Shown one piece after another: positions 1 to 45,271 of a stretch of 45,271 nt of DNA. The notes beneath the pieces were generated by a model. That model saw only the letters and a list, made by a program, of their open reading frames with translations. It was not told the origin of the DNA and did no database searches. Source of the DNA: an uncultured Saprospiraceae bacterium (lineage in GTDB: Bacteria; Bacteroidota; Bacteroidia; Chitinophagales; Saprospiraceae); the NCBI GenBank assembly GCA_937924035.1, contig CALDTK010000092.1, positions 1 to 45,271 of the forward strand, given 5' to 3'. Position numbers and translations under genes: made by a program. Position 1 is the first letter of the stretch. The number at the start of each line of letters is the position of its first letter.

Positions 1-1
1 G

Positions 2-301
2 ATTAAGGATCAATCTTGGCAGGCAGTAGCCCATGATTCTACGCTTAGCTATTACCGATCTTATGAGGCCGATCAAGAATTCATTGAGTTTGTTCCTTTA
101 AATATTATTTTGCCTTATTACGCTCGTGTCTCTGAAATTCGGTTGCGAGATTCCGCTTTTTATTTAGTTAAACGATTCACTTCGTTTCATTCTGGGAGAT
201 ATCTCTTTCGAGAGGAACTCGTCGATGTTGTAGAGCCCACTAATGAGCACCGTAAAAGGTTCTTAGCCCTTGAAAAGCTGTTTTTACCTAACAATCGTTA
301 A
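2..301 (+). CDS. Hypothetical protein, 5' end cut off by the window edge
   Basis: The reading frame is open from base 2 to the TAA at 299-301, about 99 residues, so this is the C-terminal part of a longer gene that begins outside the window. An internal TTG at 110 could be mistaken for a start, but the frame upstream is fully open and of similar composition. The visible protein is soluble-looking, rich in charged and aromatic residues, and has no transmembrane segment or recognisable motif. I do not recognise the family. The 230 bases that follow hold no convincing gene. Confidence 0.5.
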   Translation: MKDQSWQAVAHDSTLSYYRSYEADQEFIEFVPLNIILPYYARVSEIRLRDSAFYLVKRFTSFHSGRYLFREELVDVVEPTNEHRKRFLALEKLFLPNNR

Positions 302-530
302 TGAACGCAGCACAAGTCAAGCCTTTTATAGAACCATTATACATTGTGTAAAAGCTCTGTTCACCAGACTCCGCAAACTTTCTTTTCCAAGAGCAATTAG
401 CTGCGTGATTGCGCCCTTTTCGAGGGTGACGGTAACACCAAGCTCGGCTTTTTTTGTTAGGATGGAAAGCTCTTCTCCGTTTTGAAATCATCCTTCAATT
501 CAGCAGCTTGCAGAACGTAGTGTATTTCGC

Positions 531-790
531 ATGAATTACAAGGGCAACGGTATTATGATTTATACAAGCGCTACGAACGATGTTGATGCCTCTGGCAATC
601 GAAGCTGGCTAATAGCTGTTCTTCTTACTTTATTTCTAGGCGTGCTTGGTATCGACCGTTTCTATCTAGGATATCTACTCGCTGGTATCCTAAAATTTTA
701 TACGTCGGAGAATTCGGGATTTGGGCGCTTTTCGACTCTTTTGCCATCCTTTTTGGCGCACTTATGCTGAAGCGCGGAGACTATTTCTAA
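531..790 (+). pseudogene. TM2-domain protein gene interrupted by a one-base frameshift
   Basis: TM2 proteins are small double-spanning membrane proteins of unknown role. Residues from about 25 on read SWLIAVLLTLFLGVLG and IDRFYLGYLLAGILKF, the first TM helix and the hallmark DRFYLG loop. After that the frame goes astray and ends at 768-770. In another frame, from about 710, the sequence reads GIWALFDSFAILFGALML and ends KRGDYF-stop at 788-790, which is exactly the expected second helix and tail. One base therefore appears to be missing around 702-709. Either the gene is broken or the sequence carries an error at that point. The start could be ATG 531 or ATG 555. It stands alone, with no operon neighbours. 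Confidence 0.75.
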
Positions 791-1120
791 ACCTAGATTT
801 CCCCCTTCAAATTCTTGTGCAACATTGTATCAATAATTTGGGATTGCACTGTTACTCCTTCTGATTTTACATAGTTTGATTCACACAGTGGTATTCAAAT
901 AGAAAAACCCCGCCATCTACAAATGATGACGGGGTCAATCAACTATGATATTGTAAATAATTAAATCACTTAGTACTGAAATTGGCTGTAGACATGTTTC
1001 TGGATCTTGTACTTCTGGGATGTTCATCCTTTAGTGCCATCACTAGTTACAGTTGATGCATGGTGATTATAAAACTATATATTTATGAAAATTGTATTGA
1101 ATGCTTTAGTAAAATTATAG
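791..1120. other. Gene-free stretch holding only a leftward terminator
   Basis: No credible open reading frame is present. The only structure seen is the hairpin at 902-935. The rest is AT-rich and without obvious repeats. Confidence 0.5.
902..935 (-). terminator. Intrinsic terminator for the leftward gene at 1121-2227
   Basis: On the plus strand AAAAACCCCGCCATC is followed after 7 bases by GATGACGGGGT. Read leftward this is a 10-11 bp GC-rich stem with one mismatch and a run of five T, about 185 bases beyond the stop codon at 1121. Confidence 0.7.
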
Positions 1121-2227
1121 TTAATAAGATAGGACTTTTGTAATTATACCCGAAGCGGTGTAAGTAGAAGTAGTTTTGATAACTGATACATCATCGATAA
1201 CTACTATTCCAACAAGCCCGCTTGATTTCTTTTTCGCTTGGAAACCTATGTGGAAAGAGTCAAAAGTTGGTGCTTTGAAGATTGCTCTAAAGGTCTTACT
1301 GTCCTGTTTTCCAGAAATGCTAACTTCTCCAAGAGAGAACTGCATAGAACTTATACCATCTGAGCTTCCCAAAAAGACTTCTAAATCAGCAGAAGACAAT
1401 TCATCTGTGCTGCTTACACCATTATAGAGAAATTCTATCTGATATTCTTGTCCTGGAACTAGGTTTAATCTTGGCGTAATTAGCCAATCATTCATTGGCG
1501 TTGGGGAGTGACATGATCCACCAACATAAAGAGCAGTAGTGCCATTTTTACTATAATTCCACACCGCTTCAGATGCGCCAAAACGTTTGAATGTAAAGCT
1601 CGATTTGTAATCTCGATTTAAATCGTAGAGACTCCAGCGGTATGGAATATTTTTGTATCCAACCGAGTTAAAATTTTCTGAGAAAGGAATCGAAAAAGCT
1701 GGATACAACGTAGTGGCCGTCACTTTCACGGGTAATGAAAAGTTACCTGCTCCACAATCTGTTTTAATGTAGAAATCGTAGGTATTGGAATGTGATAGAT
1801 CATTTATTGTAAGCGTGGTTGATCTATATGTGGCTTGAGGTCTACTTCCAAGGACGAACCCCTCTGGTCCAAATTCAAGAAGGTAATCAGGTTCAGCGAC
1901 ATGGCTATCAATATCCCAACTTAACGAAATTGAGTTGAGTCCAGTAACTGTTGCCATGACATTCTTTGGCTCAGGACAGGAGAATTCCGCTATATCAGAA
2001 ATTGTGATCGACTCAATTAAGTATTCAACAACGCTTTCTTCTGGAAGGGTGCCATTGGAATTGTTTTCTTTTTGTTGTTGGCTGAGAGTTGAAGCACAAA
2101 GGTTGGTGCAAATACTCCATGAAGACAATAAGAGTAGAGTAGTGAAGGTCAAAGACTGTGGCAGTAAATTGGTGATGTATTTACTGCGATTAGGCTGGCA
2201 AGTGGTATCGAGAATAGATTTTACCAT
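1121..2227 (-). CDS. Secreted Fn3 plus cleaved-adhesin (choice-of-anchor J type) protein
   Basis: This 368-residue protein has an N-terminal hydrophobic segment at about residues 27-45 ending in an alanine/cysteine-rich cleavage region, so it is probably exported. Residues about 83-170 form a fibronectin type III domain (CPEPKNVMATVTG, SISLSW, YDFYIKTDCG). Residues about 178-352 match the jelly-roll 'cleaved adhesin' or choice-of-anchor J fold: FSENFNS, WSLYDLNRDY, MNDWLITPRLNL, a glycine-rich middle and VVIDDVSV near the end. Such domains bind glycans or other surface ligands. Unlike most relatives, it stops about 12 residues after the domain and has no visible T9SS C-terminal sorting domain. 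It may therefore be truncated, or exported another way. Start ATG at 2227. Confidence 0.7.
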   Translation of the reverse strand: MVKSILDTTCQPNRSKYITNLLPQSLTFTTLLLLSSWSICTNLCASTLSQQQKENNSNGTLPEESVVEYLIESITISDIAEFSCPEPKNVMATVTGLNSISLSWDIDSHVAEPDYLLEFGPEGFVLGSRPQATYRSTTLTINDLSHSNTYDFYIKTDCGAGNFSLPVKVTATTLYPAFSIPFSENFNSVGYKNIPYRWSLYDLNRDYKSSFTFKRFGASEAVWNYSKNGTTALYVGGSCHSPTPMNDWLITPRLNLVPGQEYQIEFLYNGVSSTDELSSADLEVFLGSSDGISSMQFSLGEVSISGKQDSKTFRAIFKAPTFDSFHIGFQAKKKSSGLVGIVVIDDVSVIKTTSTYTASGIITKVLSY

Positions 2228-2328
2228 GATTCTAGGTTAATAGTGAATAGCGTAATATGGTTAGTCTTAGCGGTATTCGCTTTTGACTTATATCGAATAA
2301 GAATATACAAGAATTGAGCCATAATACC

Positions 2329-2539
2329 CTAAAGCGGGTATTTTCTCTTGAAATTGGAATGATTGTTAAAATTGCTACCACTCACGGAAGTCCTTATAGC
2401 TTTTCGAGTGTTGAATTCTGGCCTTCGTTTTTTAGGTGCGAATTGGTACCTGTTCCTATAAATCAACTCCTAGAAATAGCTAGCGCCTCATACTAGCGAA
2501 ATACCCGTTTTAGGAGATCATTAGCAATGGGAACAGGTA
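2329..2539. repeat. Two interleaved inverted repeats (A-B-A'-B' order)
   Basis: CTAAAGCGGGTATTT at 2329-2343 is answered by AAATACCCGTTTTAG at 2499-2513, 14 of 15 positions complementary. TACCTGTTCC at 2447-2456 is answered exactly by GGAACAGGTA at 2530-2539. The order is that of a pseudoknot, not of nested hairpins. Confidence 0.45.
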
Positions 2540-2887
2540 GGTACTTAGCAGCAACGTCATGAGGAATTCCTTCTCTATTTAGTTAAAGTCGGCAGACGAA
2601 CAAATGATGATCCATCATCCACTACACATGGCGGTGCCTCAAGTAAAATGTATAATGAATTAGAAAGTTTGACGACATATTCGTTGCTTTTTCACATCGC
2701 CGAAGGCATCAAATAATTGAAGGTTGTGTTCGCCTTTCGGCAAGACCTCCATGTCGGAAGTTTGAATTTTGCTTCCTTGGAGAGCCTAATACAAGATCAC
2801 TTTAGGTTCGGGCGATAGAGTTCAAGAGTCAAGGGTCGAATCGACTGAATTAACCGAGGTTGCGAGCCCTCCCGGTTTTATTTGTAA

Positions 2888-2970
2888 CATCTCTAACCGT
2901 AGTCCACCAACGTTCGAAGCACGTGGATCCACGTAGCTTCGCTGAGGGATCTCCTGCAGCGTTAGAGATG
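2888..2970. repeat. Nested inverted repeat with a perfect inner palindrome
   Basis: Outer arms are CATCTCTAAC (2888-2897) and GTTAGAGATG (2961-2970), exact complements. Inside lies CGAAGC, then ACGTGGATCCACGT (2921-2934, perfectly palindromic), one extra A, and GCTTCG (2936-2941). It ends about 100 bases before the DUF5606 gene. It has no T-run, so it is not an ordinary terminator. Confidence 0.6.
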
Positions 2971-3072
2971 CGGCAATGAGAAGAGACTAACTTTCATTTT
3001 AAAAATTCCAGACTCCAAATCTGAGATCTCAAATCCTGTATCTCACTTCCCAATTACCCTTACATTCGCGCC

Positions 3073-3483
3073 ATGAATCTACTTGGGCTACTTTCTGTAT
3101 CTGGCAAACCGGGACTTTATCGCATGGTCGGCAATCGCCCAAGCGGCTTGGTTATTGAACCGCTACTTGGCGGACCGCGTCAATTTGCTAGTTCACGTCA
3201 ACACCAGTTCACCCCCTTAGAGTCGATCGCCATCTTCACTGATGATGGAGATAGCCTTCCGCTCAAAGATGTCCTCGGCCGTATCATTGAGCAGCGTGAA
3301 GACAATCCGCTGCCTGCACCGAAAGCAAGTAATGAAGAACTCCGAGAGTACTTGCTAGACATCCTACCTAATCACGATCAAGAGCGTGTATACCCAAGCG
3401 ACATCAAAAAGTTGGTGAAGTGGTTTGGATGGTTGGATAAGAGCGGCGTATTGGAAGAGGAAGAGCCGAAAGAAGAGGAGTAA
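3073..3483 (+). CDS. DUF5606 family protein
   Basis: This is a 136-residue cytoplasmic protein with no signal or membrane segment. The N-terminus (MNLLGLLSVSGKPGLYRMVG) and the block SIAIFTDDGDSLPLKDVL are characteristic of DUF5606, a family of unknown function widespread in Bacteroidota. A C-terminal helical part (LREYLLDILPNHDQERVY, then KKLVKWFGWLD) also fits the family, and the tail is acidic. It is a single-gene unit, closed by a strong terminator at 3541-3574. The function is unknown. Confidence 0.85.
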   Translation: MNLLGLLSVSGKPGLYRMVGNRPSGLVIEPLLGGPRQFASSRQHQFTPLESIAIFTDDGDSLPLKDVLGRIIEQREDNPLPAPKASNEELREYLLDILPNHDQERVYPSDIKKLVKWFGWLDKSGVLEEEEPKEEE

Positions 3484-3488
3484 TATTC

Positions 3489-3506
3489 TTGCTGAGTAAT
3501 CAGCAA
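3489..3506 (+). other. Short perfect hairpin after the DUF5606 gene
   Basis: TTGCTGA and TCAGCAA flank a 4-base loop, 6 bases after the stop codon. There is no T-run, so it is more likely a 3'-end stabilising stem than the terminator itself. Confidence 0.35.
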
Positions 3507-3536
3507 AATTATGTCTTCTCATCATAGAAATGTCTC

Positions 3537-3579
3537 AAAAGGGGCAAATAGGTGTATATACATCTATTTGCCCCCTTTT
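3537..3579 (+). terminator. Strong, symmetrical intrinsic terminator
   Basis: GGGGCAAATAG (3541-3551) pairs exactly with CTATTTGCCCC (3564-3574), and the stem extends three more pairs inward. It is preceded by AAAA and followed by CTTTTC, so it could work in both directions. It closes the DUF5606 gene. Confidence 0.85.
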
Positions 3580-3644
3580 CTGTACAACTGAATGTCGAGC
3601 AGTGAATTAATGTACCTACATCTATTCACTAAACTCACTTCTAC

Positions 3645-4241
3645 ATGAAGATCCTACATATTGATTCCAGTCCCCGTTTTGGCGAAAGCCTAAGTCGCCA
3701 ACTAAGCCAAGCAGTTGTTGACCGCCTTAGAAAAGAAGCCAACGGAACAGCAGAAGTCATTCGCCGCGATGTGGTAGCAGACCCACTTCCTTTCGCCGAC
3801 GGCGAAATGGTCGGTGCGTTCTTCACTCCTCCAGCCGATAGAACCGATGCTCAAAATGCAAAAATTGCAATCAGCGACACATTGGTCTCCGAGCTACAAA
3901 GTGCTGATGCAATCGTAGTCGGCGTCCCAATGTGGAACTTCGGCGTCCCAGCAACTTTTAAAGCTTGGTTCGATCTTGTAGCTCGAGTTGGGGTTACTTT
4001 CCAATACGGTGCAAACGGACCCGAAGGATTGCTCACGGGAAAAAAAGTCTACTTCAACATCGCTACTGGAGGTACTCCTATCGGAAGCGATTGGGACTTC
4101 ATTAGCGGCCACCTAAAAACCTTTTTCGGCTTCCTCGGAATAGCAGATCAAGAGTTTATCGTAGCTGATGGAGTTCAAGGACCAGAAGGCGCCGCAAAAA
4201 TTGCAGCAGCACTTGCGAAAGCTAACGGTCAAGTTGCATAA
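3645..4241 (+). CDS. azoR: FMN-dependent NADH-azoreductase
   Basis: At 198 residues it matches the usual length of the AzoR (AcpD) flavodoxin-fold family, which reduces azo bonds and quinones with NADH using FMN in the cytoplasm. The phosphate-binding loop IDSSPRFGESLSRQL (about residues 6-20) and the block GVPMWNFGVPATFKAWFD (near 93-110), which contacts the flavin, are clear. So are the downstream ATGGTP and HLKTFFGFLGI segments. It stands alone, with a terminator at 4275-4317. An exact copy of the window's dispersed 14-mer (3676-3689) lies within codons 11-15, coding R-F-G-E-S. Confidence 0.93.
   Translation: MKILHIDSSPRFGESLSRQLSQAVVDRLRKEANGTAEVIRRDVVADPLPFADGEMVGAFFTPPADRTDAQNAKIAISDTLVSELQSADAIVVGVPMWNFGVPATFKAWFDLVARVGVTFQYGANGPEGLLTGKKVYFNIATGGTPIGSDWDFISGHLKTFFGFLGIADQEFIVADGVQGPEGAAKIAAALAKANGQVA
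3676..3689 (+). repeat. Dispersed 14-mer GTTTTGGCGAAAGC, exact, plus orientation
   Basis: Lies 31 bases inside azoR, where it codes for parts of R-F-G-E-S. It is the leftmost exact copy in the window. Confidence 0.85.
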
Positions 4242-4274
4242 TTAGCTTTTTATCAAAGCATCAGCTTGCATTTA

Positions 4275-4322
4275 AAAGCCCCTGAAAATGACCTGCACGG
4301 TAGTTTTCAGGGGCTTTCTTTT
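4275..4322. terminator. Bidirectional intrinsic terminator between convergent genes
   Basis: AAAGCCCCTGAAAA (4275-4288) and TTTTCAGGGGCTTT (4304-4317) are exact complements over 14 bp with a 15-base loop. T-rich flanks lie on the right and A-rich flanks on the left. It serves both azoR and the M28 peptidase gene. Confidence 0.88.
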
Positions 4323-4347
4323 TGGAGCGTTTTGGAGATTACAATTC

Positions 4348-5724
4348 TCACTTCCTCAACACCACACTCGGAAACACAACCAAACTTTCGTGGCCTAGTT
4401 TACTCACTGCAGCAACACCAAAGTTGAAGTTGTCCACCACTAAGCCAGTCATGGTGTGCGAGTTCTTATCGCCCGATACCCAGACATAATTGGTCCACTG
4501 TGATTCAGTTGTCAAGCGGTAGTAGATTTTGTACCCAAGTACATCAGATTTTTCGTTTGGAGTCCATTCTAATCGAGCCGCAGGTTCGACAGTGCCGCCG
4601 ATGTCAACGCGTTGAACAACCTCTGGTGCCCAGGCTAAAGAGGCTAGGGTAGCGAGGTTGACACCCGTAAGTTTGGCAGCATAATCAAAGTCTACCCACT
4701 CAATCACATCACCATATGCGATACCGTTTTCTGTACGTAGGTCTTGGTGTTGACGCTCATATTGTTCGTGTGCTTCCATGATGCGCACACCAGCAAATCC
4801 TGCGTCATTGAATGGCTTGTGGTGTCCGCCACGCCCGAATCGATCTAAGCGATAGATCATCATTGGGTTCATCTCAGGCATGTATTGCTTCGTGATCCGA
4901 TGAACGTATCGCGCGAGTTGTCGACTTGAACCATCGACCTCACCGCCATAGTAGCGACGCCAGGTGAGTAGGCGTTCATTTGCATCTTGAAAGTTGGGTT
5001 CAGAGAAGATTCTGAACGTTCGATTGTCTATCACCCCATCAATGCCATGGATGTTGCCAATCATGTCGTTGTTGAGGATACCGATGATGTTCCAACCTTC
5101 TTCTTTAGCTTTTTCTGCCAAAGCTTTGCCACCAAAAAGTCCTTGTTCTTCGCCACTTAAGCCCGCGAGTAGAATGGAGTTTTCGAAACGATAAGCGCTC
5201 AATACACGCGCCGCTTCTAACACGCCTGCCATACCTGAGGCATTGTCATTCGCTCCTGGACTATCATCTGTTCTATTCATCGGGTCACTGATGCGACTAT
5301 CGATGTCGCCACTCATGACGACGTAATTGTTTGGGCGCTTCGTTCCTCGCAAAACCGCATACACGTTGACAACGACCGTAGGGGTATCAATACGGCGATT
5401 GTTTTCTGAAGGAACGAGCGTTCGCTGCTCATAAACCTCTAAACAGCCTCCACATGAAGCACTAATGCGATTGAATTCTGCTTTGATCCAACGACGTGCC
5501 GCACCTATCCCTCTTGTCGTTGAAGTGGTGTCAGAAAGCGTATGACGCGTACCGAAACTTACAAGTTTTTTGATGTCCTTTTCAATTCGATCTGCACGAG
5601 GTGCATGCGCAATGTCCGAAATGCGGGTGTCGAAGGCTGGCGGTTCGCCTTGCGCGAAAGTCACCTTGGGTTTTAGCGAAAGCGAGAAAAAGACAAGTAA
5701 TGAAAAGTAAAGGATGCGTGGCAT
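4348..5724 (-). CDS. Secreted M28 family zinc peptidase with C-terminal Fn3-like domain
   Basis: A 458-residue protein with a signal peptide (residues 1-24, ending TFAQ). The M28 (aminopeptidase) core shows PGANDNASG (Asp160), GLSGEEQGLFGG (Glu192 as general base, Glu193 as ligand), LNNDMIGN (Asp220) and GRGGHHKPFNDAGF (His301/302), the set that holds two zinc ions. The first ligand position, usually GHxDS, is GDIDSR here (Asp140). I recall this variant in a recognised subgroup, so the enzyme may still be active. Residues about 375-455 (RLEWTPNE, YKIYYR, NFGVAAVSKLGHES) form a fibronectin III-like domain. It probably trims peptides outside the cytoplasm. It is monocistronic. A one-mismatch 14-mer lies near the start (5670-5683). 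Confidence 0.85.
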   Translation of the reverse strand: MPRILYFSLLVFFSLSLKPKVTFAQGEPPAFDTRISDIAHAPRADRIEKDIKKLVSFGTRHTLSDTTSTTRGIGAARRWIKAEFNRISASCGGCLEVYEQRTLVPSENNRRIDTPTVVVNVYAVLRGTKRPNNYVVMSGDIDSRISDPMNRTDDSPGANDNASGMAGVLEAARVLSAYRFENSILLAGLSGEEQGLFGGKALAEKAKEEGWNIIGILNNDMIGNIHGIDGVIDNRTFRIFSEPNFQDANERLLTWRRYYGGEVDGSSRQLARYVHRITKQYMPEMNPMMIYRLDRFGRGGHHKPFNDAGFAGVRIMEAHEQYERQHQDLRTENGIAYGDVIEWVDFDYAAKLTGVNLATLASLAWAPEVVQRVDIGGTVEPAARLEWTPNEKSDVLGYKIYYRLTTESQWTNYVWVSGDKNSHTMTGLVVDNFNFGVAAVSKLGHESLVVFPSVVLRK

Positions 5725-6250
5725 GTTGTAAGTTTAAGGCATAGGAGCTTATGAACCGTCAGGTTGAGTTACAAAAATTAAGGAGGACGTCAAGAAGCCT
5801 ATGTGACTCCAGTGTTCAATTTGTACAATAGATTTTAAGGTTCGTAGACTTCTTTTCACATATCTATCTTGCGTGAATAAATTATAATCACTGCACAGCT
5901 CAATTTTTTTATGGACATCATTATTCGCTCAATCAGGTAATATGCCACCCAAACCTGAGCCTTGTAAATGATATGCAAAATGCCTTGTTGAAGGCAACAT
6001 CAAAGCTGAGACCTACATACAGAACAGGCCAGTTATACTATTTATGTGGGCGAAAAAGATGTTAGAATACGTACTTTTTTATCATCCTGTAAGAGTGGAC
6101 GGATGCGGGGATGTCAAAGTGGCCTTGGTAAAGTACCAAACGGCAAAAGGGTTATCCTTTTTATCAGCTCGACTTTCAAACGCTAGAATCGTTAAGAATC
6201 GACTAGTAAATAGTTAGGATAAAATACTTTCATCGCCTTACGTTTAAAGC
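5725..6250. other. Intergenic region between the divergent peptidase and glucosidase genes
   Basis: About 525 bases that must hold both promoters. I see no convincing TTG/TAnnTTTG pair, no coding frame and no substantial inverted repeat beyond the 8-base palindrome TTGTACAA at 5821-5828. Confidence 0.4.
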
Positions 6251-8443
6251 ATGCTTAAAAAACTCCTCACCGGGCTTCTTGTAGTACTTGCCATCATCGT
6301 GGTTGGACTCGTGCTAGTTATTTTTTGGCCAGCAGGTACTCCTCCCCCTCCGCGTACTGATGCATACAGCACCTTGAGTTTTACGGAGGCGAAAAGCAAA
6401 GCTGCAAGTTTAGTTGGTGAAATGACTTTAGATGAAAAAGTCGAACAACTGCATGGAGATCTCACGGGAACACCAGCACTGATCCGATGGGGATTGCGGG
6501 CCATACTTCGGCCAGGAAGAGACATTGTCAATAGTGGTTACAACGAGCGTTTGAATATTCCGCCTATTGCCTTCACGGACGGACCTCGAGGCATAGCCTT
6601 TGCAAACGGAGCGACAGCTTATCCAGTGGCAATGGCCAGGGCGGCCACCTTTAACCCCGAACTGGAGCGAGCAATTGGGAGTGCTTTTGGAATTGAGTCG
6701 CGCAGAGGAGGATACAACTATATCGCCAGTCCGTGTATCAATTTACTGCGTCATCCGGGTTGGGGACGAGCCCAAGAGTGTTATGGAGAAGATCCTTTTC
6801 TCACTGAACGAATGGGCGTAGCGCATGTCGCTGGTATTCAAAAGCATGGCGTGATGTCATGCCCAAAACACTTTGCCTTAAACTCACTTGAAAATCGACG
6901 CTTCACCGTCGACGTTTCCATCGACGAACGCGCACTCCACGAAGTCTATCTCCCGCACTTTAAAGCTGTAGTCGACAGCGGTACAGCTTCGATTATGAGT
7001 GCCTACAACAAACTTCAAGGTGAATATGCAGGTCAAAGTCGTTTTTTGTTAGAAGACATACTCCGCGATGAATGGGGATGGGAAGGCTTCATCACGAGTG
7101 ATTGGATAAATGGCGTTTATGATGCCGAAGCCGGAATTCATGCAGGGATGGATATCGAAATGCCGTGGAATAAGGTCTATGGCGAAATTCCAGATTTAAT
7201 CGCGTCAGGTACTATTCAAGAGTCCCGTATTGACACCCTTGTCAAAAGAGTGGTTGCAGGAAAGCTTTACTGGGCTTCGCAAGCTGGTGTTGCAGGAGCC
7301 GACTATAGCGCAGCGCTATCAACACTTGATCACAAGGAGCTTTCTCAACGTACTGCAGAAGAGAGCATGGTACTCCTTAAAAATGAAGAGGATGTGTTGC
7401 CTATGGTTCCAGAAGCGGTCGAGACTATTCTTCTCGTTGGTCCACTGGCAGAGGCCGATAATCTTGGAGATGCTGCGAGTTCTAAAGTTGATCCAGAATC
7501 AATAATGACGATAAAAGAAGGCCTAGAGCAAATCTATCCTGGCGCGAAGGTGGACTACATCACAGAAGAAAGCAGCGAAGAACTCAAAAGCGCAGCGGAG
7601 AATGCAGATTTTGTGATTGCTGTAGTCGGCTATGCGGCAGATGACGAAGGCGAGAACATTCAAATGTTCAGTGAGCGCGATCCGAATCAGCCCACATGGG
7701 GCACTGGAGGAGATCGAACAGATTTACGTTTGAAGCGGGAAGATGTCGCGCGATTAAAGGATTTGGCTGGGCTAAATTCTAAGACAGTCGCTGTGGTTAT
7801 AGGAGGATCAGCGATTACGATGGACGAATGGATCGATGGTATCCCTTCTGTTCTCATGGCTTGGTATCCTGGTGAGCGGGGTGGCGTAGCGCTAGCTAGA
7901 GTACTGTCAGGCCAGGCGATTCCTGGAGGGCGTTTACCGGTTAGTATTCCTAAAGAATCCAACCGACTTCCTCATTTTGATCCATTCGTAGACACTGTCA
8001 CGTATGGCTACTTTCATGGCTATACTTGGCTGAACAAGACGAAGCAAGCGCCTCGTTTCCCGTTTGGCTTTGGACTCGATTATTCAAAACCTTCGATTGA
8101 TTCTGCTTATGTGATCAATCCAACTCTAGGATTTGGAGATACTCTTCGCATTCAGGTGATGATCAAAGGCAATGGAAATCGAAACGGTTGGGCTGTTCCA
8201 CAAGCCTACGTAAGTTGGCCAGATGCCGCTGGGCGTCCTGATGGTGTCTTACAAGCTTTCGCCAAAACCTCCGTTATTCCAGGAGTAAATCAGCAGGTTG
8301 ATCTGGAAATTCCAACGATCAGACTGCGAAATTATGCAGGTGATGGGCAATGGAATTCAATACCTGGTGAGTATAAAGTTTATCTAGGGCTAGATGCGGA
8401 AGAAGCCAGGTCTAGGGTCATCTTTTTCAGCCTAACAGAATGA
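6251..8443 (+). CDS. Membrane-anchored glycoside hydrolase family 3 (beta-glucosidase type)
   Basis: A 730-residue, two-domain GH3 enzyme. Residues 4-26 form one hydrophobic anchor followed by a proline-rich linker, so the enzyme is probably held facing the periplasm. The TIM-barrel domain shows FTDGPRG, CINLLRHPGWGRAQECYGED, CPKHFALNSLENRR and ITSDWINGVYDAEAG. Asp284 in SDW is the family nucleophile. The alpha/beta sandwich domain (about 385-580) includes DDEGEN and GGDRTDLRL, the usual location of the acid/base glutamate. Then come YPGERGG and GGRLPVSIP. A short C-terminal beta domain follows FPFGFGLDYS. It cleaves terminal beta-linked glucose or similar sugars. No SusC/D genes are adjacent, so the substrate cannot be inferred. 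Start ATG at 6251. Confidence 0.92.
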   Translation: MLKKLLTGLLVVLAIIVVGLVLVIFWPAGTPPPPRTDAYSTLSFTEAKSKAASLVGEMTLDEKVEQLHGDLTGTPALIRWGLRAILRPGRDIVNSGYNERLNIPPIAFTDGPRGIAFANGATAYPVAMARAATFNPELERAIGSAFGIESRRGGYNYIASPCINLLRHPGWGRAQECYGEDPFLTERMGVAHVAGIQKHGVMSCPKHFALNSLENRRFTVDVSIDERALHEVYLPHFKAVVDSGTASIMSAYNKLQGEYAGQSRFLLEDILRDEWGWEGFITSDWINGVYDAEAGIHAGMDIEMPWNKVYGEIPDLIASGTIQESRIDTLVKRVVAGKLYWASQAGVAGADYSAALSTLDHKELSQRTAEESMVLLKNEEDVLPMVPEAVETILLVGPLAEADNLGDAASSKVDPESIMTIKEGLEQIYPGAKVDYITEESSEELKSAAENADFVIAVVGYAADDEGENIQMFSERDPNQPTWGTGGDRTDLRLKREDVARLKDLAGLNSKTVAVVIGGSAITMDEWIDGIPSVLMAWYPGERGGVALARVLSGQAIPGGRLPVSIPKESNRLPHFDPFVDTVTYGYFHGYTWLNKTKQAPRFPFGFGLDYSKPSIDSAYVINPTLGFGDTLRIQVMIKGNGNRNGWAVPQAYVSWPDAAGRPDGVLQAFAKTSVIPGVNQQVDLEIPTIRLRNYAGDGQWNSIPGEYKVYLGLDAEEARSRVIFFSLTE
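8255..8268 (-). repeat. Dispersed 14-mer, exact, minus orientation
   Basis: GCTTTCGCCAAAAC on the plus strand, inside the GH3 gene about 175 bases before its stop, encoding A-F-A-K-T. Confidence 0.85.
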
Positions 8444-8485
8444 AAGATGGTCAAATTGTGCGACCTTGATACGAGAGGTGTAGAC

Positions 8486-8750
8486 GCAAAAAAGCGAGCA
8501 AAACACGGCCCTTACCCCCCAGCGGAACCGGTCTCACTCGCTTCGTAAGCTCCAGAAGGAGCATACATCTGCTGGCCGAGAAGGCCATATTTTGTTGGCT
8601 GATTAAGCCATGTTTTCTGCCGTAGCGACGTAGGCCACGCTAGAAAATGATTGAGCTTCCGGACACAACCCTACCCCCCGATAGTCGGTCTTTCCACTCA
8701 ATCTAGAACCCGAAGGTTCGTCTCGTCACACCCTCAATAAGTTGGGGAGG
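8486..8750 (-). ncRNA. Candidate structured RNA: two similar modules flanking a chain of hairpins
   Basis: Two modules share ACAC, CCCT(T)ACCCCCC, CGGTCT and CACTC in the same order. Each is closed by a 7-bp stem: AAGCGAG 8492-8498 with CTCGCTT 8537-8543, and GATTGAG 8649-8655 with CTCAATC 8697-8703. Between them are four hairpins: 8549-8562 (GCTCC/GGAGC), 8573-8587 (TGGCC/GGCCA), 8596-8610 (TGGCT/AGCCA), and 8613-8647 (TTTTC plus TAGCG with CGCTA plus GAAAA). A further hairpin, 8706-8719, forms a C(UUCG)G tetraloop only if transcribed leftward. The left module's stem is followed leftward by TTTTTT, like a terminator. These two points favour the minus strand. It does not match what I know of RNase P RNA, tmRNA, SRP RNA or common riboswitches. 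The family and even the strand remain inference. Confidence 0.5.
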
Positions 8751-8976
8751 GGAGCGTCGATTGGTAAAGATTTTATTGGTTAGTTGGATGCAGATGGGCT
8801 GGAAGGCCTCTCTGATCAACGTTTGCATAAGTTCGAAAACCGTGCCATTTGGGTTACTCAGCGGGAGTTTCCCATTTTGTTACGCTCGTTTGCGTCAACG
8901 TCCGCTATAAGGCAAAGTGCGGGCCAAAACTGCCATTCGCGGTTGAATTTTGTGATTTTACTCGTAGAGATAAGTT

Positions 8977-8992
8977 TACCTAATATTAGGTA
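8977..8992. promoter_or_regulatory. 16-base perfect palindrome, possible operator
   Basis: TACCTAATATTAGGTA reads the same on both strands, about 120 bases before the start of the orphan gene at 9110. It has the form of a dimeric regulator site, but no regulator is encoded nearby. Confidence 0.35.
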
Positions 8993-9109
8993 TGGCTACC
9001 CTTGGGCTGGCTATAGATTATTTTGATTCTAGTCTTCCTTGACTATGTAGGTTGAGGGCGTTGTAAATTTTTGAGGTGCTTCTTAGTCTGACATTTCTAT
9101 ATTCAGGTT

Positions 9110-10669
9110 ATGATAGAATACTTATTCGTGCATTTTCGACATTCATCCTCAATCCTATGTTGCTTTCTCATCGTTTGCTGTTATTGTACTAATCTTTCAG
9201 CCCAGATAGGCATTGCGAGCTATGATCTCCGAGGTTCAGGTACTGAAAGCCAGCAGGCTGAGTTTAGAGCCTCACTCCTAAAGACACTCGATGGTCAACG
9301 TTTTGTTGATGATAATGAAAACCTTAGTCAAGACAGCATAATTTTTATTTCCCTAGAATCAAATAGTGGATTTTGGAAAAATGCTGTCAATGTTTGGCAG
9401 GATACGAATCAAGTGGCCAATAAGGCACAGGTGAAGGTCTCTAACTTGATGTACGTTTCTGTAGCTTTAGTGAAGGGCGGTACTGGTGAGGTTATTCGCT
9501 ATCGAGTGCCTTACATCAAAGACCTCGTGCTACTTGAAAATGATTTAGACAAATCTATCTATACCTCGGTGACAGTGTCTGACACAAAAAAAACAGGTTA
9601 CATAACGATCACCCTTCCAGAAGAAAAATTAAGTTCTGCTCCAGCTTTGGCGAAATCTGAAAACGATTCTCTCAAAAGGTGGGGGGCAAAAGCTTTTGCG
9701 CCTTACGTCAAAGAGCTTCAAGCTCAAATGCGAAAGGGAGCAGTAGAAAAGATTGCGGAAATTGTGAACGTTGTTGTTGGGCCATGGAAGTATGAACTCC
9801 CCACGACGTACAAGCTGTTTCGTTCTCAAGCTAGAGATGGTTTTGCTTTCATCGCCCCTAAAGGAGTACAGCGAGAATCATTGGCAGCTACCGTCATGCA
9901 ACAGAGTGGAGGAATACACCTTCCATCTCCTGTCTATAGATACGCTAACTGCAAGCAAGATGATCAAGGAAGCATGAAGACGCCGATGGCATTGATTACA
10001 GCAGGCCTAGGATTGTTGAAAATAGATGAAAGTGCTACATCCCTTCCTGAAGAAAAAGTCTTTCTAACTGCAGATTTAGCGCACTTCTATAAAGATGATG
10101 CAATAGATCCTAGCGATAAAGTAACGGTTGCTTTAAACTCCTTTTCCTACGAAGAATCCATTCGGAGTTTAGCTGAAAGTTTGGCGGCGAGTAGGTACGC
10201 CTCGTTCCAGCTAAAAGGAATCACGAAAAGACTAGCAGAGACTGGTAAAACAGGATTAGAAAAGCCTCAAGTTGAGATTGGATACAACGGCAACCGAATT
10301 GAAATAAAGACGAACGGAGAAAGTAAACCTTATTCTACTCCAGTATCGCCCAACTCAACATCACGTATTTTGCTCAGGCTCCTCCCTCATTTTCCAGCTC
10401 CTACGAGAATTGTACAGAGTAAGGTGAAAAAAGGAAAGCTGAAGTCTGGGGTTGTCGCGACACCGCTTACTATCGCTATGATTGGTTCGAGTGGAGTTGA
10501 TGTCGGTATCGGAGACACCTATACTACTGAATCTGAGGCGCTCATTAACTTCGGTGCAAGCGATAAACATTCCCACTTGAAAACGTTCCGAGTGTTTAGT
10601 GGCGAAGAAGCTCTTTTTCAAGCCCAAGAGAATAATACGAGACTTTGGATGCTTGATCGAATTCGATAA
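9110..10669 (+). CDS. Secreted protein of unknown family
   Basis: 519 residues. A hydrophobic N-terminal segment (about residues 12-30, rich in Cys and ending LSAQ) is a plausible signal peptide. The mature part starts IGIASYDLRGSG and has mixed alpha/beta character, with no transmembrane helix, no repeats and no T9SS sorting domain at the C-terminus. Patches such as ITITLPEEKL and VAVALNSFSYEES-like stretches do not match a family I know. It stands alone between the structured region and htpG, with a possible weak promoter (TTG at 9039, TAAATTTTTG at 9064-9073). A two-mismatch 14-mer variant lies at 9644-9657. I cannot assign a function. Confidence 0.75.
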   Translation: MIEYLFVHFRHSSSILCCFLIVCCYCTNLSAQIGIASYDLRGSGTESQQAEFRASLLKTLDGQRFVDDNENLSQDSIIFISLESNSGFWKNAVNVWQDTNQVANKAQVKVSNLMYVSVALVKGGTGEVIRYRVPYIKDLVLLENDLDKSIYTSVTVSDTKKTGYITITLPEEKLSSAPALAKSENDSLKRWGAKAFAPYVKELQAQMRKGAVEKIAEIVNVVVGPWKYELPTTYKLFRSQARDGFAFIAPKGVQRESLAATVMQQSGGIHLPSPVYRYANCKQDDQGSMKTPMALITAGLGLLKIDESATSLPEEKVFLTADLAHFYKDDAIDPSDKVTVALNSFSYEESIRSLAESLAASRYASFQLKGITKRLAETGKTGLEKPQVEIGYNGNRIEIKTNGESKPYSTPVSPNSTSRILLRLLPHFPAPTRIVQSKVKKGKLKSGVVATPLTIAMIGSSGVDVGIGDTYTTESEALINFGASDKHSHLKTFRVFSGEEALFQAQENNTRLWMLDRIR

Positions 10670-10769
10670 TGCGGCGATTTGACGACCTGAATGAGTTTTG
10701 GTGATCTTGAGAACTATACTAAAAGTCATTCTGTCACCCTACATCTCACAGCTTCAGCCATCAATGCTT

Positions 10770-10783
10770 GTTTTGGCGAAAGC
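10770..10783 (+). repeat. Dispersed 14-mer, exact, plus orientation
   Basis: Intergenic, 110 bases before the htpG start and 100 bases after the preceding stop. Confidence 0.85.
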
Positions 10784-10892
10784 AGACTGACGGACTGACA
10801 GGATAATCCTCATGGATTGACCTTTGATGTATATGTGCCATGTCTTGGCCATGCCATGCCATATAAAACTACCACTCAAAGAAATCTCTGCT

Positions 10893-12815
10893 ATGTCTAC
10901 GATGACCAAAGGCCAAATTTCGGTCGAAACGGAAAACATCTTTCCAATCATCAAGCAATTCCTGTACAACGATCAGGAAATTTTCTTGCGCGAACTCGTT
11001 TCTAACGCTGTTGATGCTACCTCAAAAGTCAAAGCTGCAGCTCGTAAAGGCGATTTTGATGGGGAACTCGGCGATCTAACCATCAATATTGCTGTCGATA
11101 AGGATGCGAAGACCATCACAATCTCCGATCATGGTATCGGGATGACCCGCGAAGAGGTTGAGAAGTATCTCAATCAAGTTGCCTTCTCAAGTGCAGGCGA
11201 CTTCCTAGAGAAGTACAAAGACAACCTTAACGTCATTGGAAAATTCGGTCTCGGATTTTACTCAGCCTTCATGGTGGCCGATCGCGTTGAAGTAGTAACG
11301 AGGGGTTACTCAAGTGATCAAGCAACTCGCTGGGAATGCGAAGGACAGCCTGAGTACATGATCGGTGATGCTGAGCGCGAAATGCGTGGGACAGACATTA
11401 TCCTGCACGTCAGTGAGGATGCTGTAGAGTATCTTGAAAAAGAAAAAATCGAAGGACTACTCACCAAGTATTGCCGCTTCCTTCCTGTTCCAATTCAGTT
11501 TGGAATGAAGACGGAGACGACCTACGAGACCGTCAAAGAGATGGTCAAGGAGAAGGACGAAGACGGTAACGAGACGGAGGTCGAAAAGGACGTTGAGAAG
11601 CCAATCGAAAATGAGGTGGCCAATGTCATTAACGCTGTTGAGCCTATCTGGAAGAAGAGTCCTTCAGACCTCACCGATGAGGACTACAAGGCATTCTACA
11701 AAGAGCTTCATCCTTACGGACCTGATCCGTTATTCTGGATTCACCTCAACATTGACTATCCGTTCAATTTGACAGGAGTCTTGTATTTCCCACCGCTTCA
11801 AAATCAGTTTGAAGTGCAGAAGAACAACATCGCGTTGTATTCTAATCAAGTATATGTTACGGATGAGGTAAAGGACATCGTACCTGAGTTTTTGATGTTC
11901 CTCCATGGTATCATTGACTCACCAGATATCCCATTGAATGTAAGTCGTTCGGCCTTACAGAGTGATCGTCAGGTCAAGCAAATCACGGGTTACATCTCTA
12001 AGAAGGTATCGGAGAAATTGCACGAGATTTTCAAAAATGATCGTGAAGACTTCAATAGCAAGTGGAAGGATCTCGGTCCGATCGTGAAGTACGGTATGTT
12101 GACTGAAGACAAGTTCTATGACCGCGCGAGCAAATTTGCGATCATGCAAGAGCTCGACGGGAGCTTCTTCACGTTTGAAGAGTTGAAAGAGAAGATCGGT
12201 GAGACTCAAAAGGATAAGCACGACAAGATTATCGCCCTCTACTCAACCGGAGCTGATGATCAGGCGAGCTACATCGAATCTGCTCGTAACCGTGATTACA
12301 CCATCCTAGAGTTCGGTCATGTAATTGACAACCACTGGATGCAAAAGATCGAGCAGAAGGGTGGAGACTTCACTTTTGTACGTGTTGATTCGGATACCAT
12401 TGACAACCTCATCCAAAAGGACGAGGAGCGTGAAAGCGTGATGTCTGAAGACCAGCAAAAAGCGGTCGAAGGCATTTTCGAGAAGGTTGTCAAGGCTAGT
12501 GGAAATGGCCAAGTGCAGATGCAAGCTCTTTCTCCTGAGGATATGCCTGTGCAGATCACACGTAACGAGTTTATGCGTCGCATGACCGAAATGCAGCAAA
12601 TGCAAGGTGGAGGAATGGGCAACATGCCTGAGTTCTACAATGTGGTTATCAATACCAATCACCCGCTTGTAGCTGAGAAGTTAGCTAATGCAGAAGGTGA
12701 GTATGGTGAGATGCTTGCTAAGCAGTTGACGGACCTTGCGCGCCTTAATCAAGGAATGCTAAAAGGTAAGGAGTTGGCTGACTTCGTGAAGCGAAGTGTA
12801 GAAGGCTTGAGCTAA
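10893..12815 (+). CDS. htpG: Molecular chaperone HtpG (bacterial Hsp90)
   Basis: HtpG is a cytosolic ATP-driven dimeric chaperone. I start it at ATG 10893 because the family begins MTKGQISVETENIF or close to it. The frame is open further upstream to 10824, but that part looks non-coding. The 640-residue protein has the GHKL ATPase domain: FLRELVSNAVDA with catalytic Glu34 and Mg-binding Asn38, DHGIGMT (Asp79) and GKFGLGFYSAF. The middle domain has DSPDIPLNVSRSALQSD, and the C-terminal dimerisation domain includes a Met/Gln-rich stretch (MTEMQQMQGGG) typical of client-binding surfaces. An acidic, Lys-rich linker of about 30 residues (near 225-255) separates the first two domains. It is monocistronic with a strong terminator. 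Confidence 0.97.
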   Translation: MSTMTKGQISVETENIFPIIKQFLYNDQEIFLRELVSNAVDATSKVKAAARKGDFDGELGDLTINIAVDKDAKTITISDHGIGMTREEVEKYLNQVAFSSAGDFLEKYKDNLNVIGKFGLGFYSAFMVADRVEVVTRGYSSDQATRWECEGQPEYMIGDAEREMRGTDIILHVSEDAVEYLEKEKIEGLLTKYCRFLPVPIQFGMKTETTYETVKEMVKEKDEDGNETEVEKDVEKPIENEVANVINAVEPIWKKSPSDLTDEDYKAFYKELHPYGPDPLFWIHLNIDYPFNLTGVLYFPPLQNQFEVQKNNIALYSNQVYVTDEVKDIVPEFLMFLHGIIDSPDIPLNVSRSALQSDRQVKQITGYISKKVSEKLHEIFKNDREDFNSKWKDLGPIVKYGMLTEDKFYDRASKFAIMQELDGSFFTFEELKEKIGETQKDKHDKIIALYSTGADDQASYIESARNRDYTILEFGHVIDNHWMQKIEQKGGDFTFVRVDSDTIDNLIQKDEERESVMSEDQQKAVEGIFEKVVKASGNGQVQMQALSPEDMPVQITRNEFMRRMTEMQQMQGGGMGNMPEFYNVVINTNHPLVAEKLANAEGEYGEMLAKQLTDLARLNQGMLKGKELADFVKRSVEGLS

Positions 12816-12850
12816 GAGCTTCTATCAGCTTTCGCAAAAACATTGATATC

Positions 12851-12890
12851 GCCCCTGCTCGACTTAAGTCGGGTAGGGGCGGTTTTTTTT
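12851..12890 (+). terminator. Intrinsic terminator after htpG
   Basis: GCCCCT (12851-12856) pairs with AGGGGC (12875-12880) around the inner palindrome CGACTTAAGTCG (12860-12871). A run of eight T follows at 12883-12890. Confidence 0.9.
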
Positions 12891-12948
12891 GAAAGCTGAG
12901 ACGAACAGAGAAAAAGAGCAACATTTTTATAGTATGACTTGTTAGAAT

Positions 12949-12963
12949 GATAGTAAAACTATC
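12949..12963 (+). promoter_or_regulatory. Small hairpin immediately before a start codon
   Basis: GATAGT, AAA, ACTATC ends 3 bases before the ATG at 12967. It could be an operator or could limit ribosome access. The evidence is only the symmetry. Confidence 0.25.
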
Positions 12964-12966
12964 ACA

Positions 12967-13641
12967 ATGCGTTTCTTCTCATTTTTCTTGCTTATTTCAC
13001 TCCTTACTGCTTGTTCGGGAACTGGCAAAGTTTCCAAGTCACCTGAAGTGAATAAGCCATTAGAACAGATCACGTCGATTGAAAGAGGGATTCTCCCATT
13101 GGTCGAGTTTCACATTTATGATGATCCTTCGGGGATTCGATTGTATTGGGCTACTGAGTTAGAAGAAAATTCTGCGCTCTTTCATGTTGAGCGTTCGGGC
13201 AATGGTACCTCTTGGGAAGAAATCGGAACAGTTGTCGCTAGCGGTAAAACGACCGAACGCACTCCTTATCGCCATCTAGACGAAAGGCCTTACAGCGGAA
13301 ATAATTTTTACCGAATTGTATTGGAGGACATAGATGGAGTTCAACAAGAGTCAGAAGTAAAGTCGATAAAGCACTTCGGTTTTTTCAATTTAACGATGTT
13401 CCCAAATCCTGCCGCGTTGGGCCAGCAGATAACCTTAAACTTTGAAGGGGAAGAGCACCACGAGTTTCAGGTCGAATTAATCGATAAATACGGCACTCGG
13501 TTACAGCGTGAGAGCTATGAATCTGACTGGGGGACCAATCAGCTTTCGTTTATCCCAAAAGCAACTAGGAGGGGGAAATATTTCGTGCGCGTCTACCTAG
13601 ATGATTATCCTGTGCAATCCTTTACGTTACAGTTGAAGTAG
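12967..13641 (+). CDS. Lipoprotein with a C-terminal T9SS type A-like domain
   Basis: 224 residues. The N-terminus MRFFSFFLLISLLTAC is a lipoprotein signal with lipobox LTAC (Cys16). Residues about 45-125 look like the beta-sandwich that often precedes sorting domains in this phylum: IRLYWATELEENSALFHVERS, then NFYRIVLEDIDG. Residues about 137-224 resemble a Por secretion (type A) domain: LTMFPNPAA, ELIDKYGTRLQRE, and GKYFVRVYLDD with a final hydrophobic strand. That combination is unusual, since T9SS cargo normally carries a type I signal peptide. Either the cysteine is not lipidated or this is a surface lipoprotein. It is monocistronic and its role is unknown. Confidence 0.7.
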   Translation: MRFFSFFLLISLLTACSGTGKVSKSPEVNKPLEQITSIERGILPLVEFHIYDDPSGIRLYWATELEENSALFHVERSGNGTSWEEIGTVVASGKTTERTPYRHLDERPYSGNNFYRIVLEDIDGVQQESEVKSIKHFGFFNLTMFPNPAALGQQITLNFEGEEHHEFQVELIDKYGTRLQRESYESDWGTNQLSFIPKATRRGKYFVRVYLDDYPVQSFTLQLK

Positions 13642-13700
13642 CACTAGCTTAGGCACGCTCTAGGAAGCACACCTTGGCTATATGTCACTCCAAGTCCGAC

Positions 13701-15128
13701 CTAACAGTCACTCAAAAACACCCCTACAGCCAAACCTCCTTCAGAAGTCTCTTTGTACTTCGAGCTCATGTCTTTAGCTGTCTCCCACATGGTGGAGACC
13801 ACTTTGTCTAGCGGTACTTTCGCATCTTTTGGGTCAGAACCAAGGGCTAGTTCACAAGCACTGATAGCCTTGATGGCTCCCATAGAATTCCGCTCAATAC
13901 AAGGAATTTGCACCAATCCACCAATTGGATCGCATGTAAGTCCGAGGTGATGTTCCATGGCGATTTCGGCAGCCATAAGCACCTGTTCAGGAGTGCCACC
14001 TGAAAGCTCTGTTAAGGCGCCAGCAGCCATGGCCGATGAAACGCCAATCTCTGCCTGACAGCCACCCATGGCCGCAGAAATAGTCGCCCCTTTCTTAAAA
14101 ATGCTACCGATCTCTCCTGCAACAAGCAGGAAACGTTTGATCTCATCGAAACCACCCGCGTGATTTTCGATGACAAGGTAATACATCAGGACAGCAGGAA
14201 TAACGCCCGCGCTACCATTGGTTGGTGCAGTAACGACTCGACCTAGCGAGGCGTTGACTTCATTTACAGCGAGCGCGAACGTGCTTACCCATTGCAAAAT
14301 CTCTCTGAACTTCACTTCAGTACGACGAATAGTGATTAGCCATTCTTCCGCATTTTGATAAGGCTTTTGATCGCGTAGCAGTCGTTTATTGAGATTAAAA
14401 GCCCTTCTGGCCACATCCAATCCTCCTGGCAATTTGCCCTCAGTATGACAGCCGATGTACATGCACTCAAGCATAGTGTCCCAGATACGCTTCAGCCCTA
14501 AGTCCACTTCAGCTTCAGAGCGAAGTGCGGATTCATTGGCTGCGACGATCTCAGAAATTGATTTGCCTTCCGCAGTACAATGCGCTAAAAGCTCAACTCC
14601 TTTAGTTATTGGAAAAGGGAATGCTGCAAAAGCTGCAGCCTGCTTTTTTTTATTGTCACGCTCCTCTACGACTACAAAGCCACCACCGATTGAGTAGTAG
14701 GTCTGTGATGTTTTTACACCACTTGCAAGTGTGGCTTCAAACGTGAGTCCGTTCGCATGAAAAGGGAGAAATTCATTGTGAAAAACAATGTCCACTTCTG
14801 GATCAAAAGTGATGACACTCCCATTCGGTAAATAGAGACACTTGCTTTTTTGGATGTCTGCTACAATTGTAGAAATGCTCTCCACCGGGATTTGCTCGGG
14901 GTCTGTCCCAGAAAGGCCGAGCATAACAGCATAGTCAGTAGCATGACCCTTACCAGTGAGTGAGAGAGAGCCATACATGTGGACGCTAACACGTTGAACC
15001 TCATCCAAGAGGTTCTCCTGCTTCAATAACTCCAACCAGCGCTCGGCTGCTCTCCAAGGTCCAAGGGTGTGAGAACTGGAAGGTCCGACACCAATTTTTA
15101 GCATATCGAAAACAGAGATGCATTCCAT
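13701..15128 (-). CDS. sdaA: L-serine dehydratase (iron-sulfur type, single chain)
   Basis: 475 residues, the length of the fused alpha plus beta form. It deaminates L-serine to pyruvate and ammonia using a [4Fe-4S] cluster in the cytoplasm. The N-terminal beta domain shows [20 protein letters not shown]. The C-terminal alpha domain shows [35 protein letters not shown] and [20 protein letters not shown]. The cysteines in the last two blocks are the expected cluster ligands, along with one late Cys near the C-terminus (CELALGS or the terminal SDC). Start ATG at 15128. It sits 69 bases beyond the aminotransferase gene in the same direction, so the two may be co-transcribed as amino acid catabolic genes. 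Confidence 0.95.
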
Positions 15129-15197
15129 GGATTATTGCGATTAGGCCCGACAATGTAATCGGATTCAACGAGTAGAATTATCTGAAAGATTGCTGTC

Positions 15198-16382
15198 TTA
15201 CAATTTTCCAATAGCTTTCGCCAAAACGGCACACGCCCAGTCAATCTCTTCATTGGTTATGATCAGTGGTGGAGCGATGCGCAAAGACCTGTCATTGAAT
15301 AAAAACCAGTCCGTGATCAAACCTTCAGCCAAGCAGTGCTGAATCACCGTTTTTACTTGATCGTAATTTAAAAGTTCAACCGCCAACCAAAGACCGACCT
15401 GACGAACGTCCAACACCCCAGGAACCTGTGATAGGTTTTGGCGAAAGCGGACACCTTTCTCTTCGGCTTCAGCAATTAGGTCAATTTTCAATAAAGTTTG
15501 CAACGTAGCCAATGCTGCGGCACAACTTACCGGGTGACCACCAAATGTCGTGATATGACCCAGCACTGGATCGACGCCAAGCAGGGTTGTAAGGGCCTGG
15601 CTCGCTACAAACGCCCCAATCGGCATTCCTCCCCCCATACCTTTTGCAAGCAGGAGGATGTCCGGTACAACCCCATAATGTTCGAAGGCGAAGAGTTTTC
15701 CTGTCCGACCGTAGCCTGCTTGGATCTCATCAAAAACCAACAGCGCCCCGACTTCTGTACATTGGTTGCGCAAGGCCTCAATCCATTCTTGACTTGGTGG
15801 GCGGATTCCCCATTCAGCCTGGACGGTTTCTATAAATACCGCTGCAGTTTGCTCAGTGATTTGACTTAAGCACAAGCTGCAGTTGAAGTCTATGTGACGT
15901 ATGCCAGGAAGTAGCGGTCGATAGGCTTCGGTGAAATAGGATTCAGAATTCAAACTCGCAGCGCCTTGCGTACTGCCATGGTACGCATTGAAACAGCTGA
16001 TGATTTCTGGCCGACCAGTAGCTCGCTTGGCCAATTTCATAGCACCTTCGGTGGCTTCGGTTCCACTATTTACGAAGTATACTGAGTCGAGTGTTGCTGG
16101 CAATTGGTCGGTGAGCAATTTCGCCAAAGCAACCTGAGGGGTAAGCACGTATTCGCCATAAACCATCGTATGCATGTAGGTCTCAGCTTGTTTTTGTACA
16201 GCTGAAACCACAGCAGGATGGCAATGCCCTAAGCTACTCACACCAATTCCTGCAATGAGGTCGAGGTAGCGTTTTCCTTCATTGTCGTATAGGTATACGC
16301 CTTCACCTTTTGCGATTTCCAAGGAAAGCGGTTCATCACTCGTTTGGGCGAGGTGGCGTAAAAAAATCTGTCGTTTCGTCAT
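15198..16382 (-). CDS. Class III PLP-dependent aminotransferase (acetylornithine/ornithine type)
   Basis: 394 residues from ATG 16382; a TTG four codons upstream is possible but less likely. Class III aminotransferases move an amino group from an omega-amino donor to 2-oxoglutarate. Clear family signatures are FVNSGTEATEGAMKLAK (cofactor phosphate), AYHGSTQGAASL, LLVFDEIQAGYGRTGKL (Asp contacts the pyridine nitrogen) and LLAKGMGGGMPIGAF, where the Lys (about 247) is the Schiff-base residue. The best neighbours by memory are aspartate aminotransferase family proteins annotated as acetylornithine or ornithine transaminases. The exact substrate cannot be fixed from sequence. Two exact 14-mers lie within the gene, one only 16 bases from its stop. 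Confidence 0.85.
   Translation of the reverse strand: MTKRQIFLRHLAQTSDEPLSLEIAKGEGVYLYDNEGKRYLDLIAGIGVSSLGHCHPAVVSAVQKQAETYMHTMVYGEYVLTPQVALAKLLTDQLPATLDSVYFVNSGTEATEGAMKLAKRATGRPEIISCFNAYHGSTQGAASLNSESYFTEAYRPLLPGIRHIDFNCSLCLSQITEQTAAVFIETVQAEWGIRPPSQEWIEALRNQCTEVGALLVFDEIQAGYGRTGKLFAFEHYGVVPDILLLAKGMGGGMPIGAFVASQALTTLLGVDPVLGHITTFGGHPVSCAAALATLQTLLKIDLIAEAEEKGVRFRQNLSQVPGVLDVRQVGLWLAVELLNYDQVKTVIQHCLAEGLITDWFLFNDRSLRIAPPLIITNEEIDWACAVLAKAIGKL
15214..15227 (-). repeat. Dispersed 14-mer, exact, minus orientation
   Basis: In the last codons of the aminotransferase gene, where it encodes V-L-A-K-A in the coding sense. Confidence 0.85.
15435..15448 (+). repeat. Dispersed 14-mer, exact, plus orientation
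   Basis: About 220 bases from the previous copy and inverted relative to it. Read in the gene's sense it encodes R-F-R-Q-N. Confidence 0.85.
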
Positions 16383-16520
16383 TACTAGCCTCAAAGATGC
16401 TCAGCGCATGTTGGATCCCATAAAATTGAATCTAACTACTTGATTCTTCGTTAAGAACACCAGTCTTCCACTAGATTCTAGCAAGAAGAACACATCCATT
16501 TTAATGTTGGGTAGACTGCA

Positions 16521-16562
16521 TAAGCACTTGTTAAAATGCTCCTAGGAGACGGAAAGTGCTTA
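16521..16562. promoter_or_regulatory. Nested inverted repeat upstream of the GH25 gene
   Basis: TAAGCACTT (16521-16529) and AAGTGCTTA (16554-16562) are exact complements and enclose the 10-base palindrome CTCCTAGGAG (16539-16548). It lies 34 bases before the TTG start. No T-run follows, so an operator or a 5' leader structure is more likely than a terminator. Confidence 0.4.
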
Positions 16563-16595
16563 TCTTTAGACTGCCCCTCCCCATGAAATCAGATT

Positions 16596-17315
16596 TTGAG
16601 TAATCTAACCTTCATATCAGCCTTGCTTTGCTGCCTCCTTATTTGGAGCTGCGAGCCTTCCCAGACCGTGCGAAACACCGATTTCAGCATTCAAGGGATT
16701 GATGTCTCTCATCATCAGCAAGAAATTGATTGGGCAACTGTAGCCTCTCAGGATATTCATTTTGCTTTTTTGAAAGCAAGTGAAGGCCTTCAGCATGTCG
16801 ACCCTAACTTTTCAGACAATTGGGCTTCCGCCAAAACAAGCGGTCTAGTCAGAGGTGCTTACCATTTTTATCGAGCGAATAAACCCGCAGAAGTACAATT
16901 CAATAATTTCACGGACAGGGTTGAACTGCAACCTGGCGATCTGCCTCCTGTACTTGATATTGAAACACTGGATGGCGTTTCAAGAGAGGAGCTTATCGCT
17001 GGGATTACAAAGTGGCTAACGCTTGCAGAGATTAAGTACGATGTGAAGCCGGTCATTTATACTAACATCAAGTTCTACTATCGCTACCTCGCAGGGCAGT
17101 TTGATGAATATCCGTTTTGGGTAGCTCGATATGGAACGAAAAAACCTGCCGTCGGTCCTGGCTTACAGTTGGCCTTTTGGCAATACGGTGATCGTGGCCA
17201 GATTCCAGGCATCTCTGGGCCTGTGGACTTGAACATCTTCAACGGAGATAAAGAAGCTTTTGAGGCCATTCTTATCAAAAAGGAAGAGGTGTTGACGATT
17301 AATCAGGCTTGGTAA
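16596..17315 (+). CDS. GH25-type lysozyme lipoprotein (muramidase)
   Basis: 239 residues with a lipoprotein-like signal (SALLCCLLIWSC, Cys19). The rest is one glycoside hydrolase family 25 domain, which cuts the beta-1,4 bond after N-acetylmuramic acid. QGIDVSHHQ (Asp36) and LPPVLDIETLDG (Asp121, Glu123) hold the catalytic acids. HFAFLKASEG, GAYHFYR, YTNIKFYYRYL, FWVARYG and FWQYGDRGQIPGISGPVDLNIF complete the family pattern. An in-frame stop at 16584-16586 forces a start at TTG 16596. Just before it, a tiny frame (ATG AAA TCA GAT TTT GAG TAA, 16583-16603) overlaps the start in another frame, so a small frameshift from an original ATG start is possible. Confidence 0.88.
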   Translation: MSNLTFISALLCCLLIWSCEPSQTVRNTDFSIQGIDVSHHQQEIDWATVASQDIHFAFLKASEGLQHVDPNFSDNWASAKTSGLVRGAYHFYRANKPAEVQFNNFTDRVELQPGDLPPVLDIETLDGVSREELIAGITKWLTLAEIKYDVKPVIYTNIKFYYRYLAGQFDEYPFWVARYGTKKPAVGPGLQLAFWQYGDRGQIPGISGPVDLNIFNGDKEAFEAILIKKEEVLTINQAW

Positions 17316-17356
17316 GCTGATTGGCGAAGAGTGCTATTTTTATGGATCGATGCAAT

Positions 17357-17375
17357 CGTATTTCGTCGAAATACG
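17357..17375. promoter_or_regulatory. 19-base palindrome upstream of the DNA-repair helicase gene
   Basis: CGTATTTCG, T, CGAAATACG: 9-base arms exact around one central base, about 125 bases before the helicase ATG. It has the shape of a repressor operator, which would suit damage control of the gene pair, but no SOS consensus for this group can be claimed. Confidence 0.4.
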
Positions 17376-17498
17376 AACAAGCCCGTTTTGCACTTTGATG
17401 TGCATGTCATTCGTGGAAATTCGAACGAAGCTTAACAGACTCACAAAGCGCTTAATTTATTTGCGAACCACTCTCCTCCTAGAACGGTTCACCTATTG

Positions 17499-20018
17499 AT
17501 GCCTAAAGGAAGGAGCTCAAATAAACCTAGTGTTTTAGCGAAAGTTAAAACCAACAAACCATTGACTCCAACTGAAGTTGATTCTCTACTCGCCAAAGGG
17601 AAGTCCTATTTCCAAACCCGCGGTTACAGTCCTTTCCCTTTTCAGGAAAACACTTGGCGCGCCTACCTCGAAGGCAAAAGCGGAATTGTAAACGCACCTA
17701 CCGGCTCTGGTAAAACCTTTAGCCTCGTTATTCCGATTCTCCTTGAAGCATTAGGGAATGGAGATGTGGATCGCGCGGGACTTCGAGCAATTTGGATCTC
17801 ACCCATCCGTGCACTGACTAAGGAAATAGCGAAAGCCGCACATGAAGCTATCTCGGGACTTGGTCTAGCATGGGAAGTCGGTATTCGCTCGGGTGATACG
17901 TCCAGCAGCGAACGTGCAAAGCAAAAACGCAGACCTCCACACATACTTATTACCACTCCTGAAAGCCTTCACCTTCTCCTCGCCTCCAAGGATCATCCTA
18001 AATTCTTCGGAAAGCTCCGAGCGGTAGTTGTTGATGAATGGCACGAACTCATGGGCAGCAAGCGCGGTGTGCAGATGGAATTGGGCTTAAGCCGTCTGCG
18101 GGGATTGGTTACTGATCTGCATGTCTGGGGAATCTCCGCCACCATTGGCAACTTAGTAGCTGCAGGAAAGGTATTACTCGCAGATACGATACCATCAGAT
18201 CAGCAAGTGCTCATTCGAGCCAACGTCGATAAGTACACAGGCATGCAAACCATCATGCCTGAAGAGATTGAAAAGTTTCCATGGGGCGGACATATGGGGA
18301 TCACAATGCTAAGCCAGGTATTGCCCGTGGTGCATAGCTCCGGTTCAACTATTCTTTTTACGAATACGCGTAATCAATGCGAAGTTTGGTATCAAAAATT
18401 GCTTGATATCGATGATGAACTTGCAGGTCAAATTGCAATGCACCACGGCAGCATAGATCGTGAGTTGAGAGACTGGGTAGAGGAGGCCATTCATACCGAA
18501 AAACTTAAAGCGGTCGTTGCTACGAGCTCATTGGATTTGGGCGTAGACTTTCGACCAGTCGAAACGATCGTCCAGATTGGCAGCCCAAAGGGCGTCGCTC
18601 GTTTCTTACAACGCGCAGGCCGTTCTGGTCACCGACCAGGTGAAGACTCGACCATTTATTTTGTTCCGACCCATTCGCTTGAGCTGATAGAAGCAAGTGC
18701 ATTACGAACCGCGATAGATCGACAAGCTATTGAGTCTGTTGAGCCCATGCGTAATTGTTGGGATGTATTAGTGCAGTATCTCGTAACCTTAGCTGTTGGT
18801 GGTGGATTTAAACCTGAAGAAGTATTACCTGAAATACGAGCTACGCATTGTTATGCTGACCTCACAGATGCGCAGTGGAAATGGTGCTTAGACTTCATCA
18901 CTACGGGAGGTGAAAGCTTGGCTGCCTACGATGAGTACAAAAAAGTGACGGTCAAAGAAGATGGACTTTTTGTCGTTGAAGAACGCCGGATCGCCATGCA
19001 ACACCGCATGAATATGGGCACTATCGTTGGGTCAACCTCTATGATGGTGAAGTATGCGCGTGGCGGAAGAATAGGTACTGTAGAAGAGTACTTCGCGACT
19101 CAACTTAAACCAGGAGATACCTTCTGGTTTGGCGGTAAATCGTTGGAGGTAGTTCGAATAACCGCTACTGAATTACAGGTCAAGAAGACTAAGAAGAAGC
19201 CCACGCGCATTCCAAGTTGGCAGGGTGGGCGCATGTCGCTATCAAGCAGTTTGAGCGTTCTGTTTCGAGAAAAAATTGATGCCCTCAAGAGGGGAGAGGT
19301 CTTAGACGAAGAGTTGGCGAAAGTGAAGCCACTTACAGACCTACAAGCTGAACGTTCAGCGCTTCCGTCAACCAACCAGTTTTTGATCGAGTATTTTGAG
19401 GACAAGGAAGGGCACCACTTGCTGATGTATCCTTTTGAAGGTCGGACGGTGCACGAAGGAATAGCTACGCTGATCGCTTTTCGTTTGAGCGTCTACCAGC
19501 CGATAACGTTCACGATTGCCATGAACGACTACGGGTTCGAATTGCTTTCAGAGACCCGTGTGGACTTAGAAACAGCAATTGGTGATGGTCTTTTTGAAAC
19601 CGCCAATTTGGTCGAAGACATCACCCAGGCGATCAATACTTCAGAGATGGGAAGGCGAGCGTTCCGTCAGATAGCAGGAGTTGCAGGATTGGTCTTTCAA
19701 GGCTATCCGGGTAAGCGTAAGAAAGATCGTCAATTGCAGTCGAGTAGTAAGTTGTTCTATGATGTCTTTATGCAGTATGAGCCAGAGAATTTGCTCTTCC
19801 GCCAAGCGCAAGATGAACTCCTCCATTTTCAATTACAAGAAGAGCGCCTCAGAGAGACCTTGGAACGCATCCAACACCAAGAGATCTTATGGATGACACC
19901 TGATCGCGCCACTCCTTTTGCGTTCCCCATCATGATTGATCGCATCCGAGGGAAGTTTAGTACCGAACGCATCGAGGATAGGGTAGCGCGGATGAAATTG
20001 GCGTTGGTGGCGGATTAG
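17499..20018 (+). CDS. Ligase-associated DNA damage response DEXH box helicase
   Basis: 839 residues from ATG 17499 (a TTG directly before it gives one extra residue). It is an Lhr-like superfamily 2 helicase. Walker A is APTGSGKT (about 66-73), the DEXH box is VVVDEWHELMGSKRG (Asp179 to His182), motif III is WGISATIG, motif IV region ILFTNTRNQCEVW, motif V VATSSLDLGVDF, and motif VI FLQRAGRSGHRPG with its two Arg. A long C-terminal Lhr-type region follows. This length and the neighbour (a PdeM phosphoesterase 27 bases downstream) identify the bacterial set of genes usually found with an ATP-dependent DNA ligase and an exonuclease. That set is thought to act in DNA repair. The ligase and exonuclease are not in this window. 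Confidence 0.92.
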   Translation: MPKGRSSNKPSVLAKVKTNKPLTPTEVDSLLAKGKSYFQTRGYSPFPFQENTWRAYLEGKSGIVNAPTGSGKTFSLVIPILLEALGNGDVDRAGLRAIWISPIRALTKEIAKAAHEAISGLGLAWEVGIRSGDTSSSERAKQKRRPPHILITTPESLHLLLASKDHPKFFGKLRAVVVDEWHELMGSKRGVQMELGLSRLRGLVTDLHVWGISATIGNLVAAGKVLLADTIPSDQQVLIRANVDKYTGMQTIMPEEIEKFPWGGHMGITMLSQVLPVVHSSGSTILFTNTRNQCEVWYQKLLDIDDELAGQIAMHHGSIDRELRDWVEEAIHTEKLKAVVATSSLDLGVDFRPVETIVQIGSPKGVARFLQRAGRSGHRPGEDSTIYFVPTHSLELIEASALRTAIDRQAIESVEPMRNCWDVLVQYLVTLAVGGGFKPEEVLPEIRATHCYADLTDAQWKWCLDFITTGGESLAAYDEYKKVTVKEDGLFVVEERRIAMQHRMNMGTIVGSTSMMVKYARGGRIGTVEEYFATQLKPGDTFWFGGKSLEVVRITATELQVKKTKKKPTRIPSWQGGRMSLSSSLSVLFREKIDALKRGEVLDEELAKVKPLTDLQAERSALPSTNQFLIEYFEDKEGHHLLMYPFEGRTVHEGIATLIAFRLSVYQPITFTIAMNDYGFELLSETRVDLETAIGDGLFETANLVEDITQAINTSEMGRRAFRQIAGVAGLVFQGYPGKRKKDRQLQSSSKLFYDVFMQYEPENLLFRQAQDELLHFQLQEERLRETLERIQHQEILWMTPDRATPFAFPIMIDRIRGKFSTERIEDRVARMKLALVAD

Positions 20019-20045
20019 ACAAGCACTTAACCCTACCTTCACCCT

Positions 20046-20768
20046 GTGCCGCCGACCTCAAAAAAGTCTACCACTTTGAACGACTGTATCCCTAAGATAC
20101 TTCATGACCAAACCTTCCACCTCCATCCCCATGCGGCCATCTACTGGGAAGAAGCAGATACACTACTGGTAGCAGATCTACACCTCGGAAAAGCCACCCA
20201 CTTTCGGCGACATGGACTTGCGGTACCTACATACGTGCAAGACGAAACGCTAGAAAAACTTACCGGACTGCTTCTCGATTTCAAGCCTGACCGACTGTTG
20301 ATGCTTGGCGATCTTTTTCACAGCGACTACAATCCCGAATGGGAAGACTTCGCTGAACTTGTCATGGCTTTCTCGCATGTAAAATTTGCACTGGTACCTG
20401 GAAATCACGACAGACTTACCTACCATCAATACGAGAAGTACAATATTGAGGTCCACGAAGAGCCCTATTTTGAAGGCCCGTTCGCCTTCTCTCATCACCC
20501 CTTAGAAAAAGACGTTTTGGCGGAAGCTGAACGTAGCAGAGTGTATCTCTCAAAGAATAGCCCAAGCTATAATCTCGCGGGGCACGTTCATCCTGCCGTA
20601 ATGCTGCAAGGCCGTAAAGATCGACTACGTTTGCCGTGTTACTATTTTGGAGAACAAGCAGGATTACTGCCGGCATTTGGCGCGTTTACAGGAACCTACA
20701 CGATTCAGCCTCAAAAAGGGGATGAAGTATTTGTACTGACAGGGGACAAGGTTATGCAAGTAGGGTAG
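20046..20768 (+). CDS. pdeM: Ligase-associated DNA damage response endonuclease PdeM
   Basis: 240 residues starting at GTG 20046; a TTG 10 codons in (20076) is the alternative. It is a calcineurin-like metallophosphoesterase. VADLHLGKATHFRR (Asp44, His46), LMLGDLFHSD (Asp89), VPGNHDR (Asn120, His121) and NLAGHVHPAV supply the two-metal ligands. The mix HLGKA-FRR is the signature of the PdeM subgroup. It is expected to cut DNA or a nucleic acid phosphodiester together with the helicase just upstream, with which it forms an operon (27 bases apart). It converges with the YegP-like gene, with only 2 bases between the stop codons. A one-mismatch 14-mer lies at 20514-20527. Confidence 0.9.
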   Translation: MPPTSKKSTTLNDCIPKILHDQTFHLHPHAAIYWEEADTLLVADLHLGKATHFRRHGLAVPTYVQDETLEKLTGLLLDFKPDRLLMLGDLFHSDYNPEWEDFAELVMAFSHVKFALVPGNHDRLTYHQYEKYNIEVHEEPYFEGPFAFSHHPLEKDVLAEAERSRVYLSKNSPSYNLAGHVHPAVMLQGRKDRLRLPCYYFGEQAGLLPAFGAFTGTYTIQPQKGDEVFVLTGDKVMQVG

Positions 20769-20770
20769 TA

Positions 20771-21124
20771 CTAAGCTTCTGTACCTATCTCCAAGATATT
20801 AGATGAGTTAAGTTGTGCTCTAATAAGTGCAATGTCTTCTTCTAATATATCAAGTTCTTCTTGATTTCTGCCCACTGCTAAAATATTGCCGTTGCGAGCC
20901 TTTATTGTATAAAAGTGTTTGCCACGATTATTGACTTTGAATTCAATACGCTTGTCGTCACTAATATTCCTTTTAACGCTATCTATTCCTTTATAGGCAT
21001 TTGCCTTTGCAGTATAGCCTTCACTTGCATGAAAGAGTGCGTCACCTTGATCGCATATAAACCTAAAACGCCACTCACCTTTCTTGTCTGCGTAGACCTG
21101 AATAGTTGGTTTCACCTGAGGCAT
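20771..21124 (-). CDS. YegP-like (DUF1508) protein
   Basis: 117 residues, soluble. Residues about 8-50 form one DUF1508 unit (YADKKGEWRFRFICDQGDAL, then HASEGYTAKANAYKGIDSVKRN). Residues about 60-108 form a second, more diverged unit (FKVNNRGKHFYTIKARNGNIL). The YegP family usually has two such units in about 110 residues, so the length is normal. Its function is unknown. It lies between a convergent gene and the AsmA-like gene, and may be co-transcribed with the latter since only 43 bases separate them. Confidence 0.82.
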   Translation of the reverse strand: MPQVKPTIQVYADKKGEWRFRFICDQGDALFHASEGYTAKANAYKGIDSVKRNISDDKRIEFKVNNRGKHFYTIKARNGNILAVGRNQEELDILEEDIALIRAQLNSSNILEIGTEA

Positions 21125-21167
21125 GCTATAAATTATTTGGTTTAATCAATCGATAAAATTCAAAGGA

Positions 21168-24131
21168 TTACCCTCCAGATCCTGGCGGCTTAATATCTTC
21201 AAATCCTTCTAAAAAGTCGCCGTCGTCCTCCGGCGCTTTGTACTCACTTGGTGCTTTTGAAGGTCCGAAAAGTCCATCAAACTTGACCGCAGGTTTCTTT
21301 AGTGTAGGCTTCTGCACAACTTTGCCTGATCGTTCAATAATCTTGGAAGATCCAGTCAGTGTAGGTGTTTTACCAGTCGATTCAGCTTGTAGTTGATCCT
21401 CGTCCGCATCATCCCAATCTAAGTATGCATCGGTATCAACATCAACTGCCCTTCCAGGATTTGAATTGCTGCTGCTGCGAGATGCACGCTCTTTTTGGAA
21501 ATCTTTACGCATGGAGCTTGCAATAGCTGGCCTATTTTCTGTGGCCTTTATTTTCGCTTCAGTCGGACGATTCTTGGTTCGATATCCATCGTCATCGTAA
21601 TCATCAATCAAACTCTCTGGTCCGAAAAGTGCTATGAGTTTTTTGCGGATGGATGCTTTCCGAGCTTGTGAAAACCTAAAGTCTCTGCGTACTTGAGCAT
21701 TCGCTGTGCGAACATCGTAATTATCATTTACGAGGGTGCCGTCGATTTTAATACCAACTTGAAATAAGCCATTTCGTTTATCTGGAAGAAAACTTGTTCC
21801 TGGCTTTTTTCCAAATAATTTATTGAGAACAACTTGTGCTGCATTTAGACGAATTGCATAATCAATATCATGATCAAAAGCATGCGATCCGGCGACCGTA
21901 AAATTACTTGCAGTAGACTGAATGAACATGGCAGGTAGGTAGACCACCGAGTTTTCAATTTCTACCCAATTTTCAACATCAATAAACTGGATATGTGAAA
22001 GTTCCTCTCTTCTCACAAATTTGCTCATCGCTTGAAGCATTTCAAACTCTCTTAACTCTCCATCTGTAAGACCTACGTTTGCCCATACGTGTAAATCATC
22101 CATCAATAAGTTGGTATTCTTATCCCACGAAGCTTCAACGTAAGCACGTGTTGTCATCTGTCCGTTTATGTGACGAGCTTCCACAACATCTTGCCCTACA
22201 TTTTCGGTACGTTCAAACATCTCGGTGATGTTGACTTCAGAGCACGCAAGTTTTGCCGAAAGGCTAGGGGCTTCCCGCAACTCCATCGTTCCTTCAACGG
22301 CCCAATGTCCTTCCATAGCATAGCCTTCTCCGATCACTTTGAGATCCGAATCTTTGAGCGAGCAGCTTCCTGCGAATTTTTTAACAATGACGTCATTATA
22401 CACTACTTCAGTAGCTTTCAATTTCAGTTTCGCACCAAGCCCATCAGCCGTTTTGGGATTAGTACTCACATCAATTGTACCCTTCGATGTCAGGTTGTCA
22501 TCTGCCCCTCCAAACATATTGACCCATGCGGCCAGGTCAATTTTTTCGGTATTGATCTCTCCATTGAAGCTTAGCGTTTGCGAACTATTTCCCAAGAGAT
22601 AAGGAATCAAATTGTCTATGGTCAGTGTCGTGTTCAGCTTATCGCCAAAACCCGATAAGTGTCCAGCATTAACTTTTAGGTCAGGTCCTTTCAGGGCGAT
22701 TGTGCTTGCGCCAAAACCTACTTCACTTTCACCATACGTGAGTGCAGCTCTATCGAGTTCAAACTGCCCGCTCGTTCTGATGTTGTTCGCATAGCGACTA
22801 TCGACGAGATGTTTCTGTCGACCACGAAGACGGAATTTTCTTGCGGTTAGCGTTCCATCAAAAGTTCCTCCATCCCATAACTCATCGAGCCAGGCCAGTG
22901 GTAAGGTCCCGCTCGCTTCTATATCGTAGTAGGGATCAGTAAAGTTCGACCAAATGAATCTGCCATTAAGGGGTTGACCGTCCAAGTGGGCAATTACATT
23001 GGCCAACTGAAGCTTGGAGTCAGCCATCGAGTGGCCCTTACCATTGGTGTAAATAAGGTTGAAACTAACATCGGTCGCTTTTCGATCAAGCGCAGGTATG
23101 TACAATGAGCCATCTTTAAGTTCGCCGGTGAAGTTGATTTCAGGACTTTTGTATTTATCAAGAAGTCCCTCAATCTTGCCGTCTAGTGCAAAGCGTCCTT
23201 TCGAATCCAGTTCGCGAATGGACTGTGTGACCCATTGTTCGGGGAGTACTCTGAGTAATGTCCCTAACCTTCCCTCTTGTGTTTGAAGTAGAAGATTGTA
23301 TGCTGTTGAAGACTTCACAAATCCGATGCTCCCAGAAATATCCACAGGCATTTCATCCAATGTGATGACCGTCGGTCCAAATAGATAGGTGTTTGCTTGT
23401 GGATCTATTTCCAGCTCTAGCTTAGAACTAATGTCAATCGCCTCTAGGTAACTGAGCTCTCCAATATTCAAGAAATAGCTTTTGCCGCTGATATCTCCTG
23501 TCAGTGTATAGGCCTCATTCCCGAAAGCACCACTAAGCTCGCCCTCCTGAACATAAAATGAGCCTTTGCTCTGTGCAGGTAGGTCCTCATAGCGTATAGT
23601 CACCTCAGAAAGCAGGATTTTAGAGAGTGCGAAAGAGAATTCTGCTGAAGTCTCAGCATTATCCCTACTTCTAAGGACATTCCAGTTGGCTTTGCGGTCA
23701 GCACTTCGATAAACGAAGAGTTCACCGCCATCAAGTTTGATAGTATTAATGATCCAATCATCAGCAAAAATCAAGTCCCAATAGCTTATCCTACCTGCCA
23801 ATCTTTCGGCCTTTAGTAGAACCCCCTCGCCTATACCATCTAAGGCGACGTTCTGGAGATCAACACTTGCATATGGGAATTCTCGCCAAAGACTAAGAGA
23901 TACACCCTCCACACTTAGATCTGTGTCGAGTTGCCCTCGCAGCGCTATAAGTGCTTGCTTTCCTATCTCTTTTTCAAAAAAAAGAGGGACGAGTAATGCG
24001 AGAAGTATGAGCCCAACAGCGATGCCGCCGAGCCATTTTAGTAAGTGTTTCATGCCAATTCGCTTCCGGTTAGGCTGAAATGACCCCTGATTTGTGCGTT
24101 CAGGAGGCAAAAATTCATCGTTCGAATGCAT
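21168..24131 (-). CDS. AsmA-like envelope protein
   Basis: 987 residues. A single membrane anchor (about residues 29-49, LKWLGGIAVGLILLALLVPL) is followed by a very long, beta-rich part facing the periplasm. Motifs of the AsmA/TamB-like superfamily are ALRGQLDTDLSVEGVSLSLW, FPYASVDLQNVALDG and the repeated pattern GxFxLDGKxxG, as well as ADFTVAGSHAFDHDIDYAIRLN-type strands (about 745-770), the AsmA C-terminal signature. Such proteins are thought to form lipid-conducting bridges between the two membranes. The last 170 residues are acidic and Lys/Ser/Pro rich, a disordered tail that most relatives lack. The start may be ATG 24131 or ATG 24053, directly before the anchor. Confidence 0.85.
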   Translation of the reverse strand: MHSNDEFLPPERTNQGSFQPNRKRIGMKHLLKWLGGIAVGLILLALLVPLFFEKEIGKQALIALRGQLDTDLSVEGVSLSLWREFPYASVDLQNVALDGIGEGVLLKAERLAGRISYWDLIFADDWIINTIKLDGGELFVYRSADRKANWNVLRSRDNAETSAEFSFALSKILLSEVTIRYEDLPAQSKGSFYVQEGELSGAFGNEAYTLTGDISGKSYFLNIGELSYLEAIDISSKLELEIDPQANTYLFGPTVITLDEMPVDISGSIGFVKSSTAYNLLLQTQEGRLGTLLRVLPEQWVTQSIRELDSKGRFALDGKIEGLLDKYKSPEINFTGELKDGSLYIPALDRKATDVSFNLIYTNGKGHSMADSKLQLANVIAHLDGQPLNGRFIWSNFTDPYYDIEASGTLPLAWLDELWDGGTFDGTLTARKFRLRGRQKHLVDSRYANNIRTSGQFELDRAALTYGESEVGFGASTIALKGPDLKVNAGHLSGFGDKLNTTLTIDNLIPYLLGNSSQTLSFNGEINTEKIDLAAWVNMFGGADDNLTSKGTIDVSTNPKTADGLGAKLKLKATEVVYNDVIVKKFAGSCSLKDSDLKVIGEGYAMEGHWAVEGTMELREAPSLSAKLACSEVNITEMFERTENVGQDVVEARHINGQMTTRAYVEASWDKNTNLLMDDLHVWANVGLTDGELREFEMLQAMSKFVRREELSHIQFIDVENWVEIENSVVYLPAMFIQSTASNFTVAGSHAFDHDIDYAIRLNAAQVVLNKLFGKKPGTSFLPDKRNGLFQVGIKIDGTLVNDNYDVRTANAQVRRDFRFSQARKASIRKKLIALFGPESLIDDYDDDGYRTKNRPTEAKIKATENRPAIASSMRKDFQKERASRSSSNSNPGRAVDVDTDAYLDWDDADEDQLQAESTGKTPTLTGSSKIIERSGKVVQKPTLKKPAVKFDGLFGPSKAPSEYKAPEDDGDFLEGFEDIKPPGSGG

Positions 24132-24201
24132 CGCTAATGTAACGTTTGTAAGCCTGTAGCTTGGTACTTTGAAAATAGACTTTGTTTTTTTTCAAAAAGG
24201 C

Positions 24202-24231
24202 TTGCGCGAAAACAGGAAAAGACTACTTTTG
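24202..24231 (+). promoter_or_regulatory. Bacteroidota-type promoter for tRNA-Val
   Basis: TTG at 24202-24204, then 19 bases, then TACTTTTG at 24224-24231. This fits the phylum's sigma-70 consensus (TTTG, 19 bases, TAnnTTTG) except for the first T of the upstream element. Transcription would start near 24238, about 20 bases before the tRNA. Confidence 0.85.
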
Positions 24232-24259
24232 CGGCCGCTTCTAATGAGAAGCATGTTTA

Positions 24260-24337
24260 GGGCGGTTAGCTCAGCTGGTTTAGAGCACCTCGTTTACACC
24301 GAGGGGGTCGGGGGTTCGAGTCCCTCACTGCCCACCA
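24260..24337 (+). tRNA. tRNA-Val, anticodon TAC
   Basis: All four arms fold: acceptor GGGCGGT with ACTGCCC (one G-U), D-arm GCTC/GAGC, anticodon stem CCTCG/CGAGG with loop TTTACAC (anticodon TAC at 24295-24297), and T-arm GGGGG/CCCTC with loop TTCGAGT. The 3' CCA is encoded (24335-24337). It reads GUA and the other valine codons. A terminator follows. Confidence 0.97.
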
Positions 24338-24344
24338 TACATCT

Positions 24345-24379
24345 AAAGCCTTCTTGCAGTAATGCAGGAAGGCTTTTTT
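24345..24379 (+). terminator. Intrinsic terminator after tRNA-Val
   Basis: AAAGCCTTC (24345-24353) pairs with GAAGGCTTT (24368-24376), with a secondary GCA/TGC pairing in the loop. The T-run extends to 24379. Confidence 0.88.
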
Positions 24380-24430
24380 GTTGGTAGTACGCTACTTGGG
24401 GTTACCCTCTAGTCAGCTTAGCTTTGGACC

Positions 24431-25555
24431 ATGTCATCTATTGGCCAAAAGGCAATCAAGATCATGAGTCAGGCAAGTATGCGCCGACTTTTTTTCCTTC
24501 TTCTTGTGGGGGGAGTTACCTATTGGTTTTTCGACCTGATTCAGCCATTCTTAATGCCTGTGTTTTGGGCTACGGTTCTTGCAATCGTTTTTCAGCCTAT
24601 GTCTCAATGGTTTTGTCGAAAGACCAAAGGGAGAGAAAGCTTAGCAGCTTCGCTCACCACTTTACTGATTACTGTCGTAGTCGTGCTACCACTTGCGCTT
24701 GTTGTTTTAGCTGTAGTAAATGAAGCAGGTAACCTCATTGCTAGGGTCAATTCAGGAGAACTTGACCCTAATCTTGTCGTCAATTGGTTTGAAGCTCGAA
24801 TCCCTGCCGCACAGATGCTCGCGGAAGACTATGGTGTTGATTTTGATGAGGTACGAAAAAATGTCTCGGAGGCTATCGCCACTGCTGGACAATGGATCGG
24901 GAATCAAGCCGTGAGGGCTGGACAGAATTTTATTGGCAGTGCCGTGCAGTTTTTCTTGATGCTTTACCTCCTGTGGTTCTTTCTCAGAGACGGTCACAAA
25001 ATCAAAGAAATGGCTATTCGTGCACTCCCATTAGGAGATCGAGAAGAGCGTATGTTGTTTTCAAGGTTTGCGACGGTGAGTCGAGCGACCCTAAAAGGAA
25101 CCCTCATTGTTGCAATTATTCAAGGAACGCTTGGAGGCCTTTTGTTTTGGGCGTGTGGAATCTCAAGCCCATTATTTTGGGGTGTAATGATGACCCTGCT
25201 GAGCTTACTACCTATCGGAGGAGCAGCTCTTGTTTGGGCTCCGGCTGCTATTGTCTTCGCCATTCAAGGCGATTGGCCAAGAGCAATCGCTTTGGTGGCC
25301 TTTGGTGGCTTAGCAATTGGCCTGGTTGATAATCTACTGCGACCGCTTCTTGTGGGTAGAGATACTCAAATGCCAGATTATTTAGTGCTGGTAACGACAC
25401 TTGGTGGTATTGCCAGCTTTGGACTAGCAGGATTTATCATTGGGCCTGTAGTAGCAGCATTATTCCTAAGCGTATGGGAATTGATGATGCTAGAATTTGA
25501 AGAAAACCCCAAACCCAAAGGATTAGAACAAAGCGAAGTGGATGTAGGCCCTTAA
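24431..25555 (+). CDS. AI-2E family transporter
   Basis: 374 residues with seven to eight hydrophobic helices. The family (TerC-unrelated; named after E. coli YdgG/TqsA) contains exporters of the signal autoinducer-2 and sodium/proton antiporters. The typical early helices (FFLLLVGGVTYWFFDLIQPF, PVFWATVLAIVFQP), the central amphipathic region (LIARVNSGELDPN), the motif FFLRDGHKI and the late block LIVAIIQGTLGG, PIGGAALVWAPAAI, GLVDNLLRPLLVG and PVVAALFLSVWEL are all present. What it moves cannot be told from sequence. It is monocistronic. The DUF4286/murA block converges on it. Confidence 0.93.
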   Translation: MSSIGQKAIKIMSQASMRRLFFLLLVGGVTYWFFDLIQPFLMPVFWATVLAIVFQPMSQWFCRKTKGRESLAASLTTLLITVVVVLPLALVVLAVVNEAGNLIARVNSGELDPNLVVNWFEARIPAAQMLAEDYGVDFDEVRKNVSEAIATAGQWIGNQAVRAGQNFIGSAVQFFLMLYLLWFFLRDGHKIKEMAIRALPLGDREERMLFSRFATVSRATLKGTLIVAIIQGTLGGLLFWACGISSPLFWGVMMTLLSLLPIGGAALVWAPAAIVFAIQGDWPRAIALVAFGGLAIGLVDNLLRPLLVGRDTQMPDYLVLVTTLGGIASFGLAGFIIGPVVAALFLSVWELMMLEFEENPKPKGLEQSEVDVGP

Positions 25556-25570
25556 ATCGTCTAGTGGCAC

Positions 25571-25903
25571 TTAACTTTCGCTAGAGTAGAGCACCTTTTC
25601 TTCTTCAACTTTCATGAGTGTTCGGATGGCGATATAGCTATTGTTGTAGCGATCCTTGTGCTTCTTCTGGAGGGCGGGAGCATAGGATCCTAGATACGCC
25701 TGGAGTGTTGCATGGTCTTTACAGGTGTACTGAATAGCGTAGCTTTTGCCATCCGGATCTTCATCATTGAGAATTCGAAGCATGCGATAACTGACAAACA
25801 TGCCCGTGGCGAGGACTTCTGGTATGTGCTCAGTTTTCATCCAATCTAGCCAGTCTGCAGCAACGGCGAGATCAACTTTAACGGTGACGTTATAAACGAT
25901 CAT
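25571..25903 (-). CDS. DUF4286 family protein
   Basis: 110 residues. The start MIVYNVTVKVDLAVAADWLDWMKTEHIPEVL and the middle block SYAIQYTCKDHATLQAYL mark DUF4286, a small ferredoxin-like (dimeric alpha/beta) family of unknown function in Bacteroidota. Its ATG overlaps the murA stop codon by 4 bases (25900-25903), so the two are translationally coupled. This suggests a role with murA, but nothing more can be seen. Confidence 0.9.
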   Translation of the reverse strand: MIVYNVTVKVDLAVAADWLDWMKTEHIPEVLATGMFVSYRMLRILNDEDPDGKSYAIQYTCKDHATLQAYLGSYAPALQKKHKDRYNNSYIAIRTLMKVEEEKVLYSSES

Positions 25904-27216
25904 AATCGTTCAATTTGGACGCCAATATTCTTTAGTCGCTGTTCAATAAACTGATAGCCACGATCAATTTGATGGGCGTTAGAAATCACACTTGTACCCT
26001 GTGCTGAGCATGCTGCAATTAGCAAGCTGACCCCGGCTCTAATGTCAGGGCTACTCATGTTTGTGCCACGGAGTGGATACGAACGGTCGATTCCAATTAC
26101 CGTTGCTCTATGTGGATCGCAAAGGATAATCTTCGCCCCCATATCAATGAGCTTGTCGACGAAGAACAGACGGCTTTCAAACATCTTTTGGTGGATGAGC
26201 ACAGATCCGCGGGCCTGAGTCGCAACAACCAAAAGAATACTCAAGAGATCTGGGGTGAATCCTGGCCAAGGAGAATCATAAACAGTAAGGACTGATCCGT
26301 CGATGAAGGTTGAAATCTCATAGTGATCCTGTGCAGGAATATGGATGTCTCCATTGTCTAGCTCATTAATTTGAATTCCCATCTTCCTGAACGTCGGAAG
26401 AATTACGCCGAGTTTCTCTGGGCGAGCAGCTTTGATTGTCAGCTCTGATTGAGTCATGGCAGCCAATCCAACCCAGCTTCCAATTTCGATCATATCGGGT
26501 AATAAGCGGTGTGTACACCCGCCTAAGCGTTCTACGCCATGTATGGTGAGCAGGTTTGAGCCTTGCCCCTCGATCTTAGCTCCCATAGACTCTACCATCG
26601 CACAGAGCTGCTGTAGGTAAGGCTCACAAGCTGCGTTGTAGATCTTTGTGGTCCCTGGGGTAAGTACTGCTGTCATGACCATATTGGCCGTTCCTGTAAC
26701 AGATATTTCGTCCATTAGCATGAACGTACCTTTTAGACCGTTCTCCGCAGAAACGAAAAACTCATCCTTGTCAGGGTCATAAACGAACTCCGCGCCTAGC
26801 TTTTCAAAGCCAAGAAAGTGGGTGTCTAGGCGACGACGACCGATCTTATCACCACCTGGTTTTGGCAGAAAAGCCTTCCCAACACGGTGAAGCATTGGAC
26901 CAATTAGCATGACAGAGCCCCGAATCTTAGAAGCCTTGTCTTGATACTCCTTACTTCGGAAGTAGTCAAGATTTACACTTGGTGTGTGAAAACGAAAAGT
27001 GTGTGTGCTTTGCTCCTCTATCGAACAGCCTAAGCCTTTCATGAGATCCATCAGGTTGTGGACATCGAGAATACGAGGCAAGTTTTCAAGGATCACCGGT
27101 TGATCGGTGAGCATAGTTGCACAGAGTACTTGTAGCGCTTCGTTCTTAGCGCCTTGCGGAATAATTTCACCGCTGAGTTTGTGTCCGCCTTCTACGCGGA
27201 ATGCATTGCGTTCCAT
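25900..27216 (-). CDS. murA: UDP-N-acetylglucosamine 1-carboxyvinyltransferase, Asp active-site form
   Basis: 438 residues, normal length. MurA adds enolpyruvate from PEP to UDP-GlcNAc, the first committed step of peptidoglycan synthesis. GHKLSGEIIPQGAKNEAL (substrate Lys/Asn), KIRGSVMLIGPML, FMLMDEISVTGTANMVM, PDMIEIGSWV and TPDLLSILLVVATQARG are the EPSP-synthase-fold signatures. The catalytic loop reads LPKPGGDKIGRRRLDTHF, so the residue equivalent to E. coli Cys115 is Asp123 (codon GAT, bases 26850-26848). It is translated together with the downstream DUF4286 gene. Confidence 0.96.
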   Translation of the reverse strand: MERNAFRVEGGHKLSGEIIPQGAKNEALQVLCATMLTDQPVILENLPRILDVHNLMDLMKGLGCSIEEQSTHTFRFHTPSVNLDYFRSKEYQDKASKIRGSVMLIGPMLHRVGKAFLPKPGGDKIGRRRLDTHFLGFEKLGAEFVYDPDKDEFFVSAENGLKGTFMLMDEISVTGTANMVMTAVLTPGTTKIYNAACEPYLQQLCAMVESMGAKIEGQGSNLLTIHGVERLGGCTHRLLPDMIEIGSWVGLAAMTQSELTIKAARPEKLGVILPTFRKMGIQINELDNGDIHIPAQDHYEISTFIDGSVLTVYDSPWPGFTPDLLSILLVVATQARGSVLIHQKMFESRLFFVDKLIDMGAKIILCDPHRATVIGIDRSYPLRGTNMSSPDIRAGVSLLIAACSAQGTSVISNAHQIDRGYQFIEQRLKNIGVQIERL

Positions 27217-27296
27217 AGTGGGGCAAGATAGCCGTGGAACGCACTCTTTTTAATCCCTGACAACAGAGACTTTATAAATAGTTTAAATGGCGCAGA

Positions 27297-27965
27297 TTAG
27301 CGCTTACGATAGCGACGACGATTACGATTTCCGCCTTTCTTGCGGTTGTTACGACGTCGTGTCAAAGGGGCAGTTTGCTTAATGTGCGATTGGGATCCTT
27401 TGCCCATAAATGCATCGAGATTTGTTCCTTCTGGAAGAACTAGTAATCCTTCACTCATCTTTTCGAGATCGGCAAGAATTGTTCGATCACTGATGTTTTT
27501 CGCATCGTTATACATTGAATACGCAAGCTTCATGTAGCAAGCTGCGGTATTCGTAATTGCGCTCTTTCGCTCGGGATCTTCTGTTTCAATGGCTTTAGAA
27601 ATCAGTCGTTGCACATATTCACCGTAGTTCCGCTGTTTAAGCACTGACTTCGGATAGGGCACTTCTTCGGGCGGAACTTGATCCTCTTCTGGTGTAGGGA
27701 TGTGTCCATCTGGTGGGACAGCGTTAAGTTGGTAGCCCGATAAGCGGTACGCATGCTTCCAAAGACGTCGTTCCAAGTCTTCTCGGGCGAGTCCATCCTC
27801 GTTACCTGCTTGTTGCGCCATCATCTGGACTATACGCTCCACAAGTGCCTGTTGACGCTCTAAGTCAAGCTCTACTGCCTTTTCAAGCATCGTCTGCACG
27901 TGACGACCATAAGCTGGGATTTCCAGTTTGGTGCGTGCAGTATTATAAGTAAGTCCTTCTATCAC
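27297..27965 (-). CDS. DUF4290 family protein
   Basis: 222 residues from GTG 27965. LTYNTARTKLEIPAYGRHVQ at the start and the alpha-helical body (IVQMMAQQAGN, HAYRLSGYQLN, NYGEYVQRLISKAIE, AACYMKLAYSMYND) define DUF4290, a Bacteroidota-specific family of unknown function that commonly precedes murA, as here (80 bases apart). The last 25 residues are almost only Arg, Lys, Asn and Gly, as in nucleic-acid-binding tails. That makes an RNA- or DNA-linked role possible, but this is inference. Confidence 0.9.
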   Translation of the reverse strand: MIEGLTYNTARTKLEIPAYGRHVQTMLEKAVELDLERQQALVERIVQMMAQQAGNEDGLAREDLERRLWKHAYRLSGYQLNAVPPDGHIPTPEEDQVPPEEVPYPKSVLKQRNYGEYVQRLISKAIETEDPERKSAITNTAACYMKLAYSMYNDAKNISDRTILADLEKMSEGLLVLPEGTNLDAFMGKGSQSHIKQTAPLTRRRNNRKKGGNRNRRRYRKR

Positions 27966-27986
27966 GTGATTGGGGGGTTGTCTTAG

Positions 27987-28027
27987 GCTTTCGCCAAAAC
28001 CTCCATAAGACGGGTTTTGGCGAAAGC
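27987..28027. repeat. Inverted pair of exact 14-mers forming a 15-bp stem after glmS
   Basis: GCTTTCGCCAAAACC (27987-28001) and GGTTTTGGCGAAAGC (28013-28027) enclose an 11-base loop. The stem begins 6 bases after the glmS stop codon and ends 21 bases before the DUF4290 start. It has no T-run, so it is not a textbook terminator, though it could attenuate read-through or block 3' exonucleases. Confidence 0.9.
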
Positions 28028-28033
28028 TAGAAA

Positions 28034-29875
28034 CTATTCTACTGTAACACTCTTGGCAAGGTTACGTGGTTGATCAACATCGCAGCCTCTATGAACAGCA
28101 ATGTGATAGCTTAAAAGCTGTAATGGTATTACAGAAAGCAAAGGTGAGAATTGCTCTACTGTATAAGGTATTTCGATTACGAAATCAGCTAGCTGGGCGA
28201 TCTCCTTATCCCCTTCAAGAACAACCGCAATCACCATTCCGTTGCGTGCTTTTACTTGCTCAATGTTCGAAACAATCTTTTGGTAAGCACTTTGGTTTGT
28301 GGTGATGACAAAGACTGGCATGTCCTCGTCAATGAGTGCAATCGGTCCGTGTTTCATTTCCGCAGCAGGGTAACCTTCTGCGTGGATATAGCTAATCTCC
28401 TTTAGTTTCAAAGCGCCTTCGAGCGCAACTGGGAAGTTGTATCCTCGGCCGAGATAGAGTGCATTGTGGCTCTCGTACAACTCGCGTGCAATAAACTTGA
28501 CAGAGTTGGCGCAATTTGCAATCGCTCTTTCAACTTTTGCAGGAATCGCTACGAGTGCATCGAGAAGCATGCGCTTACGTGAATCATCGATCAATCCTCT
28601 GTGACATGCCAGGTGAATGGCCATAAGACTAAGGATAGTTACTTGGCCAGTAAATGCCTTGGTCGATGCTACTCCAATCTCTGGACCAGCATGGATATAA
28701 CTGCCCGCATCGGTTTCTCTTGCGATCGAGGAGCCAACAACGTTTACGATTCCGTAGCAAAATGCTCCTGCTTTTTTTGCAAGCTCAACTGCAGCTAGCG
28801 TATCGGCTGTTTCTCCTGACTGGGAGATTGCGATAACGACATCTTTGTCTGTTATGACTGGATTGCGATAACGAAACTCACTAGCATATTCAACCTCTAC
28901 AGGCATACGGGCCAAATCCTCAATGAGATACTCACCGATAAGGCCAGAGTGCCAGCTCGTACCACAAGCTACGATAAGAATACGATCAGCATTCGCTACA
29001 CGATCGATGTGCCTCACGAGTCCACCAAGACGGATGAGGTTTTGCTCAGCGCTAACCCGACCGCGCATGGCATCGGCAATTGTTGCTGGTTGCTCATGAA
29101 TCTCTTTGAGCATGAAATAGTCATATCCACCTTTCTCTATCTGCTCAATCTCTAGATCGAGCTGGTGAATAAATGGTGTCTGCTTTTCATTTTCAAGATT
29201 GACAATACTGTAAGTACCGTCTAGCCTCGCTACTGCTACCTGGTCAGATTCTAAGTAAATGACATCCTTAGTGTGCTCTACAATTGGAGTACCATCAGAA
29301 GCGAAGAAAAATTCATTCTCACCGATTCCGAGAACCAGTGGACTTGCTCTTCTTGCAGCAACAAGCTTCGTAGGGTCATCGCGATCAATTACTACAATCG
29401 CGTAGGCCCCAATGACTTTAGAAGATGCTTGGCGTACAGCTTCTTCTAAGGTTAAATCGCCTTGGCGCTGAACCTCTTCAATTAGTTTGACTAGAACTTC
29501 CGTATCAGTTTCACTGACAAAAGTATGTCCCAATCCTTCTAGCGCAACTTTAAGGCTATCATAATTTTCGATGATTCCATTATGAACAATAGCTAGGCGA
29601 CCATCACCTGATTGGTGAGGGTGGGCATTAACGTCGTTCACTTCTCCGTGAGTAGCCCAACGAGTGTGTCCAATGCCAAGATGACCTTTAAGTCCAGCAG
29701 CAATGGCCGCCTCACTCATGTTGTCAACTTTACCTTGGCGCTTTACGAGGTTGAGACTTTCGTCAAAAATGGCAACTCCTGCAGAGTCATACCCTCGGTA
29801 CTCCAACCTACGTAGGCCTTTCTCGATGATTGGGTACGCATCTTTGGTACCGATGTAAGCAACTATTCCACACAT
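28034..29875 (-). CDS. glmS: Glutamine-fructose-6-phosphate aminotransferase (isomerizing)
   Basis: 613 residues, normal. It makes glucosamine-6-phosphate from fructose-6-phosphate and glutamine, the entry to UDP-GlcNAc. The N-terminal glutaminase starts MCGIVAYIG (Cys2 is the nucleophile) and includes HTRWATHGEVN and HNGIIENY. Two SIS sugar-isomerase domains follow (CGTSWHSGL, ISQSGETADT, then LGRGYNFPVALEGALKLKEI, HAEGYPAAEMKHGPIALI). The C-terminus DVDQPRNLAKSVTVE is the conserved tail. No glmS ribozyme signature is seen in the 48 bases upstream. It leads the leftward block glmS, DUF4290, murA, DUF4286, linking amino-sugar supply to peptidoglycan synthesis. Confidence 0.97.
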   Translation of the reverse strand: MCGIVAYIGTKDAYPIIEKGLRRLEYRGYDSAGVAIFDESLNLVKRQGKVDNMSEAAIAAGLKGHLGIGHTRWATHGEVNDVNAHPHQSGDGRLAIVHNGIIENYDSLKVALEGLGHTFVSETDTEVLVKLIEEVQRQGDLTLEEAVRQASSKVIGAYAIVVIDRDDPTKLVAARRASPLVLGIGENEFFFASDGTPIVEHTKDVIYLESDQVAVARLDGTYSIVNLENEKQTPFIHQLDLEIEQIEKGGYDYFMLKEIHEQPATIADAMRGRVSAEQNLIRLGGLVRHIDRVANADRILIVACGTSWHSGLIGEYLIEDLARMPVEVEYASEFRYRNPVITDKDVVIAISQSGETADTLAAVELAKKAGAFCYGIVNVVGSSIARETDAGSYIHAGPEIGVASTKAFTGQVTILSLMAIHLACHRGLIDDSRKRMLLDALVAIPAKVERAIANCANSVKFIARELYESHNALYLGRGYNFPVALEGALKLKEISYIHAEGYPAAEMKHGPIALIDEDMPVFVITTNQSAYQKIVSNIEQVKARNGMVIAVVLEGDKEIAQLADFVIEIPYTVEQFSPLLSVIPLQLLSYHIAVHRGCDVDQPRNLAKSVTVE

Positions 29876-29923
29876 AATTCAGTGGGTCTATATGGTTCTT
29901 AGAAGGTTTGTTCAGAGACGAAT

Positions 29924-31306
29924 CTATGGTGTGTCTGTGGTGGCCAGAAGTATTCTAGCCCGCAAGGCATTTGTAGCCCCTCCTGTGCCCCTCAATATAC
30001 TCTCTCCTGGGAAAAAAGTTTGAGCATTCGCTACAAGGAATAATTCTGGTTCTTGATCTCCAGAAATGATTCTTTGCGCTAGGCTTGTAATATTGAAGCG
30101 ATAAACGAGAATATTATCTGCAGTAGCGTCCCTCGGGTCAGGAACAGATTCCACAAATCCTCCTTCAGCTTCAGTGAATGTCGATGATCCGTTTGGCGAC
30201 GTAGCGCTGTAGTCTACTAGGTCTCCAAAATTATTTTTGACTCTAGGAATAAGCCGAGTGAGAGGGCTGATGAAATCTTCTGTTCCTGGAACCACCGGGA
30301 TCTCTAAGATTGCCGAATTAACCGCTTGATTACTCAGTCCCTCGAATGCAGTGAGGTCAACTCTTAGCATTAAGCCACCCAATGATTTCACTATTGCAAG
30401 TGTGTCATTAAGGTTGTTTCCACTTGCCAATTGCTCAGCCGGAGTACCACTAAAATCATGGACATATTCAGGACGAAACCGTCCAACAGCAGTTGAAGCT
30501 CTACGGTAGTTGAACTGATACTGTCTCTGAAATCCACTATCCGTGTAGTACACAAAGACTCCCATACGATCTTGTCGATCTAGGCTTAGGTCTACTCCTG
30601 GTGAAGTGCGACCGCAATCACCTCCCTCGATAACAATCCCTGGAAAATTCGCAGAGAAAAGACTGTCGTTAATGATGGTGTCATTCGCCACAGCAGCTGT
30701 TAATACGGGCAAGAATGCATCCCTGAAATCCTGGTTCATTGGAATGCGAAATTCAGGCCCAACCGTATCCATGCGCGTTGAATCCCCGTCGTAAACGAGT
30801 GTGGGAGATGAAACTCTTTTAGGCACAGCCGTTGCTTCGCCGAAAACCACTCCGTTGTCTTGCAGGGGGGTCTTGATCAACGGTTCAAGGTTTTCAAACG
30901 AGGGCGTAGTCGCACCTAAAACGCGAAGATTTGATTGCGCTGTAGTGTCTCCTACCTGATAGTCTGGTTGTAAAGGCAAAATCAAGATGATACTATCCAC
31001 AACTGCGGTTGTAAGATCTAGCTCATCGGCGCGTTCTAAAATCTGCATTCCGATACGAGCATTCCTCGAACCAGTGTAAGGGCTACTTACACAGCCTACA
31101 GGTACTCCAATTTCAGAAATTGCTATTCCTGTAGTTAGCTCGGTGCTAATTGCCGTATCAGTTGCTATGCTGAAAGAAATATCCTCTCGATAAGATATTG
31201 GTAATTGAGTTCCATCAATGATATCGCCACCAATGGGTGTCGAGTCCGTGCATGCAGTGATACAAAGAACCACCGTGACGATGCACAAATTGAAGAAGTT
31301 ATTCAT
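29924..31306 (-). CDS. DUF4270 family lipoprotein
   Basis: 460 residues. MNNFFNLCIVTVVLCITAC is a lipoprotein-type signal (Cys19). The family signature GGDIIDG followed by a strand-rich region (SEIGVPVGCVSSPYTGSRNA, VDSIILILPL, RIPMNQDFRDAFL) is DUF4270. Such proteins are probably attached to the outer membrane or surface. In Bacteroidota the gene is very often next to a GT5-only synthase, panC and glmS, exactly as here. The function is unknown. It lies 48 bases upstream of glmS in the same direction, which allows co-transcription. Confidence 0.88.
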   Translation of the reverse strand: MNNFFNLCIVTVVLCITACTDSTPIGGDIIDGTQLPISYREDISFSIATDTAISTELTTGIAISEIGVPVGCVSSPYTGSRNARIGMQILERADELDLTTAVVDSIILILPLQPDYQVGDTTAQSNLRVLGATTPSFENLEPLIKTPLQDNGVVFGEATAVPKRVSSPTLVYDGDSTRMDTVGPEFRIPMNQDFRDAFLPVLTAAVANDTIINDSLFSANFPGIVIEGGDCGRTSPGVDLSLDRQDRMGVFVYYTDSGFQRQYQFNYRRASTAVGRFRPEYVHDFSGTPAEQLASGNNLNDTLAIVKSLGGLMLRVDLTAFEGLSNQAVNSAILEIPVVPGTEDFISPLTRLIPRVKNNFGDLVDYSATSPNGSSTFTEAEGGFVESVPDPRDATADNILVYRFNITSLAQRIISGDQEPELFLVANAQTFFPGESILRGTGGATNALRARILLATTDTP

Positions 31307-31364
31307 AAACTAAGGGGTGCTTAGAGGCACAACGCACTGTGAGCAGTAAAAGTGGCCTGAGGCA

Positions 31365-31433
31365 AGAAAAAAGCCGTGCTTTTGATTGAAAGAACTACAA
31401 TTCATGTAGAGTATCAATCAGGAGCACGGCTTT
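31365..31433 (-). terminator. Long, branched intrinsic terminator after the GT5 gene
   Basis: AAAGCCGTGCT (31370-31380) pairs with AGCACGGCTTT (31423-31433), TGATTGA (31383-31389) with TCAATCA (31414-31420), and CTACA (31395-31399) with TGTAG (31405-31409): one extended hairpin. Read leftward it ends in six T. Confidence 0.9.
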
Positions 31434-31441
31434 AAGCTGAT

Positions 31442-32281
31442 TTATTTGACTTCTTCGACCTCTTCGGTCTCGGTTGCTAATAGATCATTGTATAGATCGA
31501 TGTATCCAGCAACGTAATCTTCTTGCTTGAAGTCTAGTACAGGCTTCTCTGTTGACATTGACGTTAATGCATTGTCAATGTGCTCAGGAAGGCTCTCTTC
31601 TCCTCGAATAACAGCATCTGCATACTGAATTGCACCTAGATCAAGGCTTACACCTTCTTCATGGCGGAACGCGGCAAGATCATCTGCTTTCAAGTTATTG
31701 ATGCTAGCTTTTGCAAAGAAATCTTCTCCAAACTCTTGGTCAAAATCTTGATCGTAGGCTGAGTAAATCACCTTCGAAAGTTCGAAAAGTGGCTCGTTTG
31801 CGTACGCACTCTTTAGGAAGAATGGAATCAAAGAAGTCATCCAACCATGACAATGAATGATGTCTGGTGGCCAGCCGAATTTCTTGACGATTTCAAGGGC
31901 ACCTTTACAGAAAAAGGCCATTCGATCTGCATTATCTGCGTAGACCTTTCCAGACTTGTCTTCGAAAATGAACTTGCGCTTGAAGAAGTCATCATTGTCC
32001 AAGAAGTACACCTGCATGCGGGTTCCAGGTAGGCTGGCAACCTTTATGATTAGTGGATAATCATCGTCATCCACAATGATGTTCATACCTGAAAGTCGAA
32101 CAACCTCGTGCAACCGGTGACGGCGCTCGTTGATCGTACCAAATCTCGGCATGAGAATACGGATGTCCATTCCATTGTCGATAACTCCCTTCGGTAAAGC
32201 ACGAGCAATTTCGCTCATGATGCTCTCCGTCGTGTATGGACGCAACTCTTGCGTCACGATGAGGACTTTCTTCTTCTCCAT
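31442..32281 (-). CDS. GT5-domain-only glycogen/starch synthase-like protein
   Basis: 279 residues from ATG 32281 (a TTG 5 codons earlier is in frame). It matches only the N-terminal half of glycogen synthase, the GT5 acceptor domain: KKKVLIVTQELRPYTTESIM, IRILMPRFG, VYFLDNDDFF, MAFFCKGALEIVKKFGWPPDIIHCHGWMTSL. Full synthases are about 480 residues with a C-terminal GT1-like half carrying the ADP-glucose site, which is missing here. The short form is common in Bacteroidota and stands in the same neighbourhood, so it is not a recent truncation. Without the nucleotide-binding half it is unlikely to be an ordinary glycogen synthase. The acidic C-terminus (ETEEVEEV) is variable. Confidence 0.85.
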   Translation of the reverse strand: MEKKKVLIVTQELRPYTTESIMSEIARALPKGVIDNGMDIRILMPRFGTINERRHRLHEVVRLSGMNIIVDDDDYPLIIKVASLPGTRMQVYFLDNDDFFKRKFIFEDKSGKVYADNADRMAFFCKGALEIVKKFGWPPDIIHCHGWMTSLIPFFLKSAYANEPLFELSKVIYSAYDQDFDQEFGEDFFAKASINNLKADDLAAFRHEEGVSLDLGAIQYADAVIRGEESLPEHIDNALTSMSTEKPVLDFKQEDYVAGYIDLYNDLLATETEEVEEVK

Positions 32282-32403
32282 GTATGTTTGTATCAATCCG
32301 CTTGTAACAGCGTTAATCTTCTAGGGCCTAGCTCAACGCAGGTCTTCCTCGAAAGCGGCTGCGAAAATACAAAAAGGTGGCGACTTGACCTTCCCATGTT
32401 GGG

Positions 32404-32417
32404 GCTTTCGCCAAAAC
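32404..32417 (-). repeat. Dispersed 14-mer, exact, minus orientation
   Basis: Intergenic, between the divergent GT5 and panC genes, 122 bases from the former and 113 from the latter. Confidence 0.85.
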
Positions 32418-32530
32418 CTATCCTCATAAAAGCATAATAATCATGCTTCTGTGACAGAAAGATTCCGCCTTATGTACCCGATCAGCGTTAGAAACGCAAA
32501 AATTGTGGGATCAGCTACTTTCGCTGGCAT

Positions 32531-33391
32531 ATGCAGATTGCCAAATCACGGGAGGAGCTTTCCCTAATAACCCAACAATGGAACGCGGAAAAGCTTGAAT
32601 GGGCCTTTGTACCTACCATGGGAGCTTTACATAATGGGCACCTCACCTTAGTGCATGAAGCGCTTAAGCACTTTCCTCGGGTCGTGGTCAGCGTTTTTGT
32701 GAACCCTACTCAGTTTGATAGAGCGGATGACCTGAGTAATTATCCTCGTCAACCGGAAAAGGATGCGGCATTACTTCGAGAAGTAGGGGCGCATGCGTTG
32801 TTTCTACCTAGTGTCGATGTCATGTATCCTGATGGCACCGACAAGGATCGCATGCCCGATCTGGCAGGCCTTGATACTAAGTATGAAGGTGCAGCACGTC
32901 CTGGTCATTTTGAGGGTGTTGTTCAAATCGTCAGGAGACTCGTTGAAGCAGTTTATCCGAAGGCCATGTTCATGGGCCAAAAGGACGCTCAACAAGTAGC
33001 AGTTCTTAAGAGGGCAGCGCTTCAAGAGTTCTGGCCTTTGGAAATTCATGCTGTCGCTACCGTCAGAGAGTCTTCGGGACTTGCAATGAGTTCTAGAAAC
33101 AGTCAGTTAAGTCAGGAAGGACTCACAAAAGCGGCGACGATTTCAAGGGTTTTGGCGAAAGCCGAAAAGGAATGGAAGTCAGGCAAAACACCAAGGAAAA
33201 TCGAAAAAAATGGACAAGAAACCCTTCTTTCAGCCGGTTTTAAACCTGAATATTTCGATTTTATTGATGCTACAACCTTCGACCCACTACCAGATCTACC
33301 GAGTGCCCAGCAAGGGATTGAAAAACCGTTAATCGTAACAGTGGCTTGGCTTGAGGGGGTAAGATTGATAGACAACTGGCCCTTATATTAA
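32531..33391 (+). CDS. panC: Pantoate-beta-alanine ligase (pantothenate synthetase)
   Basis: 286 residues. It joins pantoate and beta-alanine with ATP to give pantothenate, the vitamin precursor of CoA. PTMGALHNGHLTLV (ATP-binding HxGH-type loop), SVFVNPTQFD, the block FEGVVQIVRRLVEAVYPKAMFMGQKDAQQ and the GLAMSSRNSQLS loop that replaces KMSKS are all present. It is followed 131 bases later by panD, which supplies the beta-alanine. An exact 14-mer lies inside at 33149-33162. Confidence 0.96.
   Translation: MQIAKSREELSLITQQWNAEKLEWAFVPTMGALHNGHLTLVHEALKHFPRVVVSVFVNPTQFDRADDLSNYPRQPEKDAALLREVGAHALFLPSVDVMYPDGTDKDRMPDLAGLDTKYEGAARPGHFEGVVQIVRRLVEAVYPKAMFMGQKDAQQVAVLKRAALQEFWPLEIHAVATVRESSGLAMSSRNSQLSQEGLTKAATISRVLAKAEKEWKSGKTPRKIEKNGQETLLSAGFKPEYFDFIDATTFDPLPDLPSAQQGIEKPLIVTVAWLEGVRLIDNWPLY
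33149..33162 (+). repeat. Dispersed 14-mer, exact, plus orientation
   Basis: Inside panC, coding V-L-A-K-A in frame. Codons differ in register from the copies in azoR and GH3. Confidence 0.85.
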
Positions 33392-33489
33392 ACATCTTTA
33401 GTCGTTCAGAACTAGATCACATTTAAGTCGTTTTTAGACTGACATCATTTTTCATCTGCTCGATATTCGAATTCGCTTGCGCAATAGAC

Positions 33490-33497
33490 TACCTTTG
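33490..33497 (+). promoter_or_regulatory. Likely -7 element of the panD promoter
   Basis: TACCTTTG matches TAnnTTTG exactly, 25 bases before the panD ATG. The expected TTG 19 bases upstream is not present in clean form, so the panD unit may have a weaker or activated promoter. Confidence 0.5.
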
Positions 33498-33522
33498 CGC
33501 CCCGAACGCTTAAGCTCTGCGC

Positions 33523-33873
33523 ATGCTTCTTCAAATTTTTAAGTCTAAAATTCACCGAGTCCGAGTTACTGAGGCCAACCTCAACTACGTCGGAAGTATC
33601 ACCATCGATGAAGATCTCATGGACGCTTCAGGCCTCATCGCCGGCGAACGTGTGCAAATCGTAAATAATAACAACGGTGAGCGCATCGAGACGTATGTAA
33701 TCAAAGGTGCACGCGGCACAGGTGTTATCTGTCTCAATGGTGCAGCAGCTCGACGCGCGGAGATTGGTGACCTCGTGATCATTATCGGCTATGGCTGGAT
33801 GACCCCAGAAGAGGCTGCTACTTTTGAACCTAAGGTTGTCTTCCCAGATGACAATAATCGCGTCACTGCGTGA
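33523..33873 (+). CDS. panD: Aspartate 1-decarboxylase (pyruvoyl-dependent)
   Basis: 116 residues. It makes beta-alanine from aspartate after self-cleavage between Gly24 and Ser25 (NYVGSITID), which creates the pyruvoyl group. The active-site residues Lys9, Arg54 and Tyr58 are all at their standard positions, as is [20 protein letters not shown]. It is the head of a rightward unit: its TGA overlaps the GTG of the next gene by 4 bases (33870-33873), so the membrane protein that follows is translationally coupled to it. Confidence 0.97.
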
Positions 33874-34976
33874 AAGGCAAGTTCGCAAACGTCCTAAAGT
33901 TCTTAGGATTTCTTTCGATAGGTGTGGTCATCCTCACCCTGGTTTTCCGTAGTCAAGATGCTGCGTTCCAAGCGCAGTGTGTCTTAGATGGGATTCCATC
34001 CGATGAATGTTCTTTGCTTGACAAGCTTGCTGCAGATCTGTCTACTGTAAAGTGGCGCTGGCTTGGCTTTACGCTTATTGTCTTCATGCTAAGTAACTTT
34101 TTTAGAGCTTGGCGCTGGCAACAGCTCATCGAGCCGTTAGGCAAAAAAGTATATTTCTGGAACGCCTTCTGGAGCGTTATGATTGGTTATTTCGCCAATT
34201 TGGGGCTTCCTAGAATGGGTGAGGTAGTCAGAGCGGGGCTACTTGGTCGCTATGAAGGACTACCTGTAGAAAAAGTAATGGGCACTGTCGTTGTCGACCG
34301 GATTTTAGATGTAGTAATGCTCTTAGTCATCATTGGTCTTGCATTTATGCTGCAATGGGACACTTTGAGCAATTTTGTCATAGAGTCACGCGGTGATTCT
34401 GAGGGCAGCGGCGGGTTTGGGCCTCTTTTAGCAATGGGTGTCGGAGGACTGCTTGTAGGAGCAGCTATGCTTATTTGGTTGTTACGAAAGTTCTCGCATA
34501 CTGCCTTGGTTCAGAAGATCACAAAACTTGCCAAGGGCTTTGCTGAGGGGCTTCGTTCACTTACTAAAGTGAAAAGCAAGCCTATTCTAATTCTCAATAC
34601 AGTAGGCATTTGGGTCTGCTATTTTGGGATGGCTTTTCTACCATTTTTTAGCTTTCCGCCAACGGAGCATCTTGGTGTAGATGCCGCATTGATGGTCTTT
34701 ATTTTTAGTGCACTTGGGATTGTGATTCCTTCACCAGGAGGAATGGGAAGCTATCACTTCATGGTGATTCAAGCATTGGCACTTTTCAGTATCGCAGGAG
34801 ATGATGCACTCAGTTTTGCCAACGTCTTGTTCTTCACGCTTCAAATTGGAGTGAACGTACTCTTCGGTATAATTGGCCTGATTGTGTTACCAATGATCAA
34901 TGGTGGAAAGCGTATTAGCTTAGCTGACACGGTTGAGGCAGAATCTCAATCTACTGTTAGACCAGAAGCAGTATAA
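33870..34976 (+). CDS. Flippase-like membrane protein (lysylphosphatidylglycerol synthase TM region family), copy 1
   Basis: 368 residues with about eight hydrophobic helices and no aminoacyl-transferase domain. It is the UPF0104/MprF-flippase-like family, here of unknown substrate. Marks are [17 protein letters not shown], then [46 protein letters not shown] and the late segment [13 protein letters not shown]. It starts at a GTG that overlaps the panD stop codon. rfaE2 follows after 3 bases. A second member lies at 36224-37351. The pair brackets rfaE2 and rsmG. Confidence 0.88.
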
Positions 34977-34979
34977 CGC

Positions 34980-35477
34980 ATGTCCACTTTTTCGCTCTTT
35001 GATGATCCCGCACAGCGAGTTGCTAAGGATTGGACTTTCGCCAAAACTCAGGTCGAAAGCTGGCAAGCTGATGGCGATACGGTCGTTTTTACAAATGGTG
35101 TTTTTGACCTTTTGCATCCAGGTCACATGACGTACTTATCTCAGGCTAGAGCATTAGGCCAACGGTTGGTGTTGGGTCTAAATAGCGATGCTTCTGTCAA
35201 AAGACTAAAAGGGGACACCAGACCTTTACAGGCAGAGGAAGACCGAGCCTTTAACCTCGCAGCATTGAGAAGCGTTGACTTGGTCGTTACTTTTTCTGAA
35301 GACACTCCACTTGATCTAATATCAACCTTGCACCCAGATGTGCTGGTAAAAGGAGGTGATTATACTCTCGAAACCATCATCGGAGCTAAGGAAGTTCTCG
35401 ACTGGGGCGGACAAGTGGAGGTCCTGAGTTTTGTGCAAGGAAAAAGCACAAGCTCCTTGATTAAAAAGATGGGGTAG
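34980..35477 (+). CDS. rfaE2: D-glycero-beta-D-manno-heptose 1-phosphate adenylyltransferase
   Basis: 165 residues, the stand-alone nucleotidyltransferase form of HldE. It makes ADP-heptose for lipopolysaccharide core or S-layer glycans, and ADP-heptose is also an innate immune signal. The signature is FTNGVFDLLHPGHMTYLSQA (HxGH), with LGLNSDASVKRLKGDTRP, the AEEDRAFNLAAL helix and KGKSTSSLIKKM at the end. No kinase domain (rfaE1) is fused or adjacent. It overlaps nothing and follows the flippase-like gene by 3 bases. A one-mismatch 14-mer lies at 35034-35047. Confidence 0.94.
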   Translation: MSTFSLFDDPAQRVAKDWTFAKTQVESWQADGDTVVFTNGVFDLLHPGHMTYLSQARALGQRLVLGLNSDASVKRLKGDTRPLQAEEDRAFNLAALRSVDLVVTFSEDTPLDLISTLHPDVLVKGGDYTLETIIGAKEVLDWGGQVEVLSFVQGKSTSSLIKKMG

Positions 35478-35490
35478 GGACTGTATTGCC

Positions 35491-36132
35491 TTAGTTGCAG
35501 TAAACCAAGAACTTCTCCCAAAAGTATTCGTCTTTGAACCATTCTCTAATTGGGAATATATCTCTGTAGATGCTTCTATGTAGGCTGTTTAGCTCCTCTT
35601 TCATGCGTTGCGCATTACCACCTTTCCAGGCAATGAGCCCATTGGGCAATGCATGTTGATCCGTTGATGAAAGCATTGGTCTTGCCCAACTCCAGAGCTG
35701 AGGAAGCTTAGCAACGGCCCGAGTGACCACAAAATCGAAGGCGCCATGGCCCTCTTTATAGTCCTCGACACGTGTATGGATGCCCGTGACATTCTCAAGC
35801 CCTATAGCATTGGCTATTTCATTGACAACAGTGATCTTTTTTCCACGACCATCAACCAGTATAAATTCTATATCAGGGAAAGCGATTGCCAAGGGTATTC
35901 CTGGAAATCCACCTCCACAACCCAGGTCTAGAATTCGGGAACCAGGTTTTAGCGAAAGCAAGTTGGTCAGCGCTAGACTATGCAGCACATGGTGCTTGTA
36001 TAACTGGTCGATATCCTTTCGACTCACGACATTGATGCGCTCGTTCCATTCGCGATAAAGAGGTCCGAGTTTTTCAAATTGCTCGGTTTGTGTATCGCTG
36101 AGGTCGGTAAAATATTCAAGGAGTATGTCCAC
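35491..36132 (-). CDS. rsmG: 16S rRNA (guanine-527-N7)-methyltransferase
   Basis: 213 residues starting at GTG 36132. RsmG methylates G527 of 16S rRNA with S-adenosylmethionine; loss gives low-level streptomycin resistance in other bacteria. The motif ILDLGCGGGFPGIPLAI is the SAM-binding loop, preceded by NVVSRKDIDQLYKHHVLHSLAL and followed by ILVDGRGKKITVV and FDFVVTRAVAKLPQLW, all standard. It converges with rfaE2 (13 bases between the stops). A one-mismatch 14-mer lies at 35946-35959, inside the gene. Confidence 0.96.
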   Translation of the reverse strand: MDILLEYFTDLSDTQTEQFEKLGPLYREWNERINVVSRKDIDQLYKHHVLHSLALTNLLSLKPGSRILDLGCGGGFPGIPLAIAFPDIEFILVDGRGKKITVVNEIANAIGLENVTGIHTRVEDYKEGHGAFDFVVTRAVAKLPQLWSWARPMLSSTDQHALPNGLIAWKGGNAQRMKEELNSLHRSIYRDIFPIREWFKDEYFWEKFLVYCN

Positions 36133-36223
36133 GCGGCGAATGTACTTCTTAGCCTACGGCAATTTTGAATTGAAATTTCCTTGACTTAGCATTGAAAGTT
36201 AGCGCCTTGCTACCTGCGACTCA

Positions 36224-37351
36224 CTAAACGGCTTCTACGATACTTACTCGCTTTGCGTCCTCTTCTTTTTGCATCTTGCGTCGAGCGATAACCCCCCGAA
36301 TCCAATTAGGTATCACTACAACTCCGGCCAGGAGATAAGCATAATAGGTGAAGCCTCGCCAGAGGGTAGCAATCAGTAGGGCACTCGTCATGTTGCCCGC
36401 TACGAAATCGTCTAAGAAATCATTGAAGAGGGTTTCCACAAAGCCTGCGCCTCCAGGGGTTGGCGAAAAGGCAATGATGACAAACATGGATTCTAGACGC
36501 CCGTACAAGGCTGTCTGAGTAAACAGGTCTCGGCCGACATCTGTAAAAGCAATGAACAAGCAGCTCAACAGCAAAAACCTGAAGCTCCAGGCAATCGAGG
36601 TACTTACAAAAGCCCCAATGTGCCATTTTAAAGGCTTTGCACGCATGTGGTTTGAAGCAACAACCATGTCACGGCCCATCGTGAAGATTGTTTTGCGGAA
36701 GCGTTTCAAAATGCGCCATCGGGCTCCTACACTAAGCAATTTTCGGGTGCTCGAAGGAGAAATGAACAAACCCCAAAAAATGAAGAATGCATATATAGCC
36801 ATCAACACATAGGCTATCATGAAAGTAATGCCCCAACCACTCAAATCAGCGAGGTTTTCTGCGCCTGGACGGATCATCATCGGTCCAATTATGGCAAGCA
36901 TTATCGGTAAGGTGAAGATGAAAAAGGCAGAGTCCAGAACCACAGTGTATAGCACAAGTGATGCCGTGCGACCAGCTGAAAGCTTCTCTTGAGAAAGAAC
37001 AAAAAGTGCTACTGCCGAACCTCCTACACTCGTCGGACTAACAGCACTGGAAAATTCCCAAATGAAGATTAGCTCAATGCACTTTTTGTAAGAGAAGTCT
37101 TTTTCACTCAAAATGTAAAGCCGCATCGCGTAAGCAAGGTGCCTTATGACTAGCATCGTCAAGGATATCCCAACCCAAATAAGGGTGTGCCTGGTCCATT
37201 GGATCGCGTTCCACTCTTCTAGGTCGAACTGCTGATAAAAAAGGTAGCCAACTACTCCGAGTCCAATTAAGATGGGCAATATGATGCGACTCGTGCGCAC
37301 AGAGCGCAACGCCTTATGTTGATCGTCAGAAAAGTCGGTACTTGCGGACAA
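36224..37351 (-). CDS. Flippase-like membrane protein (lysylphosphatidylglycerol synthase TM region family), copy 2
   Basis: 375 residues, about eight hydrophobic helices, clearly the same broad family as the gene at 33870 but diverged. Marks are LVIRHLAYAMRLYILSEKDFSYKKCIELIFIWEFSSAVSPTS (split here by family convention), GGSAVALFVLSQEKL, TVVLDSAFFIFTL and FSPTPGGAGFVE near the end. In-frame stops leave TTG 37351 as the farthest start; GTG 37300 is a plausible alternative close to the first helix. It may move a lipid or lipid-linked sugar. The neighbouring heptose gene fits such a role, without proving it. Confidence 0.84.
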   Translation of the reverse strand: MSASTDFSDDQHKALRSVRTSRIILPILIGLGVVGYLFYQQFDLEEWNAIQWTRHTLIWVGISLTMLVIRHLAYAMRLYILSEKDFSYKKCIELIFIWEFSSAVSPTSVGGSAVALFVLSQEKLSAGRTASLVLYTVVLDSAFFIFTLPIMLAIIGPMMIRPGAENLADLSGWGITFMIAYVLMAIYAFFIFWGLFISPSSTRKLLSVGARWRILKRFRKTIFTMGRDMVVASNHMRAKPLKWHIGAFVSTSIAWSFRFLLLSCLFIAFTDVGRDLFTQTALYGRLESMFVIIAFSPTPGGAGFVETLFNDFLDDFVAGNMTSALLIATLWRGFTYYAYLLAGVVVIPNWIRGVIARRKMQKEEDAKRVSIVEAV

Positions 37352-38568
37352 TGTCGAGGACTAGTGAGTTCGGGGATACTACTAATATCGGAACGCCAAA
37401 AGGCGAAGGTCAGTTGCATGTCGATGCACCTGATTTACTAGATCGTGCGCAAAAGTGGAGATTAGTGCTAGGAGAACGAGGTTCACCACCTCAAGATGAT
37501 CCTGCTGGCGTCCAGCTTCAAGAAGATTGGAAAGCAGCCGATCAGGTCATTGATGAACTTTATGAAGCCGATAAGCGTGGAGGACTAGCTAAATCCTCTG
37601 CCAAGCTGACCAAGTGGCTCGGTCAGTTGCGATCATCATATCCGCCTGAAGCAATCCAGCTCATGCAACGCGATGCGATAGAGCGGTATGAGTTGACTCG
37701 CTTACTTGCTGAGCCCGAAATTCTAGAGACACTAGAACCTGATGTTCATCTCGCTGCGACGTTGCTACAACTAGGTCGGCTGCTCCCAGAGAAGGCCCGC
37801 GCGATGGCTGACAAGGTTGTGGAAGACATTGCTAGTCGGTTGGCGAAGAAATTAGAGGAACCTCTGCTTAGAGCTGTTCGGTCTGCATTGGCATCTGGCG
37901 AGTTGCGCACGCATGCAAAGCCTAACCGACACACCGATTGGGGGCGCACCATTTTAAAGAACTTAAAGAATTATCAGCCTAGTCTGAAAACCATCATTCC
38001 AGAGCGTTTCGTTAATCGACAAGCGAAAGGGCGTGGTTTGCGTAATGTGCATTTGCTGGTAGATCAAAGTGCCTCAATGGCAACAAGTGCTATACATGCG
38101 GCGCTTGCGGCTGCAGTGATGGCCAAGCTGCCTTCTTTGCGGGTTCGCCTGGTTGCTTTCGATACAGAGTTGGCTGATTTGAGCGACTTACTCAGCGATC
38201 CTGTCGAAACCCTTTTCGGCGTTCAACTCGGCGGTGGAACGGACATTCATCGCGCTCTTCGCTACGAGGAGCAGTTTATGCAATCGCCCACCGAAAGCCT
38301 CGTCGTTCTCATATCTGACCTTTACGAAGGCGGTAGCAAGGGTGGAGTAGTGCGGCGCATGCAAGCCATGATCGATAGTGGAGTCAAAGTGATCTGTTTG
38401 CTAGCGCTAAGTGATGAAGGTCGTCCGAGTTATGATCAGGCTTTCGCCAAAACCCTCACTGAGCTTGGAGCTGTAGTTTTCAGTACAACGCCCGACGCGT
38501 TTCCAGATATGATGGCTGCAGCTTTACGGGGAGAGAGCTTGGTGCGGTTTGGTGAGTCAATAAAGTGA
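37351..38568 (+). CDS. VWA domain protein of the MoxR/SWIM-associated type, here without its partners
   Basis: 405 residues from ATG 37351. Residues about 90-230 are alpha-helical (RWxLVLG-like opening, LLAEPEILETLEPDVHLAATLLQL, DWGRTILKNLKNYQPSLKTIIPE). Then comes a von Willebrand A domain: HLLVDQSASMATSA (Asp238, Ser240, Ser242: the metal-ion site), RLVAFDTELADLSDLLSDPVETLFG, QLGGGTDIHRAL and LVVLISDLYEGG. I recall this arrangement in a cluster with a MoxR-type AAA ATPase, a SWIM zinc protein and DUF5682/DUF5691 proteins; none are next to it here. The flippase-like gene's TTG and this ATG share base 37351. An exact 14-mer lies at 38440-38453. Confidence 0.85.
   Translation: MSRTSEFGDTTNIGTPKGEGQLHVDAPDLLDRAQKWRLVLGERGSPPQDDPAGVQLQEDWKAADQVIDELYEADKRGGLAKSSAKLTKWLGQLRSSYPPEAIQLMQRDAIERYELTRLLAEPEILETLEPDVHLAATLLQLGRLLPEKARAMADKVVEDIASRLAKKLEEPLLRAVRSALASGELRTHAKPNRHTDWGRTILKNLKNYQPSLKTIIPERFVNRQAKGRGLRNVHLLVDQSASMATSAIHAALAAAVMAKLPSLRVRLVAFDTELADLSDLLSDPVETLFGVQLGGGTDIHRALRYEEQFMQSPTESLVVLISDLYEGGSKGGVVRRMQAMIDSGVKVICLLALSDEGRPSYDQAFAKTLTELGAVVFSTTPDAFPDMMAAALRGESLVRFGESIK
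38440..38453 (-). repeat. Dispersed 14-mer, exact, minus orientation
   Basis: In the last 130 bases of the VWA gene, encoding A-F-A-K-T. A one-mismatch copy follows just after the stop (38593-38606). Confidence 0.85.
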
Positions 38569-38607
38569 GAACAAGGAGTGAGTAGAGTTAAAGCTTTCGC
38601 CAAAATC

Positions 38608-41025
38608 TTACTCAGCCCCATTTTTTAAAAGCAACACTGCACCTTGGACTCCCTTAATAGCTAGTGCATAGGGCCCATTAGGAAGATGTCCCAATTCAAT
38701 TCGTGCCTGTGTCGATCCTGCTGATACTTGTTGTTGATGCACAATTCGACCTTGAGCGTTAACCAAAAATGCAATTGAGCTAGTTTGTAAAGGCTCTTCA
38801 AGGTACATCGTGACATAATCACTCGTCGGGTTTGGCCCAATGTGAAAGCTATGAGTCGCAGTAGGATTTTCAGTATCTACAACCTGGCAATGTTGGAGTA
38901 GCAACATAACATCGCTGCATTCAGGAGTTGGATTGTCATTGAGGCCGAGTAGCTCGATTTTAAAGAGATCTGCTTGAATATATTCACAGAGGATGTCACA
39001 ATTGGTCATGTTTGACATGCTACCTAAAAATAAACCTTGATTTCTCAAAGTCGAGTCTAGACCTCTAGGCACCGAGTCTAAATCCCGCAAGTCTATGTAT
39101 TGAAGGCCTCTAATGAATATCGTATCACCAGCAGTATTGAGTGCGTAGGAAGTCGGAACTTCATGCACAAAAGGTTGAGGTAAGGAATTTGGAGAAGAAA
39201 AACGAAAATAACTAATCCAATCATGATATGATAGTGAGGGGAATGTTAAGTCAGGGATTAAAGGGTATGGAGTTGGCGCGTTATTATTTCTTCCAGTATA
39301 TCCAAAAAATTTCACTTCCGCAACAGTGTCAAGTAGAGGGAAAGGTGTGCCTTCAGGCAGCTGAATGGTATAGTCCTCATGAACCCATAATTCTAATGGG
39401 TCTCCATTTGTACGAGTTAGAGGTGCATTTCGGAAATAGCGAAGAGAGTCGAAAGCTGGGAGTATCACATTGCCGCCAATACCTAATTCAAAGCGACTTT
39501 CCACATACCTCAACTGCTTAGGTACGGGAATAACTGTTGGGGTAGCAGGGAAGTAGCGTGAAAAATCTTCGGTACTGTCCGCTGGCCAGCGCTGTTTGTT
39601 GAGTTGGGAAAAATGCCCTAGCTTCACGGATACAAGTGAATCATTGGAGGGGGCAGCTGGGTTGTTCGATAGTTTAGGATTATTAATTATGCTTAAGATT
39701 GTAAGGTTGTTAAAAGTATCTGATGTGAAAATAGGTAATGAAGAAAGTTTAAAGTTTCTCTCAATTTCGAGTGATAATAGATTCAGATTTGGGTTTAAAA
39801 AATTAGCGTTTTGGGTTAGATTTTCGTTGTCGTAAAGGCTAAGAAATAATGATGTATCAATACTCTGAAATGCAGGCAGCTCTGTGAGTCCAATATTTTG
39901 TAAGCGTAAGAACATTCGACCTTTTCGGCGTTCTAGGTTTTCAAGTGAAGTTAAAGCTTCGCAGTTTTCTAAATTTATATGCGTAGCCTCCGATGCAGAA
40001 TCAATAACAAGTGTTCGAAGATTTGAAGATCGTCGAATTGAAAGACCTATATGTTCTCCTGGTAAGTTAGGATAACCAATATATGCACTATCAAGGCTTA
40101 GGCAGTCTTCAAATACATAGGAGGGACTTGTTCCATTGAGTCTAGGAACTAGCCCCCTATAATAGAATGCAGATTGAAAAAATGAATCTAAGGTTGGCAA
40201 AGAGTGGACTCCTGTCATTTTTACACTTCCATGTGCCCAAAATTCTGATTTGTTGACTTTTTCCAAATTTGGAGCTCCCAATAATTCGATTCTCCCCCAA
40301 TTTACTTGGTCAAGCCCATCTGCTAGGGTATCTACCCCATGCCTTCGTAAAGTGATTGATTCTAAGTTGTGCATGTTTCTTAGGATCATTTCATCTCCGG
40401 TAAATGGAAGTGAGGTAGAATCAAGGTGTTTTATGCCAATATTGTCGTACGTCAGATAATCGACCCCTTGCGCTTTTGGCATAGCCAAGGTGTCCAATAA
40501 TGGCATATTCACGATTTGGATATTTGCATATCGTCCACAGCCAACAAAAGAGTCTAATAGTATTCTTTCAATCAACGGGTTGTCTCTAATCGTTAGCCAC
40601 CGATATGGGCGACCACCAACATCCTTCAGGAAATCAACATCTTCAAGTTTTGGGTTATTAGATATGGTAAGATATGCTGCGATTTCGTATACGCTGTCTA
40701 GGGCATTTAGGCTCGTCAACAATGGATTCCCATCTACTATGAGTGCTCCTATACGCTTAACGTGACGTAGCGCACTCAGGTCGGTAATGTCATAATTAGG
40801 ATTTTGCCCTGGGGTTCGATGTGGCCCAATGATCAATTCACCTGATATGGTTGTGATTCCCGATGGGTACTGAGCAGCAAGACTATCAAGTTCCCATTGA
40901 TACTGTAGTTGTAGTGCTCCGATTTGACTAAATAAAGTAAGACTCCAAAACAGCATCCCGAAAAAAATCATGAATTTGATTTTTTTCGAAATTTTATTAC
41001 CTTGGTCGAAATTAAAACAATACAT
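38608..41025 (-). CDS. T9SS-secreted leucine-rich-repeat protein
   Basis: 805 residues from ATG 41025, chosen because a basic stretch (KISKKIK) then precedes the hydrophobic signal MIFFGMLFWSLTLFSQ. ATG 41067, with 14 more residues, is in frame but lies in the heptamer repeat. The body is a series of leucine-rich, receptor-L-like repeats of about 22-25 residues (for example LTISNNPKLEDVDFL, LSLYDNENLTQNANFL, LSIINNPKLSNNP), ending in a T9SS type A domain: HIGPNPTSDYVTMYLEEP, LVNAQGRIVHQQ, LPNGPYALAIKG. It is expected to be exported by the type IX system and attached to or released from the surface. It is divergent from the 1227-residue glycosidase-like gene. Confidence 0.85.
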   Translation of the reverse strand: MYCFNFDQGNKISKKIKFMIFFGMLFWSLTLFSQIGALQLQYQWELDSLAAQYPSGITTISGELIIGPHRTPGQNPNYDITDLSALRHVKRIGALIVDGNPLLTSLNALDSVYEIAAYLTISNNPKLEDVDFLKDVGGRPYRWLTIRDNPLIERILLDSFVGCGRYANIQIVNMPLLDTLAMPKAQGVDYLTYDNIGIKHLDSTSLPFTGDEMILRNMHNLESITLRRHGVDTLADGLDQVNWGRIELLGAPNLEKVNKSEFWAHGSVKMTGVHSLPTLDSFFQSAFYYRGLVPRLNGTSPSYVFEDCLSLDSAYIGYPNLPGEHIGLSIRRSSNLRTLVIDSASEATHINLENCEALTSLENLERRKGRMFLRLQNIGLTELPAFQSIDTSLFLSLYDNENLTQNANFLNPNLNLLSLEIERNFKLSSLPIFTSDTFNNLTILSIINNPKLSNNPAAPSNDSLVSVKLGHFSQLNKQRWPADSTEDFSRYFPATPTVIPVPKQLRYVESRFELGIGGNVILPAFDSLRYFRNAPLTRTNGDPLELWVHEDYTIQLPEGTPFPLLDTVAEVKFFGYTGRNNNAPTPYPLIPDLTFPSLSYHDWISYFRFSSPNSLPQPFVHEVPTSYALNTAGDTIFIRGLQYIDLRDLDSVPRGLDSTLRNQGLFLGSMSNMTNCDILCEYIQADLFKIELLGLNDNPTPECSDVMLLLQHCQVVDTENPTATHSFHIGPNPTSDYVTMYLEEPLQTSSIAFLVNAQGRIVHQQQVSAGSTQARIELGHLPNGPYALAIKGVQGAVLLLKNGAE

Positions 41026-41036
41026 AATGCTTACAA

Positions 41037-44000
41037 ATGCACCTAATTCCGTTCTTTCATCTTTCATCTTTCATCTTTCATCTTTCAAAATGCTCAAAAG
41101 CACTTGTATTTAGTATTTGTTGCCTCTTGTTAGGCACATCACTACCTGCTCAAGTTACGATGTCTGAGTTAATTGGAGTGAATAGCCGTGGAAAAGACCC
41201 TCAAATTCCTCAACAGAAGTTCAACCACATCAGAGAATACCACTCGTGGCCAATATTTGCAGGCTACGATGATGACCTACAAGCAAACGAAACAGAAGGC
41301 AAAATAAATTTGCAACCTGCCTATGATTTCGGCGTCAACTTTGACGACTATTATTCAGGGCTCTCTAATCAAGCCATGCCAGTCATTCAATCCAATGCTC
41401 CAGAGCATAGTGGAATGACCAGATATCCGAGTAAGTTTCCTCAAGCGGCAAATCGTAAACCATACTTTCATCCTAATTTTGCTGGGACGACGCCAATTAT
41501 TGACAGTTTTCCAATAATAATTGCGACATGCCCCGATCCCGATGATCCAAGTCAAACATTAAGTAATTGTTTAGACGGCTGGGAACTTAACCAGCCTATT
41601 GATTGGAACACGTTTGGTACGAGTTATGCAGGCCAGTCAGCCCCGAAGGTTAGTCTTCGTGCTCCTGATTTTTGGAGACGCGTCCTCATGCGGGCGTTTA
41701 CAGTCTCTGATGATACTTGGCAGCAGGATCCGAGAAACTACGCAGCTCATTCGGAGGCCATGACCCTTCACGCCATTCGCTACGGATCAAATGTATATTC
41801 TGGTACCCATCCTTATAGTGCACTGTATGATGCCAGAAGCAATCAACCTCTAATTTCTGGTCAAGGGACTGTGACTTGGATTGAGAATCAAAACGAGCCA
41901 GACAGGTGGTGGAGAGACGAAGACGATTTGTTGGAGACGCCCTCAGCTATATGGCAATCTCTTCCTGAATATATGGCAGCGATGACGAGTGCTGATTTTG
42001 ATGGACATGGAAGTGGAATGAAGGTAAACAGTACTAACAATGCACTAGGCATTAAAAATGTAGATGCTGGCTTACGATTGGCATTACCTGGCCTTTCTAA
42101 TTTTAGAAGTCAATACACTGTTGATATGTTGGAATGGTTCGTGCAGAATAGGGTCACTGGCCAGTTTGGCTTTCAAGATGGGCGACAGTTACCTTTTGAT
42201 GCATTTAATTTTCATCACTATGCAAACATCACCAATCCAACTGCAGAAAGTAGTTGGCTAACTAATGTTGCAAACCAATATTCGTCAGGTACAGATCTTA
42301 ATACAACTTCACCTGATGGTAGGTCACCAGAGCATGAAAATCTCAAACAACAGCTTGAATGGTCAATGCGTGAAGTGACAAGGGGAGCTGCTACAGTTGG
42401 TGTTGACAAGGACGAATACCTAAGCAAAGAATTCTTTATTAGTGAATTTGGTTATGATTCCGAAGATGATAATGAAGGAGCAGGCTCTTCTCCTTATGAT
42501 GTCCCAGGCAATGGGAGGCAGCAACGCTGGTTATACCATGGGCAGTGGTACGTGAGGTCGTTTTTGGAAATTAGTGCTGCGAGATACATTCCTAGCGAGG
42601 ATGGTTATTACACTGATCCTAACAATAATAATGTTGATGCTACATATTCTTCAATTACTGAACCGTTTGTTTTCACCCAAGCCCATTCATATGAGTTAAA
42701 AGATGATCCAGGTCGTGGAACAGGAACAGGTCAATTTCAAACGTGTGGTTTATTGTATCAAACCCCTGATGATCAGTATACCCCAAAAACGGCTTGGTAT
42801 TTTGTGCAAGGCTTACGAAATGTGATCGGGAATTACACCTTTGTCAAAGAATTGGATGTTACATATACAGCAGGAAATGGAGTTCCAAATGGGCTAGACT
42901 TGCGCGCCTATTTGTACGAGGATGATGTGAATTTTCCTAACGACATGATGCGAGGCCGCTATCGCATAGCTTGGTGGCTTGCAGGAGAAAATCTAGATGA
43001 ATACGAGCTCGAAAACGTACTTATTTCTGATCCAGATGGCTCAGGGATATTTGGGGGAATTCCAGGAGATTTTACTGCTGGTGCTTTTGAATTGTCTACT
43101 CGTTCTGAAATACCACAACGGCGTTCGTATCCAGGAGCACTGACAATTACTTCCAATGCTTGGGAATATTCTGAGTTACCTGTAAGCGAGACTCCACGGT
43201 TTTTAATACCAGAATCGGTGGTTCCACCAACATTCCCAACGGTTTCAAATATTAAAATGAAATCTGCTTGTTGTGGAGGAGTACGTGTTAGTTGGAACCA
43301 TAGTGGTTCAACAGTTGGGTATGCTTTCAATGTTTACGCAGTGCCAACATCATTAGTACTTTTAGACCCTAACAATTTTGGAATCGTAGATCCACTTGCG
43401 GTCCAAGTTGCGACAGGGATTAGCGGAAATTCAGCATTCATTACTCGGTTAACACCAGGTACTGAATACTACTTCTATGTAGTACCTGTAACTTCTCCTG
43501 GAGGCCAAATTGCAGGTGGGGTTGGGATTTCTCCAACCATCGGAAGTTATGCAAGTGCTGGTTATATAGTAGGTGATTGTGCTTCAAGTTGTTTCCTCCC
43601 AGTGTCTCCTTCGATGATAGCAGGTAATAGTAACGCTTCAACTCAACAAGGACAGGCGATATTCAGTACATACACAAGTAGTTTTACTTCTTGCAATGAC
43701 TTAGACGATGATGCAGCATCTGCTGGTACTTGGGGCGCTAACGCACCTGCTTGGATCACAATTGATTTTGGTGATCCGCAACGGATAGATGCAATTTATC
43801 TTTTTGATGCAAGCGGTATCGGAAACCTGATTATTGAAGGCAAGTATTGTGATTGTTCTTCGGATTGGACACCTCTCACAACATATCGTACCGCTCAGTA
43901 TAATTCATGGGCAGAGCTTGGAAGTATTGGAGAATGGTCACAGTTACGCTTTAGAAAACAAGATGGAGCTACGATTGGTCCTGTTCGTTTTTGTGGAGAG

Positions 44001-44720
44001 CCAGGGGTATTGAATTGTGAAGGCCTGCCATATCCTCACGTCAATTATCCCTTATCATTTAAACCAGCTCCCGTTAACCCAAAAGTAGTGACTCATACGG
44101 AGACAGCTGCTGTCGTTGAGTGGAATTTTGGACTAATGGATACTGTAGAAACTGATTTAGGTGTATCACGTCGATATAACCTTTCAGTAAGTGAGTTATC
44201 AGGCATAGTTGAAACTCCTATTGATGCAGACCTTCCAATGGTATTCTCGCCTACTGTTACAACGGGCACCTACCGCTTAGAGAGCTTAGATCCACAAAAG
44301 ACGTACAAAGTGACTATTGAGACGGTTGCTTCTCGTCCAGATCCAAATTGTAGTTATGCTGGCACTGGTGTGTCAGGTACAGTAATTATCTCTCCACTTT
44401 TACCCCCTGACGGAAATGGAGGAGGAGACTCTGGTAGACAGAGCGCAAACGGTACACCTTCTGCAGGTAGTCATATTGCCTACCAAGAATGGACGCTCGC
44501 ACCTAACCCTGCTTCTGAACTATTAAATTTGACGTTCCCCGAAGGTACCTCCGCAATCGTAATCTTCAATGTAAACGGTGTGGAAGTAGTCCGTCAACAG
44601 ATTAACTCCGATCAGTTACTTGGGAAAGTTGATGTAAGTCAACTTCCACCTGGTATGTATGCCGTTGGTATTCAGCATCAAAGGGGGGTTTCTAAAAAGT
44701 GGCTCTTTGTAGGGAGATAG
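41037..44720 (+). CDS. Large T9SS-secreted glycosidase-like protein with Fn3 domains
   Basis: 1227 residues. The signal peptide (about 1-38, ending LPAQ) includes the residues encoded by the heptamer repeat. Residues about 45-650 resemble a GH-A clan (TIM barrel) enzyme: TWIENQNEPDRWW (Glu287, the acid/base pattern Asn-Glu-Pro) and FFISEFGYDSED (Glu470, the nucleophile pattern). I cannot place it in a numbered family. A fibronectin III domain follows at about 739-830 (VRVSWNHSGSTVGYAFNVYA), then a discoidin-like carbohydrate-binding part at about 870-985 (ITIDFGDPQRIDAIYLFD, GSIGEWSQLRFRK), another Fn3 (about 1010-1115), and a T9SS type A domain (WTLAPNPASELLNL, LPPGMYAVGI). It is expected on the surface or secreted, acting on an unknown polysaccharide. 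Confidence 0.8.
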   Translation: MHLIPFFHLSSFIFHLSKCSKALVFSICCLLLGTSLPAQVTMSELIGVNSRGKDPQIPQQKFNHIREYHSWPIFAGYDDDLQANETEGKINLQPAYDFGVNFDDYYSGLSNQAMPVIQSNAPEHSGMTRYPSKFPQAANRKPYFHPNFAGTTPIIDSFPIIIATCPDPDDPSQTLSNCLDGWELNQPIDWNTFGTSYAGQSAPKVSLRAPDFWRRVLMRAFTVSDDTWQQDPRNYAAHSEAMTLHAIRYGSNVYSGTHPYSALYDARSNQPLISGQGTVTWIENQNEPDRWWRDEDDLLETPSAIWQSLPEYMAAMTSADFDGHGSGMKVNSTNNALGIKNVDAGLRLALPGLSNFRSQYTVDMLEWFVQNRVTGQFGFQDGRQLPFDAFNFHHYANITNPTAESSWLTNVANQYSSGTDLNTTSPDGRSPEHENLKQQLEWSMREVTRGAATVGVDKDEYLSKEFFISEFGYDSEDDNEGAGSSPYDVPGNGRQQRWLYHGQWYVRSFLEISAARYIPSEDGYYTDPNNNNVDATYSSITEPFVFTQAHSYELKDDPGRGTGTGQFQTCGLLYQTPDDQYTPKTAWYFVQGLRNVIGNYTFVKELDVTYTAGNGVPNGLDLRAYLYEDDVNFPNDMMRGRYRIAWWLAGENLDEYELENVLISDPDGSGIFGGIPGDFTAGAFELSTRSEIPQRRSYPGALTITSNAWEYSELPVSETPRFLIPESVVPPTFPTVSNIKMKSACCGGVRVSWNHSGSTVGYAFNVYAVPTSLVLLDPNNFGIVDPLAVQVATGISGNSAFITRLTPGTEYYFYVVPVTSPGGQIAGGVGISPTIGSYASAGYIVGDCASSCFLPVSPSMIAGNSNASTQQGQAIFSTYTSSFTSCNDLDDDAASAGTWGANAPAWITIDFGDPQRIDAIYLFDASGIGNLIIEGKYCDCSSDWTPLTTYRTAQYNSWAELGSIGEWSQLRFRKQDGATIGPVRFCGEPGVLNCEGLPYPHVNYPLSFKPAPVNPKVVTHTETAAVVEWNFGLMDTVETDLGVSRRYNLSVSELSGIVETPIDADLPMVFSPTVTTGTYRLESLDPQKTYKVTIETVASRPDPNCSYAGTGVSGTVIISPLLPPDGNGGGDSGRQSANGTPSAGSHIAYQEWTLAPNPASELLNLTFPEGTSAIVIFNVNGVEVVRQQINSDQLLGKVDVSQLPPGMYAVGIQHQRGVSKKWLFVGR
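41054..41087. repeat. Heptanucleotide tandem repeat (CTTTCAT, nearly 5 copies)
   Basis: CTTTCAT is repeated four times and a fifth time as CTTTCA, directly inside the first codons of the 1227-residue gene (residues about 6-17). It lies upstream of the divergent LRR gene, where on the minus strand every unit reads ATGAAAG and offers a start codon. As 7 is not a multiple of 3, gaining or losing one unit shifts the frame of the rightward gene. Confidence 0.9.
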
Positions 44721-44749
44721 AATACCAATTCATTACTTCAAATTAAATA

Positions 44750-44788
44750 GGATAGGCAACTGCTAAAACGCAATTGTCTATCCTTTTT
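44750..44788 (+). terminator. Intrinsic terminator after the glycosidase-like gene
   Basis: GGATAG (44750-44755) pairs with CTATCC (44778-44783). The stem continues with one G-T pair and one mismatch to GCAACTGC/GCAATTGT. Five T follow. Confidence 0.85.
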
Positions 44789-44800
44789 ATTTAATCCAAA

Positions 44801-44845
44801 AACAACAAAAGCTCACCCGCGCGATGCGAATGAGCTTTTGCTGTT
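44801..44845 (-). terminator. Intrinsic terminator for rfbA
   Basis: CAAAAGCTCA (44806-44815) and TGAGCTTTTG (44831-44840) are exact complements. Read leftward the stem is followed by TTGTTTTTGG. It lies 33 bases beyond the rfbA stop. Confidence 0.82.
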
Positions 44846-44852
44846 GTTTGAA

Positions 44853-44866
44853 GTTTTGGCGAAAGC
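44853..44866 (+). repeat. Dispersed 14-mer, exact, plus orientation
   Basis: Between the rfbA stop (44873) and its terminator hairpin, so it is within the 3' untranslated part of that gene. Confidence 0.85.
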
Positions 44867-44872
44867 CGAAGC

Positions 44873-45271
44873 CTAGCTCTTCTTCATTTCCAACAAGCCT
44901 AGCAGATACTCTCCGTATCCACTCTTGATGAACTTGTGTCCAAGCTTTTCAAGCTGTACATCGTCGATGAAGCCTTCTTCCCAAGCTACTTCCTCGATAC
45001 AACCAATCTTGAGGCCTTGGCGCTCTTCGATCGTTTCGATGAAACTTCCCGCTTGAAGCAAACTAGCATGTGTACCCGTATCGAGCCATGCAACGCCACG
45101 GCCGAGAACGCCCACTTTGAGCTTGCCGTCAGCGAGGTACTGCTTGTTGACATCTGTAATCTCATACTCGCCACGAGGGCTAGGCTTAAGATCACGTGCG
45201 ATTTGGATGACGCTGTTGTCGTAGAAATAGAGACCTGGAACGGCGTAGTTGCTCTTCGGCTTCTCTGGCTT
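44873..45271 (-). CDS. rfbA: Glucose-1-phosphate thymidylyltransferase, C-terminal part, cut by the window edge
   Basis: 132 residues in frame to the end of the window, without a start, so the N-terminal half is outside. RfbA (RmlA) makes dTDP-glucose from glucose-1-phosphate and dTTP, the first step to dTDP-rhamnose and other deoxysugars of surface glycans. The blocks [35 protein letters not shown] (with the catalytic-region Glu/Asp), [19 protein letters not shown] and [18 protein letters not shown] are all standard for the family, and the C-terminal helix fits the long (RfbA) form. It would share substrate supply with the rest of a dTDP-sugar operon to the right. Confidence 0.95.

Follow-up and report, generated by a model that had tools for sequence, protein, structure and literature searches.

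A minus-strand structured RNA with repeated G-run loops beside htpG in Saprospiraceae

Positions 8486-8750 of a 45,271-nucleotide contig from an uncultured Saprospiraceae bacterium (GCA_937924035.1, CALDTK010000092.1; "the window" denotes this whole stretch of DNA) are crowded with short hairpins, which raises the question of whether they encode an RNA and what such an RNA would do. The stretch is noncoding and is flanked by a GH3 glycosidase gene (6251-8443, plus strand) and an open reading frame at 9110-10669 (plus strand). We found that it is an RNA gene on the minus strand, pointing away from htpG, and that it constitutes a new family; that it is a real functional RNA we consider almost certain.

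The hairpin-dense stretch and its two modules

Read on the minus strand, the stretch contained all elements listed in the initial annotation: two modules closed by 7-bp stems, their shared sequence motifs, four hairpins between the modules (8545-8566, 8573-8587, 8597-8609 and 8612-8648), a UUCG-capped hairpin beside them (8706-8719) and a leftward run of six T (8493-8488). The RNA consists of two copies of one module, in which a small hairpin (P2) is followed by a two-part hairpin (P3) with the loop UGGGGGGUA. P3 is closed by the 7-bp stem GATTGAG/CTCAATC in module 1 (8649-8703) and by AAGCGAG/CTCGCTT in module 2 (8492-8543), where it runs into the T-run and looks like a terminator. The features are given below in the direction of the RNA; G000 is the genome of the window, G001 that of a sister species in the same genus, and R2 a covariance model of the module, whose run on individual loci took in 75 sources.

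10824-12815, plus: htpG (Hsp90), the divergent neighbour (Pfam HSP90, 5.4e-54; found at 37 of 41 loci)
8850-8875, minus: conserved stem-like segment upstream of the promoter-like element, which may belong either to the transcript or to the control region
8832-8847, minus: sigma-54-like element TGGCACGGTTTTCGAA, its -12 part off consensus; identical in G001, with counterparts in relatives
8489-8820, minus: putative RNA of about 332 nt, its 5' end estimated from the promoter-like element
8744-8754, minus: C-tract CTCCCCTCCCC, complementary to the G6 loops
8706-8719, minus: module 1 hairpin P2 with UUCG loop, from the fold; P2 covaries in the family
8649-8703, minus: module 1 hairpin P3 with G6 loop (R2 28.0 bits, E 0.00065)
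8672-8679, minus: GGGGGGTA, module 1 loop; an identical string occurs in 38 of 100 htpG-upstream regions, always on the RNA strand
8612-8648, minus: linker hairpin; both G001 changes in it (8640, 8620) fall in the internal loop
8597-8609, minus: linker hairpin, from the fold
8573-8587, minus: linker hairpin, its closing pair changed on both sides in G001 (8587 T to C, 8573 A to G)
8545-8566, minus: module 2 hairpin P2, from the fold; 8551 A to G in G001 keeps the pair as U-G
8492-8543, minus: module 2 hairpin P3 (G6 loop), which doubles as the terminator stem (R2 55.9 bits, E 1.6e-11)
8513-8520, minus: GGGGGGTA, module 2 loop; the same string in the same 38 of 100 regions, RNA strand only
8488-8493, minus: T6 of the terminator, of which the first two T are used by the 7-bp stem; T4-C-T in G001

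The fold of the minus strand was better than expected (z -3.77; 1 of 200 shuffles as good), while that of the plus strand was unremarkable (z -1.23; 19 of 200). A plus-strand RNA was rejected on this difference and on the orientation of the best R2 hit, which was as expected in all 45 regions checked; the palindromic hairpins also yielded weaker hits on the other strand, for example at L215 and L181 (E about 0.003). Together with the covariation and strand bias described below, the minus-strand fold bears out the earlier impression of a pattern far from random. The case for a real RNA rests decisively on conservation and covariation in relatives, not on fold energy.

The 519-aa open reading frame between the RNA and htpG (9110-10669, plus strand) is absent from the syntenic G001 locus and had no above-cut-off match in Pfam or NCBIfam. 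Elsewhere in the window, a tRNA-Val (tac) lies at 24260-24337 on the plus strand.

Conservation, covariation and distribution of the family

A blastn search of 60 genomes, the own one included, returned only G000 and G001, whose loci are syntenic except for the reading frame 9110-10669. Identity to G001 was 93.1% over 8820-8488 and 90.6% over 8905-8821; it dropped to 44.4% upstream (9100-8931) and to 52.6% past the terminator (8487-8450), and the long aligned segments of the neighbourhood, one of which contains the RNA, were 73.9-81.5% identical. The conserved unit is thus larger than the 265 bases given in the initial annotation; since conservation reaches 8905, the transcript may start farther 5' than 8820. 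Single-base insertions and deletions between G000 and G001 make a coding function unlikely. In the part that runs from module 1 to module 2, both sides of one stem pair differed (8587/8573) and another pair went from U-A to U-G (8551); the remaining changes fell in loops and linkers.

A covariance model built from these two sequences (R1) had hits at E<=0.01 in 28 of the 398 family genomes, G000 and G001 among them. The R1 loci showed the same conserved module, P2 and then two-part P3, with a P3 consensus of outer stem GUGAG/CUCAC, inner stem RACCAGUU/RRYUGGUY and loop UUGGGGGGUA. Loci carried 1 to 4 module copies, the last frequently ending in a T-run. In L114 there were four modules, in L104 the whole unit was repeated, and in genome G017 a second module pair lay on another contig (C1, L119).

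Covariation was assessed on a structure-blind alignment (A5) of 42 modules, picked by a pattern requiring a G5-7 run, so that loop constancy within this set is partly by choice. In A5, 92.5% of the cells were paired against 83.9±0.6% in shuffled controls, double changes were found in 122 cells against 38.8±6.0 (0 of 500 shuffles), and 14 of the 22 pairs had double changes against 10.2±1.3 (3 of 500); when the helices were slid by one column, 45-47% of the cells paired. In a set of 106 distinct modules fitted by the model, which is biased towards the structure, double changes occurred in 21 of 22 pairs. The G-run loop was the least variable part, with P3 reading UGGGGGGUA with few variants on stems that change freely. 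Independently of the selection by pattern, the two-sequence model R1 had already found G6-loop relatives. In an open scan for purine-run loops, GGGGGG was by far the leading class on the RNA strand (46, the next class having 3), and GGAGG was equally rare on the RNA strand and the other strand (3 versus 2).

The initial annotation had suggested searching Rfam and testing relatives for covariation, and both results favour its proposal of an undescribed structured RNA with a duplicated module and a leftward terminator. At gathering level, Rfam 15 matched only a tRNA in the whole window and nothing in 12 relative loci, and no match was found over 8440-9115 at E<=5. The annotation had also seen no match to RNase P RNA or tmRNA, and we rejected both: RNase P RNA was found elsewhere in G000 and G001, and tmRNA is complete elsewhere in G001 and has a below-cut-off contig-edge match elsewhere in G000. 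Its comparison with tandem riboswitches was not supported, since the RNA has a terminator of its own at its end and the downstream GH3 gene is convergent. A riboswitch or cis leader would lie upstream of a same-strand gene that it controls, which is not the case in the window; same-strand genes do lie downstream of the RNA in a few loci, such as L132 and L136.

We also rejected a phage or plasmid origin, as blastn found no match in the viral or plasmid collection. A pattern search of viral sequences, which covered one of eight scans, gave 19 hits, all single and without module flanks. The viral contigs L022, L023, L028, L032, L037, L039 and L040 share AGACCG-N-GGGGGGTAGGG, and most of them also have a common upstream stretch (agggagcctgccat...cacaccg); by its sequence this looks like one conserved phage element, unrelated to the RNA.

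The family looks like a Saprospiraceae feature, present in about half of the sampled htpG-upstream regions. In a pattern scan with one genome per species, 40 of 48 stretches were labelled Saprospiraceae or Saprospirales; the others comprised six from broader Bacteroidota, one from Lunatimonas (L111) and one from Planomonospora (L129), and R2 matched neither of the last two. With R2, at least 23 of 248 genomes were positive in a sample drawn from the order and at least 4 of 396 in one drawn from the class, own included and all within Saprospiraceae, both being undercounts because 16 or 10 candidates were scored per genome. Among 40 htpG-upstream regions of other families, none matched R2 at E<=0.1 (one at 0.12), and a single one held a hairpin with a G5-7 loop (R2 E 0.12).

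Linkage to htpG, promoters and a small-protein companion

We next considered the gene neighbourhood. htpG was located within three open reading frames upstream, in divergent orientation, in 37 of 41 loci, a count that leaves out repeats of already listed contigs as well as L065, L105, L108, L113, L119, L125, L127, L137, L138, L145 and L146. The htpG cluster was confirmed by Pfam for the window and L007 members, and the rest were joined to it by blastp. The four loci without htpG were L067, L069, L112 and L114; L114 stops 633 bases upstream of the RNA and L069 has a different neighbourhood. L112 is as long as contig G114:C172, on which htpG adjoins the RNA. The htpG table holds 20 of the 23 R2-matched genomes of the order sample, and in 17 of these 20 the RNA adjoins htpG; the R2 match and htpG are on separate contigs in G116 and G068, and in G031 htpG is at a contig edge, where linkage is not judgeable. 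A convergent gene of about 535 aa (an M28-type peptidase by eye) lies directly downstream of the RNA in 14 of the 41 loci (L064, L066, L067, L068, L070, L072, L075, L078, L079, L104, L114, L122, L126 and L147).

The linkage was also found starting from htpG. We examined 100 htpG-upstream regions of about 1.3 kb, mostly one per genus, from 152 genomes with htpG (L234, counted among them, has only 287 bases). R2 matched 41 of them at E<=0.005, and the best hit pointed away from htpG in all 45 regions checked, four of which were weaker. GGGGGGTA occurred on the RNA strand in 38 of 100 regions and on the other strand in none, and hairpins with a stem of 7 bp or more and an uninterrupted G5-7 loop occurred in 47 versus 2. 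By either criterion the RNA was seen in 51 regions, leaving 49 without it. Short versions, in which a promoter-like element is followed by a terminator hairpin of 9-12 bp with a G5-6 loop, were found at L210, L217, L231, L232, L235, L239 and L275.

Promoters were scored against the usual -24/-12 consensus. On the htpG side, the -24/-12-like TGGCA-TTTGA was present in 49 of 100 regions and never in reverse orientation, compared with 13 of 40 regions outside the family. Palindromic sites of the enhancer-binding type were found in 35 of 100 htpG regions (2.8 in shuffled sequence) and in 4 of 40 outside the family. The signal on the RNA side was weak, with a mean score over 38 regions of 11.16, where shuffled sequence gave 10.02±1.01 and the opposite strand 10.66; a looser pattern matched 22 of 47 regions against 10 of 47 in reverse, and sigma-54-like elements were seen by eye in relatives. 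rpoN (PF04552) was not found in G000 or G001, metagenome-assembled genomes that are about 85% complete, and was present in the other 24 of the 26 genomes searched; strong matches to PF00158 activators occurred in both G000 and G001.

These elements recall the chaperone regulon of Flavobacterium psychrophilum, where htpG is controlled from a -24/-12 promoter and the mapped starts of HtpG, DnaK, GrpE-DnaJ, GroESL, ClpB and Lon are sigma-54 promoters, according to the accessible part of PMC9723704; that part makes no mention of an RNA beside htpG. Based on the F. psychrophilum HtpG regulon and the promoter-like elements, we infer that the RNA most likely shares the sigma-54 chaperone, or protein-folding stress, response of Bacteroidota. 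Stress control of the RNA is probable, although the failure to find rpoN in G000 and G001 speaks against it.

In 13 of the 100 htpG regions the interval between htpG and the RNA holds a gene for a small protein, on the RNA strand, and all 13 have an R2 match at E<=0.005. The protein has about 80-100 aa (...TKFFYRxNHLCFQILL...DYAEYKKAF...; for example L109:4213-4458, minus; L106:3437-3691, plus; L128:6538-6786, plus). It belongs to no Pfam, NCBIfam, PHROG or PDB-sequence family, with stray weak matches only. The structure model (mean pLDDT 78.7, pTM 0.65) predicts mainly a four-stranded sheet plus a helix; Foldseek returned nothing at E<=0.001, and the best VIA-align hit had a Z of 7.4 over 61 residues, a level flagged as common.

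Possible functions of the G-run loops

In many multi-module versions of the RNA there are C-tracts that are complementary to the loops. The linkers and leaders of 20 multi-module loci contained 46 C-tracts compared with 11.5±2.5 in shuffled sequence and 1 on the opposite strand; in L064, L066 and L072, each linker holds two and the leader one. C-tracts were absent in 5 of the 20 loci, and none were seen by eye in the one-module L070, L126 and L147. As some loci lack them, in our reading the C-tracts gate the loops or act as their partners and are not their main target.

We propose that the noncoding RNA is transcribed from the minus strand, divergently from htpG, with its last module as terminator. 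Every module presents a G-run (UGGGGGGUA) in the loop atop a stem of drifting sequence, and the 1 to 4 loops could serve as seeds acting in trans: the RNA would build up under stress, the repeated G-runs may pair with C-runs of target RNAs and thereby alter translation or decay, and in larger versions the linker C-tracts may pair with the loops and gate them. As a whole, this protein-folding-stress mechanism is a tentative proposal that we hold at clearly less than even confidence.

A close rival, which we find rather doubtful, is a protein sponge in which the repeated loops titrate a regulatory protein that recognises the G-run. CsrB presents one loop motif, with GGA in the loops, on several hairpins, and CsrB and RsmZ bind and titrate CsrA and RsmA. 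As in CsrB, CsrC and RsmZ, several hairpins here present one motif, the loop staying constant and the stems drifting among the 1 to 4 copies, and the small protein, all of whose 13 regions are R2-positive, could be the partner; the motif is GGGGGGUA, however, and not GGA in the loop. The sponge would also have no need for complementary C-tracts, the small protein is absent beside 28 of the 41 R2-positive regions, and its structure search gave no convincing match. Another rival is a self-assembling scaffold, in which the C-tracts pair with the G-runs within or between molecules, or the G-runs form G-quadruplexes, to give a large RNA particle. Such particles have been proposed for other ornate bacterial RNAs, a duplicated scaffold is a possible reading of the repeated module that the initial annotation had also offered, and complementary loops and C-tracts co-occur in 15 of 20 multi-module loci; against assembly stand the one-module versions without C-tracts (L070, L126, L147) and the short terminator-like versions, and we judge it improbable.

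Two further explanations appear quite unlikely to us. The loop GGGGGGUA could act as an anti-Shine-Dalgarno decoy that pairs with the 16S tail and holds 30S subunits in stress. The 3' tail of 16S rRNA usually reads GGAUCACCUCC; in G150 (L279, 1500-1560) we noted GGAAUACCUCCUUUAAAG in its place. This tail reads AAUACCUCCUUU, and its UACCUCCU and GGGGGGUA could form 8 base pairs, two of them G-U. But GGAGG-type loops, which would match better, show no excess over the other strand, and the dominance of GGGGGG over the rare GGAGG argues against Shine-Dalgarno imitation; moreover, the htpG region of G150 itself (L278) has neither an R2 match nor a G-loop hairpin, and only 1 of 24 genomes yielded a 16S sequence. 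A cis element, that is, a bidirectional terminator, an insulator or a cis regulator of htpG, has about as little in its favour: the last module doubles as a terminator and the place adjoining htpG is conserved, but termination would not call for a loop with a constant G-run, for a second hairpin that covaries or for copies separated by hundreds of bases, and copies away from htpG exist (G116, G068, L069). A chance fold or functionless DNA palindrome, which would agree with a plus strand that folds no better than shuffles, is refuted in our view by covariation and strand bias and retains next to no probability.

Among described RNAs, the CcsR RNAs have a similar arrangement. CcsR loops carry CCUCCUCCC, which is missing here; the present loops are G-runs with C-tracts in the linkers, the opposite loop polarity. 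The accessible part of PMC10253847 describes CcsR1-4 of Rhodobacter sphaeroides (CIN1) as four homologous tandem sRNAs behind the small-protein gene CcaF1, which share one heat-shock-type sigma promoter, end in a Rho-independent terminator and play a part in stress defence. The small protein of Saprospiraceae differs in having no DUF1127 or other above-cut-off Pfam match and in lying upstream in a minority only, and here htpG is the divergent neighbour. Rfp18 of Flavobacterium, for which stem-loop pairing is proposed in the accessible part of PMC9723704, is likewise a structured Bacteroidota sRNA, the likeness being one of description only. In the open-access literature we found no described regulatory RNA in Saprospiraceae.

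Covariation of this kind would back the proposal of a new Rfam family. A loop that keeps its G-run while the stems drift also offers a clean handle, as mutation of one loop would separate the seed, bait and scaffold models. It is conceivable, though we lean against it, that the trans-acting RNA proposed here represents a new class of stress RNA at the Hsp90 locus, in which C-tract-gated tandem G6 loops would serve as a general seed or bait, reprogramming translation or capturing a regulator during misfolding. A noncoding RNA that is part of the Hsp90/chaperone response would link regulation by RNA to the quality control of proteins across a large Bacteroidota family from the environment.
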